Source: Anniella stebbinsi (taxonomy: Eukaryota > Chordata > Lepidosauria > Squamata > Anniellidae). From it: a DNA stretch of 64,000 nucleotides. Numbering within the stretch: the first letter of the stretch is position 1; each line of letters begins with the position of its first letter. Shown one piece after another: positions 1 through 64,000 of this stretch. The stretch spans positions 18,640,001-18,704,000 of the forward strand of contig JARDYH010000003.1 in NCBI GenBank assembly GCA_029215795.1, in the 5' to 3' direction. A model generated the notes under the pieces. That model was given only the letters and a program-made list of their open reading frames with translations. It did no database searches and was not told where the DNA came from. A program made the translations under genes and the position numbers.

Positions 1-2235
<2,235 letters not shown>

Positions 2236-2319
2236 ATTAGTTTCACTGAGAATGACGTCTATTATGCTGCCAATTACGATGAGGAAGTCAAAAACATTCC
2301 AAGGATCACTAAAGTAACC
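2236..2319 (-). CDS. CACNA1C: CACNA1C exon 31: alternative domain IV S3
   Basis: Seen: 84 nt (28 codons), phase 0; acceptor TTATGTAG, donor GTGAGTATT. It reads [20 protein letters not shown] and DVILSETN. Known: this is one of the two alternative IV S3 segments of Cav1.2. [18 protein letters not shown] is the exon 31 form. The donor lies 570 nt ahead of the exon 32 acceptor, with pyrimidine-rich transcript sequence between. Confidence 0.97.
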
Positions 2320-2974
2320 CTACATAAGGAAGGGGCAGGCAGGATGGGGATTAAAAAGGAATGTTAGACAGACAAAAACAGTTCAAAATTGGCATTAGAA
2401 TTACTGCCCTGGTACCCTCCAGTGGCTTTAGAAGAGCATCTGGGACTATGTTTTGCCACACAGGCACACATGTTGGCATTATTCAAACATGCAATCCCAT
2501 TGAAACCAGTGGGATTAGATGTTTATGTAAGGACCACCTGTGTGAATATAAATTGTAGGATCAAATGGTTCTTGGATTCTTAGTGGTATGAAGGAGTACT
2601 TCTCTCTAGTTATGTTGTTTCCTCCCTTTCCTTTCTGTGAGGGTTACCAGACTCAATGCATTCTAGATTCGCATGTGGGCAACTCAGGACCTCATTGGTT
2701 GAGCAGTAGTAATAGGAAACAGAGTATTCCCAAAGCTATATGTATACAGCTCTAGAAGGATCCGTTATGGGATGTAGAGCCTAGATGGTAGCATTCCCTA
2801 TTTTGAGTATGGGGTCTTAGCAATGGAGGTGAAGGTCAACTGTGAGCTGATGGGCACTGCTCTCAGATCCAAGTAAAAGAGAATATTATATTATTTCATA
2901 AAATAAAATAATTGACAGAAATCAGTTGTCTCTAGAGTGTGCTGGAGACAGGACATGATTGACCAGATTAAGAA

Positions 2975-3130
2975 CCTGGGCAGGATCTACACTGCTGTTT
3001 TAAAGCACTTTAAAGCGCTTTATAACAGTAGTGACAACTGTTTTGGAGTGTGTCCTGGGCCTCAACAGTTGTCAGTACTGTTATAATCACTTTCAAGCGC
3101 TTTAAAACAGCAGTGTAGATCTGCCCCAGG
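2975..3130. mobile_element. Palindromic MITE-like hairpin
   Basis: The outer ends CCTGGGCAGGATCTACACTG and its near inverted copy (ending CAGTGTAGATCTGCCCCAGG) fold on each other. The arms continue through CTGTTTTAAAGCGCTTTATAA-type sequence to a short loop near 3050, so almost the whole 156 bp is one hairpin. No coding capacity. Flanks show no obvious target duplication. Confidence 0.75.
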
Positions 3131-3321
3131 ATAATGTATCCTTGCCAAAAGCTGATAAACTTTCAAAAGTCCTACCAAGCTCATATCTTCCCCCTGAACA
3201 GATAATCAGGAGTGGCATCTTTCAACTAGATAGTATTAGATTACATAATGAATGTGTATTTTAACCAATCCATTAGTGTAAAGAGTGCTTCCCCCTCTCT
3301 ATGTTGCAAATGAAAAATAGA

Positions 3322-3735
3322 TTAGGGGCACAGTTCTATGCAATCTGTCCTGGCTATTGGTAAGCCTCTGAATTTAGAGGCTTACAAGTATTCTATACAG
3401 AGCAGGAAGGGCATTGTGCCTCCCATCCAGCATTTAAGCTAGATGGGCACTGAGGGGGAGAGACGTAGCCCGGGACAGCCAAAGGGTTTGTCTTATGGCT
3501 ACCACCTGGGTCTCCTTACCTCCCCACCCCTGGGAACACCTCCTTTGCCCCATCTCTGCATTCCATTTTCTGAATGTAGAGAGGTAGCTGGCGAGGTTCT
3601 CTCCATGCCAGCTATGAGGGGGAGGGGGAGGGGTTGGGAGTGCAGGTGCCGAAGTCTGAATCCTGTCAGAGCCAGGAGACGAAACAATCCTATATCTCCC
3701 AGGAGCTGTCTAGGGGGCATAGGATTGCTCTCTAT
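3322..3735. mobile_element. Dispersed repeat with terminal CAATCCTAT-type ends, copy 1
   Basis: Shares internal stretches with 25812-26190: CTGAATG(T/C)AGAGAGGTAGC followed by GTTCTCTC(C/T)(A/G)TGCCAGCTATGA. Both copies end with CATAGGATTGCTC, and begin with a GGGGCACA(A/G)T(T/C)CTAT segment that is its approximate inverse. This suggests a short non-autonomous DNA element; class unassigned. Confidence 0.55.
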
Positions 3736-5010
3736 TTAAGGCCGGTTGTAAATTAAAGATTGTAATCCTTATGAGTTCTGAAGTTTGATTTGCCTCCCTT
3801 TTTAAAGTAAAAAAAATCTGAGAACTGATTGCAGATGGTTTTCAAGACAATTCCTTCCTTCACATCTCTTTTCCAAAATGATCCACACACTTTTTTTTTT
3901 TGTAATTCTAAGAAATAACATATATCCAGACCTCTGGTTGTTTATCAGTTTGTACTAGTCTGACTTTCCTGTTTCTCCAGCTGTGGCCTGTTTCAAAGAG
4001 ATTGAACCCAAGTGGCATAGTGGATACTATTCTTAGTGCAGGCAAGAGCAGGTCATGGGTAAAATGTGTGCCTGAGTTCCCAGGAAACTTTATAGAAAGA
4101 AAAAAGCAGGATAAGGGAAGAGCAATGAATTCCAACACTGGCAACAGACAAACCAGGTTTAGGAATCTTAGAGGAAAGTGGTTATACACCACAAACTTGG
4201 CCAGACACCAACCAAGAATTCCCTTCTGAATTCTGCGGTGCAATCCATCTAAAGCTCTCAGAACTGACCATCTTTCTGCCTGTTTTATATTTCAAAATAT
4301 TTGGAGTAACTATTAAAGTGCCTTACTGGGGTGAAGGATGGGGAGGAAGAGAGGGTGGAGTTAGAGGGAAGTTAAATATATTTCAAAAGTACACAAGGGA
4401 AATTTTCATGTACACCATGGAACACAGGCTTGTTTGAAAACTGAATACTTAAAACATGTAAGGCAAATTTTCAATTTGTAATCTCATTGACAGAAAGCCT
4501 ACTACATTGGGAAAGGAAGAGAGAGTCCAGGAAATCAATACTGGGGGTTATCAGTCAATACTCGGCCTATAGGTTTCAGAGTAAAACATTAAAATTAGTG
4601 CCACGGTGGTCTGCAGCATCTCTAGGAACTAGGTAGACCTGAAATAAATTTGCAATTAGAGATTTAACACCAGAGGGAATGAGAAAAAATGTAGATTAAA
4701 AGGCACAGATATTTTGAGTAATAACATAGCACATGCATTGGATGCTTACACATACCAGAACAAATATGTTCATGATGTCTGAACAGATGAGAGCTTGGAA
4801 GTTCAACAGAATACACTAGGAACTGGACAATTTAGTCATAGGACTTCCCTTTTTCAGTGATGTCAGGGTAACTTGTTCTCATTACTAGGAGGTAAACCAT
4901 GTTGCCTTCCATTCCCATCTTTCCAGCATCTATGATAGATTGTTTAGATGTGAAGTTTTTCACATAGTTTGCCATTCTGTGGCTGATTTTTTTTTAAATA
5001 GCTAGTGTGT

Positions 5011-5219
5011 GGGGAGGGGGAGCCAATTGGGACCAGGTCATTGGATGGGGTGGGGGCTTTTACCCCTTGCCTTGTCATGGTCCCAATTGGAATCATCCCA
5101 ATGGGAACTTTTCTTCCATGGTCAATAGTAAACATGGGGCGATTCCAAATGGAACTATGATGGGGGAAAGGGTTAAAGCTCCCCCATGCCCTGGTCCCAA
5201 CCTGGCTTCGCCCTCCCCT
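5011..5219. mobile_element. Inverted-repeat element
   Basis: The left end (GGGGAGGGGGAGCCAATTGG, then GACCAGGTCAT) is mirrored by the right end (CCCTGGTCCCAACCTGGCTT, then CGCCCTCCCC). TGGTCCCAATTGGAATC-type segments sit near the centre. This is a 209-bp imperfect hairpin with no coding capacity, probably a MITE. Confidence 0.55.
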
Positions 5220-8200
5220 GCACCATTTTGTTTAAAAAGCAAATCAGTCATGCAATGATAAACTACATGAAAAAATCATATCTAGTTTGGCTGTGTACAA
5301 ACTTCAATTTTTTATAACTTTGGGTGTGGTACTGTAGAGTGGTCATTGCTTGCATTATACAAATTCATCTTGTGCCCCACCATGGATTCTTGTCAAACCA
5401 GTTTTGTTACATCTTGTTGCACTTCAAGCTGTACCCTCTAAGATTCAAAATGGGCTTCCAGAACATGACTGGCACTATTGCAGGAGTCAATGCGTATATC
5501 TTGGTATGACTGTCACACACGATTATTGAATATTATCTGTGATGAATAATGTGCTATTCCATCTTCAAAAGCTCAGACATTTCTAAGCAATTGAAATGTG
5601 TGTGTAAGAGTAGGAGCGTTGCCACATATGCACTAATGTAGCCCAAAAAAGTAATAAGAAAAGTCTGCAAAGTTTCTTCTAGGAGTAAAATTCACTAGAC
5701 CAGGAACCAGTTGAAATCCAGTTGATTGATTTGTGAGGGACCAGGAGAAGCATCTGTTTCTAGGGAAAGAGGGGGTGTGATTAATCTCCCCTCCAAGCAC
5801 ACAGCAAGGCACTTACCCACCTCAATTATGCATGTATGTTTTATCAAGCTACTGATGCTAGATCAGGGCTACAGCACAGTGGTGGTAAGGGAGAGGTTGT
5901 TCCTGTTGCTCCACATAAATAATTGTCTGTACTTAAAAAGGATGTGGGAATAGAACAGAAAGTAGGATTTTATTTTTTTTAAAATGCCTCCGGTATGATA
6001 TTAGAAGGTGAGGAGTCCATGTCCAGTGGTTGGTTTGGAAATCTCTGCCCAACCATACCATGTCTGTTTAATCTTCTAAATCCTTGATAATGGACAGGAC
6101 GAGTTGTTTTGTTTTGTTAAAAGATATACTACAGGATATGTATCCAATCAGGTTGTATCAAATTTAGAATCCTGCAGAGTTTGTGACTCAAATACATTTG
6201 CTGGATTTCTTTCTCATGGCTAATTAGGAAAACCAACCAAAGCCAGCAATTCCCAGGGTAACCACTGGGACCAAATTTTAGCCCTGAGTGCACGCTGGAA
6301 GACAATGCACCAATTCTAGTCCCAGATAAAACAGTGATTTCAGTAGAGCTGAAATTCTGTTCTATTTAAAAGGACAGGCATTTTTTCATTGATTGCTACA
6401 GGAGAAGGAGTGCACCCTAAGAGGAGATAAGAATTATATGGTTACTACTGCGAATGTGGATTCTCGCTTGAGGTGTACTTGACACTCATGCCAGAATATG
6501 GTTTACATTGCAGGAGTTGCATTTTCCCCCAAACCATAATTTTCTAGCCTGATTTTTACACCAAAATGGTTCAGATTGCTTCCTGAACATTGATGAAGTT
6601 ACTCTATATTTAGACTGGGGATACCAAATGATCCTATGTTTGTTGACTTTCCCATCTTTCAACTTCAGTGGTTCACTACCACTGTGTATCTTTTTACCTT
6701 TGGAATATATTGTTAACCATTAACAAGCTGGAAGAATTCACAATTTGCCCATTTACCTTGTTTTAATTGCAAATAGGGAGCTTACAGTTTTGCCAGTTTA
6801 CCCAACACTCCCTCTGACATGTCAGGCAGGGCTTAATATAAAGTCATTGTTTTTTTAAAAAAATACCTAATTGTGCCATTGATTCATATGCAAGATAAAA
6901 GAAGGGATTGAAATAATGATATTGTTTCTGTAGTCAATACAGGTTAAATAAACAATGAAGCCTTGTAGTCTCACAAATACCCTACAAAGTATTAAACTCA
7001 CCTGTATGGAAATCCTTCCTTAAAAAGCTATTCTGGCAGAATGTTTTTGTTTTGGTTTATAAAAGGTGAGAATTACTATCAATAGTCACCAAACCACATA
7101 AAAATGAGAAGAGATTCCTGTCTGGAAATTGTTTGCTGGGCCCAGACAGAACTCTTTTAAGCCACATTCGTTATTGCATGACTAGCTCATGAAGGGAAAA
7201 GCTAGTTGAGGAAGGAGTTTTCGATCTAAGAAGGAGGTTGAATTTTCCCACCAGAAAATTTCTTATGGGTTCTTTTTCTCCCAAGAGAACAAGTTAGAGG
7301 GCCTAACTGAGAACTAATTGATGGCACTGTTTATTTTTGTAACTGAATATTTAGTGTGTAACAGCAAATCTCCCACCCAATGGAAGCCCTTTTGCTTTCA
7401 TGTCAGAGGTATGGTTATGTTATCATTCTGCTGAAGCCCCCAAGGGAATATTCACAACATTCTGGTGGGAATTTCTTTAAGGCACACAATACCCTGAAAT
7501 CTTTTAATGGAGGAGGACAGGAGGTTGAATAGTTTTCTCATAAATATAGCTTTGCCCCACCATTACAGTATACTACTTATTTTTCCCCAGTGAAAAAAGA
7601 AGAGACAATAAATCACCCCATGATCAATTAGTTAATGAAAATGCTGATCAAATATGCAGTAGATGGCTGGTGTGGAATCTCATTTGTGCAAGGAAAGCAG
7701 GCCACTAACTGTTGAGCATGCACCTGCCAATCCGCTCTTGGTTTCTTGATCTACTGAGATCAGCTAGCAAGAAGCCCAAGGCTTTTTCAACAGTAATGGA
7801 GCCTCTGTATTATCTGGAGATCACTGCTTTTACATCCTGTGAAACTGATCTCAAAGTGTGATGTCAGGCAGGCCTTGTTAACAGCAAGGGGCATCACCCA
7901 CTGGAGACTATTTTAAGAGAGTCCCTTGGGGATTGTATTAAGGACCTGTAGGAGAAAGTAAACAGTATATTCAAGAACTTAGTCTACCCTCTGCACAGAG
8001 CTCTAGTGGAACATACAGGGACGAAGAATGTTAATTCAAACTAGGCTAGGACTGGAGTTTATTAGCCATAAGAATTCATGTAAGTAATTATGTATTAAAG
8101 GGAAATATAGACCTCTATGCCTAGCTATATTCTGAGGTTCCACATATGTCTGACTCACAAGATGCTCTCCTCTTCTCTGCCTATCCTCATGCAAGCATGT

Positions 8201-8552
8201 AAATGAATGTACGAACGGTCATTAAGGTTTACCCTGGAACCTGTTTTCACTGTTGGCATGGTTATGCAGAGCTTAATCAAATAATATTTCAGTACCAAGC
8301 CTCAGTCCTACAATACATGAAGCAATAATAATGAAATCACTCTGCTCCTAGTGTTAGGTAAGTTCTTGATAACCATGACTAACTTACTAGCTAGTCCTGT
8401 CAAATTTGAAGTTGGTGTATTACCCCTCCCCTTCTCTCAGCTTATTTAGAGATGCTAACACTCCACCTCCAAGAAAACAGCAGAAGATGAAGGCATGACA
8501 TGTAATTTCTTTTCATGTAATCCTGCTCTCGATCTAGTGAAAATAGGGGACA

Positions 8553-9445
8553 GAGGTGCTATAGCTCAGCAGTAGAGCATATGCTTTGCACGCAGAAAGT
8601 GTCCAGGTTCATAGAATCAAAAGAGTTGGAAGGGAGCTCAAAGGTCATCTAGTCCAACTCCTAGTGATGCCCCAAATCTACTACTGTAGCATCTCTGACA
8701 GCTAGCCATCCAGCCTTGCTTAAAAACCTTTAGCAAAGGAGAATCTACCAACTTCCAAGAAAAAAACTGTCCTATTGTCAAAGCACTCATACCATCAGGA
8801 AGTTCTTCCTGATGTTTAGTCTAAATCCCCTTCCTTGTAATTTGAAATTGTTAGTTTAGATCCAAATTTGTTCCATCATCTATGTGACCACCCTTCAAAT
8901 ATTTGAAGATGGCTATCATATCACCTTGAAATTATCTCTTTTCCAGGCTGAACATAACCAACTCTTCCCCCTGTCCTCATATGACTTAGTCTTCAGATCC
9001 CTCACCATCTTTGTCACCATCTTCTGGACATGGCCCAGTCTGTCAATATTCCTCTTAAACTGTGATTCCCCAAATGGGACACAATACTCCAGATGAATTT
9101 TGACCAACGAAGAGTGGAGTGTTACAATTACTTCTTGTGATCTGAAGACTATACATCTTTAATGCAGAACACAATACTTCTGTTGATTCTATTAGTCTTT
9201 TCAGTTGCTGCATCATACTCTGATTCCTGTTTTGCTTGTGATCTACTAAAATTCCTAGACCTTTTTCACAGGCATTGCTGCTAACTCAGGTTCAGTCCCT
9301 GGCATCTCCAGTTAAAGGGTCAGATAGAAGGTGATCGGAAAGTCATCTGCCTGAACCCTGGAGAACCACCACCAGTGGAGTAAACAATATTGAGCAACAT
9401 GAATTAATGATCTGATTCAGCACAAGGTAGTTTCCTATGTTCATA
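8553..9445 (+). mobile_element. tRNA-derived SINE interrupted by a CR1 insertion
   Basis: The head at 8553-8611 reads like a tRNA gene: TAGCTCAGCAGTAGAGC (A-box-like), then CTTTGCACGCAGAAAG and CAGGTTCA. It resumes at 9287 with CAGGTTCAGTCCCTGGCATC, followed by the SINE body to about 9445. Head and tail join as a normal squamate tRNA-SINE (Squam1-like, from memory). The break falls within the B box. Confidence 0.75.
8612..9286 (-). mobile_element. CR1 LINE fragment inserted into the SINE
   Basis: The + strand begins TAGAATCAAAAGAGTTGGAA, the reverse complement of the CR1 3' end. Minus-strand translation at 8916-9107 gives HLEYCVPFGESQFKRNID and then RLGHVQKMVTKM, matching the C-terminus of CR1 ORF2. 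The flanks carry the same CAGGTTCA (8604-8611 and 9287-9294), an 8-base target duplication. The copy is 5'-truncated and broken by stops. Confidence 0.8.
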
Positions 9446-10106
9446 CAAGTTCAAGGAGAACGTCTGTGTCCAACCACGTTGCACAATGGTCTGATAAAGC
9501 ATAGTCTTCTCACTTTCTCTTCCCAGGTGAACTAATTTTAGTGTGGAGCTTGGAAGGCAGGAAGCCATGCATTACTAGGTCACTGTGTTTGCAGACTAGA
9601 AGTTATGTGTGACCATGAAATGCACGTTTTACACTAATTGGCACAATACTTTATAGAATGATGATGATGATGACGACGATATATGTGGGAACGTAAAACT
9701 GAAATGTTCTAAGTTAGTCAAAGTCACACAAGGAATTACTGGAAGATATGGGCTTTACAGATCTGCTAAAACAAATCTTTAAGTATTGGATAGTGTGCCC
9801 CACCCCCGACTTTACATAACTTCAAAAATAAAATTTACCAACTAAACTCCAATCATATGGAAACAGCCACTATTTTTGAACTTCAGGCAATTCTAAGAAC
9901 CTACTGCAGGAAGAAAGATCAATCGATAATTTCCACAGAACTGCACTGTAATAGGGACCCTCTGAAAGCTGCAGACCTAGCATATATAGCCTGATGTTTA
10001 CTCTAGCCAGTGACGGCTGATCCATTAGAGCACGTGAGGTACAGTCCAGCTTGTTATTCCCTCACAGGAACTCCAAGCTCTAACTGCAAAAACACACACC
10101 ACTCAC

Positions 10107-10334
10107 TGGCTCAATTTGGATGACACAATAGTCAATGGTGGGGTAATAATCAACTTTACAGTTGTTCAACTAGGGGGTACTCCCCACACAACATGGTAAT
10201 AAATAATCAACTGTGGTGTGGATGAGGATCAGCGCTGAGTTGACTATGGTAGCATTCGGATGACACAATAGTCAAAACAACTGACGATTGTTTCCTCCAC
10301 ACCAGTTGTTTATTGTGTCGTCTGAATTGAGCCA
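10107..10334. mobile_element. Inverted-repeat DNA element (MITE-like), copy 2 of 2
   Basis: Starts TGGCTCAATTTGGATGACAC and ends with its near inverse (GTGTCGTCTGAATTGAGCCA). It aligns end to end with 806-1031, including the internal third copy of the ATTCGGATGACACAATAGTC motif. The two copies differ mainly at CpG-derived positions, consistent with methylation decay. Confidence 0.8.
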
Positions 10335-10854
10335 CCGTCTTGCTGAGTTTTCCATATAGGGTGGAGGAGTGCACTTGGGCAATGACTGAATTTGCCCATG
10401 TGCAAAGGAGCCGAGCTTTAGGCATGCTCGCTCTCTTCTTGTCCTCCTCAAGGGCAACAGCAGGTGCTGGCGCAGACATTGCCCAGCAGCAGCACAGGGA
10501 CAACCACACAGGCACCAGGCATCGTGGTGCAACTCTGAAACTGTCTGTTTGCCATACTCGGGCATGTTCGGCCCTCCTAGATAAGCTGTGGGCTGACCAA
10601 ATATAAATGACTTTGTGCCAAAAATCCAGAGAGACTAGAAAAGAGGGGAAACAGCAATAGCCAGCAGATATGTTGGGATGTTTTTAACTATTAATTTGTG
10701 TGAGAGAGGGCACTAGGGCATAAAGGCCCCCCAGGAGCCTTTTGCTTTATTTTGGAGGCTCAGAATTATCTGCTCATGCTTATTCCTGAGTAACCCAGTC
10801 CTTCTTACTCATGAGGATATATGCATATGATGGACCATTGCACTGTAGTGCTTC

Positions 10855-11571
10855 TCACTAGTGATGTGGGATTTCTGGAAAATTGAATGGGAAAATTTGA
10901 ATTGGAAAATGTTCTTGAATATGTGTTGAAAAAAGTCCTACACAAATTAGGTTAATTTTCACTGGAAAATTTTCAATTTGCATCAGACTATTTTCTGATG
11001 TCCTAGATCAGTTTTCCCTAACCTGGTGCTCTCCAGATATTTTGGACTAAAACTACCAGCCTTCCTGACTATTGGCCATGATAGCTGGAGCTGATGGGAG
11101 ATGAAGTCCAACACATCTGCAAAGCACCGGCTTGAGGAGTGATCAAATTTAGTATGTTTGTTTTACTTGCATTTAGTAAACAACAAAGCTTTAAAAATAC
11201 TCCATGTTCCAATGTACTACAAGTATTTGACCTAAAATATTTGAGAAAAGTAAACCACACATAATGTGATTTAAATGTGATATGATGTAGAAATGTTTAA
11301 CAAAATAATTGTAAAAAAAATCATGTACTTTAAATTTAAGAAAAAACAAAGGTACTGAAAATTGTTGACACACTAATATTTTTTTACCATCAAAAGATAT
11401 GCTGACAATCAGTCGTTTCCAACTTTGCAACTGCCAAGCTTGCCCAAAATTATATTTGCAGTGGGCATCCATTAATTGTTACTAATTAACTTATGAAATG
11501 GAAAATTTTCTGCAACAAAAATTAAGCGCTCTAACTTTGGAAAAATTCTGTCCCGCATCACTGCTCCTCAC
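10855..11571. mobile_element. Probable TIR element carrying a nested MITE
   Basis: The left end TCACTAGTGATGTGGGA and the right end TGTCCCGCATCACTGCTCCTC are imperfect inverses. Inside are AT-rich GGAAAATT motifs near both ends. A copy of the CTCCAGAT-type inverted-repeat family sits at 11013-11138. Ancient and not classified. Confidence 0.4.
11013..11138. repeat. Dispersed inverted-repeat family (CTCCAGATRTTTTGGACT), copy
   Basis: The left half has CCTAACCTGGTGCTCTCCAG and TTTTGGACTAAAACTACCAG; the right half has the inverse (GCTGATGGGAGATGAAGTCC, AACACATCTGCAAAGCACC). Copies of the same family are at 21526-21655, 23120-23247, 38189-38318, 54966-55095 and 60530-60641. Confidence 0.7.
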
Positions 11572-11639
11572 TTTTACACAATTAGACATGCAGAGGTCTT
11601 TACAGGATGGTTATGGAAAGGGGTAGATTTGGGGTGCAT

Positions 11640-11865
11640 TTCTGTTTGGCTGAGCGTGAGTTTGTTTTATTTTTAAGTTTATAGCTTTTTAAAGTTATTA
11701 CAGTGGTTTTAAATGTATGTGTATATTATGTGTATATTGTAGGTTTTTGTTGTTTTAATTTTTGTATATTGTTTTTAATTGTTTTAGTCTTATGTAACTG
11801 CCCAGAGAGCTTCTGCTATGGGGCGGTATACAAATGTAATAAAATAAATAAAATAAATAAATAAT
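11640..11865 (+). mobile_element. L2/CR1-like LINE 3' tail
   Basis: Contains CTGCCCAGAGAGCTTCTGCT, then ATGGGGCGGTATACAAA and an AATAAA-rich end. This is the forward version of the 3' tail whose reverse complement (CCGAAGCTCTCTGGGCGG type) recurs at 18781, 26465 and 36855. Severely 5'-truncated. Confidence 0.65.
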
Positions 11866-11874
11866 GTGTAGGGC

Positions 11875-12610
11875 ATTTTCCTTAACCATGGTGGCTACAT
11901 AACCATGGTTTAACCATCTTTGCGAACCTGTGCTGCAAAAGGGTTAGCGTCCCTAACCATGGCTTAGCATGCTGTCTCTCAGGCTCCTGGGGTTAACTCT
12001 GTTGTTAATCGAGTGCTGCCATAGAGCTGCCATTAGCTTTGCCATTAGAGGTGTGAATAACCTTGTGTACATGAAGGCTATACAACTGCCATTTCCATGG
12101 AAGACTTTTTACACATAATGGCGACTCACCATGCAGTGCTTGCTGAGCCATCCAGAGGCTTGTGCAGCGGGCAGTGGCGAGGGTTCGCGGACCCCAGTCC
12201 GGCAGGCCAAGCGGGGTGGGGTGGGGAGTCCGTTGGACTCTAGTGCTGTATCAGGTTCTCGCAACATCCCTAGCAGAGAACAAAGATGTTTTCGATCCCA
12301 CACCACTTTTATCAGCGCAGCAACCTTGAGCACTCCATGTTCCCAGGCACAAATACCTGCCGCATAAACTGAAAATATCCCCATCTACTTGGCTGGTGGC
12401 CAAGAGGCACAAAAACCTCTTTCCATGGTTCTCCAAGCAGTTACAGAAGAGTGGCTACTCTAGCGTCTTGCACCAGTGAAAGGAGAAGCTACACACACAC
12501 TCAAGAAGGGTGGTAAGGCAGGGTGGTTAGTGCATGTGTGGTAGGAGCACTCAGTGTGGTTAGTCCTTATCACCATGGTTAGTCTAACCAGCATTCCTCA
12601 AGTTACATCT
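11875..12610. repeat. Segment with repeated AACCATGG motifs at both ends
   Basis: AACCATGG(T/C) occurs near 11886, 11902 and 11955, and its inverse (CCATGGTTAGTCTAACC) near 12573, suggesting a DNA element about 0.7 kb long. The centre (12130-12370) is GC-richer. No family recognised. Confidence 0.3.
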
Positions 12611-13834
12611 GAGCAGGGCCACTGATTACCACTGCTAGGTGTTAACTAGTTCAGTTGCTTTCTCTATGTGTCTAACACATTTGGAAAACATATTGTTGAT
12701 ACTATCCAAGAGATGTCATCTATGGATAGATTCATGTTCCCTGGAAGTAATCTTTGGATTTTTAAAAAATCTTTCTACAGGTGAAAGTCATACTAGAGTT
12801 CTTAAATTACATTTTAAAATGGATACAGATGTGGAATTGACTCCCACATCTTCAACATCTAAAAATATTCTGATTTGACCCCTAAACTATGAGCTCATCT
12901 AGGTAAACTATAGATCAGATAATGTAATAGTCATTTCAGTTTTTATCTGAGCATAAAAAATTGTGAAGAAGCATCCTTTGTAGCTTACAAACTTGCATCC
13001 AGTATTTTAAAGAGCAGTTAGAAGAGCAAAAAGTCCCACATTGATAGGCAAAGATGCCCACTGAAATCTTGTTGATAATCTGTACTTACTCTCTACAACT
13101 GCCCCTGGCTATTTAGAATGTGGGGTTAATCTCTGAGCATTTACTGAAGAAGGTCTTACTGCAGGGTGGTATAGCAGAGAAAAATTCTTGGCTTCTAGCT
13201 AAATTACATGTATACTATCATTTCAATCTCAGCACATCCTGATTTGCTATCCTGAGAGAACCAAAGACATAAATTCTGTGGAATACTATTGAGCATCAAT
13301 AGCAATTGACATCAAGCTAAGATAATGCATGTTCTATTAAAGTTACAACACAATTTAGCCATAACAGCATACATGGAAATTAGAGAAAAAGAACCCTGAA
13401 GGGCAAAGCTGCCTGGAGCAGCATCTATTTGCACACTATTTATCAGCTCCCACATCACTGATGGGTTAATTTGAAAAAAGAAGAACAGCCACTGCAATTT
13501 GACTACTTTGGGTATTGATGAACTTTATGCCACAGGGAATGAAATACACTCCACAGTAGTCAACCCAATCTTCAGCAGGGAAAGTAGACAATCTCTCAAC
13601 TCTGAAGTTTGCCCCAAAGGCACAAATCTTTTCCAAAAATGTGATGCTTCTCTTTGCTTATCCAAGAAGAAAGCAACCCCAACCTTTCAGAGTGACATTC
13701 ACATTTGTTTAGATAGCTTTATGCTCTCTCTCTAATTCATGCAGTTTTCCTCACTCAGCAATTAGAGTCACTGAAAACATATGGATGGTTTCCACAGTAG
13801 TCTATGCAAGGGCCATATCATTCCTACCTGTTTA

Positions 13835-15160
13835 TTTCATTTCATTTATTTAATATATTTGTACTCTATCTCATTAGACAGTTATTTCAAGGCAGCTTAC
13901 AATCATAGACTAAAGATTGAAACATCAAACTAAACTAAAATCCACTATACAAACAAGATAAAATAACACCTGAGCATTAAAACCTAACTAAAAGACCAAA
14001 TAGCAGCTGATAACCACAAAACTCTAAAAGTAAGAAGTTGATAAAACAAGAAGAAACTGAGTTAAAAGGCCTGAACAAATAAAAGCATGTGTACCTGGCA
14101 CTGATTAATGTGGGTACTGGACAGATAAACATAGGGAATGTATTCTAAATACAGAGTGTCACCACTCAAAAGACCTGATCTCAAGTAACTACCCATCTGG
14201 CTTCAGCAGGTGGGAGTGTCCAAAGAAGGAATTCTCCAGGTGATCTCAGATCCCAAGCAGATTTATAAGGGAACAGACCCTTGTGATATCCTGGTTGCAA
14301 ACCACACAGACCTTAATAAGTTAGCACCAGCACTTTAAATTCTGCCCCGACAAACACAGGAAGCCATGAAGCTATTTCAAAACTGCCAATATGTGTTCTG
14401 CATAACGTATGCTACTCAGCACCATAACAGCTGTATTTTCCACCAACTGAAATTTCTGAGTTGTCTTCAAATGCAGCCTCACATATAACTTATTGCAGAA
14501 ATCAAGTCTGGATGCTACCAGGGCGCTGAGAACTGTGTCCAAGCTACTCATGGAGAGGCTAGACAGAAGGGGCTACAGTTGGTGTACTATCCTAAGCTGG
14601 TGAAAAGTTTCATGCCACTGACGCTACATGAATATCCAGAGAAATGGCCGGATCTAATAGTACTTCCAAACTGTGGAACTGTTATTTAAGGGAGGGTGGA
14701 ATTCCATCCAGAGCAGGATGAACCCACCTAACCATAACAACTCCATCTGTACTGAGTTTCTGTTTATTAGCCCTCATCCAGTCCAATCAACCCAGTACAC
14801 TTGTTCTATTGCTTCACCTGATTCTGAGAAGTAATACTGAAGTATTAATAGAAGTAAAGACAAGAGTACTGATAAGAATCAATATCAAGAGTATTGATAT
14901 TGATGACACCTCATGCCAGGTCCCTGGATGACCTGACACAGTGCTTTCATATAAAGGTAAAAAGCATGGGAGACAAAACAGAGCCCTGTGGAACTCCATA
15001 GTAGAGATGTCAGGATGCAGAGCAATCACTTTTCAGCACTACTTTTTCAGACTGGCTGACCATGAAAGAGTAGAACCACCAGAATGCAATGCCACCAATT
15101 TCTACACTGGCCAACTGGTCCAGAAGGTCACCATGATCTTAAGCGATCTTTAGAGATCAC
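13835..15160 (-). mobile_element. Degenerate L2/CR1-clade LINE, 3' half
   Basis: On the minus strand, sequence from 15160 down reads like the reverse-transcriptase region of the lizard L2-type LINE (a segment for a 'GSVLSPMLF'-like turn near 14960-15000), then the C-terminal part (near 14560-14330), then a tail with CTGCCTTGAAATAACTG-type sequence near 13890. Many stops and frameshifts are present; no usable protein. Confidence 0.6.
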
Positions 15161-15282
15161 AACTAGTTGAAGAAGAAGTGCAGAATGTTTGGTTCAATAT
15201 TTAGGGCTGATATCAGCCACAGCTGATTCTGACATAACATTTTTCCTTCACAGAAAAGTACATGTGCAGGAACATAGACGGC

Positions 15283-16433
15283 TGTCGGATGTCAGGTGTA
15301 TCATAGGGAATTCACAAGGCCAGGAGGCCTTGTGAATTGTAAGTTGAAAGATTGGGAATTGTTGTGAGAAAGTCTGTGTCTCTGTAAGCTTATCATCTGT
15401 CACTGTTTCTCATGGGAAGTTTGCTAGCTGAAGCCTTGTGCTGGTGAGTTTCCTTGAGAACAAAGAATGTTTGGAAAAAGAGGGGGCTATCTTGCAGGCT
15501 GTCACTCACACTGTGGTGTCATCAAGAGGAGGTTAAACTGTGCTGCCCTGTTGGCACATGCGTTTGGTTTACAAGTCTGAGGACCTGTCTGTCAAGTGGC
15601 TTGGAATAAGCCAGGCCTCCAGGCTATAAGAGGAATAAGCAAAGGGGGAGAACTTTTGCTAGGATCATCGGTTCAATGCTTGCCATGAAACCCCTCGTGT
15701 TTTGGATTCTATCTGTTTGGAGATGTTGGATGCACTCTGTACATGCTCAGTTGCTATTGGACTTGGAATTTCTAAGGATGGTGCCATGGAAAGTGCTCTG
15801 AGGCTTTTCATAGACTTGGACTTGTGGTTGCTGTTCTGGATCGTGTGTTCTATGGTCTGCGAGAAAGCTTCCCTTCATGGAGCCAAAGTTACGGGCAAAG
15901 GGAAGTTTCCTAGGTCGACCGTTGCTGTTCTGGATCGTGTGTTGTGTGTGACCTGCGAGAGAGGCTCCATCTGAGCCTTAGCTAAAGGCAGGAGGTTTCC
16001 TGGGTCGAAGTTCGTTCCCTGGCATCTTGCTTACTTGGATCAACCCAGGGCTTACTGGCAGACTGGGTCTGGTTAGTGAAAGACGTATTCTGTCTCTGCC
16101 GGTCTTCAGGCACCCCTGTGCTGAAGCTTTCCCTGGGGCTGTGGGCCTGTTCCTAATGGGTCAGTGTGTTTCACGCCTCCTAATTGCTCAGAAAGGACTT
16201 AGTCTATCCCAACACTTCTTGCCCCTAGTGATTGCTGTTCTGGATCGTGTTAAGCCTTTGGAGTCTAAAGCTGTCTTGCCGTCGTCAGCTTTATGTGAAT
16301 GTATGCAAAAATGTAACCGCCATGCTTGAATTCCGTGTGATTTCGCAATAAAAGGAGTCTCACCGCCTTGAGTGTCTGGTCAGTTTGCCTACGTTCGGGA
16401 GCAAAAGCCTGGGGGTTGGGCAAGTTCACGACA
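15283..16433 (+). mobile_element. Probable solo LTR of an endogenous retrovirus-like element
   Basis: Begins TGTCGGATG and ends TTCACGACA, so the ends TGTCG/CGACA are inverse. The flanks are ACGGC (15278-15282) and ATGGC (16434-16438), a 5-base target duplication with one C-to-T change. A TATAAG lies at 15625-15630 and AATAAA at 16347-16352. The motif TTGCTGTTCTGGATCGTGT occurs three times (about 15828, 15922, 16232). No coding region. Orientation follows the TATA and poly(A) signals. Confidence 0.6.
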
Positions 16434-18780
16434 ATGGCAAACGTATATTGGAAGAAAAAGTCTATATGGATCTTGCAGCAAAAATCTGCCAACTGCCTAC
16501 ATTCTCTTGCTCATGGATCTTCCTTGCAAAACCTGCATGGATTTTGCATTCTGATGCAATGTTTTTTCATATGTTCTTCTGAACACATATCAGTGGAAGA
16601 AAAATGTTACAATCAGAATTGGCCTTGACTAGGAATCTACGATTATGTGCATGATATCTGTGTCAATGTCTCTAGTAGACAACTATATGCACAGCAACCA
16701 ATAAAAAGCTTCCACTGGTCAATATCATCGGTTTTGAGAGTCTGTCCATACACTGGAACTATGAGTATCAGCTCTATTCCACCTATTCCCAACTGATACA
16801 CTTCCAGATATTTGCTTCGGTTTGAGTGAAGTTTCATACTTCTGGTATGAAGTTTCCTGAGCTCACAAATTTGGGATTCCCTTTTGATGAGTAAATCACC
16901 TTTTCTCTAGCTCTATTCTCTTTTTGTGCAACTCCTGCAGGCACATTTGTGAGAAAGACCCCACTACATCATCCCACTGGGCTTTTTAACATGGTGTGAA
17001 TGATTTTTTAATATTAAATAATTAAGTATAATAGCTAATCTAGTGCTTCCCACACTGCCACATTGCACACACTCATTTTTGCAACACTCATAATTACATT
17101 GTTAAATTTTTTAACTACTAGTTTGGAAGTAAATGTGTCACAATGTTATATAAATCCACCAATTCCCTGGATATATTTGCTGTAGAAAAAACGGTTCCCC
17201 CCACCGTTCATTGTTTCTTACTGGATTTAGTCTGTCAAATTACTCATAAAAATGCTATAGGATTGATTAGCCACATGGTACAGACCTTTATAAAAGAAAG
17301 TAGTGCAATATGTGCATATTGGGGCAATGAACACAAATGCTTATATGTTATGTGTTTTAAATTGGCCTCCATAATCTGTAACGATGCCACTCAAAAGTGG
17401 CAGGACATTTCATAAATCAGAAATATAGAACATACTAGTTCCCTTGTTCCAGGAAGCATTCTGTCAAAACTGTCTCTTTTAATTAACACCTCCTTATTTA
17501 CTGTATACAATCCAGTCAACACAAACACTCCAAGTTCATTTGGGAGTCATGTGTCAGAGCCTCACATCCATAACTTGAGAAACATTTCTCCTTCTCTGCA
17601 GTATCCCAGAGAATACCAGGATAGTTGTTGTCAGAAACCTGCATGTCAGTTGTACAGAGCACAATGAACTGTAAATATAGAGTGAAACCCAAGCAAACTT
17701 CATGTCATTGGATTTATCTGTAATAACCTATAAAAACCTGTTACAAGCTATAATTTGTAGTCCAGTATACAAATGCAAAAAAAACCTTATGCCTATCAAT
17801 TGAGACAGCTAAATGGAAAGGCAATCTTTTTATTTTACATATCCAAAGCACACTTAAGAGTTTTCCCATATGTAAAGAGTGCTCAACCTACTTTTTCAAG
17901 GCAAAAGTGATGGCTACCTTAAAAAGTGCTGCCTTAAAAAGTCGAAAGCACCTTAAAATGTCCATGCAAGCTGTGTCCACTACCATCTATGACCACTTCT
18001 TTATACATTCTGAACTGTGTGTGTTGGTAAGAGGGTGGGGGCAGCATCCATATAGGACTGCTCCAGCCCCAACCCCTCTCCATCACTTTAGTCACACTAA
18101 ATGCCTGGAGGGTGACAGTGTGAAACAGGGAGCCTCCTCTGGGGGCTCTCCATGACATCCAGAATTCTGGATAAACATCATAAATCTGAATGACAAGAAC
18201 AAAATGACACCCCCCAACCAAATTATACTGCTGGAATGAAGAAAGTGTTTGGAGGCCGGAAGGGGTAATTGGCCAGGACTGGGTTTTTGTGGGGAAGGAC
18301 TGTGAGCTCATGTCAATTCTGGTATTCAAAACAAGTTCGTTGGCTCAGAATCCTTTAATTCGAAGTGTATGCCTTTTGCATCTGGATCCAGTTGAGGGAT
18401 CTCAGGATTTCAGTAAAACATGACATAGATCCCACAAACCTGAAGCCTCCATCCCCGTTTTAAACAATAATTGTCATCATCAGAAATGGGGGAAATGATC
18501 CGGATTGGGCACATGGGTAGAAGGATTTAACTTTTTCCTCCCCCCGCAGCAGTCCCAACAACAGTGTCCCCCTCCCTCAACTACAATTTGGTTTGGAAGG
18601 TAAGCTTCTATTGGTGCCAATGGGAGTTCCTCTCTTGAGGAAATTGCAGCTGTGGGGGGAAGGGACTCTTTTTGGAATTGTGGCAGAGGATGCAATGGTT
18701 TAACCCCTCATCTCACATACTATTGATCCAGATTGGCCCCCACCTCCATGGCAGCAATTGTTTAAAATTACACTTTTATC

Positions 18781-18870
18781 ATCATCATCATCGTCATCAT
18801 CATTATTATTATTATTAATTATTTCTATATTGCCCCTAGCTGAAGCTCTCTGGGCGGTTTACAAAAGATT
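18781..18870 (-). mobile_element. LINE 3' tail fragment with ATC/ATT microsatellite
   Basis: TTGCCCCTAGCTGAAGCTCT then CTGGGCGGTTTACAAAAG is the reverse complement of the L2/CR1-like 3' end. The ATC/ATT repeat just before it is the microsatellite tail of the element. Confidence 0.6.
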
Positions 18871-19039
18871 TACCACTATAACGTATTTAATGTAACACAT
18901 TGTTTGGCCATAAATACTTGTGATGCCCAAGTATCTTCTTGCACTGTTAAGCCAAACTACATCTTATGTTAAATCCATGATTGCTTTTAACATGTCTGCT
19001 TTTTAAAATAAAATTGTGTCCGCATTTGGTGGCAAAAGG

Positions 19040-19440
19040 AAGTATTGCCTGAAAACCATAAGAACATAAGAAGACCACTGCAGGATCAGACCAAAGTCCT
19101 ATCTAGTCCAGCATCTTATTCCCAACCAGATTCCCATGGGAAGCCCACAATCAAGACAAGAGGGCAAGACCCCGTCTTCCACTGTTATTCCCCAGCAACT
19201 GGTATTCAGAGGTGTGCTGCTTCTGATCCTGCATGAAGGATACATACCGTCATGACTAGTAGATACTGACAGCCTTTTCCTCTAAGAATTTGTTTAATCC
19301 CTTCATTGCTAATATGGAATTCACCTTTTTCACAGCTGCCACACTCTGGGTCAACATTTTTATGAAGCTATCCACCATGACCCCAACATCCCTTTCCTGA
19401 TCAGTCACTGCTGGCTCAGATGCCACCAAGGTATATATGA
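19040..19440 (-). mobile_element. CR1/L3-like LINE fragment
   Basis: Starts at CCATAAGAACATAAGAAGAC, continues CTGCAGGATCAGACCAAAG and CTAGTCCAGCATC, the 3'-end block shared by many reptilian CR1 relatives. It then runs through TCAACATTTTTATGAAGC near 19350. A forward-oriented tail of the same kind sits at 46790-46862. Class assigned from memory of the family. Confidence 0.5.
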
Positions 19441-19706
19441 CATTAAAATGTTTTGCCTAACTTTATAGGAAGTCCTGCCACAGTCCTCTATTGCTCAGAA
19501 GGAAGAAGGGGAGGCTAAAGGAGAATACAGTCCCCTTCAATTTCTCAATGTAGAGTGGCTACGAAAGGGCAAATTGACTGCAAGAGCTTCTCCCTATCAT
19601 AACCCTGACTCAACTCACCAAAGCCCTGGGGGTTATAATGGCCACCACCCATTGTGAAAATGCACATCCTTCACCCATTCATCCCTTCTGAAGAGTTGAG
19701 GCCTCA

Positions 19707-21170
<1,464 letters not shown>

Positions 21171-21229
21171 CTATTAAGAAAAAAACAGGGAGTTACATTC
21201 TCTTTCTGCAGCAAGAAAATGTCCATGAC

Positions 21230-21306
21230 AATTCCATGAGTGTAAGCCACCTTGGGAGGGCTTCTGCCCTGAAAGACGGGCAAGTAATATTTTAAATAAA
21301 TAAATG
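21230..21306 (+). mobile_element. LINE 3' tail fragment
   Basis: GTGTAAGCCACCTTGGGAGG, then GACGGGCAAGTAATATTTTA and AATAAATAAAT, the terminal part of an L2/CR1-type element in forward orientation. Confidence 0.5.
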
Positions 21307-21415
21307 CATGTACTATCTTATTTCAGAAGTTTTCAAAATGGAGGACAGCCTTCTCTAGGGCAAATGGGAACAAAAGACCACAGGATTCTGTGAACACAGG
21401 ATTACCTAATAGTAA

Positions 21416-21700
21416 TAACTCATCCTGTGGTATCGTAAAGACTAACAGACATATTGTGGCATAAGCTTTCGTGGAGTAGAAATCACTTCATCAAATGCAA
21501 CTGATAAAGTGGTTCTTCTCCAGACTCCCCTAACCTGGTGCCCTCCAGATGTTTTAGACTTCAACTCCCATCAGCCCCAGCCAGCATGGCCAATAGTCAG
21601 GAATGCAGGGTGTTGTAGTCTAAAACTTCTGGAGAGCACCACGCTGGGGAAGGCTACTGTACTTCATGAAAGCTTATACCACAATACATCAGGCTTTAAG
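21416..21700. repeat. Palindromic repeat interrupted by a second inverted-repeat element
   Basis: The left part (GTGGCATAAGCTTTCGTGGA, ATCACTTCATCAAATGCA) and right part (CATGAAAGCTTATACCACAA) are inverse halves of one repeat. The 130-bp element at 21526-21655, of the CTCCAGATGTTTTAGACT family, lies between them. Insertion order is therefore visible: the palindromic repeat is older. Confidence 0.55.
21526..21655. repeat. Dispersed inverted-repeat family (CTCCAGATGTTTTAGACT), nested copy
   Basis: One of the best preserved copies in the window. The left half CCTAACCTGGTGCCCTCCAG and the right half ending GCACCACGCTGGGGAAGGCT are imperfect inverses around a centre near 21590. Confidence 0.7.
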
Positions 21701-21785
21701 ATTACAGTCCTATGCCCACTTATCTGGGAGTAAACCTCAATGACCTTAATGGGACTTCAGTTAAGAGGTATAGGATTGTAGTGCA
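21700..21785. repeat. Short dispersed repeat with CAGTCCTATGC / ATAGGATTG ends
   Basis: ACAGTCCTATGCCCACTTAT, TGGGAGTAAACCTCAATG and TATAGGATTGTAG form an 85-bp inverted-repeat-like unit. Related traces occur at 37215-37310, 39620-39672 and 40380-40435. Confidence 0.5.
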
Positions 21786-21852
21786 ATGTGTCAAAAATAC
21801 AGCCTTGTTTTTGCTACGACAGAGTAATGCCATCCTTCTGGAAGTTCTCACT

Positions 21853-21853
21853 G

Positions 21854-21892
<39 letters not shown>
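21853..21892. repeat. (TAA)n microsatellite
   Basis: Thirteen uninterrupted ATA/TAA units. Such tracts are also target sites for some LINEs. Confidence 0.9.
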
Positions 21893-21893
<1 letters not shown>

Positions 21894-22154
21894 TACTTAA
21901 CATTTATGTAGTGCATGAGTGGGGAGCCTTTTTTAGGCTGAGGGTCCCATTCCCACATGGTGAACCTAACAGGAGCTGTATGCCAGCAGTGGATAGGGCC
22001 AAAGCAAAAAATTGGTGGGGCCATCCCTCACTTTCTCAGACACCCTCCCAAACCTATTCATACATAGCCACACATTTTCACACACAAATATGCAGCAATT
22101 AGGCTTCAGAGGCTTTTTCAACCCTATTTGCTGCTGGAGTGAGGAGTTCATGGG

Positions 22155-22366
22155 GTAATAATAATAATAATAAATTTATTTTTTACCCGCCTCTCCGTTT
22201 GGATCGAGGCGGGGAACAACAGTAATTATAAAACACGATAAAATACATAAACCTGATTAAAAACATGGCAAACATTATTAAAATAGCAATAAAACATCAT
22301 AAAAACATCATAAAACATTATAAAATTCTACTGGATATGCCTGCCGGAAGAGACCAGTCTTTATTT

Positions 22367-22398
<32 letters not shown>

Positions 22399-22405
22399 TT
22401 CCAAA
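22155..22405 (-). mobile_element. LINE 3' tail fragment with TAA and TTTA repeats
   Basis: TTTTTTACCCGCCTCTCCG, then TCGAGGCGGGGAACAACAG and a long A-rich stretch with AATAAAACAT units. TAA repeats (22158-22175) and a TTTA microsatellite (22358-22400) flank it. This is a reverse-oriented 3' end of an L2-type LINE. Confidence 0.5.
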
Positions 22406-23119
22406 CACCATCTGTCACTAACCATAGGCTAAATGCTATACGCTTTGAAAAAATAAATATGAAAAGCAAGTACCTTTGTTTGGCTTTTACATGTTGGCGG
22501 GGTTTGGGACATTTTTGCATTTAGTACTACACAAGTGGGACGTGCAACAAAATGTTGCAGCATTTTCTCACCTTCTAACAAGATTATTCCTATTCAGGGT
22601 TCCAGCCAGCCAGGATACCCCATTCCTCTACACTCCATTTTCTGTTTCATTTTCATAACTAACACTCAACTTTTGGTGGCCACTGGGTATACTTAGTCTT
22701 TACACTGGCATTTTCCCCACTCAGTTTTTATTTTTAAAGATTTTTTTTAATAGCTCTGCAAACCTCAGTGTTCCCCAAGCATGCTGATACATGACTCTTG
22801 ACTCTCACTGGTTGTGTTTGAGCTCCAATCCTGGGATTGCTTTTAGATGGAAAGATATTTTTCACAGACACAGAAATGCTATTGTCTCCCAAGAAGATAT
22901 GAAAGAAGGCTGGGGAGCAACACTTCTCCAATTGCTCATATATCCCTATCCCCATATATGCACCTAGTCTTCCAGCCAAAATATCCATGTGGAACGTTCT
23001 GTCCTCTGTGAAACTCCTGCAACAGCAGGATCATCAACCTGCTTACAGATATGTGGCATCAGAATTTCGGCTTGCATGTCAGTCTTTAACGAGAAATTAT
23101 TTTACCTGTTAGAACAGGA

Positions 23120-23247
23120 ATGGGGAACCTGTGGCGTTCGCATATTGTTGGAATACAACCCCCATCATCCTTTTCCATAGGCCATGGTGGCTGGGCCTTA
23201 TAAGAGTTGGGGTCCAACAACATCTGGAGAGCAACAGGTTCCCCACC
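23120..23247. repeat. Dispersed inverted-repeat family, diverged copy
   Basis: TGGGGAACCTGTGGC and GTTGGAATACAACCCCCATC on the left, and AGAGTTGGGGTCCAACAACA and TCTGGAGAGCAACAGGTTCC on the right, are inverse halves. Confidence 0.55.
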
Positions 23248-23326
23248 CTGTGTAAGAGGAATCCTTTGGACAGTCTTGGTACCACTGGATGTATTTGATT
23301 CCTTCAGTCATCCCAAGGAGCTGTTA

Positions 23327-24083
<757 letters not shown>

Positions 24084-24230
24084 TCTGGCCAGCCTTCAAA
24101 AGTTGAAACAGTGAAGAGGGCCATCATGGCAGTGAGGACATTGTCAAAATCAAATTTGCTATTCTCCCAGCTTCGGGGCTGGATCATCGGTTGAGACACT
24201 TCTCCATCCTTGTAAGTGATAAAATTGCCC
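24084..24230 (-). CDS. CACNA1C: CACNA1C exon 27: domain III pore loop and selectivity filter
   Basis: Seen: 147 nt, acceptor CCTAACAG, donor GTGAGTATA. It reads [40 protein letters not shown] and VSTFEGWP, ending GA that joins A of exon 28 as Glu. Known: the Glu in STFEGW is the domain III filter glutamate. The [12 protein letters not shown] block contacts dihydropyridines and alpha2-delta in L-type channels. Every key residue is present. Confidence 0.97.
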
Positions 24231-24339
24231 CTGTTAGGAGAAGGAAGGTAAGGAGGGGGAAACATACACAAGAAAATGAAGGCTTTTTTGGGATTAGGTC
24301 CAGTTCATATGGAAGGCTGGCCAGGGATGATGAACTCAC

Positions 24340-24392
24340 TTGCACTCTGCTTCTGTTTGCTTGGAGCTATCGGTACAGCTGTACAGTTTGCC
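24340..24392 (-). CDS. CACNA1C: CACNA1C exon 26: domain III S5-P loop (turret)
   Basis: Seen: 53 nt, too short for an ordinary open-reading-frame scan. Acceptor CCTCCAG, donor GTGAGTTC. It reads GKLYSCTDSSKQTEAEC plus AA, which joins G of exon 27 as Lys. Known: this is the extracellular turret of domain III, close to the alpha2-delta contact surface. GKLY(S/T)C and SSKQTEAECK are conserved. A 109-nt intron separates it from exon 27. Confidence 0.96.
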
Positions 24393-25014
24393 CTGGAGGA
24401 AGATGAAAGCAGAAGAATCACAGATCATTTAATTACTGAACACACTGAGTTATGTTTTAATTAGTGCCTCATGAAGAAATCATGTGCTTTGTTTCCTTCC
24501 CCTGTTGACATTTTTAGTCTTTAATAACTCTAATTACTGTCCCACGTCCACTACATCCTGTTCGGAATTTGCCTTTACCTATATCCTAATATTGTCATGG
24601 ATCTGATTTACAAACTGATTCACAAAGGCAGAAGCAGGGGGACACTACACAGCATGAATAGGGGCAGGTTCTAAATAGGGTGGCAATAATGATTTTGTCA
24701 CAGGTTGATTTTACTAGCCTAAGCAAATTTTTACAAATAAAATGTGTACATATTGAAAACATACTTGACCTTTCCAGTAGATCTTTACAAATTCAACTGG
24801 TGTTTTCTTAAAAAAGTGTCCATTATGTCTCAACAGATCCTATAAATCTTTGAAATCTAAGTGGGATAAATCATCATCAAGGCGTACTCAACCATTCACA
24901 AAGCTATTTCAACATGTGCAAATCCACTGAAAAGTCCAACTTGGGCTAACTTCATCACATATCTGAATATTATGAGAAACTGCTCTTTATTTGAACTTCA
25001 GTTGTATTCAGCTA

Positions 25015-25165
25015 GAAACATAGGAATCTACCTTATACCAAGTCAGAATACTTGTCCTTCTCACCCAGTTCTCCAGAGTCTCAGGCAGAGAAAGGTGTTT
25101 CCCATCACCTGCTACCTGCTCCTTTTAACTGGAGATGCCAGGGGTAGAACCTGGACCTTTTGCAT
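25015..25165 (-). mobile_element. tRNA-derived SINE (reverse orientation)
   Basis: The + strand begins ATAGGAATCTACCTTATACC, runs through CTCCAGAGTCTCAGGCAGAG and TAACTGGAGATGCCAGGGGT, and ends at AGAACCTGGACCTTTTGCAT. This is the reverse complement of the SINE seen at 8553. It is missing most of the tRNA-like head. Confidence 0.65.
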
Positions 25166-25811
25166 GTAAAGAAGGGGTAGGCAACATGCTGTCCAGGGGC
25201 ACCAACATGCCACTGGACATTTTATTGGCACCTGCAAAGGTGTCTTTCCCCTTGCCCCCCCCTTTTTTAATTAGCACATTTTCTTACTGGCAGCTGGACA
25301 TTTCTAAGAAATGTGAGAGCCCCCAGGCCCCAGCTGATGCTATCTTCATTTCCCATGAATGTCTCTAGGCTACATCATGGGGCTCAGAGATATTCTTAAA
25401 AAAATAAAGCGGCAGGCAGCTGCATACTGATGCTTTCCTCTGCAGGATGGCCACCCACAAGAAAAAAGGGAAAATAGTGAAAGGTGCTGAAAACTGGGAT
25501 TCAAAGAAATCGTTAAGTGTATTGTGGCTCAGACTATACCTCTGCCTTGTATACAGTTGTTTGGGCAGGTTACTTGTGCTTCGTGAGTAGCCACACCTCC
25601 CAAGGCAGCCATTTTGTGGTGGTGCCCAGGACAGTTTCTCAAGTTCCCATAAAAGCTGCCTACCCTTGATGTAAAGCATGTGTTCTACCACATAAACTTT
25701 TGCAAGCTTAATTTTTGGTCTCTGGATTCTGATCAGTTTACTTTTCATGTTAAATGCAGAGTTATGTTATGGGGACCAAGACCTTATCGAGATTTTAAAT
25801 TAGATATCTTG

Positions 25812-26190
25812 GGGCACAATCCTATCATGATCCTCCCCAGCCTCTGCACTCTAGCCCCACCCCCTGCATTTCTGCTAGACAGTAGATTTCGCCCATCTAT
25901 TAGCACTGCGTCAGAGAAGTAGACTGGAATGGCCATAGGAAATACCACGATGCAGCTACCCCGGTCTCCTCCCCTCCCTGCCTCCAGGAACGATCCCTCT
26001 GTGCTCCTTTTTCTGAATGCAGAGAGGTAGCCAGCACAGTTCTCTCTGTGCCAGCTATGAAGGGCAGGGGCAGGGAGTGCAGTTTCTTGGCTCCAAGCTC
26101 GGAGCCCTATTTATGAGTTCGGGAACAGGAAACCGAAAAGTCCCATGTCCCTCCAGATGCTATGTAGGGAACATAGGATTGCTCCTTAAG
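25812..26190. mobile_element. Dispersed repeat with CAATCCTAT-type ends, copy 2
   Basis: Begins GGGGCACAATCCTATCATGA and ends CATAGGATTGCTCCTT, which are inverse. The interior shares the AGAGAGGTAGCCAGCACAG and GCCAGCTATGAAGGGCAGGG blocks with 3322-3735. Confidence 0.55.
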
Positions 26191-26464
26191 TTATGTATTC
26201 TTAACTAAGCATACATTTTTACAATTAATAATTTATTTTATCGCATGAAACTAAAAGAAAATGGTGTCCAATTGATGAAAGGTTTATGAGACAAGCTATT
26301 GAGAACATTATACTTTGTTCAGATTTAATGTCAGGCACATTGTTAAAGCTACTGCATTGACCAGTGAGGGTAGAGCTGTGCTCCATTGTCCATCTTTGGC
26401 TTATTAGCATGTAACATGTCCTAACTTAAATGCCTCAGCTCTAAGCTTAATGGTGTCATGTTTT

Positions 26465-27400
26465 TTGGAATTTATTATTTTATTTATTTATTTATTTATT
26501 GCATTTTTATACCGCCCCATAGCCGAAGCTCTCTGGGCGGTTCACAAAAATTAAAACCATGAAATCATTTTAAAATATATAAAACAAGGCACAATCTAAA
26601 AACACAGAATAACATACAATATAAAAACACAACCAGAATAAAACCAAGCAGCAGGAATTAATACAGATTAAAATACAAATTTAAAACAGCAAGGATTAAA
26701 ATTGAGTTAATTTAACTGTTAAAATACTGGGAGAATAAAAAGGTCTTCACCTGGCGACGAAAAGAGTACAAAGTAGGTGCCAGGCGAACCTCTCTGGGGA
26801 GCTCATTCCACAGCCGGGGTGCCACAGCAGAGAAAGCCCTCCTCCTAGTGGCCACCTGCCTCACTTCCTTTGGCAGGGGCTCACGGAGAAGGACCCCTGT
26901 AGATGATCTTAGGGTCCGGGCAGGTACATATGGGAGGAGGCGTTCCTTTAGATATCCTGGCCCCAAGTCTTTTAGGGCTTTAAATGTTATAGTACCAGCA
27001 CTTTGAATTGGGCCCGGACCTGGATCGGCAGCCAGTGAAGTTGGAAAAGGACTGGCGTAATATGGTCTCGTTGGCCAGTCCCCGTTAACAATCTGGCTGC
27101 CCTGTTTTGTACCAGCTGAAGTTTCCGGACCGTTTTCAAAGGCAGCCCCACGTATAACGCATTGCAGTAATCCAAACGAGAGGTTATGAGAGCATGGATA
27201 ACTGTAGCTAGGCTGCCTCTGTCCAGATAAGGGCGCAGTTGGTATATCAGCCTAAGCTGGTAAAAGGTGCTCTTTGCCACCGAGTTCACCTGTGCCTCAA
27301 GCGACAGTTCTGGATCCAAGAGCACCCCCAAACTACGGACCCGATCCTTTAGGGGGAGTGCAACCCCCTCCAGAACAGTAGCATCCTAAGTAGTAGTAGT
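26465..27400 (-). mobile_element. L2/CR1-clade LINE, C-terminal reverse-transcriptase part and 3' end
   Basis: Minus-strand frames at 27331-26987 (114 residues) and 26966-26712 (84 residues) read LGVLL-type DPELSLEAQVNSVAKS, HALITSRLDYCNALYVGLPL, QNRAARLLTGTG, ITPVLFQLHWLPIQVRAQFK, then GPGYLKERLLPYVPARTLRS and RRAFSAVAPRLWNELPREVR. These are the C-terminal signatures of L2/CR1 reverse transcriptases. The 3' tail has CCGAAGCTCTCTGGGCGGTT and a TTTA microsatellite. One break separates the two frames; the copy is 5'-truncated near 27400. Confidence 0.85.
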
Positions 27401-28515
27401 AGCATCCTAAGAGAAAGCTCCATAATCCTGGCATAAATTTAACATGTTCAGACACAGAAAAAAGCACATTAGATAATGGAAATTTAGGAAGAAACAGAGA
27501 AAGCAGATGCTGCACAATCTGCACAAACAATTATCAGGATGCCATGGCCCCAAACTTGAAGATGGCATATATGGGATAAGATCCAACATCTATTTCAAAG
27601 GCATGTGATTCTAAATAGAGCTGAATATTCACAACGTTAGATTTTTGCCTCAAGAACAGGGTGAACAGTACTCAAAAACACTTGAAAAATGGAGCGGGAG
27701 TGTGCTGAGCACTTTGTACCATTTTTTCATTACCTTACTGCTTCAATTCTCAACTTTGCGTTCTTCAGATAAAATAACAAGGGTCCAGTCAGATACATAA
27801 GCACCTAAGATGGTAGCACCTCTAATACAGACTTGAATGTTCCCCTGGTTTTCACACTTCATATGCAATTCCATTGCTGCTACTGATAAAAGCAGCTTTT
27901 TAGACAGAAACACTACTAATATCAGATATAATGTACCACTAACAAGAGCTTCTACAGAGTAAGGGCTTGGTGCCCACTTTTTGACAATCTTTTACAGAGG
28001 ATTCAAGTGTTTCCCTATTAAGCACATGGTGGGTCCTGCCATCTTTATTGCTTGTGCATCTGATTAGGCATGTAGATCTATGTGATCCAAGATGGTAGCG
28101 TCCATAGTGTAGACTCTCCTGGGGGTGTCCCTTCACACCTTTACCAAACATGTGGTCAGGATGTATTGCCAGCAGGAACACACTGCTGTTGGAGCAAGTA
28201 GGCACAGCCCCACTCCCCCTTTCACATTTTCGATTAACGTTTGGAGGGACTTCTGCAGAATATCACAACGGCATTCACAACATGGTCAAAATGGTTTCTG
28301 GAAAATGGTTGAATGGGGAAGCATTTTTCACTCTATACTAAAAAGAAGTTGAAAGAAAAGTGAATAATTTTGATTCAGCCCTCACTGTAAGTCTTGATCT
28401 AAAGAAGAGCATCCAGATTCTCCATTAGCTTTACAAGTTTAAAGTAAATAGGTCAGCCACCTTTAATATTTCTGAATGATAGTACTGATTATATAGAGCT
28501 CCAGGCAATTCTTCA

Positions 28516-29790
<1,275 letters not shown>

Positions 29791-29878
29791 CTTTAGTCCT
29801 TTGGCTCTGTTGATAGCCCTCAGTGGTCTGAGCACTCGCAGGACTCGTAGTATCTTCACTACGTTGATGGCACTAGAC
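29791..29878 (-). CDS. CACNA1C: CACNA1C exon 24: domain III S4 voltage sensor
   Basis: Seen: 88 nt, acceptor TTCTCCAG, donor GTAGAA. It reads [20 protein letters not shown] and AINRAKGLK. Basic residues occur every third position (K, R, R, R, R), the S4 pattern. Known: S4 is the moving voltage sensor, and [10 protein letters not shown] is the start of the S4-S5 linker. All gating charges are intact. In the transcript a 44-nt GU repeat lies about 290 nt downstream of the donor. Confidence 0.97.
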
Positions 29879-34991
<5,113 letters not shown>

Positions 34992-35051
34992 CTTAAGAAT
35001 AATTTCTAATGTAAAGATACTAGTGAAGACATAATCTGCATTGCCTAGGAT
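34992..35051 (-). CDS. CACNA1C: CACNA1C exon 22: alternative domain III S2
   Basis: Seen: 60 nt, phase 0 at both ends; acceptor ATTTTTCAG, donor GTAACC. It reads ILGNADYVFTSIFTLEIILK. Known: the ILGNADYVFTSIFTLEI peptide is the exon 22 form of III S2 and replaces exon 21. Identical length and phase keep the frame whichever is used. Nothing in the coding sequence suggests decay, so both forms are probably expressed. Confidence 0.96.
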
Positions 35052-35187
35052 CTGAAAAATAAGCACAGTTGGGTTAGTGATTACTGAGCGTGGCCAAGAC
35101 AAACAGGTGCGTGTGTTAGCGACAGGTAGCAGCAGTGAACTAGTGGGCTCATGAGTGAGATAATGGAAGAGAAGATGGGGACTTTAC
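35052..35187 (-). other. Intron between alternative exons 21 and 22
   Basis: 136 nt, starting GTAAAG and ending TTTTTCAG on the transcript strand. No repeats. It is long enough for ordinary splicing, so exclusivity of exons 21 and 22 cannot rest on steric hindrance alone. Confidence 0.7.
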
Positions 35188-35247
35188 CTTCAGAGCAATT
35201 TCAATGGTGAAAATGACAGTAAAAAATATATCAAAATAAAAGAGAAT
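35188..35247 (-). CDS. CACNA1C: CACNA1C exon 21: alternative domain III S2
   Basis: Seen: 60 nt, exactly 20 codons, phase 0 at both ends; acceptor TTTTACAG, donor GTAAAG. It reads ILFYFDIFFTVIFTIEIALK. Known: exons 21 and 22 of CACNA1C are mutually exclusive and encode alternative III S2 segments. The choice changes voltage dependence and drug response of the channel. ILFYFD is the exon 21 type. Exon 22 starts 136 nt further along the transcript. Confidence 0.96.
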
Positions 35248-36854
35248 CTGTAAAACAAAAGGGGGTAGGGGGCAAGGGAAGGGGAGACCTGTGAGTGATC
35301 GCTGTAAACGCAAGTCACAGTCCAAAATCAAAAAGTACAACTGTTTTAATGAGGGGGGGGGAAGGAAGGGGATGCAGAGGAGGTGGCTTTGAAACATCTT
35401 GGCGAAGACAATGATAAGGCTACAAGCAGCACATTCAAATGGCATCTTTCTTTGTTCACAATTTCAGTGTGTGCATTTTCATGATAAAGCAAAGTATTTT
35501 TCTGTCAAACAACAAACATTTCCAAAGTTTCCCAAATTAAACTCCAAACTAATACTTGATCTCTAGTAGAAAATATGTAACAGCTTTTCCCGTAACTATT
35601 TTTTTATCCAAGTTTCTCTCTTGCAATTGATAAATAAAGAAATGGAAGGAAAATGTGCCTTCAAATTGCTATGGAACCTCCTATTACATTCATTCAATTG
35701 TGTCTTGTTATGGGGGTGACAAGAAGAATATAATTTGTATTTTATGTTTAATCACTGTTTCAGGTATACAGCAGCCAAAGAGTTATTGATGGATCCTGGA
35801 TTTCTGTAATGCAACTTCGTATCTTGATATGAAGGTTGCAACATTTACCGCAGCAGCTCAAAAAACCCCCCAAAATTTCCTAAAGAAATCAGGTGTAGAT
35901 TGCAGAGGGGACCACCTGCAATAATTTTCTGTGATTTTTGCTACTAGGGTTTGCATAATTTTTAACAGTATAAATCTCAGGCTTTTCTCTCAGTTTGGTT
36001 CCTTTATATGCATTTTCTCCCTATGAGTTTGTAATAATTTTGGTTGTCACAGAGATTTCTTGTTTTATTGTTGCAGTTGTTACCGCCTTTGTGCCATAGA
36101 CAAATAAAATGTATCACATATCTTGATATGTTTTCTTTCATTTAACTACGGTTGCATTCTTGAGCATACTTGCTATTCAAATCAGTGAGATGTATTTCCC
36201 AATAAACATAGTTAGGATTAGGCTGCAAGACTTCTTAGCTCCAACTGAAGTGAACAGGAGTTCTGCTATTAACTCAAGTGAGGACAGTATTCAACCATAG
36301 GAAAATGAGCTGCTGAAGTAGTTCTATGTTAGCAATCAAACCCTCTGTCCCCCGAATGTTGTTAACTACCATTGTTAGAAGTACAATTTGTGATTGTGTT
36401 CCTCTTCGCTTAACTCCACAGTTAGTTTGATTAAATCTTACAGAGTTATCATCTCTAGGGGAAGCACAATTGGACAGAACATGTGTAAAGGTACGTTAGG
36501 GAGCAATTATTAAGCGAGGCAGGAAGAAAGGCTATGTCACCCAATTGATCTTTCCTCCCAGCTTTAAGCTTTATGAGCCAAATTCCATGGTGTTGCAATT
36601 AAAGATGACCGGATTGAGATCCTGTTGAGTATAGTACCATACCAGTCTGAAGCTATTTTGTTGAATTCAGTGGAACAGTTCTTAATTACAACCTCTAAGT
36701 AAGATCAGAGCAAGCCTATTTTGGGTATTAACAATGTACAAGAGGTAACAAATTAAATGATTGGATGATTCAAATAATTTGCATTTTAAAAAAAATAATA
36801 ATTTGGATCAAGTCTATAAACATTGCAGGCTGTATTTTTCCTTTGCAGTGTCAT

Positions 36855-37145
36855 TGAGTTATATTTATTTATTTATTACATTTTATACTGCCCAATAGCT
36901 GAGGCTCTCTGGGCAGTTTACAATTAAGACCATAAAATACAGCAAATCAAACCATATTTTGCTGTATTTTAAGCTTCAAAAATACCATGTATGACCAAAA
37001 TTAACCCAGCAGCAGTTACAGCCCAGGGAAAGCCTGTATGAAAAAAATGTTTTTAGGTGGTGTTTAAAGGATGTTATATTTTAGAAGTACTGCTTCTAAA
37101 CAGCTCCAGATAAGAGGTTTGGCAATGGCAACCCAAGTGGAATTT
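36855..37145 (-). mobile_element. L2/CR1-like LINE 3' fragment
   Basis: TTTATTTATTACATTTTATA, CTGCCCAATAGCTGAGGCTC and TCTGGGCAGTTTACAATTAA mark the reversed 3' end. The stretch up to 37145 corresponds to the region encoding the LINE C-terminus, with many stops. Confidence 0.65.
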
Positions 37146-37488
37146 CATGCTTCCTTTTTAAGAATTTGGGCAACTTTTCAAAGGGTAAGAAAATTGTCCA
37201 GTGTAACTTAGGTTTACAATGCTATCCTATATATATCTACTCATAAATTAAATCTCACTAAATTCTTTGGAGCTTATTCCCAGGTAAACAGTACAGGATT
37301 GTACCCTTAGTGTTATATATATTGTAGCTGGAAGCATTTTTGTTAGGAATTTGTTCCATCAGCAGTACATATGAGCCACATTTACATATGATCTCTAACA
37401 GTTGTGCCTATATCCAATAATCCCAATGAGCCCGGTTTAACACTCTGGTCATGTTGGGTTTGCAGCTGTTTCCTGTCCCTGGAGTTGC

Positions 37489-37516
37489 ATGCTGCTGCTG
37501 CTGCTGCTGCTGCTGT
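37489..37516. repeat. (CTG)n trinucleotide repeat
   Basis: About nine CTG/GCTG units in tandem. On the CACNA1C transcript strand it is CAG. Short and probably stable. Confidence 0.9.
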
Positions 37517-37739
37517 GTATAGGGTGGCAATCTGAGTTAAAAGCCGCTCTTAGCACATGCCTTTTGCATGTAACAAATTGTGTGTTGAATGGAAATGATT
37601 ACAAAGCACCTGTATACAGAGCCTTGTTTACCAGCAGGTTGGAGACCAGATGGCATGTTTATTCTTATTTAAATCATACTCAGTTGAATTACTATGTAAA
37701 CAAAAGGCCACACTCAGAAGGAATGAAGAGAACACTGAA

Positions 37740-38160
37740 GAATGAGATAAGTTATTGAACAGTGCGAAGGGTAATACAGGAGCGAAGCCCAGAGAGGAAC
37801 ACTAAAGGGAGCTGGTCCAAGAGCTGCTCTGGGATAACCTTGCATGTGGGCAATACCACTGCAGACTGCTCACATGACTGAATGCTCTGCCAAACACACA
37901 AAACTCTCCCCACACAGAAACTATGACACAAAGAAGGGTTCTAGCCTAGCTTTCTCCCTCATATGCTAGCTTTATATATGTAGGAAATATTTTTCAGCAG
38001 GGCATTTTCCGTTGTGTGAGCTCTCACCAGCCAACTCAAGTAGTATTACCTCACTGTCAACTAGGCCTAAGGTAGGCAATATGACCCAAGCTTCTGCATA
38101 TAAAGGGAGATACAGAGCATAGTTTCCCCCACTCCCTCCTGCTTCATTTGGAGAGGTTAA
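37740..38160. repeat. Unclassified dispersed repeat
   Basis: Shares CACATGA(C)TGAATGCTCTGCCA, CACAGAAAC and CTTTCTCCCTCATAT blocks with 41780-42080. The arms of the 38440-39021 element also carry TGAATGCTC(T/C)CC. Probably one family of DNA elements. Confidence 0.4.
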
Positions 38161-38188
38161 TAACAGCCATACACAGGATAATCCAGGC

Positions 38189-38318
38189 ATTCCCAACCTG
38201 GAGCCCTCCAGATGTTTTGGACTTCAATTCCCAACAGTCCCAGCTAGCATGGCCAATAGTCAGGAATCCTGGAACATGCCACCCAAAATGTCTGGAGGTC
38301 ACTGGATTGAGGATGGCA
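38189..38318. repeat. Dispersed inverted-repeat family, copy
   Basis: CCCAACCTGGAGCCCTCCAG and ATGTTTTGGACTTCAATTCC, with the inverse half CCAAAATGTCTGGAGGTCAC. The AGCATGGCCAATAGTCAGGA centre is shared with the other copies. Confidence 0.65.
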
Positions 38319-38439
38319 GGGGTAATACATTAAATACAGAACAATTTTGTCTTTGGATAAATGCACAGTTCCCATCTCTATAGGGAATGAAACTCATTCA
38401 CCTCCCTGCAACATGGGATGGTATTTTGGAGCTGAGATG

Positions 38440-38514
38440 CACTATCAGGAGAATCACATGGTAAGCTCATTCCAGAATGAAGGTGAGGGAGTCACATGTT
38501 TGAATGCTCTCCCA

Positions 38515-38545
<31 letters not shown>

Positions 38546-39021
38546 GATCATAGTTATAGATAAAAACACAAACACCTCATTGACATAGCAATACCTAGTG
38601 ACAAAAATGTTGTAAAAAAGGGGAAAACAGAAAAATATACACCACTGGCTATGGAAATCAAAGGACTATGTCAACAGGAAAAGGTCACGATCAGTTACAT
38701 TAGTCACCGGCATCACATAAAAAAACTATACAGAAACTGGGCCTACCAAAATACGTTGACACCAACATCCAGAAAGCACTCATACTTGAAATATGTTCAA
38801 TAGTCAGGAAACATCTGAATCAGTAAAAGATAGCATGACTTGGCAAAGCCCATCATGTCTGTCTAGAAAACTGCCATGAGAGAGAAAAGAGAGGTAATAA
38901 TAATAATACCAAACTAGCAAAATCAAATGCTAGTTTGAAGGAAACTTTTTGCATTGGGGAGCATTCAGACATGTGTTTTCCCTCCCTCATACCAAAGTGA
39001 ACTGCACCATATGATTCTCCT
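38440..39021. mobile_element. Inverted-repeat element split by an R4/Dong-like LINE
   Basis: The left arm (about 38446-38512) has AGGAGAATCACATGGTAAGC, GAGGGAGTCACATGTTTGAA and TGCTCTCCC. The right arm (38940-39021) is its imperfect inverse (GGGGAGCATTCAGACATGTG, ATATGATTCTCCTAATTGG). The centre is taken up by the TAA-flanked LINE piece. Confidence 0.5.
38514..38911 (+). mobile_element. R4/Dong-like LINE C-terminal fragment in (TAA)n
   Basis: The reading frame from about 38566 gives KHKHLIDIAIPSDKNVVKKG, then KTEKYTPLAMEIKGLCQQEK and VTI. The IDIA(I/V)PSD...EKY..LA.EI..L pattern resembles the C-terminus of R4/Dong-type LINEs as I recall it. TAA repeats flank both ends (38515-38545 and 38896-38908). 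R4-clade elements are known to favour TAA repeats as targets. Confidence 0.55.
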
Positions 39022-40599
39022 AATTGGGTAGCAAAACTTAAGCTGCACATTTTCTCACAGCCATTTTGCATCATAATTTTTTCTATGCAAATACTAAGCA
39101 GAGGTATTCTGATTCAGAGCTCTGAATGCATACTGATGCCCATACAGAGAGAATTAATGCACATACTGGCTTCCCATTCATTTCAATGGAGAGATCAGCT
39201 GTCTTTTCCATTGAAGTGAACCTGGAAGGTCTCACATGCTGGAGCTCCCTGTGTTCCTTAGAACCAAAAGAGCTGTTGAATTGGAGTGAGTGTGTTTTGG
39301 GAATCTAAATATTTCATTATAGTATTTTGTTCCCTTATTTTCAGCTATGATTGTCCTATTACAAGACTTATTTTCTTTAACTCAAAGCCTATTAATATTG
39401 TTTCAGCACATCAGTCAGTTTTGTAGCACAAAAACACTGGCAGCTTTTTAGTTTACAAACCTCGTTCATTTGGCAATACAGTTATACAAACATCATGCTG
39501 TGCTACTTTATCTTTAAAGAGGTAGAATACCTCTCGATTGAAGTGAAGTGCAAAACTATGCTCAAAGATGAAGAAAATCTTGCAGCTTGCTTTTATGAAT
39601 GTTTCTTATGCAAGTAAGTTTCACTGGGTTCAATTATGTTTATTCCCAAGTAAATGGAAATAGGATTGCAACTATAAATGCTCAAATTTATCAATCTATT
39701 TATTTGTATGTTTGCACCTGCGATCTCTGTTGTATAAATACTGAGCACTACTATATTAGGCCACTAAATAAGATTTCCTACACGTTTACCATTTTATTCA
39801 AAATTCCTCAATAATAACAGTGTGTAAAGTACCAGGTGCCAAAAGCTGTCTTCATGATAAGCCTGCCACAGCTCGGTTAGAGAAACATTTAACATACACT
39901 TCCCAAACTGAATTCAACAAAAGTGGAGTGCTTCTAATTACATGTCTGTTGGATTTCTCCCACTCTAAGTGGTGCAAACTCAACATCTCTTCTATTTTGA
40001 ACCATGGTTTAGTTATGGTCACAGATATCTCAGAAAGAGGAACATTGTAATGGCTATGGAGAGGTTTGGAAATAGAAGAAGTTTCTTGGAATCCAAATAG
40101 GGTCTTTTAAGGTACTCCCTTTTCCTAATGTGTCTATTCCTCCGTTTGCAATACAGACTGAAGTCTTGAAACACAAAACCTGACACACATCCCCCAAAGA
40201 AATTACAGCCAAAGCTGTGGGTATTCTGCCCATAATGCCCAGTATGGAACTTAACTTCCTGAACGTTTTAGCTTTCTTTTTCTTTTCTTTTTTAAAGCAA
40301 GTTTCTAAGTCTCATAGCTACAGAAAAAAGCTCATATTTTGTCCAGTCCTTCACTCTTAGGGAATATCCACACCACAACCCTCGCTGATTTTGATGGGAC
40401 TTACTCCCAGTTAAGTGTGTATAGACTCACAGCCTTAATAGGGATCCATTGCAATTATAATGTTATGAGCAGGTCAGACATCTCTACCAAGACCCTTAGA
40501 ACCCTCAGCTAACCACAGTTTTGAGGATTCTTTGGGAAAACATATGGCAGTTAAAGTGATATAAAAAAAGAGATGTTTGTACTGTCATATTTACTGGGC

Positions 40600-40660
40600 A
40601 ATATTATTTATTTATTTATTTATTTATTGCATTTTTATACCGCCCTATACCATACGACAT
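40600..40660 (-). mobile_element. Very short LINE tail with TTTA repeat
   Basis: TTATTTATTTATTTATTGC and ATTTTTATACCGCCCTATAC match the start of the reversed tail at 26471, then homology stops. Confidence 0.5.
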
Positions 40661-41523
40661 TAAAATACCTGGTTTTGCATGTTTCCTATTCATTTGCATT
40701 TCCTCCTGCAGTTACAGGTTATTTATTTTCTGCTTACAAATAAATTCGCAGAATAAATTAACAAAGTGATTGGGCTATAAGTGACACGGATATCATAAAT
40801 TCACATTTAAAAAAAAAAAAAAAAAACTGGGTTGGAGCTCCAAAATGAAGAAAAGGAGCAAGTCAATGGCTAGGAAGGGGGACAGGACAAGTAATATATA
40901 CGGACTAATCACAGGAAAAGCTTTTCTATCTGGAACCCCTGAAGTGAAGGGCTAACCAGAAACTGAAATAGGAAAGTTATGAGTGCCAGTTTAGAAACAT
41001 GCACCTCTAGTTGTATGTAGAGAATACACAGTGGAGGCTTTGAAATTAGTAAGTGGGCTTTCAACAGCCAAATTATGAGTGTTTGCTGTTTTTACAACTT
41101 CCTACAGGCCAAATAACTACTATTTCCTCCACCCCCTGACACTGCTTTGCCACCTCCCAGACATCTGTGACATTTGTTTCTTCGTTCATCTCCTCTCTCA
41201 CCTTCTGCCATGCAAAGCTTGCTCAAATAAATTCTGAATCCCAGAAGCCAAATAAAACCATACCAAGTCAAAGTGTGAATATGTACTTAACTTGTGTAAT
41301 TCAATCGTTAAGTGCAGAATTTGAGATTGATTCACACAGAATTCGGAGTGCAGCCTGCACACAACACTGGCTGGTAGGTATATCTATATATAATTTAGAA
41401 TCTGTATATGAATTTAGTGCAGGCAGAGTGGAGGAACTTGCTAGGTTCTCCTCATCAGGCTGTGAACCTCATTCTGAAAAAGCTGCAGAGGAGTGAGGAA
41501 GGAAGGGTGGGTGGGAGGCATAC

Positions 41524-41653
41524 TTGATTCCTAACGGAGTAATGTCGGACAGGATCCTCAGCTGCTAGAGAGATGCTACTGAGCAAGATGAAAAACAGGA
41601 TCATGTTGGTGAAAATGTTATCATTAACGATGCGATGGCAGTGGACTCGAAAC
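41524..41653 (-). CDS. CACNA1C: CACNA1C exon 20: domain III S1
   Basis: Seen: 130 nt, acceptor CTTTGCAG, donor GTATGC. It reads [40 protein letters not shown] and RNQ. Known: CHRIVND, the hydrophobic [17 protein letters not shown] stretch and the RN(H/Q) end form the III S1 helix and its extracellular edge in Cav1 channels. It ends at a codon boundary and can splice in frame to either of the 60-nt alternatives, exon 21 or 22. Confidence 0.97.
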
Positions 41654-44643
41654 CTGCAAAGAAAGAGAGAGGAAAGGAGAGACAGAATCATAGCCATCAG
41701 ACATTGAAAGAAAATGAAACCTAAGGGATGTTTGATACCTGTCCTTGATTTCATAGGCCTCTTCTTCTCAAATCAGGTGCAAACCTGTGCTGGGACTCAC
41801 ATGATGGAATGCTCTGCCATACAAAACATTCCCATTGCACAGAAACCCAGCATGCCAGTTAGAAGGCTGGGCTAGGATCTTTCTCCCTCATATCTACTTT
41901 CTCTATGTGGAGGATTTTCTGGTGTTGTGGTTTGTTGTTGTTGTTGCTTTTGTTTTGTGAATCTCCACCTGCAATCTGATTTGGACAGCCCAGACACTGG
42001 TTTGGCACCTTACTGAGAACTAGGCCACAGTTAATAGCTGTTTTACAGAGGGGGACCTGGGCTCCTCTGCTATCATCTCTGAAATAATGCTGGACTCAAG
42101 ATACAAATAACTTTATTTGTTAAAAAAACCTCTTTATAAATCTGTCACAGCAAGACAGTGATCTATCCATACCAAACAGATCAATAATACATTCCCCACT
42201 CATGGACCACCAACTCCCTGCATATAATAAAAGGCCAAATCATAGTTGTGACCTATGAAACATGTGGGGCGATACATACTTCGGAATAGAGAAACTGGAA
42301 TTCTTTGCTATCTCGGATTTTTCAGGTCTGAGACCTGCCCCAATTGGATGAGCAATTAAGACTTATTTTAGATCAGCTTTTAATTGCTAAGTGTGCCAGG
42401 AGCTAATTTGATTTACTGTTTTCACTGTCTGTTTGATGAGAAGTGTTTTCGGAACTCTTCTGCAATATTTTAATTGTTTTTATATCCTTTTAGATAGATA
42501 TTTTACAAGCTGCCAGTTTGAGAATTGTACAAATATATGTATACTATAAACAAGCAAACTGTCATGACTGCCATAAACTCCTGAGTCATGCCTGCTAAGG
42601 AGGCCTTGATGTGAAAATCAAAACCTGAAACCCTGTGAAACCTCAAATAGGCATTTGAGACTACCTCTGTTCCGGCTGGGTCTCTATTAACCAATAGGCT
42701 CATCAGTACAACAGCATACTTCTTCTCCATCTTTCCAGAACCAAATATACACTTAATAAAGACTATGGACAATATTCAACGGTGTTGCTGTGCTCCCGTT
42801 TGTTCTGTTGCTCAAGCGGGACCCACCGCTCGTGCAACAGGAAGCTAATGGTTCAAGAACAACCCTAGTGACAAACAGAAACACTTGTTTCCACACTGGG
42901 ACAGGTCTTCTGGAAATGAACATTTCTGCTTATTTCTGGTTTCTTTTTTAACCACTAGCTTCCTCTTGCGCTAGCAATGGGTCATGGTGGCACACAGGGA
43001 AACTTGGCTACTGCCCCATATCACTGATAGAGTATTCTGCTGGTCTTGTGACCGTAATGGATATTGACTGACTGACTGATAGAGTATCTGGCAAGAGAGA
43101 TATTATTCTAAAGGACTGCTGCAACTTTGTCTCCCAGCTGACCCTTGCTATATTGAAGATTGTGTCCATATACACCCCTTTGCATTATCCATTCAGGTCT
43201 CTCTCTTGCTTACTATCCTTGGCCTCTTTCTCCAGAATTAAATCATGGATGATAGTCATTAAGAGGAGTAGAGAAGTATTCAGTGGATAACTGAAACTAC
43301 TGTAAGAGCTGTGGCCTGGTAACAGGAAGAAAACATTGCCTGGACCCTCTTTCTCAGTAATGGCAAGTCACCTTCTCCCCTCCCTATTCAGTGGTGCAGC
43401 TATGTAATTTTAGACTCTGAACCTAATGGTCTTATGAAGGAGAGGAAATTGTTTTGGATACTAACATGTATAACTTCACTTCTAACTGTGGTAAGCCAGT
43501 TCTGCTGCATTTGGAAGCCCTCCTGCTCATTCTGTTTAATGGGCCCTTGAACATCTACTCCAAAGTCCTGTCCTGAGAATGCCATAGCCCATACCTCCCC
43601 CTCCCACTTATAACACCAGTTAAGAAACCAGAATCAGGTCTGGAATCCTTCAAATATAGTAGGTACATATTAAATTGCACCCTTTCCTTCACAAAAGACC
43701 AGTTTTAATCAATATATTTAATGATCACATGTATCTGTCACTTTAAGAACTGGTGTCTGAGTTTGCTTTTTGCCCTCCTTCCTCCCCATCCCCTTTTCCT
43801 CGTGTCTTGTGTCTTTTAGATTGTAAACCTTGTTGATATTGCTCTTATGTAAGCCACACCAGAAGTCTGATAAGCAAACTAAAAATGCTTTAAACTAAAC
43901 AATATGTTTTTTGTTTCATAATTGTTGTAGGTTTTAATTTTCTACATATACATGAACAGCTGAGGAACAGCACTTCCACCCGATTTATTAATTTACTCCC
44001 CTCCTCCCCCTAATGCCAAGGTCCTAGCTGTTGACTTGATTATGGTGTTGTGACTCACTAGGGAGTGTTAGTTGACCACCAATATTTCACCTTGAATGGT
44101 TGTAGAATGGTGCTGAGAATAGAAAGGCTCTCAACACTTGGGGTAATTTCCCCATCTTACATAATTAGATTGTGGTATCCATAATTCTTTCAAAATGATA
44201 GTTTAGGGATTTATGTTCCTCCTTATGGCTTCAGTTTCTGATAGCTACTATGTAATGGCTACCATAGTCACCATCTGGGCTATCTGTAACTATTACTGCC
44301 TCATCAAGAAGGGACAAAGAGATTTTGCTGAGCCAAAATATAGTTTCTTTCTCCCAAAGCAGAGAGGCACTGCATGTAAACATTTGGCCATTTTCTTGTC
44401 AGAACACCTGTTTAACTAGCTAGTTCGCCTTTTTCCCTTCCTATTTCCAAAATATTTATGATTTGTTTCTTCCAAAAAGCCTTAGGGGTCATACAGTTTC
44501 CTACAGCATGGAGTTTTCCAGTTGGCCGGCATGAAAGAAGACATGCTCTGAACACATGCATTCCAGACTTCCATAGTAGCTTGATGTTATATGTACTTTT
44601 CACGGTTGGCAAATGTCACCACAAAACGGCCACCACAAAATAC
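41654..44643 (-). other. Intron 19
   Basis: About 3 kb. The unclassified repeat at 41780-42080 (related to 37740-38160) is the only supported element. Positions 42090-44640 show weak LINE-tail-like sequence near 43820-43870 (TTTTAGATTGTAAACCTTG) and otherwise nothing. Confidence 0.55.
41780..42080. repeat. Unclassified dispersed repeat, second copy
   Basis: CACATGATGGAATGCTCTGC, AGCATGCCAGTTAGAAGGCT and TTTCTCCCTCATATCTACTT align with the 37860-37985 segment. Terminal structure is not resolved. Confidence 0.4.
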
Positions 44644-44776
44644 CTGTTGCTGGGGCTGAAGACGAAAAAAGCACTGGCTTCCGGCATTGGCACAGCTTTC
44701 TCCTTGAGGTGCAGTTCGGACATTGGGCGTGGACGAGGCCCAACAGGCATCTCAGGCTCTTCTTCTTCCTCCTCTC
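44644..44776 (-). CDS. CACNA1C: CACNA1C exon 19: end of II-III loop, leading to III S1
   Basis: Seen: 133 nt, acceptor CCTTTCAG, donor GTATTT. Six consecutive Glu codons follow the first Gly, then [20 protein letters not shown] and [18 protein letters not shown]. The last two bases (AG) join G of exon 20 as Arg. Known: [28 protein letters not shown] is the conserved Cav1.2 sequence that ends the II-III loop just before III S1. The FVFSPSNR ending differs slightly from mammalian Cav1.2 and resembles the skeletal paralogue at a few positions. Confidence 0.96.
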
Positions 44777-45310
44777 CTGAAAGGCAACGTGTTTAGCTTT
44801 TAATACTATTAATCAGAAATAGTTTACTAGGTTGCTTACAACAGATATGGTTAACTGTCTGGTGAAGTAGGCTGTAGCACAGCAAATAGGGATAAGCATT
44901 TTCTAATGCTTGTATTGGGCTGCTTTGAAATTCTCCTACTATGGTTAAAAAATGACAGGACAAGGAAACAGAGGCCATGTTTCAGCCTTCATAGCACAAA
45001 AGCTTAAAAGATCCTACATGCTCCATTGGAATTTGGAGTTCATAGGAACGTATGTAACTCTATTTATGTATACTTACTTCTTTGTGGTGGAAGAGGAAGA
45101 GTATGGTATATAGGTCAAAACATCTGGATCCAAAACTATTTCAGTATTTATTTGACATGTACCCCAACTTTCTACCAAAAATGGCACTCAAGGCAGCATA
45201 AGACCCACATGCCCCTAACCTTCAAATTCCTGCATTAAAAACTTCAGGTCCTGTTTTTTAAGACGGCACAAGAGTTTCTGTGTTTTTAGAATTGGAAATT
45301 AAGTTTCCCC

Positions 45311-45470
45311 ACATGTAAAGACTGGAGGTCAGTGCAGAGTCCTACTTCAACTCCTGGCATCTCCCATTAAAGAGATCTCAGCTAGAAAAGCTGGGAAGGC
45401 CCATGTTGGAGATCCCAGACAGCTGCTGCCAGTTATAGAAGACAATACTGGGCTATTTGGCTTTTCAATC
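45311..45470 (+). mobile_element. tRNA-derived SINE fragment (forward)
   Basis: TTCAACTCCTGGCATCTCCC, AGAGATCTCAGCTAGAAAAG, GAGATCCCAGACAGCTGCTG and AGACAATACTGGGCTATTTG follow the order of the SINE body at 9295-9445. The tRNA-like head is diverged. Confidence 0.6.
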
Positions 45471-45719
45471 CTCATTTTCATATAGACAAATTAATGGAAG
45501 ATTGGTCAATCAGTAGACATTCACTATAAGCAACCAAATCGAGCCTCCATGATATTTATTTCTAAAATACCACCAAATACTCCAACTGTGGGTTGACACA
45601 ATAGCTTACAAACAAGAACTGCCAAAGTGGACAGCAAATAAAAGCAGAATATTTAATGAAATCAATAACCAGTTTCAATATCTAGGTAAAAAATATAATT
45701 AAAAATCACCTAAACACAT

Positions 45720-46345
45720 CCCGTCAGTGGACTCACATTTATAATGCCAAATCCCAATTTCAGCAGCTAAAAGCCCTTCTGAACTGGAGAAATGTAACCA
45801 ATTCCCTTAAGGGGAGTCGGCTGGACAGGCCTCCCTTGCAAGGGCACCACCAGTGAAAAGGCCTTAGTCCTGGTAACAACTTGCCAACACCAAGAGCAAC
45901 CTCATTAGGTCTCACTGGCAGGTCTTAAGGCATGAAGGGAACGAGGGGAGCATATGAGAGGACGCACTTATTGATAGCCATAAATCTTTAGGATGTTAAA
46001 AGTCAAAAACAGCATGTTGGAATTGGGTTGAGAAACGAACTGGTAGCTAATACAGCTTTTTGAGGACCAACATTCTACAATTCCTATGACGGGCAACAGT
46101 TAGGAACCTAACTGCTGCATTCTTGACTAGTTGCACTTTACAGTATTGTAATCCTGAGTTTACCATTGTAATCCTGAGTTTACAGTGAGCAAATCCCTTG
46201 TCATCCAGCAGGGGCTGCAACTGGTGCACCAAGCAATATTGGAACATGACACTCTTGGCCACAGATATCACAGAGACCTGAGTCCAGGAGAACTTTAAAA
46301 TGGCCGAGCTAATCCTTTAGGGGGAGTTAGACCTCATCCAGGACA
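45720..46345 (-). mobile_element. Degenerate L2/CR1-clade LINE fragment
   Basis: Minus-strand translation at 46271-46047 reads ISVAKSVMFQYCLVHQLQPL and VKNAAVRFLTVARHRN, matching SVAKS...QLRPYLD and QN.AARLLT of the better-preserved copy at 26987-27331. Frameshifted. Confidence 0.6.
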
Positions 46346-46789
46346 GGCCATCAATCTATCCCCAAGTCAACTGGATTGCCTACTCACAGTGCCAGTGACA
46401 AGTTTTTCAGGGCTTATGGGTAAGGTGCACTCAGTGCCCCCTTCCTCCTCCTCTTCACCAGTGTTGTCACTGCCCATTCATTTGCCTCTTGTTTTGGACC
46501 CAATCCATACCATTTCCCAGAGGAAAAGGACAAGGTATATAAAAGCTACTGCTTCTTCTGCTCACTCCTCTCATTGCTCACTCACTCATTCAGGATGAGC
46601 AGATGAACAAGGCAAGAAGAATAAGGAGGAGGGCCAGGAGTCTCCAGGGATGGGCTTTAGCAATACCCCAACTATGCCAACCCTGCCTACCCACAAGTCT
46701 TACCAGGAATGTTGTATACCGGGGGTGGGGTGGGGAGTCACAGGGCCTCGGTTATTGCATCATGCCCTGTCTACGAGGTTCACAGCATA

Positions 46790-46862
46790 TGGCTGGAGAC
46801 AGAAAGCTGGACTGGATGGATCCTTGGCCTGATCTACTTGGGCAATCTTATGTTCTTAGATT
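46790..46862 (+). mobile_element. LINE/CR1-relative 3' tail (forward)
   Basis: CTGGAGACAGAAAGCTGGAC, TGGATGGATCCTTGGCCTGA and CAATCTTATGTTCTTAG form the forward version of the 3' block at 19043. Confidence 0.5.
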
Positions 46863-48329
46863 TGTTAGAGCCTCTGGGCTTTCTCTGTCTTTCCCTGCAG
46901 TATATGGTGCATGTATTCTCTGAGTGTGGCATCTTTACTTATGATTTATTCATTAAATCATTTTCAGACCGCCTTCCATCATCAAAGATAACTGGATTGT
47001 GGAGGAATATTCTAGGCAAGTGAGCCACTGCTTTCTTCCCCCTCTGTGTCTCCACACACACTGGATGGAGTTAAGAGTTGACCTGGGTTGTTGTTGTTTT
47101 TCCTAGACAAGTGAATAGTGCACAGAACATCCTCTAGAGATGGGACACTTTTTCTTAACAAGTGATGGAAATAGATACTTGGACTGGTTTAGAATTCAGG
47201 CAGGGGAGAAGAATTAAAGGCTAAAACTCTTGAACCTAGTTCTTAAAAATGAGAGCTCCAGGCACTGTAGAGATCTGTGACTCCCCCTCAAGGAAGAAAT
47301 GCCAAGAAGGGGTCTTAGATGGCCTGTGGGGATACAGGGAAGGTCGGAAAGAACACTTTGAGGATTTCAAGCACCAGCAAGTCTAATGTGGCTTTTTGCA
47401 CGGGACAACAATAATATACTTTAAAAATACACACCCCCTCCACAGGTGCCATTCCAGCAATTAGCTCAATAAATAGAAATGCTGCAAGATGACACAGAAC
47501 AATGGCTGTCTTTAAGCAATTACTCTGTCAGCCTGCCAACAAACCTCAAAGCAAGCGTCTTAGACTCCCTCCTCAATTCCATGGTGACTATGTGTTCATA
47601 TCTAGTCTCTTCCTTTAAAACCAAGTCTTTCTAAATGTTAGATGTGGATGAACCAGCTCATCTTTGAATCTTAACTGTGCAGTAATTGCATGGAGGGGGA
47701 AAGGTAGCCTTTTAAACACATAGTGCTGGTGCAAAGAGGTGGGCTTCATATCCCCCTACCTCCCTTCATTAAAAAATCAGCTCAAATTGATGTCATGGAG
47801 CTTTGCTAACTTTTTACCTCATGTACCACAGAACAGTGGAGAAGATGCTAGAACCCCAGTGCTTGTTAAGTGTGTAGATTTACGGAACAGAAAGGGACCA
47901 GAAGGTAATCCAATTCTACCCCTTACTGTGTGGCAGGGTCCTTTCACAGATCAGTTCCATCCCCCACATTAGCCACAAGGAAAGAACAGGAACACGAAAT
48001 TATGCACAAAGCTCAGTGTGTCAAGTATGTGAGCGTACAAGGGAAGGCACAAAAACCTCCTCCGGTTACAGCAGGGGCACTGTATTGACTTGTATGCAAT
48101 TAAAAAAGCAAATTTAAAGCAGTACTCTATTTGAGGCCCTTTGCTTATCCAGGAGTATTAGAACACTTCCAGATGGAGATTTTTTGGATGCATGCAAACC
48201 ACAGAGGGACTGTGACAATGTCTGCTGTTCCCTGGTAGTGCAGTCAGCAGAGCAGGGACTTGCAGGGTCAGTGCAGGTGGAATATTCCAAAAGAAGGTTG
48301 GTTGCTCTAGATCTCCCTGCTAATTAGCA

Positions 48330-49065
48330 TCTTTGTCTTACAAAGTTTTCCCCACCCCTTTCTGGTGTGGTGCTAGCACATTAAACTATCTTAGAAGAAA
48401 AGGTCGCCCAGATAAGCCCTTGCTAGCCACAATGAAGCATGCCTTTCTCACTTCCCACTTAGACTATTGCATTAAGCTCTATGTGGGGCTGCCTTTGAAG
48501 AGTGCTTGGAAACCGCAGCAGACGGAAAAAGCTGTAGCCGGATTGCTTTCTGATGTAAACTTTGTAGACCGTAGGTATTTGTCTTATATCAGTTGCACTA
48601 GTTGTCAATTGGTTCTTACCCAATTTAAGATGCTGCTTCTTACCCATAAAATCCCAAATGGTTTGGAACCAGGATATCTGAAAGCCCACCTCCTTCCATA
48701 TGAACCTGCCAATAGCGTACAATCTTCGTCTGAGGCCCTGTTGTATATCCCACAAGCAAAAGCGGTTAGTTTAATGGGAACGCAGGACAGAACCTTTTTC
48801 TGTGGCAGCACCCCAATTGTGGAATTTCCTCCTTAGAGTGCTTAGATTAGCCCCTTCATTGCAGAGTTTCTGGCAGGTGGTAAATACATTTTTGTTCTAC
48901 TCAGTGTTTGTTGGTATTAAAGGGCTGATCAAAAGATTTATTCTATTCTTTTGGATGTTTCTAATGCTCTGTTTAAAATCTTTGTTATTGTTTAAATGTT
49001 CTTTACTCCACCTTGAGGACCTTATGGTATAAGTATTTTAATTAATTAATAAAATAAAAATATTG
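48330..49065 (+). mobile_element. L2/CR1-clade LINE fragment (forward)
   Basis: The forward frame at 48333-48836 reads TMKHAFLTSHLDYCIKLYVG, LPLKSAWKPQQTEKAVAGLL, then LVLTQFKMLLLTHKIPNGLE and PGYLKAHLLPYEPANSVQSS. This is the C-terminal region seen at 26712-27331. The frame is open for 167 codons but with degraded motifs. It ends in an A/T-rich tail near 49065. Confidence 0.75.
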
Positions 49066-49266
49066 CAAGACTTTGGACAACAAGGTTTGAATCCCTGCTC
49101 ACCCTGGAATATACTATCTCTCTTCCCATGATCTCTGTCTAAAGGTGAACAAATTAAAGACTGTAAAGTCCTTTGCAACTTAGAAGCTCAGTGAATTTGA
49201 CTAATAATTATGATAATGATGTTTCTGAACATCAGAAGTTTCATCCAGATAGCTGCATCATTTCTA

Positions 49267-49622
49267 GGGCCTCCTCCACACGAGACGTTTAATGAGCCTT
49301 AGAGGCTCATTATAAATTTTACCTCCACACCAGCGGAGCGCAAAACGGGCGTACAGGCGCGTTATTTCCCCGATAATGCGCATTTTCAAATGCGCGTTAA
49401 ATAGCGACTTTTATTTTTCTCCGGCCGTTAAAGTGCATTATCGCGGTGTGAACAAGCGATTATGCACGTTAACGTCTTCTAAAGCGCTTTTTGGACATGA
49501 ATTAATGCGCTTCGCCGCCTCTCGCCGCCTCCCGTGCAGAGGGATTAGGCGTAAATGCGCCTCCACGATAATGCGCATAATCCCGGAACCGGGCGCAAAA
49601 GCGCATCCTTGTGGAGGGGGCC
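49267..49622. mobile_element. CpG-rich inverted-repeat DNA element (356 bp)
   Basis: The ends GGGCCTCCTCCACACGAGAC and (inverse of right end) GGCCCCCTCCACAAGGATGC are flanked by TA on each side (49265-49266 and 49623-49624). The interior is rich in GCGC, TGCGCATT and TAATGCGC motifs, far more CpG than the flanks. No coding capacity. The TA duplication suggests a TA-targeting superfamily, but this is tentative. Confidence 0.6.
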
Positions 49623-50559
49623 TAGCTCTCACTCTTATCTGATATACTTAAAGAGCCTTAACAGTTTTGGCTGCCTTTAAGCTAGACTGTAAAATTAGCA
49701 CCCTGTCTGCTCTCGCTGAATATACCACCATCACCATCGTCATCATCACAATTCTCCTACTGATCAGGAGTCTGGCATTGCAGCTGATCTCTTAAGTGGT
49801 GGTTGCAAGAGGCAAGGAGGCAGGTTGGCAAGTTGCATAATGAGTGCCTGGAGGGCTGGCCGCTGGGGGAAGCTTGAAGCAGCATTGCAGTCTGAAGAGG
49901 AGACATCAAAGGGATCAAAAAAAGATTAATGAGAAAATTGGGGCAGTGTGAGCTTATAAAAGACTGAGCGGAGCACACAACGGGTCTGGACTTGCTTGAC
50001 CTCATCCCAGTATTGGAAGTGAAGAGGTGAGTGCTGCTAAGTTGCAAAGGGAGAAACTGACAGGCAAGCGGCAGATATTATGCAGAGCTCAGCTGCGGAT
50101 GCATAATATAAGAGAGAACATGCCATAAATGTATTTAGTGAAAAAAATGTCTGCTCCACTTCTGCTACATTCTCAGCGGTGAAGCCAGCTGCAGGGGAGC
50201 CTGGATCTTTATGTCAGGGCTGGCAGCCTAGAGGCAACCACGTACTGACTGGGTAGATAGTTTAGCCTGGAAACAGGCAAGCAGACATGCAAATGGGTGG
50301 AAAATCAAATACAGGCATTCTGCAACTGAGTAGCCAGAGTCAGAAGCTTGATAAGACGAAGTGGAAGTCTTGATAGCCCTTTGTGTCACCTGACCAAGGC
50401 TAAGCTGGTAAGTCGCAGTACTACCTTCTGGCCATTTGCAGCGGAGGTGCTGAACAACAGCAGAAAGTAAGCCAGCGGTTCTGTTATCTGGCAAGCTACC
50501 ACAATGGTGCAGAGAGTAATGTGTGAGGTTGGACCCCAGCACATGATTTATTTTAATTA

Positions 50560-51010
50560 TTTATATCCTGCCTTTAAAAATAAGATCTCCCAAGATAGGA
50601 TGCAAATGAAACAATAAAACAACTATAAAATTATTCCATGCATTGATAAACTCACGTTTAGATTACTGAAATGAGCTTTATGTGGTGCTACCTTTGTGCT
50701 TAGTCCAGAAGTTGTAGCTGGTGCAGAACGTCTCAGCAAAAATGCTAAGTGGGCACCTTGCCACACACACATTATACCAATATCGAAGCACATTGGCTCA
50801 CATTTTGTGGAATGCCCTTCTCCTTGGCATTCAAGAAAAGCCAACTGTGGCATATTTTAGGCACCAGTTAAAGACCTACTTTTCCACCTAGGCCTTCCTT
50901 GACTGATTATGCTGCTCCGTTTGTTGAATGTTAATTCTCTGATTTTGAATGTTGAATATTTTAAAAATTATTTTAAATTTTAACTGCGATAATTTGGATT
51001 TTCTGTTTTA
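50560..51010 (+). mobile_element. Degenerate LINE fragment (forward)
   Basis: Pieces such as GTAGCTGGTGCAGAACG (the QLVQN region) near 50708 and CAGTTAAAGACCTACTTTTC near 50866 follow the order of the L2/CR1 C-terminus. Many stops. Confidence 0.5.
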
Positions 51011-51835
51011 CACATACGAGTTAAAAATGTGAATGCATATGACTGTATAATAAACGTTGATGGATTCATTGAGTTAAAAATGCAGCATATAATTAAAGAA
51101 CTGAGCCAAATAAAAATCCATGCGAAAAGGCCTTGCAGAATAAACACTTCTCAACCTCATCTAAAAGCTGATAAAGAGGAGGCCTGGCAAAACTCACTGG
51201 AAAAAGAATTCCATAATCATGGAGCCACCACTGAGCAGGACCTGTTCCTAGTGACTACCTACTAATATAATCTTCACCAGTGATAAGTAAGAGACTATGG
51301 CCTCTGAACTCTGGTAGGTTTTACACTATGAAAGGCATCCACACTAGACCAGGGCAAGCAAGCAGAACAAGCAACTCTCTGCCCTGAAGCTGAACTGAGA
51401 ATAGCTGCTGCCCATTTGAAGTGAACGGAGCAACATCTTCTCAAGCCTAGTTTCTGCCTAGATGCAGAAACATGCCAAAAAGCCAGGACTCTTGTAGCAG
51501 GTAGAATGGCAAGGTAGTCAAACACTATCTGTTTATGTACTTGTAAGGATTTCCACCGACCACAGAAACCCAAAGAAGGCCCCTGGAGAAAGAGTTTCCT
51601 ACATTCATGACCCCAACAGGACAGAATAATTGTAATCCTCCTTCCATTGGGTTGGGCATACTGTTTGAAGAAAAAAACCAGGCTCCAAGCAGCAGATAAC
51701 AATGCAAACGTTTTCAGAGACTAGGTGAGTAAGGGATTTCCGGAAGAAGGGCTAATATTATCTGGGGAAGAACCGTAGGCAAGAATAAATTAAGCTTTGA
51801 GCCAAAAAAGACTTTGGAACAGCTGATGCAAGATA

Positions 51836-51843
51836 AGAAATAG
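51836..51843. repeat. Left target-site duplication of the hAT-like element
   Basis: AGAAATAG, repeated exactly at 53690-53697. Eight-base duplications are typical of hAT transposition. Confidence 0.9.
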
Positions 51844-52099
51844 TAGGGATGTGCACTGGATCGGACCCGATCCACGATCCGAGTCCGGTCCAGTGGGAAA
51901 TCGGATAAATTATCCGATTTCCGATCCCGCAGCTGGATCGGCCGATCCAATCCGAACCGGTCCGAAAAAGCTCCGAACCGGTTCGGCGGATCGGCGGATC
52001 GGCGGGCGCCCACTGGCGCCCACCGCCGCTTCCATTGGTGGGCGCCAGCGGGCGCCCGCCGATGAAAGTGGACAGCGGGGGGGGGGGAGGAGGGGGGCA

Positions 52100-52290
52100 C
52101 TTACCTTCTCGGCCCGGTGGCTCCCGTCCGGCGCCGGCGCCTACTACTACTAGCAGGCTCCGCGGCCTGCTCTAGGGTGGCGCGCCGGGTGATGTCATCA
52201 CCCGGCGCGCTACTCTAGAGCAGGCCGCGGAGCCTGCTGGTAGTAGTAGGCGCCGGCGCCGGACGGGAGCCACCGGGCCGGGAAGGTAAG
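52100..52290. repeat. Palindrome unit 1
   Basis: 191 bp, arms of about 95 bp around a single central T at 52195 (GGTGATG-T-CATCACC). The outer ends are CTTACCTTCTCGGCCCGG and CCGGGCCGGGAAGGTAAG. The arm includes CCGGCGCCTACTACTACTAG and CAGGCTCCGCGGCCTGCTCT. Confidence 0.9.
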
Positions 52291-52348
52291 GAGGGGGTGC
52301 GTGGAGGGGAGGAGGGGGCGCGCGGAGGGGGGAGGGGGGAGGGGGGCC

Positions 52349-52539
52349 CTTACCTTTCCGGCCCGGCGGCTCCCGTCCGGCGCCGGCGCCTACTATTCCC
52401 AGCAGGCTCCGCGGCCTGCTCTAGGGTGGCGCGCCGGGTGATGTCATCACCCGGCGCGCTACTCTAGAGCAGGCCGCGGAGCCTGCTGGAAGTAGTAGGC
52501 GCCGGCGCCGGACGGGAGCCGCCGGGCCGGAAAGGTAAG
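52349..52539. repeat. Palindrome unit 2
   Basis: Same design and size as unit 1, centred on 52444. Its arms carry CTACTATTCCCAGCAGG on the left and CCTGCTGGAAGTAGTAG on the right, a shared asymmetry with units 3 and 4. Confidence 0.9.
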
Positions 52540-52590
52540 GAGGGGGTGCGTGGAGGGGAGGAGGGGGCGCGCGGAGGGGGGAGGGGGGCC

Positions 52591-52781
52591 CTTACCTTTC
52601 CGGCCCGGCGGCTCCCGTCCGGCGCCGGCGCCTACTATTCCCAGCAGGCTCCGCGGCCTGCTCTAGGATGGCGCGCCGGGTGATGTCATCACCCGGCGCA
52701 CTACTCTAGAGCAGGCCGCGGAGCCTGCTGGAAGTAGTAGGCGCCGGCGCCGGACGGGAGCCGCCGGGCCGGAAAGGTAAG
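52591..52781. repeat. Palindrome unit 3
   Basis: Centred on 52686, 242 bp after unit 2. Almost identical to unit 2, with A in CTCTAGGATGGC and a GCGCACTACTC variant in the right arm. Confidence 0.9.
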
Positions 52782-52832
52782 GAGGGGGTGCGTGGAGGGG
52801 AGGAGGGGGCGCGCGGAGGGGGGAGGGGGGCC

Positions 52833-53023
52833 CTTACCTTTCCGGCCCGGCGGCTCCCGTCCGGCGCCGGCGCCTACTATTCCCAGCAGGCTCCGCGGCC
52901 TGCTCTAGGATGGCGCGCCGGGTGATGTCATCACCCGGCGCGCTACTCTAGAGCAGGCCGCGGAGCCTGCTGGAAGTAGTAGGCGCCGGCGCCGGACGGG
53001 AGCCGCCGGGCCGGAAAGGTAAG
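52833..53023. repeat. Palindrome unit 4
   Basis: Centred on 52928, again exactly 242 bp from the previous centre. It shares the CTCTAGGATGGC variant with unit 3, which implies these two arose by a recent duplication. Confidence 0.9.
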
Positions 53024-53111
53024 GAGGGGGTGCGTGGAGGGGAGGAGGGGGCGCGCGGAGGGGGGAGGGGGGAGGAGGGGGCGCGCGGAGGGGGGAGGGG
53101 GGAGGGGGGCC

Positions 53112-53289
53112 CTTACCTGCCCGGCCCGGCGGCTCCCGTCCGGCGCCGGCGCCTACTACTACCAGCAGGCTCCGCGGCCTGCTCCAGGGTGGCGCGCCGG
53201 GTGATGTCATCACCCGGCGCGCTACTCGAGAGTAGGCCGCGGAGCCCGCTGGTAGTAGCCGCCGGCGCCGGACGTGCCGAGAAGGTAAG
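53112..53289. repeat. Palindrome unit 5 (right arm shortened)
   Basis: Centred on 53207. The left arm is full length. The right arm lacks about 13 bases near its end (GGACGTGCCGAGAAGGTAAG) and has changes such as CTCGAGAGTAGGCC. It is the most diverged unit. Confidence 0.85.
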
Positions 53290-53689
53290 TGGCGGGGAAG
53301 GGGGCTTACCCCCCCCCGGAGCCGTCCGCTTCTATCCGCTGGCGCCCGCGGGCGCCAGCGGATGGAAGCAGGCGGCCCCAGGGGGGGTAGGGAGCGCGGG
53401 GGAGGGGGTTTACCTGCCGGGGCCGTCCACAGCGGACGGCCCCGGGGGGGGGGAGGGAGTTAGGCCCCCCCTTACCCACCCGCCGCCATTTTTTCCTCAT
53501 AGACTTGCATTGCAATGCAAGTCTATGGGGAAAAAAATGGCGGCCGATCCAAAAATTTCCGATTTTTGGATCGGGATCGGACTCGATCCGGTCCGGGGGG
53601 CCTCCGATTTTGTCCGAACCGGTCCGGGACAAAATTGGAGGTCCCGATCCGGGTCCCGATCCGATCCGGGGGGTCCGTGCACACCCCTA

Positions 53690-53697
53690 AGAAATAG
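53690..53697. repeat. Right target-site duplication of the hAT-like element
   Basis: AGAAATAG, identical to 51836-51843. Confidence 0.9.
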
Positions 53698-54965
53698 TGA
53701 CATTCAGTGCTACCTGGATGCAGCAAAAGGCTGACACAGCAAGAGCATCTGCCTGCAGACAGTGTACAAGAGGTCTAAAGTCAGCTTCTGTTCCAGATGG
53801 ACGGGATGAGAACTCATTGCCCATATTTGCAGTACCACAGGCTTGGTCTGCTAATAAGGACAAGGAGCCCATCATGTTCAGTGATCACTGAGCAGCTGAT
53901 AAGTACATGCGAATAGAAGTGATTCGAAAAATTACTTGCAAATGTACGGAGCAAATCCCCAGATGTTGTTTCTCAGAAGCAAATGTCTTAGGGTCAAACT
54001 AGACAGTACATGGAGTCTGTGTTATTTTCCTGTGTTGTTATTATGGTTATTATTTAAACTAAAAAAACCCTTTGCAGGCTGAGTGGTGGACGAATGGATA
54101 TTTAACACTTTCTCCTCCACTATTTTTTTTAGCTCAAATCACCTGTTACCTACAGATGAAGCACCAGCTTTAGGGGATGATTTTGAGCTGGAGAAGGACT
54201 AGTGGAGAAAGAGTTAACCCCAAGCAAAAAACATGCAGAGGGAAGTAACACAGAACTACATGTAATATCTAGTTTGGCCTTTAGGCAGGCATTTACAGGC
54301 AGAGACAGGCTTAGGAGATTATTTGATTACTATTCATGTTCTCTGCATAGATTTGAATATGCAAAGATACTTATCCTGTCCATACAATTCACATTTACAA
54401 CACCCCGACAAGGCTGGTCACACTTATTCTCATTCATAGATGGAGATGGAGAACTGAGACAGACAGCTAATCGTGCATCCAACTCTTTGTCCGCTGGACC
54501 ATATTGATTCAGGTTTTATTCATACAACCATATGACTGCATAGTAGCCCCTGCATATGATGGCTATATGAAATCACTGGCACACTAGAGTTTGACTTTCT
54601 ATACAAAACTTTGAATTGCCCAAAATAGTGCTTCATCAAAAAGGCTAAAAGCCAAGTCCTGTGAGCCTTAGCAGGCACCCACAACAAGCACACAACAGAC
54701 TGGGGGTTGTGACGCATGCGGTAATTAAAATGCTGTTCCCACAAACCCAACAGTTGTGTGAATAGACCTTCAAGTTTCTTAAAATGGAACAAAACCAGCA
54801 GGCATAGTGTATCTCAAACTGGCAAACGTGATCTCAATAAAGAAACCTTTGAAAAACGGTTAAATGAAAAAAATGACTGCAAATATAACCTTGAAATCAT
54901 GGGGAAAAGGCCTGGTAAAATCTCTGAAGTCAGTGGCTAGAGAGTAGTGCGTCAATGCTCTCAGC

Positions 54966-55095
54966 CTTCCCCAACTTGGAACCCTCCAGATGTTTTGAAC
55001 TTCAAGTCTCATCAGCCCCAGCCAGCATGGCCAATGATTATGAATGCTGGGAGTTGTAGTCCAAAACATCTGGAGGATACCAGACTGGTGAAGGA
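54966..55095. repeat. Dispersed inverted-repeat family, copy
   Basis: CTTCCCCAACTTGGAACCCT, AGATGTTTTGAACTTCAAGT and CATCAGCCCCAGCCAGCATG on the left; GGGAGTTGTAGTCCAAAACA and TCTGGAGGATACCAGACTGG on the right, inverse of each other. Confidence 0.7.
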
Positions 55096-55515
55096 TGCTC
55101 TGAATAGAGTCTTAACCCCTCTGCTGGCCAGCAGAAACAGAAAAAATATGTAGAGTAAACAAATATATGCAGAACTTCTTAAGTTGCAGTTTATTCAGGC
55201 TGCAGAACTTGAGATACCACAGTGATTGCACACAGGTGTAGCACAGATTGCACACAGCTGTGACCATATATAAAATATAATGCAGAATAATACAATATCT
55301 ATTATTTTATTGCATCAAGTTATTTGCCAGTGTTCTGCCAAGCAATAGTTCTGGTAAAGCTAAACAAGTGATTCCATCTTGTCAAAAATAATACCAGCCA
55401 ATGACCTTTTTACTGGATGACACAGATCTCTCTGTAATCCATCTGGAATTGCCTTAGGCACGTAAGCCTCAGCTTCTTGTGTTATTAAAAAAATGTGGGC
55501 AGGGCAGTGAATTAC

Positions 55516-55585
55516 CTGGTGTCTCAGTAGTAGGATAGGGATTCTTTTCTTCATTTTCATTAGGCTGATATTCATCTATATTACT
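55516..55585 (-). CDS. CACNA1C: CACNA1C exon 18: II-III loop
   Basis: Seen: 70 nt, acceptor TCTGCCAG, donor GTAATT. It reads SNIDEYQPNENEEKNPYPTT then ETP, and ends with one base (G) completing Gly in exon 19. Known: mammals have a similar QPNENE core, with INMDDL before it as I recall. The first residues differ here (SNIDEY), but the frame and the 70-nt size are kept. It is short, acidic and probably unstructured. Confidence 0.94.
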
Positions 55586-55699
55586 CTGGCAGAAACAAAG
55601 AAAGAACCCATAATAAAGCATGCTTTAATTCATTCATTGCTTCATTCATTCATAAAGATGATAATCATAAAGCAAGCTGGGTGGTAGCAAACAGCAGAC

Positions 55700-55820
55700 C
55701 TTGTTAGAAGGTGGAGACTCTCCATCAGCCGTGATCGATTTCAGCTCAATTTTCTCCTCCTTGTTTTCCCCCTCCACAGCTGGCTTCTCAGGCTCCTTTT
55801 TCTTTTCAGGACTAGCAGTT
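55700..55820 (-). CDS. CACNA1C: CACNA1C exon 17: II-III loop
   Basis: Seen: 121 nt, acceptor ATTATTAG and donor GTCTGC. The frame reads (R)[19 protein letters not shown] and then [21 protein letters not shown]. Known: [15 protein letters not shown] is diagnostic of the Cav1.2 II-III loop. The [13 protein letters not shown] part varies more among vertebrates. Exon 18 lies only 114 nt away across a short intron. This cytoplasmic loop is the region that in the skeletal paralogue contacts the ryanodine receptor. Confidence 0.96.
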
Positions 55821-58278
<2,458 letters not shown>

Positions 58279-58339
58279 TTACATATTTCTTTAAAGAAAA
58301 CATGTGTTAAATAGCACAGAGAGATGTCCTGTGATATAG

Positions 58340-58770
58340 GACCACAAAAGTACTAAGCAGTTTGGTTCAACCATATATGAGAGAGCACCTTGACCACTAT
58401 GAGCCCCACCTGCTTAGAGTCCTCTCATTCCAGATTTAAGATCTACTAAAAGGATGGAATTGGGCCTTCTCAGTTCTGGCCCCAGCATTGTGGAACACTT
58501 TATCTAAGGAAGACCACCGGAGTCCATCCCTGCAGACCTTTAAGAAAGCCACCAAGATGTTTCCCTTCAAACAAACCTTCTAGGAGATGTAGTGAATTAG
58601 ACCTAGTGGATAGTTAGCTTTACTGGCATTGTGAATATTGCTTTGTACTTTATTGTATTGTTTAATATCTCTGTTTTAATGAATTTTTTATTAGCATTTT
58701 ATGGTTTGCCTTTTTTGAATGAAACAGAAAGTGAGATATGAAAATTAAAATTAATACTATATTGGAGAGA
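58340..58770 (+). mobile_element. Degenerate LINE fragment (forward)
   Basis: TTGGGCCTTCTCAGTTCTGG and CCCCAGCATTGTGGAACAC encode the AF..L.P.LWNTL motif of L2/CR1 C-termini. AGACCTTTAAGAAAGCCACC encodes the TFKKAT-type end, followed by an A/T-rich tail. Confidence 0.55.
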
Positions 58771-59975
58771 CAAATGCATGGATCACCTGACCTGTTTCAC
58801 CAAGAATAGTAGACACAACAATTTTGCTTAATGTGTTGCAAAATCCAGTCTCCAATGCCACTAGTTAATCTGAGCTGCGTAGCCTCAGATCAAAACTATC
58901 ACACACATGAGAAACTAAAGAATGAGAAACAAAAGGTAGCTTTGACTAGTTTCATGTGGTCAGAACATCTATAACCTTATCCCTTTCTGCTACTTTTTCT
59001 CATGCTTGCTTCATTGTGAGTATTCATGCAGGGGTTCCCACATAAGTGAGCAGCCCCAATAAAATACTTGAAAAGCAAGTTCAAGGTGAGCACAGCCCTA
59101 CTCACAACCTCCTGTAAGCAGGAGGAACAGCACTCTGAATGCCTTGATCCTGCAAACTGCCACTGCCTCCCCTTCCCCAAGGCCCAGAAACACACCTTTG
59201 TGACAGGAGAAGACAGGAGAGGTGGTGGAGGCAGGAGCATCTTTTCTGATTGAGATTGGGACTGCAAGTCTCAGAATCCCCAAGAGGAAACTGATGCAAT
59301 GTGTTTTGGTGGAAAGGTAAATGCATCAGGAAAGTGCTTGTTGTCTGCAAAGCGATAAAGTATCTTGATACTTTATAACTTTGGTGCCTAGAGATACTTC
59401 TCAAATGAATAAATTGAATCTAAGTATGTTTCTGGAGAAAGTATATCTTCACTTGGAAAGATGGGCATCACTTAATTTAAGTACTTGGGGTAAGGTTAGT
59501 AAGTATCAGGACCTCAGTAATTCAATGCCAGCTTCAGGTTTTAATTACTAAAATTCTGCAAAATGCCTCTTTGCTGTCATTGAAATGAGCTACTGCTCCT
59601 TTCCCCGCCCACCACCACCGCAACTCAACACTTCTGCTCCTCAACTAGGGATGATTGAAGAATTCATTCTTTGGAAATTTTGATACAAACTGACCTGATC
59701 CACATCTCTAGCACTAACGTGAGGATTACATTATAGTTATCGTTTGGATTTTACATTTGACTGAATTCTGAAGATATTGATTCAAAGAAACATACCAAAA
59801 TGTGTATAAAATGCATAACTTAGAATAAAATACTTTTAAAATGTGTACTTTGAGGTACAAATACATTTAAAATGTGTATTTTGTGAGGAAATGCGTCAAA
59901 AATCCATATTTAAATACGAATATGGTTTTTTTTAGGAAATCTGCACATTGATGTAGAAATGGGATGGAATGGACT

Positions 59976-60040
59976 TAGGAATCATAGAATAGTAGAGTTG
60001 GAAGGGGCTTATAAGGCCATAAAGTCCAATGAAAACATGT
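59976..60040 (-). mobile_element. CR1 3' end (short)
   Basis: AATCATAGAATAGTAGAGTT then GGAAGGGGCTTATAAGGCCA and TAAAGTCCAATG is the reversed CR1 3' terminus. The element is cut off after about 60 bases. Confidence 0.7.
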
Positions 60041-60529
60041 AAAAATGACTGAAACCAGAGACTGATCCACTAATCTCTATCCTCAATATCTGATGAAGTA
60101 GACTCCGTCTTATGCCACAACAAATATATTGGTTTTAAAAGTAGCACAAGGCCCTTTGTTGCCCTCACGACTTTGTCTACTCGTCCATCCTCCTCCAAGA
60201 AAAAGAGAGGGAGAGCAGGGGAGTGAGTGGCAGTGAGGACTTGCTGCCACCCACTCACTTTTCCCTCTCCCTCTGGATACTGGCAGAATTGGGCCCAGGC
60301 TGGAGCCAATCTTCAACTCACCACCCAGAGGGACAGGGCAAGCAAGAAAGGTGATGGCTGCTTCTCTTCCTCTTTCCATTACTGCTTGCTTGCCCTCTCA
60401 GTCAGGAGGGAATAGGTGAGCAAGTACATCCTGGCACTGACAAAGAAGAGCAGTGGGCCCTCTGCTTAGGCACAGAGCTCAACAGGTGCCCAACCATATC
60501 GACCGCCGATGTTGCTTGCAGGGATAGGC

Positions 60530-60641
60530 AACTTGATGCCCTCCGGATGTTTTAGACTACAACTACCATCAGTTCCAGCCACCATGTCTGAGGGGAATGA
60601 GATTATGAGAGCTGTAGTTCAAAACATTTGGAGGGCACCAG
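60530..60641. repeat. Dispersed inverted-repeat family, copy
   Basis: CAACTTGATGCCCTCCGGAT, GTTTTAGACTACAACTACCA, and the inverse half GAGAGCTGTAGTTCAAAACA with TTTGGAGGGCACCAG. Confidence 0.65.
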
Positions 60642-60660
60642 TTTGCCCTTTAGAAATTCA

Positions 60661-60852
<192 letters not shown>

Positions 60853-61947
60853 CTAAATGACACATTCCCACCAATGGGGGGACACAGTGTTAGAAAGCAT
60901 GCAAAAAAACTTCAAAAAAAGTCTGTTACAAGAAAGAACATGATCCTCTCCTGCCTTGAAGGAACCCTCCTGAGCACTAAGGACTTAAGTCACCTATTGC
61001 AATCCCCATTTACACTGCAGGGTGTGGATGGGGAGGTGCCTTGGCATCCGCCATGCATTACTGGATAGGAATTTGCATCTTCATCTATCATCTCATGCCA
61101 CTGGTTCTAACAATACCTTGTCTTTGTGCATTAAATGACATTAAGAACATCTTGTAGTCTCTTCGGTGACACTTTGTGATGTAGATATCATGCACTAGGG
61201 ACTCATTTTAAACTGGATTGGGGACACAACTGAAGGGTGGATTTAATGTTTAACATCTGAGATGGGCTTTCAGCCATGTGTGAATGAATGCAGCCTAGAA
61301 CAGGCACAGCAGCAGCACCATTACTGCAAATGAAGTACCAAGATTCCTGAGGGCAACCTGAAAGTTGATGGGAAGAAGTGGGACAATGCTGCAGTGTGAA
61401 TACAAGTGTCTGTGGCATTCCCAGTAAGACATGTGGCATTCAAAGACCAAGTTCTGTATCACCTATGACAAGGCCCTAATACTAGTGGATTGCTGTATAT
61501 ATCCTGCATGTGAAAAGTTTTAGTACGCAACAAAGGCTCAGATCTCGCAGTGATAAATAAGCAGCATTCTGGTGCGGCTAGGCCCTGTATCTCCCAAGGG
61601 TGCTTATTCCTCTTTGAGCTCTCTTCTCCATTATGATTTCCACAGCAGGCCTTGCTAAAGGCTTCATTGTTAAGGCAAGGCCAATCGGTTAGGACATAGA
61701 GCAGGGTCTTCTCATAGGTGATCCTTTTGTTATGGGCCCTCCCCAAGGAGGCCCACTTTGGTCTGTCATTGTCTGCCTTTAGAAAATGCGGCAATACTAT
61801 TATCTTTAAACTCCAATTTGCTTTCAGTGCATTTTAATTATGACTTTTGATTAAGCTCAGCGTTGCGCTCAATTGGCATAAGAGCACTATGGGCTGCATT
61901 ACAACGTTATTGAACCTACAATTGTTTAAATAAGAAGAAACACATAC
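60853..61947 (-). other. Intron 14
   Basis: 1,095 nt. No recognised repeat or extra exon. Confidence 0.6.
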
Positions 61948-62155
61948 CTGAAACACAGTGAGCAGTGACTGGGGAAAGTTGTCAAATGTGCTTCGCCTGG
62001 TTTGCATCTCATCGAAGTTAAACTTGCCTCCAAAGAGCTGCATCCCTAGGAGGGAGAAGATGATGATGAAGAGGAAGAGGAGCAGCAGCAGGGAGGCAAT
62101 GGAGCGCACGGAGTTGAGCAGGGAAGCCACCAAATTACTCAGCGAGTTCCAGTAC
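61948..62155 (-). CDS. CACNA1C: CACNA1C exon 14: domain II S4-S5 linker, S5 and pore turret
   Basis: Seen: 208 nt. The acceptor is a CCCCAG and the donor GTATGTG. The first base completes a codon from exon 13; then the frame reads [16 protein letters not shown], a strongly hydrophobic S5 segment ([20 protein letters not shown]), GGKFNFDEM, and the start of the pore helix ([13 protein letters not shown]). Known: S5 lines the outside of the pore module, and the S4-S5 linker couples voltage-sensor movement to the gate. The peptide is essentially the vertebrate Cav1.2 sequence. It is the most 5' exon in the window; exon 13, which would encode II S4, is not seen upstream. Confidence 0.97.
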
Positions 62156-62689
62156 CTGGGGAGCCAAAAGAGAGAGGCTTAAATTTCCTTGGTGTAAAGC
62201 AGGTGCTTTTTGCCTGCATCAGGTATCACATTCAGGAAGGCTGCCTGATGTCTATAAACATGCCTTTTCCCAACAGCCTGTCAAGGAATGAATCAGTCAT
62301 GCACGACTTTACAGGCACACGTGTAAAACACACAAATCCTCCCCCATTTCTACATCTTGCATGCCTGGAAGATTACTTAAAAAAAAAAAAAGCAAGCACA
62401 CCACTTATCAGTATGCAGCGATTAGTAGGTGCTGCTTCAATGGATTATATTCTAGCCAACCTCATTACAACACTCACAGCTGTTCAAAGTAAACCAGAAT
62501 ACCTCACTCCAGAGAATGGCTCAGTAAGAACTGACAAGAACAGATGGAACAACAGACTGGAATCAAAGGCTTTGTATGTGCTCCTTGGATGGAGGGGCCA
62601 GCCATCTTGCTTTCTGGGAAACTGATGTAGAACCACCCTAATATTTATACTGGGGCAAATGTACTCTTAGAATATTAATTCACACAAAC

Positions 62690-63060
62690 TTCCAGCCCTT
62701 TTGCAATGTATTCATCTATTTAAACATTTATATTCCATCTGTTAACTGAAATTAGCAAGGCACCTAAAAATGAAAACAATAAAAAGAGTACAAATCCATA
62801 AAAATCCTAAAGACAGTCAATAAAACAGCACTAGAACAGCAGGATAAAACACAGCACAATAAAACCCAACAGCATCTAAAACAGGAGGCAGCTAAAACTC
62901 ATCAATTAACATTCATTAAAAGCCTGGTTAAAGAGAAAATCTTAATCTGGTGCCTAATACGTATAACACAAAGCATCCAAAACTGGGTGTCACTCCTGAA
63001 AAGGTCCCATCTTCAGCCAGCAAGTGCTTGAACTTAATAGGTGAGAGGGAGAACTCAGAG
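62690..63060 (-). mobile_element. Degenerate LINE 3' fragment (reverse)
   Basis: TTTATATTCCATCTGTTAAC, a long A-rich stretch with AATAAAAC-type units, then AAGCCTGGTTAAAGAGAAAA and GGTGCCTAATACGTATAACA. Same order as the reversed 26500-26780 segment. Confidence 0.5.
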
Positions 63061-63589
63061 CAGGGCTTATGATGATGATCTCAAAAATTGGACAGGTTCA
63101 TAATGGTAACTTTTTGTGTTATGAAGTGGATTTTGTCACAAAGAAGCTCATCTTATTAAGACAGGCATTTCCTGCCTATGCTATATTTGTGAAATTGGCC
63201 CAAAATCGCTTCACTGATTAAGCAAGCCACCATCTTTGCTGAATCCTAAAAATTACTTCAGATTCTGAAACTGCTGGAGAAAAAGAGGGACAATGGGTAC
63301 CTCACCATCATTTCCTCTGCAAAATCTGCACCTTTCTTACCCAAGGTATCTACCTTCTTCATTATTTCTATGCATCCCTACATTCGAGTTTTGGGTAGTG
63401 CTGAGCAGTAGCAAGCCAACACTTTCCTTTATTCCTGGTAACTTGTGAGTCGCTAGGACTATTAGCAGTGTCACCCAATTGACTTATCAGTGCATGAACT
63501 TCATATCTGTTGGCACTATGCACAGGAAGACAGGGAGCATCACTGGGAGGTTTTGATCAAGGAGCACTCATTTTTAGCCAAAGGAACAC

Positions 63590-63735
63590 AAAAACTGCCT
63601 TATACTGAGTCAGCCCATACTGACTGGCAGCAGCTTTCTAGGGTTTCAGGATGGATTTTCTAGCCTACCTGGAGATGCCCAGGATCAAATCTGGAACATT
63701 CTGCACCACTGAGTTATGGTTCACTGCTGTGGTTA
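63590..63735 (-). mobile_element. tRNA-derived SINE (reverse orientation)
   Basis: CTGCCTTATACTGAGTCAGC, GACTGGCAGCAGCTTTCTAG, TACCTGGAGATGCCCAGGAT and CACCACTGAGTTATGG reproduce, in reverse, the SINE body and its A-box region. Confidence 0.65.
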
Positions 63736-64000
63736 AATTAACCCAATCCACATGGAACTCTCTTCATTCAAAATGTTTCCCATGCAGTTTCCCATGTTAT
63801 GTGCAATATCAGCAACAAACACACTACTGAGGCAAAACAACACCACTCCTTTGTCTTAAGTTTGCCATTGAGGATGATTTTTCCTATGAATTTACAGGTG
63901 ATATCTCAGAATGTACTTCATAGACTTCACCACAGGTTCACAAAAAACAACTACATATTTTATCAGGTGTATCAATTCTCCATGACAATCAGAGAGTATC

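Follow-up and report, generated by a model that had tools for sequence, protein, structure and literature searches.

A young, highly abundant family of non-autonomous hAT transposons in Anniella stebbinsi with an expanding array of long palindromes and signs of exchange between palindrome arms

Introduction

The closest described relatives of the element studied here are the Ac-like non-autonomous hAT transposons which, as far as the available part of the Hermes report describes them (PMC10368747), have short inverted ends, an 8-bp target duplication and subterminal repeats, as does our element. The likeness extends further: no coding domain was found in the element, and its genome contains a similar-ended open reading frame (ORF) with zf-BED and hAT-dimerisation domains. 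The difference lies in the interior, which here is a variable array of palindromes of about 190 bp each, and in the partner transposase, which here is a candidate.

Tandem arrays within DNA transposons are known from several other systems. Tetris, a foldback transposon of Drosophila virilis, is described in the accessible text of its report as a DNA transposon that is non-autonomous and carries tandem repeats of about 220 bp in its interior, in a number that varies by duplication, and in these respects it is like our element; its repeats, however, lie inside long terminal inverted repeats, whereas our element has 13-bp ends, a central array and palindromic units (PMC4079207). The defining feature of foldback elements, tandem repeats within long terminal inverted repeats, is thus absent here, where the central array stands in direct orientation between ends of 13 bp. 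Galileo resembles our element in the expansion of tandem repeats within a DNA transposon and in the involvement of its copies in inversions, but it belongs to the P superfamily and has long terminal repeats, and the available portion of the source does not speak of its repeats as palindromes (PMC4168063). Finally, Xstir and miDNA4 of Xenopus are MITEs carrying satellite repeats, and so provide variable tandem arrays in, or derived from, a small vertebrate DNA transposon; unlike our element, miDNA4 is of the Tc1/mariner type, and the accessible passages on both do not describe the monomers as long palindromes (PMC9659126, PMC12628747).

A search of literature titles and the beginnings of abstracts, with Repbase, Dfam and subscription journals outside its scope, gave no transposon with a tandem array of palindromes. 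This negative result is not proof of novelty: the type of family is known, and it is the architecture and the scale that are unusual. Palindromes longer than about 150 bp are generally regarded as unstable and as obstacles at which replication forks stall. Nevertheless, the genome considered here has been colonised in very large numbers by palindromes of a kind commonly considered too unstable to persist. We find that the element belongs to a young, very abundant non-autonomous hAT family with an expanding array of long palindromes inside it and signs of exchange between the arms. The explanation as a whole, namely a non-autonomous hAT transposon which is moved in trans by a hAT transposase and whose array has grown from a single palindrome, is in our judgement highly probable.

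Results and Discussion

The element in the window and its class

The window is the whole stretch of 64,000 nucleotides that was analysed (assembly GCA_029215795.1, contig JARDYH010000003.1, positions 18,640,001 to 18,704,000), and the features of the element within it are collected in Table 1. An earlier, sequence-only reading of this DNA had reported inverted termini and an exact 8-bp target duplication, both of which are present. The same reading had given the termini as 24 bp long, which is too much: the ends are indeed inverted, but the inverted repeat comprises 13 bp, 12 of which match, and further inward the two ends can be aligned only with gaps. Ac-type inverted ends begin with C/TAGGG. 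The 8-bp duplications, the short ends of Ac type, the target preference (see below) and the subterminal repeats at both ends place the element in the hAT superfamily.

Table 1. Features of the palindrome-bearing element, in window coordinates
Feature	Position	Strand	Remarks
hAT-like element	51844-53689		1846 bp
Left target-site duplication AGAAATAG	51836-51843	.	
Right target-site duplication AGAAATAG	53690-53697	.	
Left terminal inverted repeat TAGGGATGTGCAC	51844-51856	+	
Right terminal inverted repeat TAGGGGTGTGCAC	53677-53689	-	1 mismatch to left
Left subterminal region	51844-52003	+	10 CCGATC/CGGATC-type words
Short palindrome	51896-51922	.	13-nt arms
Palindrome	51998-52063	.	27-nt arms, 12-nt spacer
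Palindrome unit 1, first of array	52100-52290	+	centre 52195
Palindrome unit 2	52348-52540	+	centre 52444
Palindrome unit 3	52590-52782	+	centre 52686
Palindrome unit 4	52832-53024	+	centre 52928
G-rich spacer 4	53025-53110	+	lengthened by 30-bp tandem duplication
Palindrome unit 5, last of array	53111-53290	+	centre 53207
Palindrome	53310-53387	.	39-nt arms
Short palindrome	53417-53445	.	
Palindrome	53482-53544	.	about 31-nt arms, one indel
Right subterminal region	53536-53689	+	10 CCGATC/CGGATC-type words

The element has a G+C content of 0.72 and a CpG observed/expected ratio of 0.93, compared with 0.41 and 0.21 in the rest of the window. A coding function is rejected, since none of the five ORFs that overlap the element matches a Pfam domain and the longest of them has no protein match at E ≤ 0.001. 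An Rfam scan returned nothing at gathering thresholds, and exact patterns from the element occurred 0, 0 and 0 times in viral contigs.

The subterminal words listed in Table 1 are absent from the 1532-bp middle of the element, and seven more occur in the remainder of the window. This distribution bears on the proposal that the array raises transposition by adding binding sites for the transposase, as has been suggested, in the part of the literature available to us, for Galileo and Tetris (PMC4079207). In both of those transposons the number of tandem repeats is likewise variable; but here the array is central rather than within terminal repeats, and a middle with no subterminal words, between ends with ten each, disfavours additional transposase sites in the array, so that we consider the proposal very unlikely. 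Under our preferred explanation, the transposase would recognise the 13-bp ends and probably also the CCGATC-type words, and the palindrome may have no essential role in transposition.

Five palindromes in one orientation

The sequence-only reading had located five near-perfect palindromes, with spacings of 249, 242, 242 and 279 bp, and both the centres and the spacings are exact. The description as near-perfect applies to units 1 to 4, whose arms measure 95-96 nt with 4-6 mismatches, but not to unit 5, where deletions in the right arm leave best ungapped arms of 63 nt that are 83% alike. The right arm of unit 5 also does without a 3-bp insertion, as do the arms of the single-unit copies described below. 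Together with the five further palindromes of Table 1, the units cover about 63% of the element. The best palindrome score is 76, as against at most 10 in 200 dinucleotide shuffles, and so the palindromes of the window are not due to chance; all eight palindromes in the window that score 10 or more fall inside the element. When unit 2 is folded as single-stranded DNA, it forms one hairpin (z -25).

To the right of the array there are three more YTTACC sites, at window positions 53305, 53409 and 53471, each of which adjoins a G-run or C-run and precedes a palindrome, as is the case at the array units.

A private base change had been noted in units 3 and 4. It is real (column 18 of the arm), and comes on top of further changes that units 2 to 4 have in common. 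Reading the arms from the outside to the centre, columns 16 and 19 hold G in the left arm and A in the right arm in all five units. Since the same asymmetry is found in every unit, we infer that the palindrome formed once, diverged, and was then copied whole in a single orientation. In addition, the first left arm and the last right arm carry the sequence CACTTACCTTCTCGG at their outermost edges, and the inner edges lack it; this suggests that these two arms once formed the original palindrome and that the array came to lie between them. When whole arms are scored, it is the right arm of unit 1, rather than the first left arm, that comes nearest to the last right arm of the window copy, as is to be expected from columns 16 and 19.

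Abundance and insertion sites

We searched the window's own assembly (1.89 Gb, 91 contigs) for three patterns, each of which gave no match when reversed as a control. The left end (30 nt, at most 3 mismatches) has 7,358 + 7,366 = 14,724 matches, so that other copies with the same ends exist, and the copy in the window is not a single odd locus but one of roughly fifteen thousand. The palindrome core (31 nt, up to 3 mismatches) matches 43,335 times in the forward and 43,341 times in the reverse direction; since the core is nearly its own reverse complement, these counts overlap and are not summed. The last right arm (42 nt) matches 10,133 + 10,001 = 20,134 times, a figure that bounds rather than counts the elements, because insertion-free arms elsewhere can also match. 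One vertebrate genome thus contains about 43,300 core matches of a family of 190-bp palindromes, in rows of up to ten. If every core match were a full-length unit, they would amount to about 8 Mb, or some 0.4% of the genome, which is an upper figure.

For closer analysis we took the first 20 clusters among 100 listed places with an exact core match, all on contig C1 and in one orientation; the orientation is a consequence of the centre base. Such a sample favours young copies. The same ends with a perfect 8-bp duplication occur at 18 of the 20 loci, as they do, with all eight bases matching, for the window copy. At locus L037, seven of the eight bases of the duplication match. The remaining locus, L040 (C1:2554800-2559200), might be taken for an odd composite, a description that we reject: it holds two separate single-unit copies in opposed orientation, with 415 bp between them and with their 8-bp duplications swapped, which is what an inversion caused by recombination between the two would leave. 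Counting L040 as two and adding the window copy, we analyse 22 elements in all.

Ac-type elements prefer the target nTnnnnAn. Among the 19 perfect duplications (L037 and L040 excluded), position 2 is T in 13 and position 7 is A in 15; the window copy itself has G at position 2 and A at position 7. The target preference is therefore of Ac type. MITEs are short, non-coding and present in very high copy number; the 22 elements here are 707-3045 bp long, and MITEs are usually shorter than most of them.

Array size and copy age

The number of units per element ranges from 1 to 10 across the 22 elements, with a tandem period of about 234-250 bp. The lengthened spacing before the last unit of the window copy exceeds 250 bp, as no spacing does in any of the 17 other multi-unit elements. 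For a second estimate, which uses positions alone, 68 of 100 listed left ends, taken from both strands, could be paired with a last arm; the other 32, which had no exact last-arm place, are left uncounted. In 67 of these 68 paired copies the distance from the left end to the last arm is within 0.2 of a whole number of units, and the estimate again spans 1-10 units, with a mean of 4.5; exact matches favour young copies here too, and some loci are in both samples. Of two candidates for palindrome-free copies, C1:3318906 and C1:4324760, the second measures about four units and is rejected as such. The suggestion that the family would comprise many loci with differing unit numbers is thereby borne out.

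Palindromes and tandem repeats are hard to assemble, and one might suppose that the array is an artefact of assembly; the exact number of units at any single locus could still be wrong. An artefact is, however, at odds with clean ends and 8-bp duplications at independent loci, with the fixed asymmetry of the arms, and with array lengths so close to whole numbers of units; we find it hardly credible.

Array size varies with the divergence of the copy. The four copies with one palindrome (L034, L040a, L040b and L048) belong to the more divergent ones, at 1.6 to 5.2% from the consensus, and position 126 is G in all of them. The 11 G126 elements contain 1, 1, 1, 1, 2, 3, 3, 4, 4, 4 and 4 units, as compared with 3, 4, 4, 4, 5, 5, 6, 6, 6, 7 and 10 in the 11 A126 elements (Mann-Whitney p 0.001, in a test that ignores the relatedness of copies). 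The 5' ends of the A126 elements differ by a mean of 0.37% in pairwise comparison, as against 3.2% in the others. Across all elements, divergence and number of units are negatively correlated (rho -0.52, p 0.012, n 22); the 5' ends alone of the first 20 elements give rho -0.44 and p 0.05, and both correlations again ignore relatedness. L032 runs against this trend, being the most divergent element (6.9%, with a poorly aligned 3' part) and yet containing three units. The larger arrays are found in the younger subfamily, A126, and the interior array appears to have grown over time.

How the array expands

It had been proposed from the window that units were duplicated stepwise inside the element, and also that the array expanded during hairpin-forming transposition. 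The first proposal holds, and the second is rejected as the engine of expansion. The units are direct tandem copies, and in L038 they follow the order A B B E C B B E C plus a last unit, which is an exact duplication of a four-unit block. Moreover, the left-right asymmetry of columns 16 and 19 is retained by all of the 56 units whose arms are ungapped and over 85% alike; the other 30 of the 86 units lie outside this count. The hairpins known from hAT transposases form on the flanking donor DNA. The fixed asymmetry and the four-unit duplication in L038 support expansion by tandem duplication rather than by repeated formation of palindromes. Such a pattern is the signature of unequal exchange or slippage.

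The units were also compared within and between elements. The nearest neighbour of a unit lies in the same element for a fraction 0.44 of 65 full-period units, as against 0.056 when labels are shuffled (maximum 0.205 in 1000 shuffles). The 66 full-period units form 53 haplotypes, eight of which are repeated. Haplotypes B, D and E recur only inside a single element; the other five of the eight (A, C, F, G and H) are common to different elements, and so part of the variation has been inherited by transposition. For example, L038, L043, L049 and the window copy all begin with haplotype A, and in L049 and the window copy haplotype H comes next, after which their units differ. We conclude that local duplication and inheritance through transposition both contribute to the arrays.

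A stricter reading of the same data is that expansion occurs only in a few source copies, so that variation across the genome reflects the spread of pre-formed types of array and each inserted copy is fixed. The five shared haplotypes, the common openings of arrays (haplotype A in four copies, A-H in two) and the near identity of the ends of young copies all speak for it; against it stand the clustering of units by element, the large number of haplotypes, the confinement of B, D and E to single elements, and the duplication of the BBEC block in L038 only among the sampled elements. We regard this reading as a possibility to be taken seriously, if not the one we favour; the clustering and the haplotypes fit expansion after insertion and expansion in an unsampled source copy alike.

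A variant of the arm, consisting of a 3-bp insertion and two linked substitutions, provides a marker of exchange between arms. The insertion is on neither arm in all four single-unit copies, where the variant as a whole is absent, the left arm of L048 having one of the two linked substitutions; it is absent from L046 too. L045 has the variant on a single left arm, that of its last unit; L031 has it on the left arms of the two middle units, and L032, L036, L037 and L039 have it on both arms of the middle units. Finally, in the 11 A126 elements it is on both arms of the middle and first units, but not on the last right arm; nine of these 11 first units are plainly both-arm, and two have one arm that is not fully classed; some first left arms of G126 elements are unclassable. 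Overall, the insertion is on both arms in 44 of 48 middle units, and it is missing from the last right arm in 18 of 18 multi-unit elements, as the window copy had suggested for the original right arm. This distribution indicates, as its best explanation, that outer arm sequence has been transferred between left and right arms without the unit being flipped. Taken alone, symmetric single-base changes are weak evidence for such exchange (P 0.002-0.04, depending on the model). The order of the steps is inferred from the divergence of copies and not from a rooted tree.

In our preferred explanation, then, the ancestral interior would have been one near-palindrome of about 190 bp, whose left arm is now the first arm of the array and whose right arm is now the last. 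Between these original arms, unequal exchange or template slippage, perhaps where forks had stalled, would have enlarged the array in both inserted and source copies, and the arm variant would have spread by a conversion-like exchange between inverted arms. With one to ten units per copy, the family is a natural replicate experiment on the duplication of palindromes, on arm exchange and on tolerance, and the interior of this transposon may be on its way to becoming a satellite. Satellite DNA forms long arrays beyond the ends of a transposon; the arrays analysed here are those within element ends.

Conserved edges and centres

In 20 elements with 86 units, an outward donor-like motif, [AC]AGGTAAG, stands at 85 of the 86 left edges and again at 85 of the 86 right ones, and all 86 units share one 11-bp centre, TGATGTCATCA. 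The centre may be read as a bZIP-type site and the edges as splice donors. The palindromes could on these grounds be selected as CpG-dense modules, with the array aiding the transposon or its partner by acting as a bidirectional promoter or a transcript trap. The near-invariant edges, the identical centre and the CpG ratio of the element are what this idea predicts; but the core was also the criterion by which copies were sampled, and the symmetry of the edges follows from the palindrome itself. Conservation of the motifs is furthermore expected without selection, because most copies are young. Selection of this kind seems to us unlikely.

A broader reading would combine several of these features into a mobile array that is still expanding, with arms re-symmetrised by exchange and units acting perhaps as bidirectional CpG promoters with outward splice donors. 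It is rather unlikely. If it were true, tens of thousands of 190-bp palindromes would have been seeded in a vertebrate germ line, which must replicate through them.

A candidate transposase partner

Matches to the hAT dimerisation domain are abundant in the genome, and 150 of 1,498 candidates were scored. An intact ORF of 866 aa with zf-BED and hAT dimerisation domains is contained in one long hAT element, L081 (C8:86126300-86136100), the dimerisation part of which matches Hermes in PDB. This element starts with TAGGGGTGTGCAT; 42 of its first 48 nt match the window element, and its left end is 75% alike over about 160 bp (E 1.7e-23). Similarity between the two is confined to that left end, with nothing alike inside, in a comparison that covered the left end and the interior of L081. 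Since, in addition, no palindrome in L081 scores above 10, we reject direct descent of our element from it.

No transposase with exactly the ends of our element was found among the hAT matches examined. L081 may be best regarded as a relative of the likely helper, to which a closer one may exist, and judging from the shared left end and domains the element is probably moved by a relative of the abundant zf-BED/hAT transposase of the same genome. In Hermes, according to the available part of the report, several BED domains bind the subterminal repeats of the left end (PMC10368747), which fits the clustered CCGATC-type words of our element.

Of the 150 scored matches, 104 lie in open frames of 841-871 aa, on contig C1 and others; many of them are equal in score, which suggests that coding hAT elements multiplied in a recent burst. 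L081 also contains long tandem arrays, at least three in number (147 bp x 6.1, 148 bp x 10 and 62 bp x 13); after these come repeated exon-like blocks whose edges, by eye, resemble splice sites.

Surroundings of the element

A high density of CpG is not unique to the element, since a second small DNA transposon in the window is CpG-rich as well. It occupies positions 49264-49625 (about 356 bp), has a CpG observed/expected ratio of 1.47 and inverted ends GGCCTCCTCCACA and TGTGGAGGGGGCC, and is bordered by TAG on either side.

An ORF on the minus strand at 61834-62178 has as its best match CACNA1C, an L-type calcium channel, and other exon-like ORFs, recognised by eye only, are on the same strand. 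From these ORFs, we place the window in or beside CACNA1C, and the element probably in an intron of that gene. Elsewhere in the window, positions 806-1031 and 10107-10334 form a pair of repeats of about 228 bp each that are 93.9% identical.
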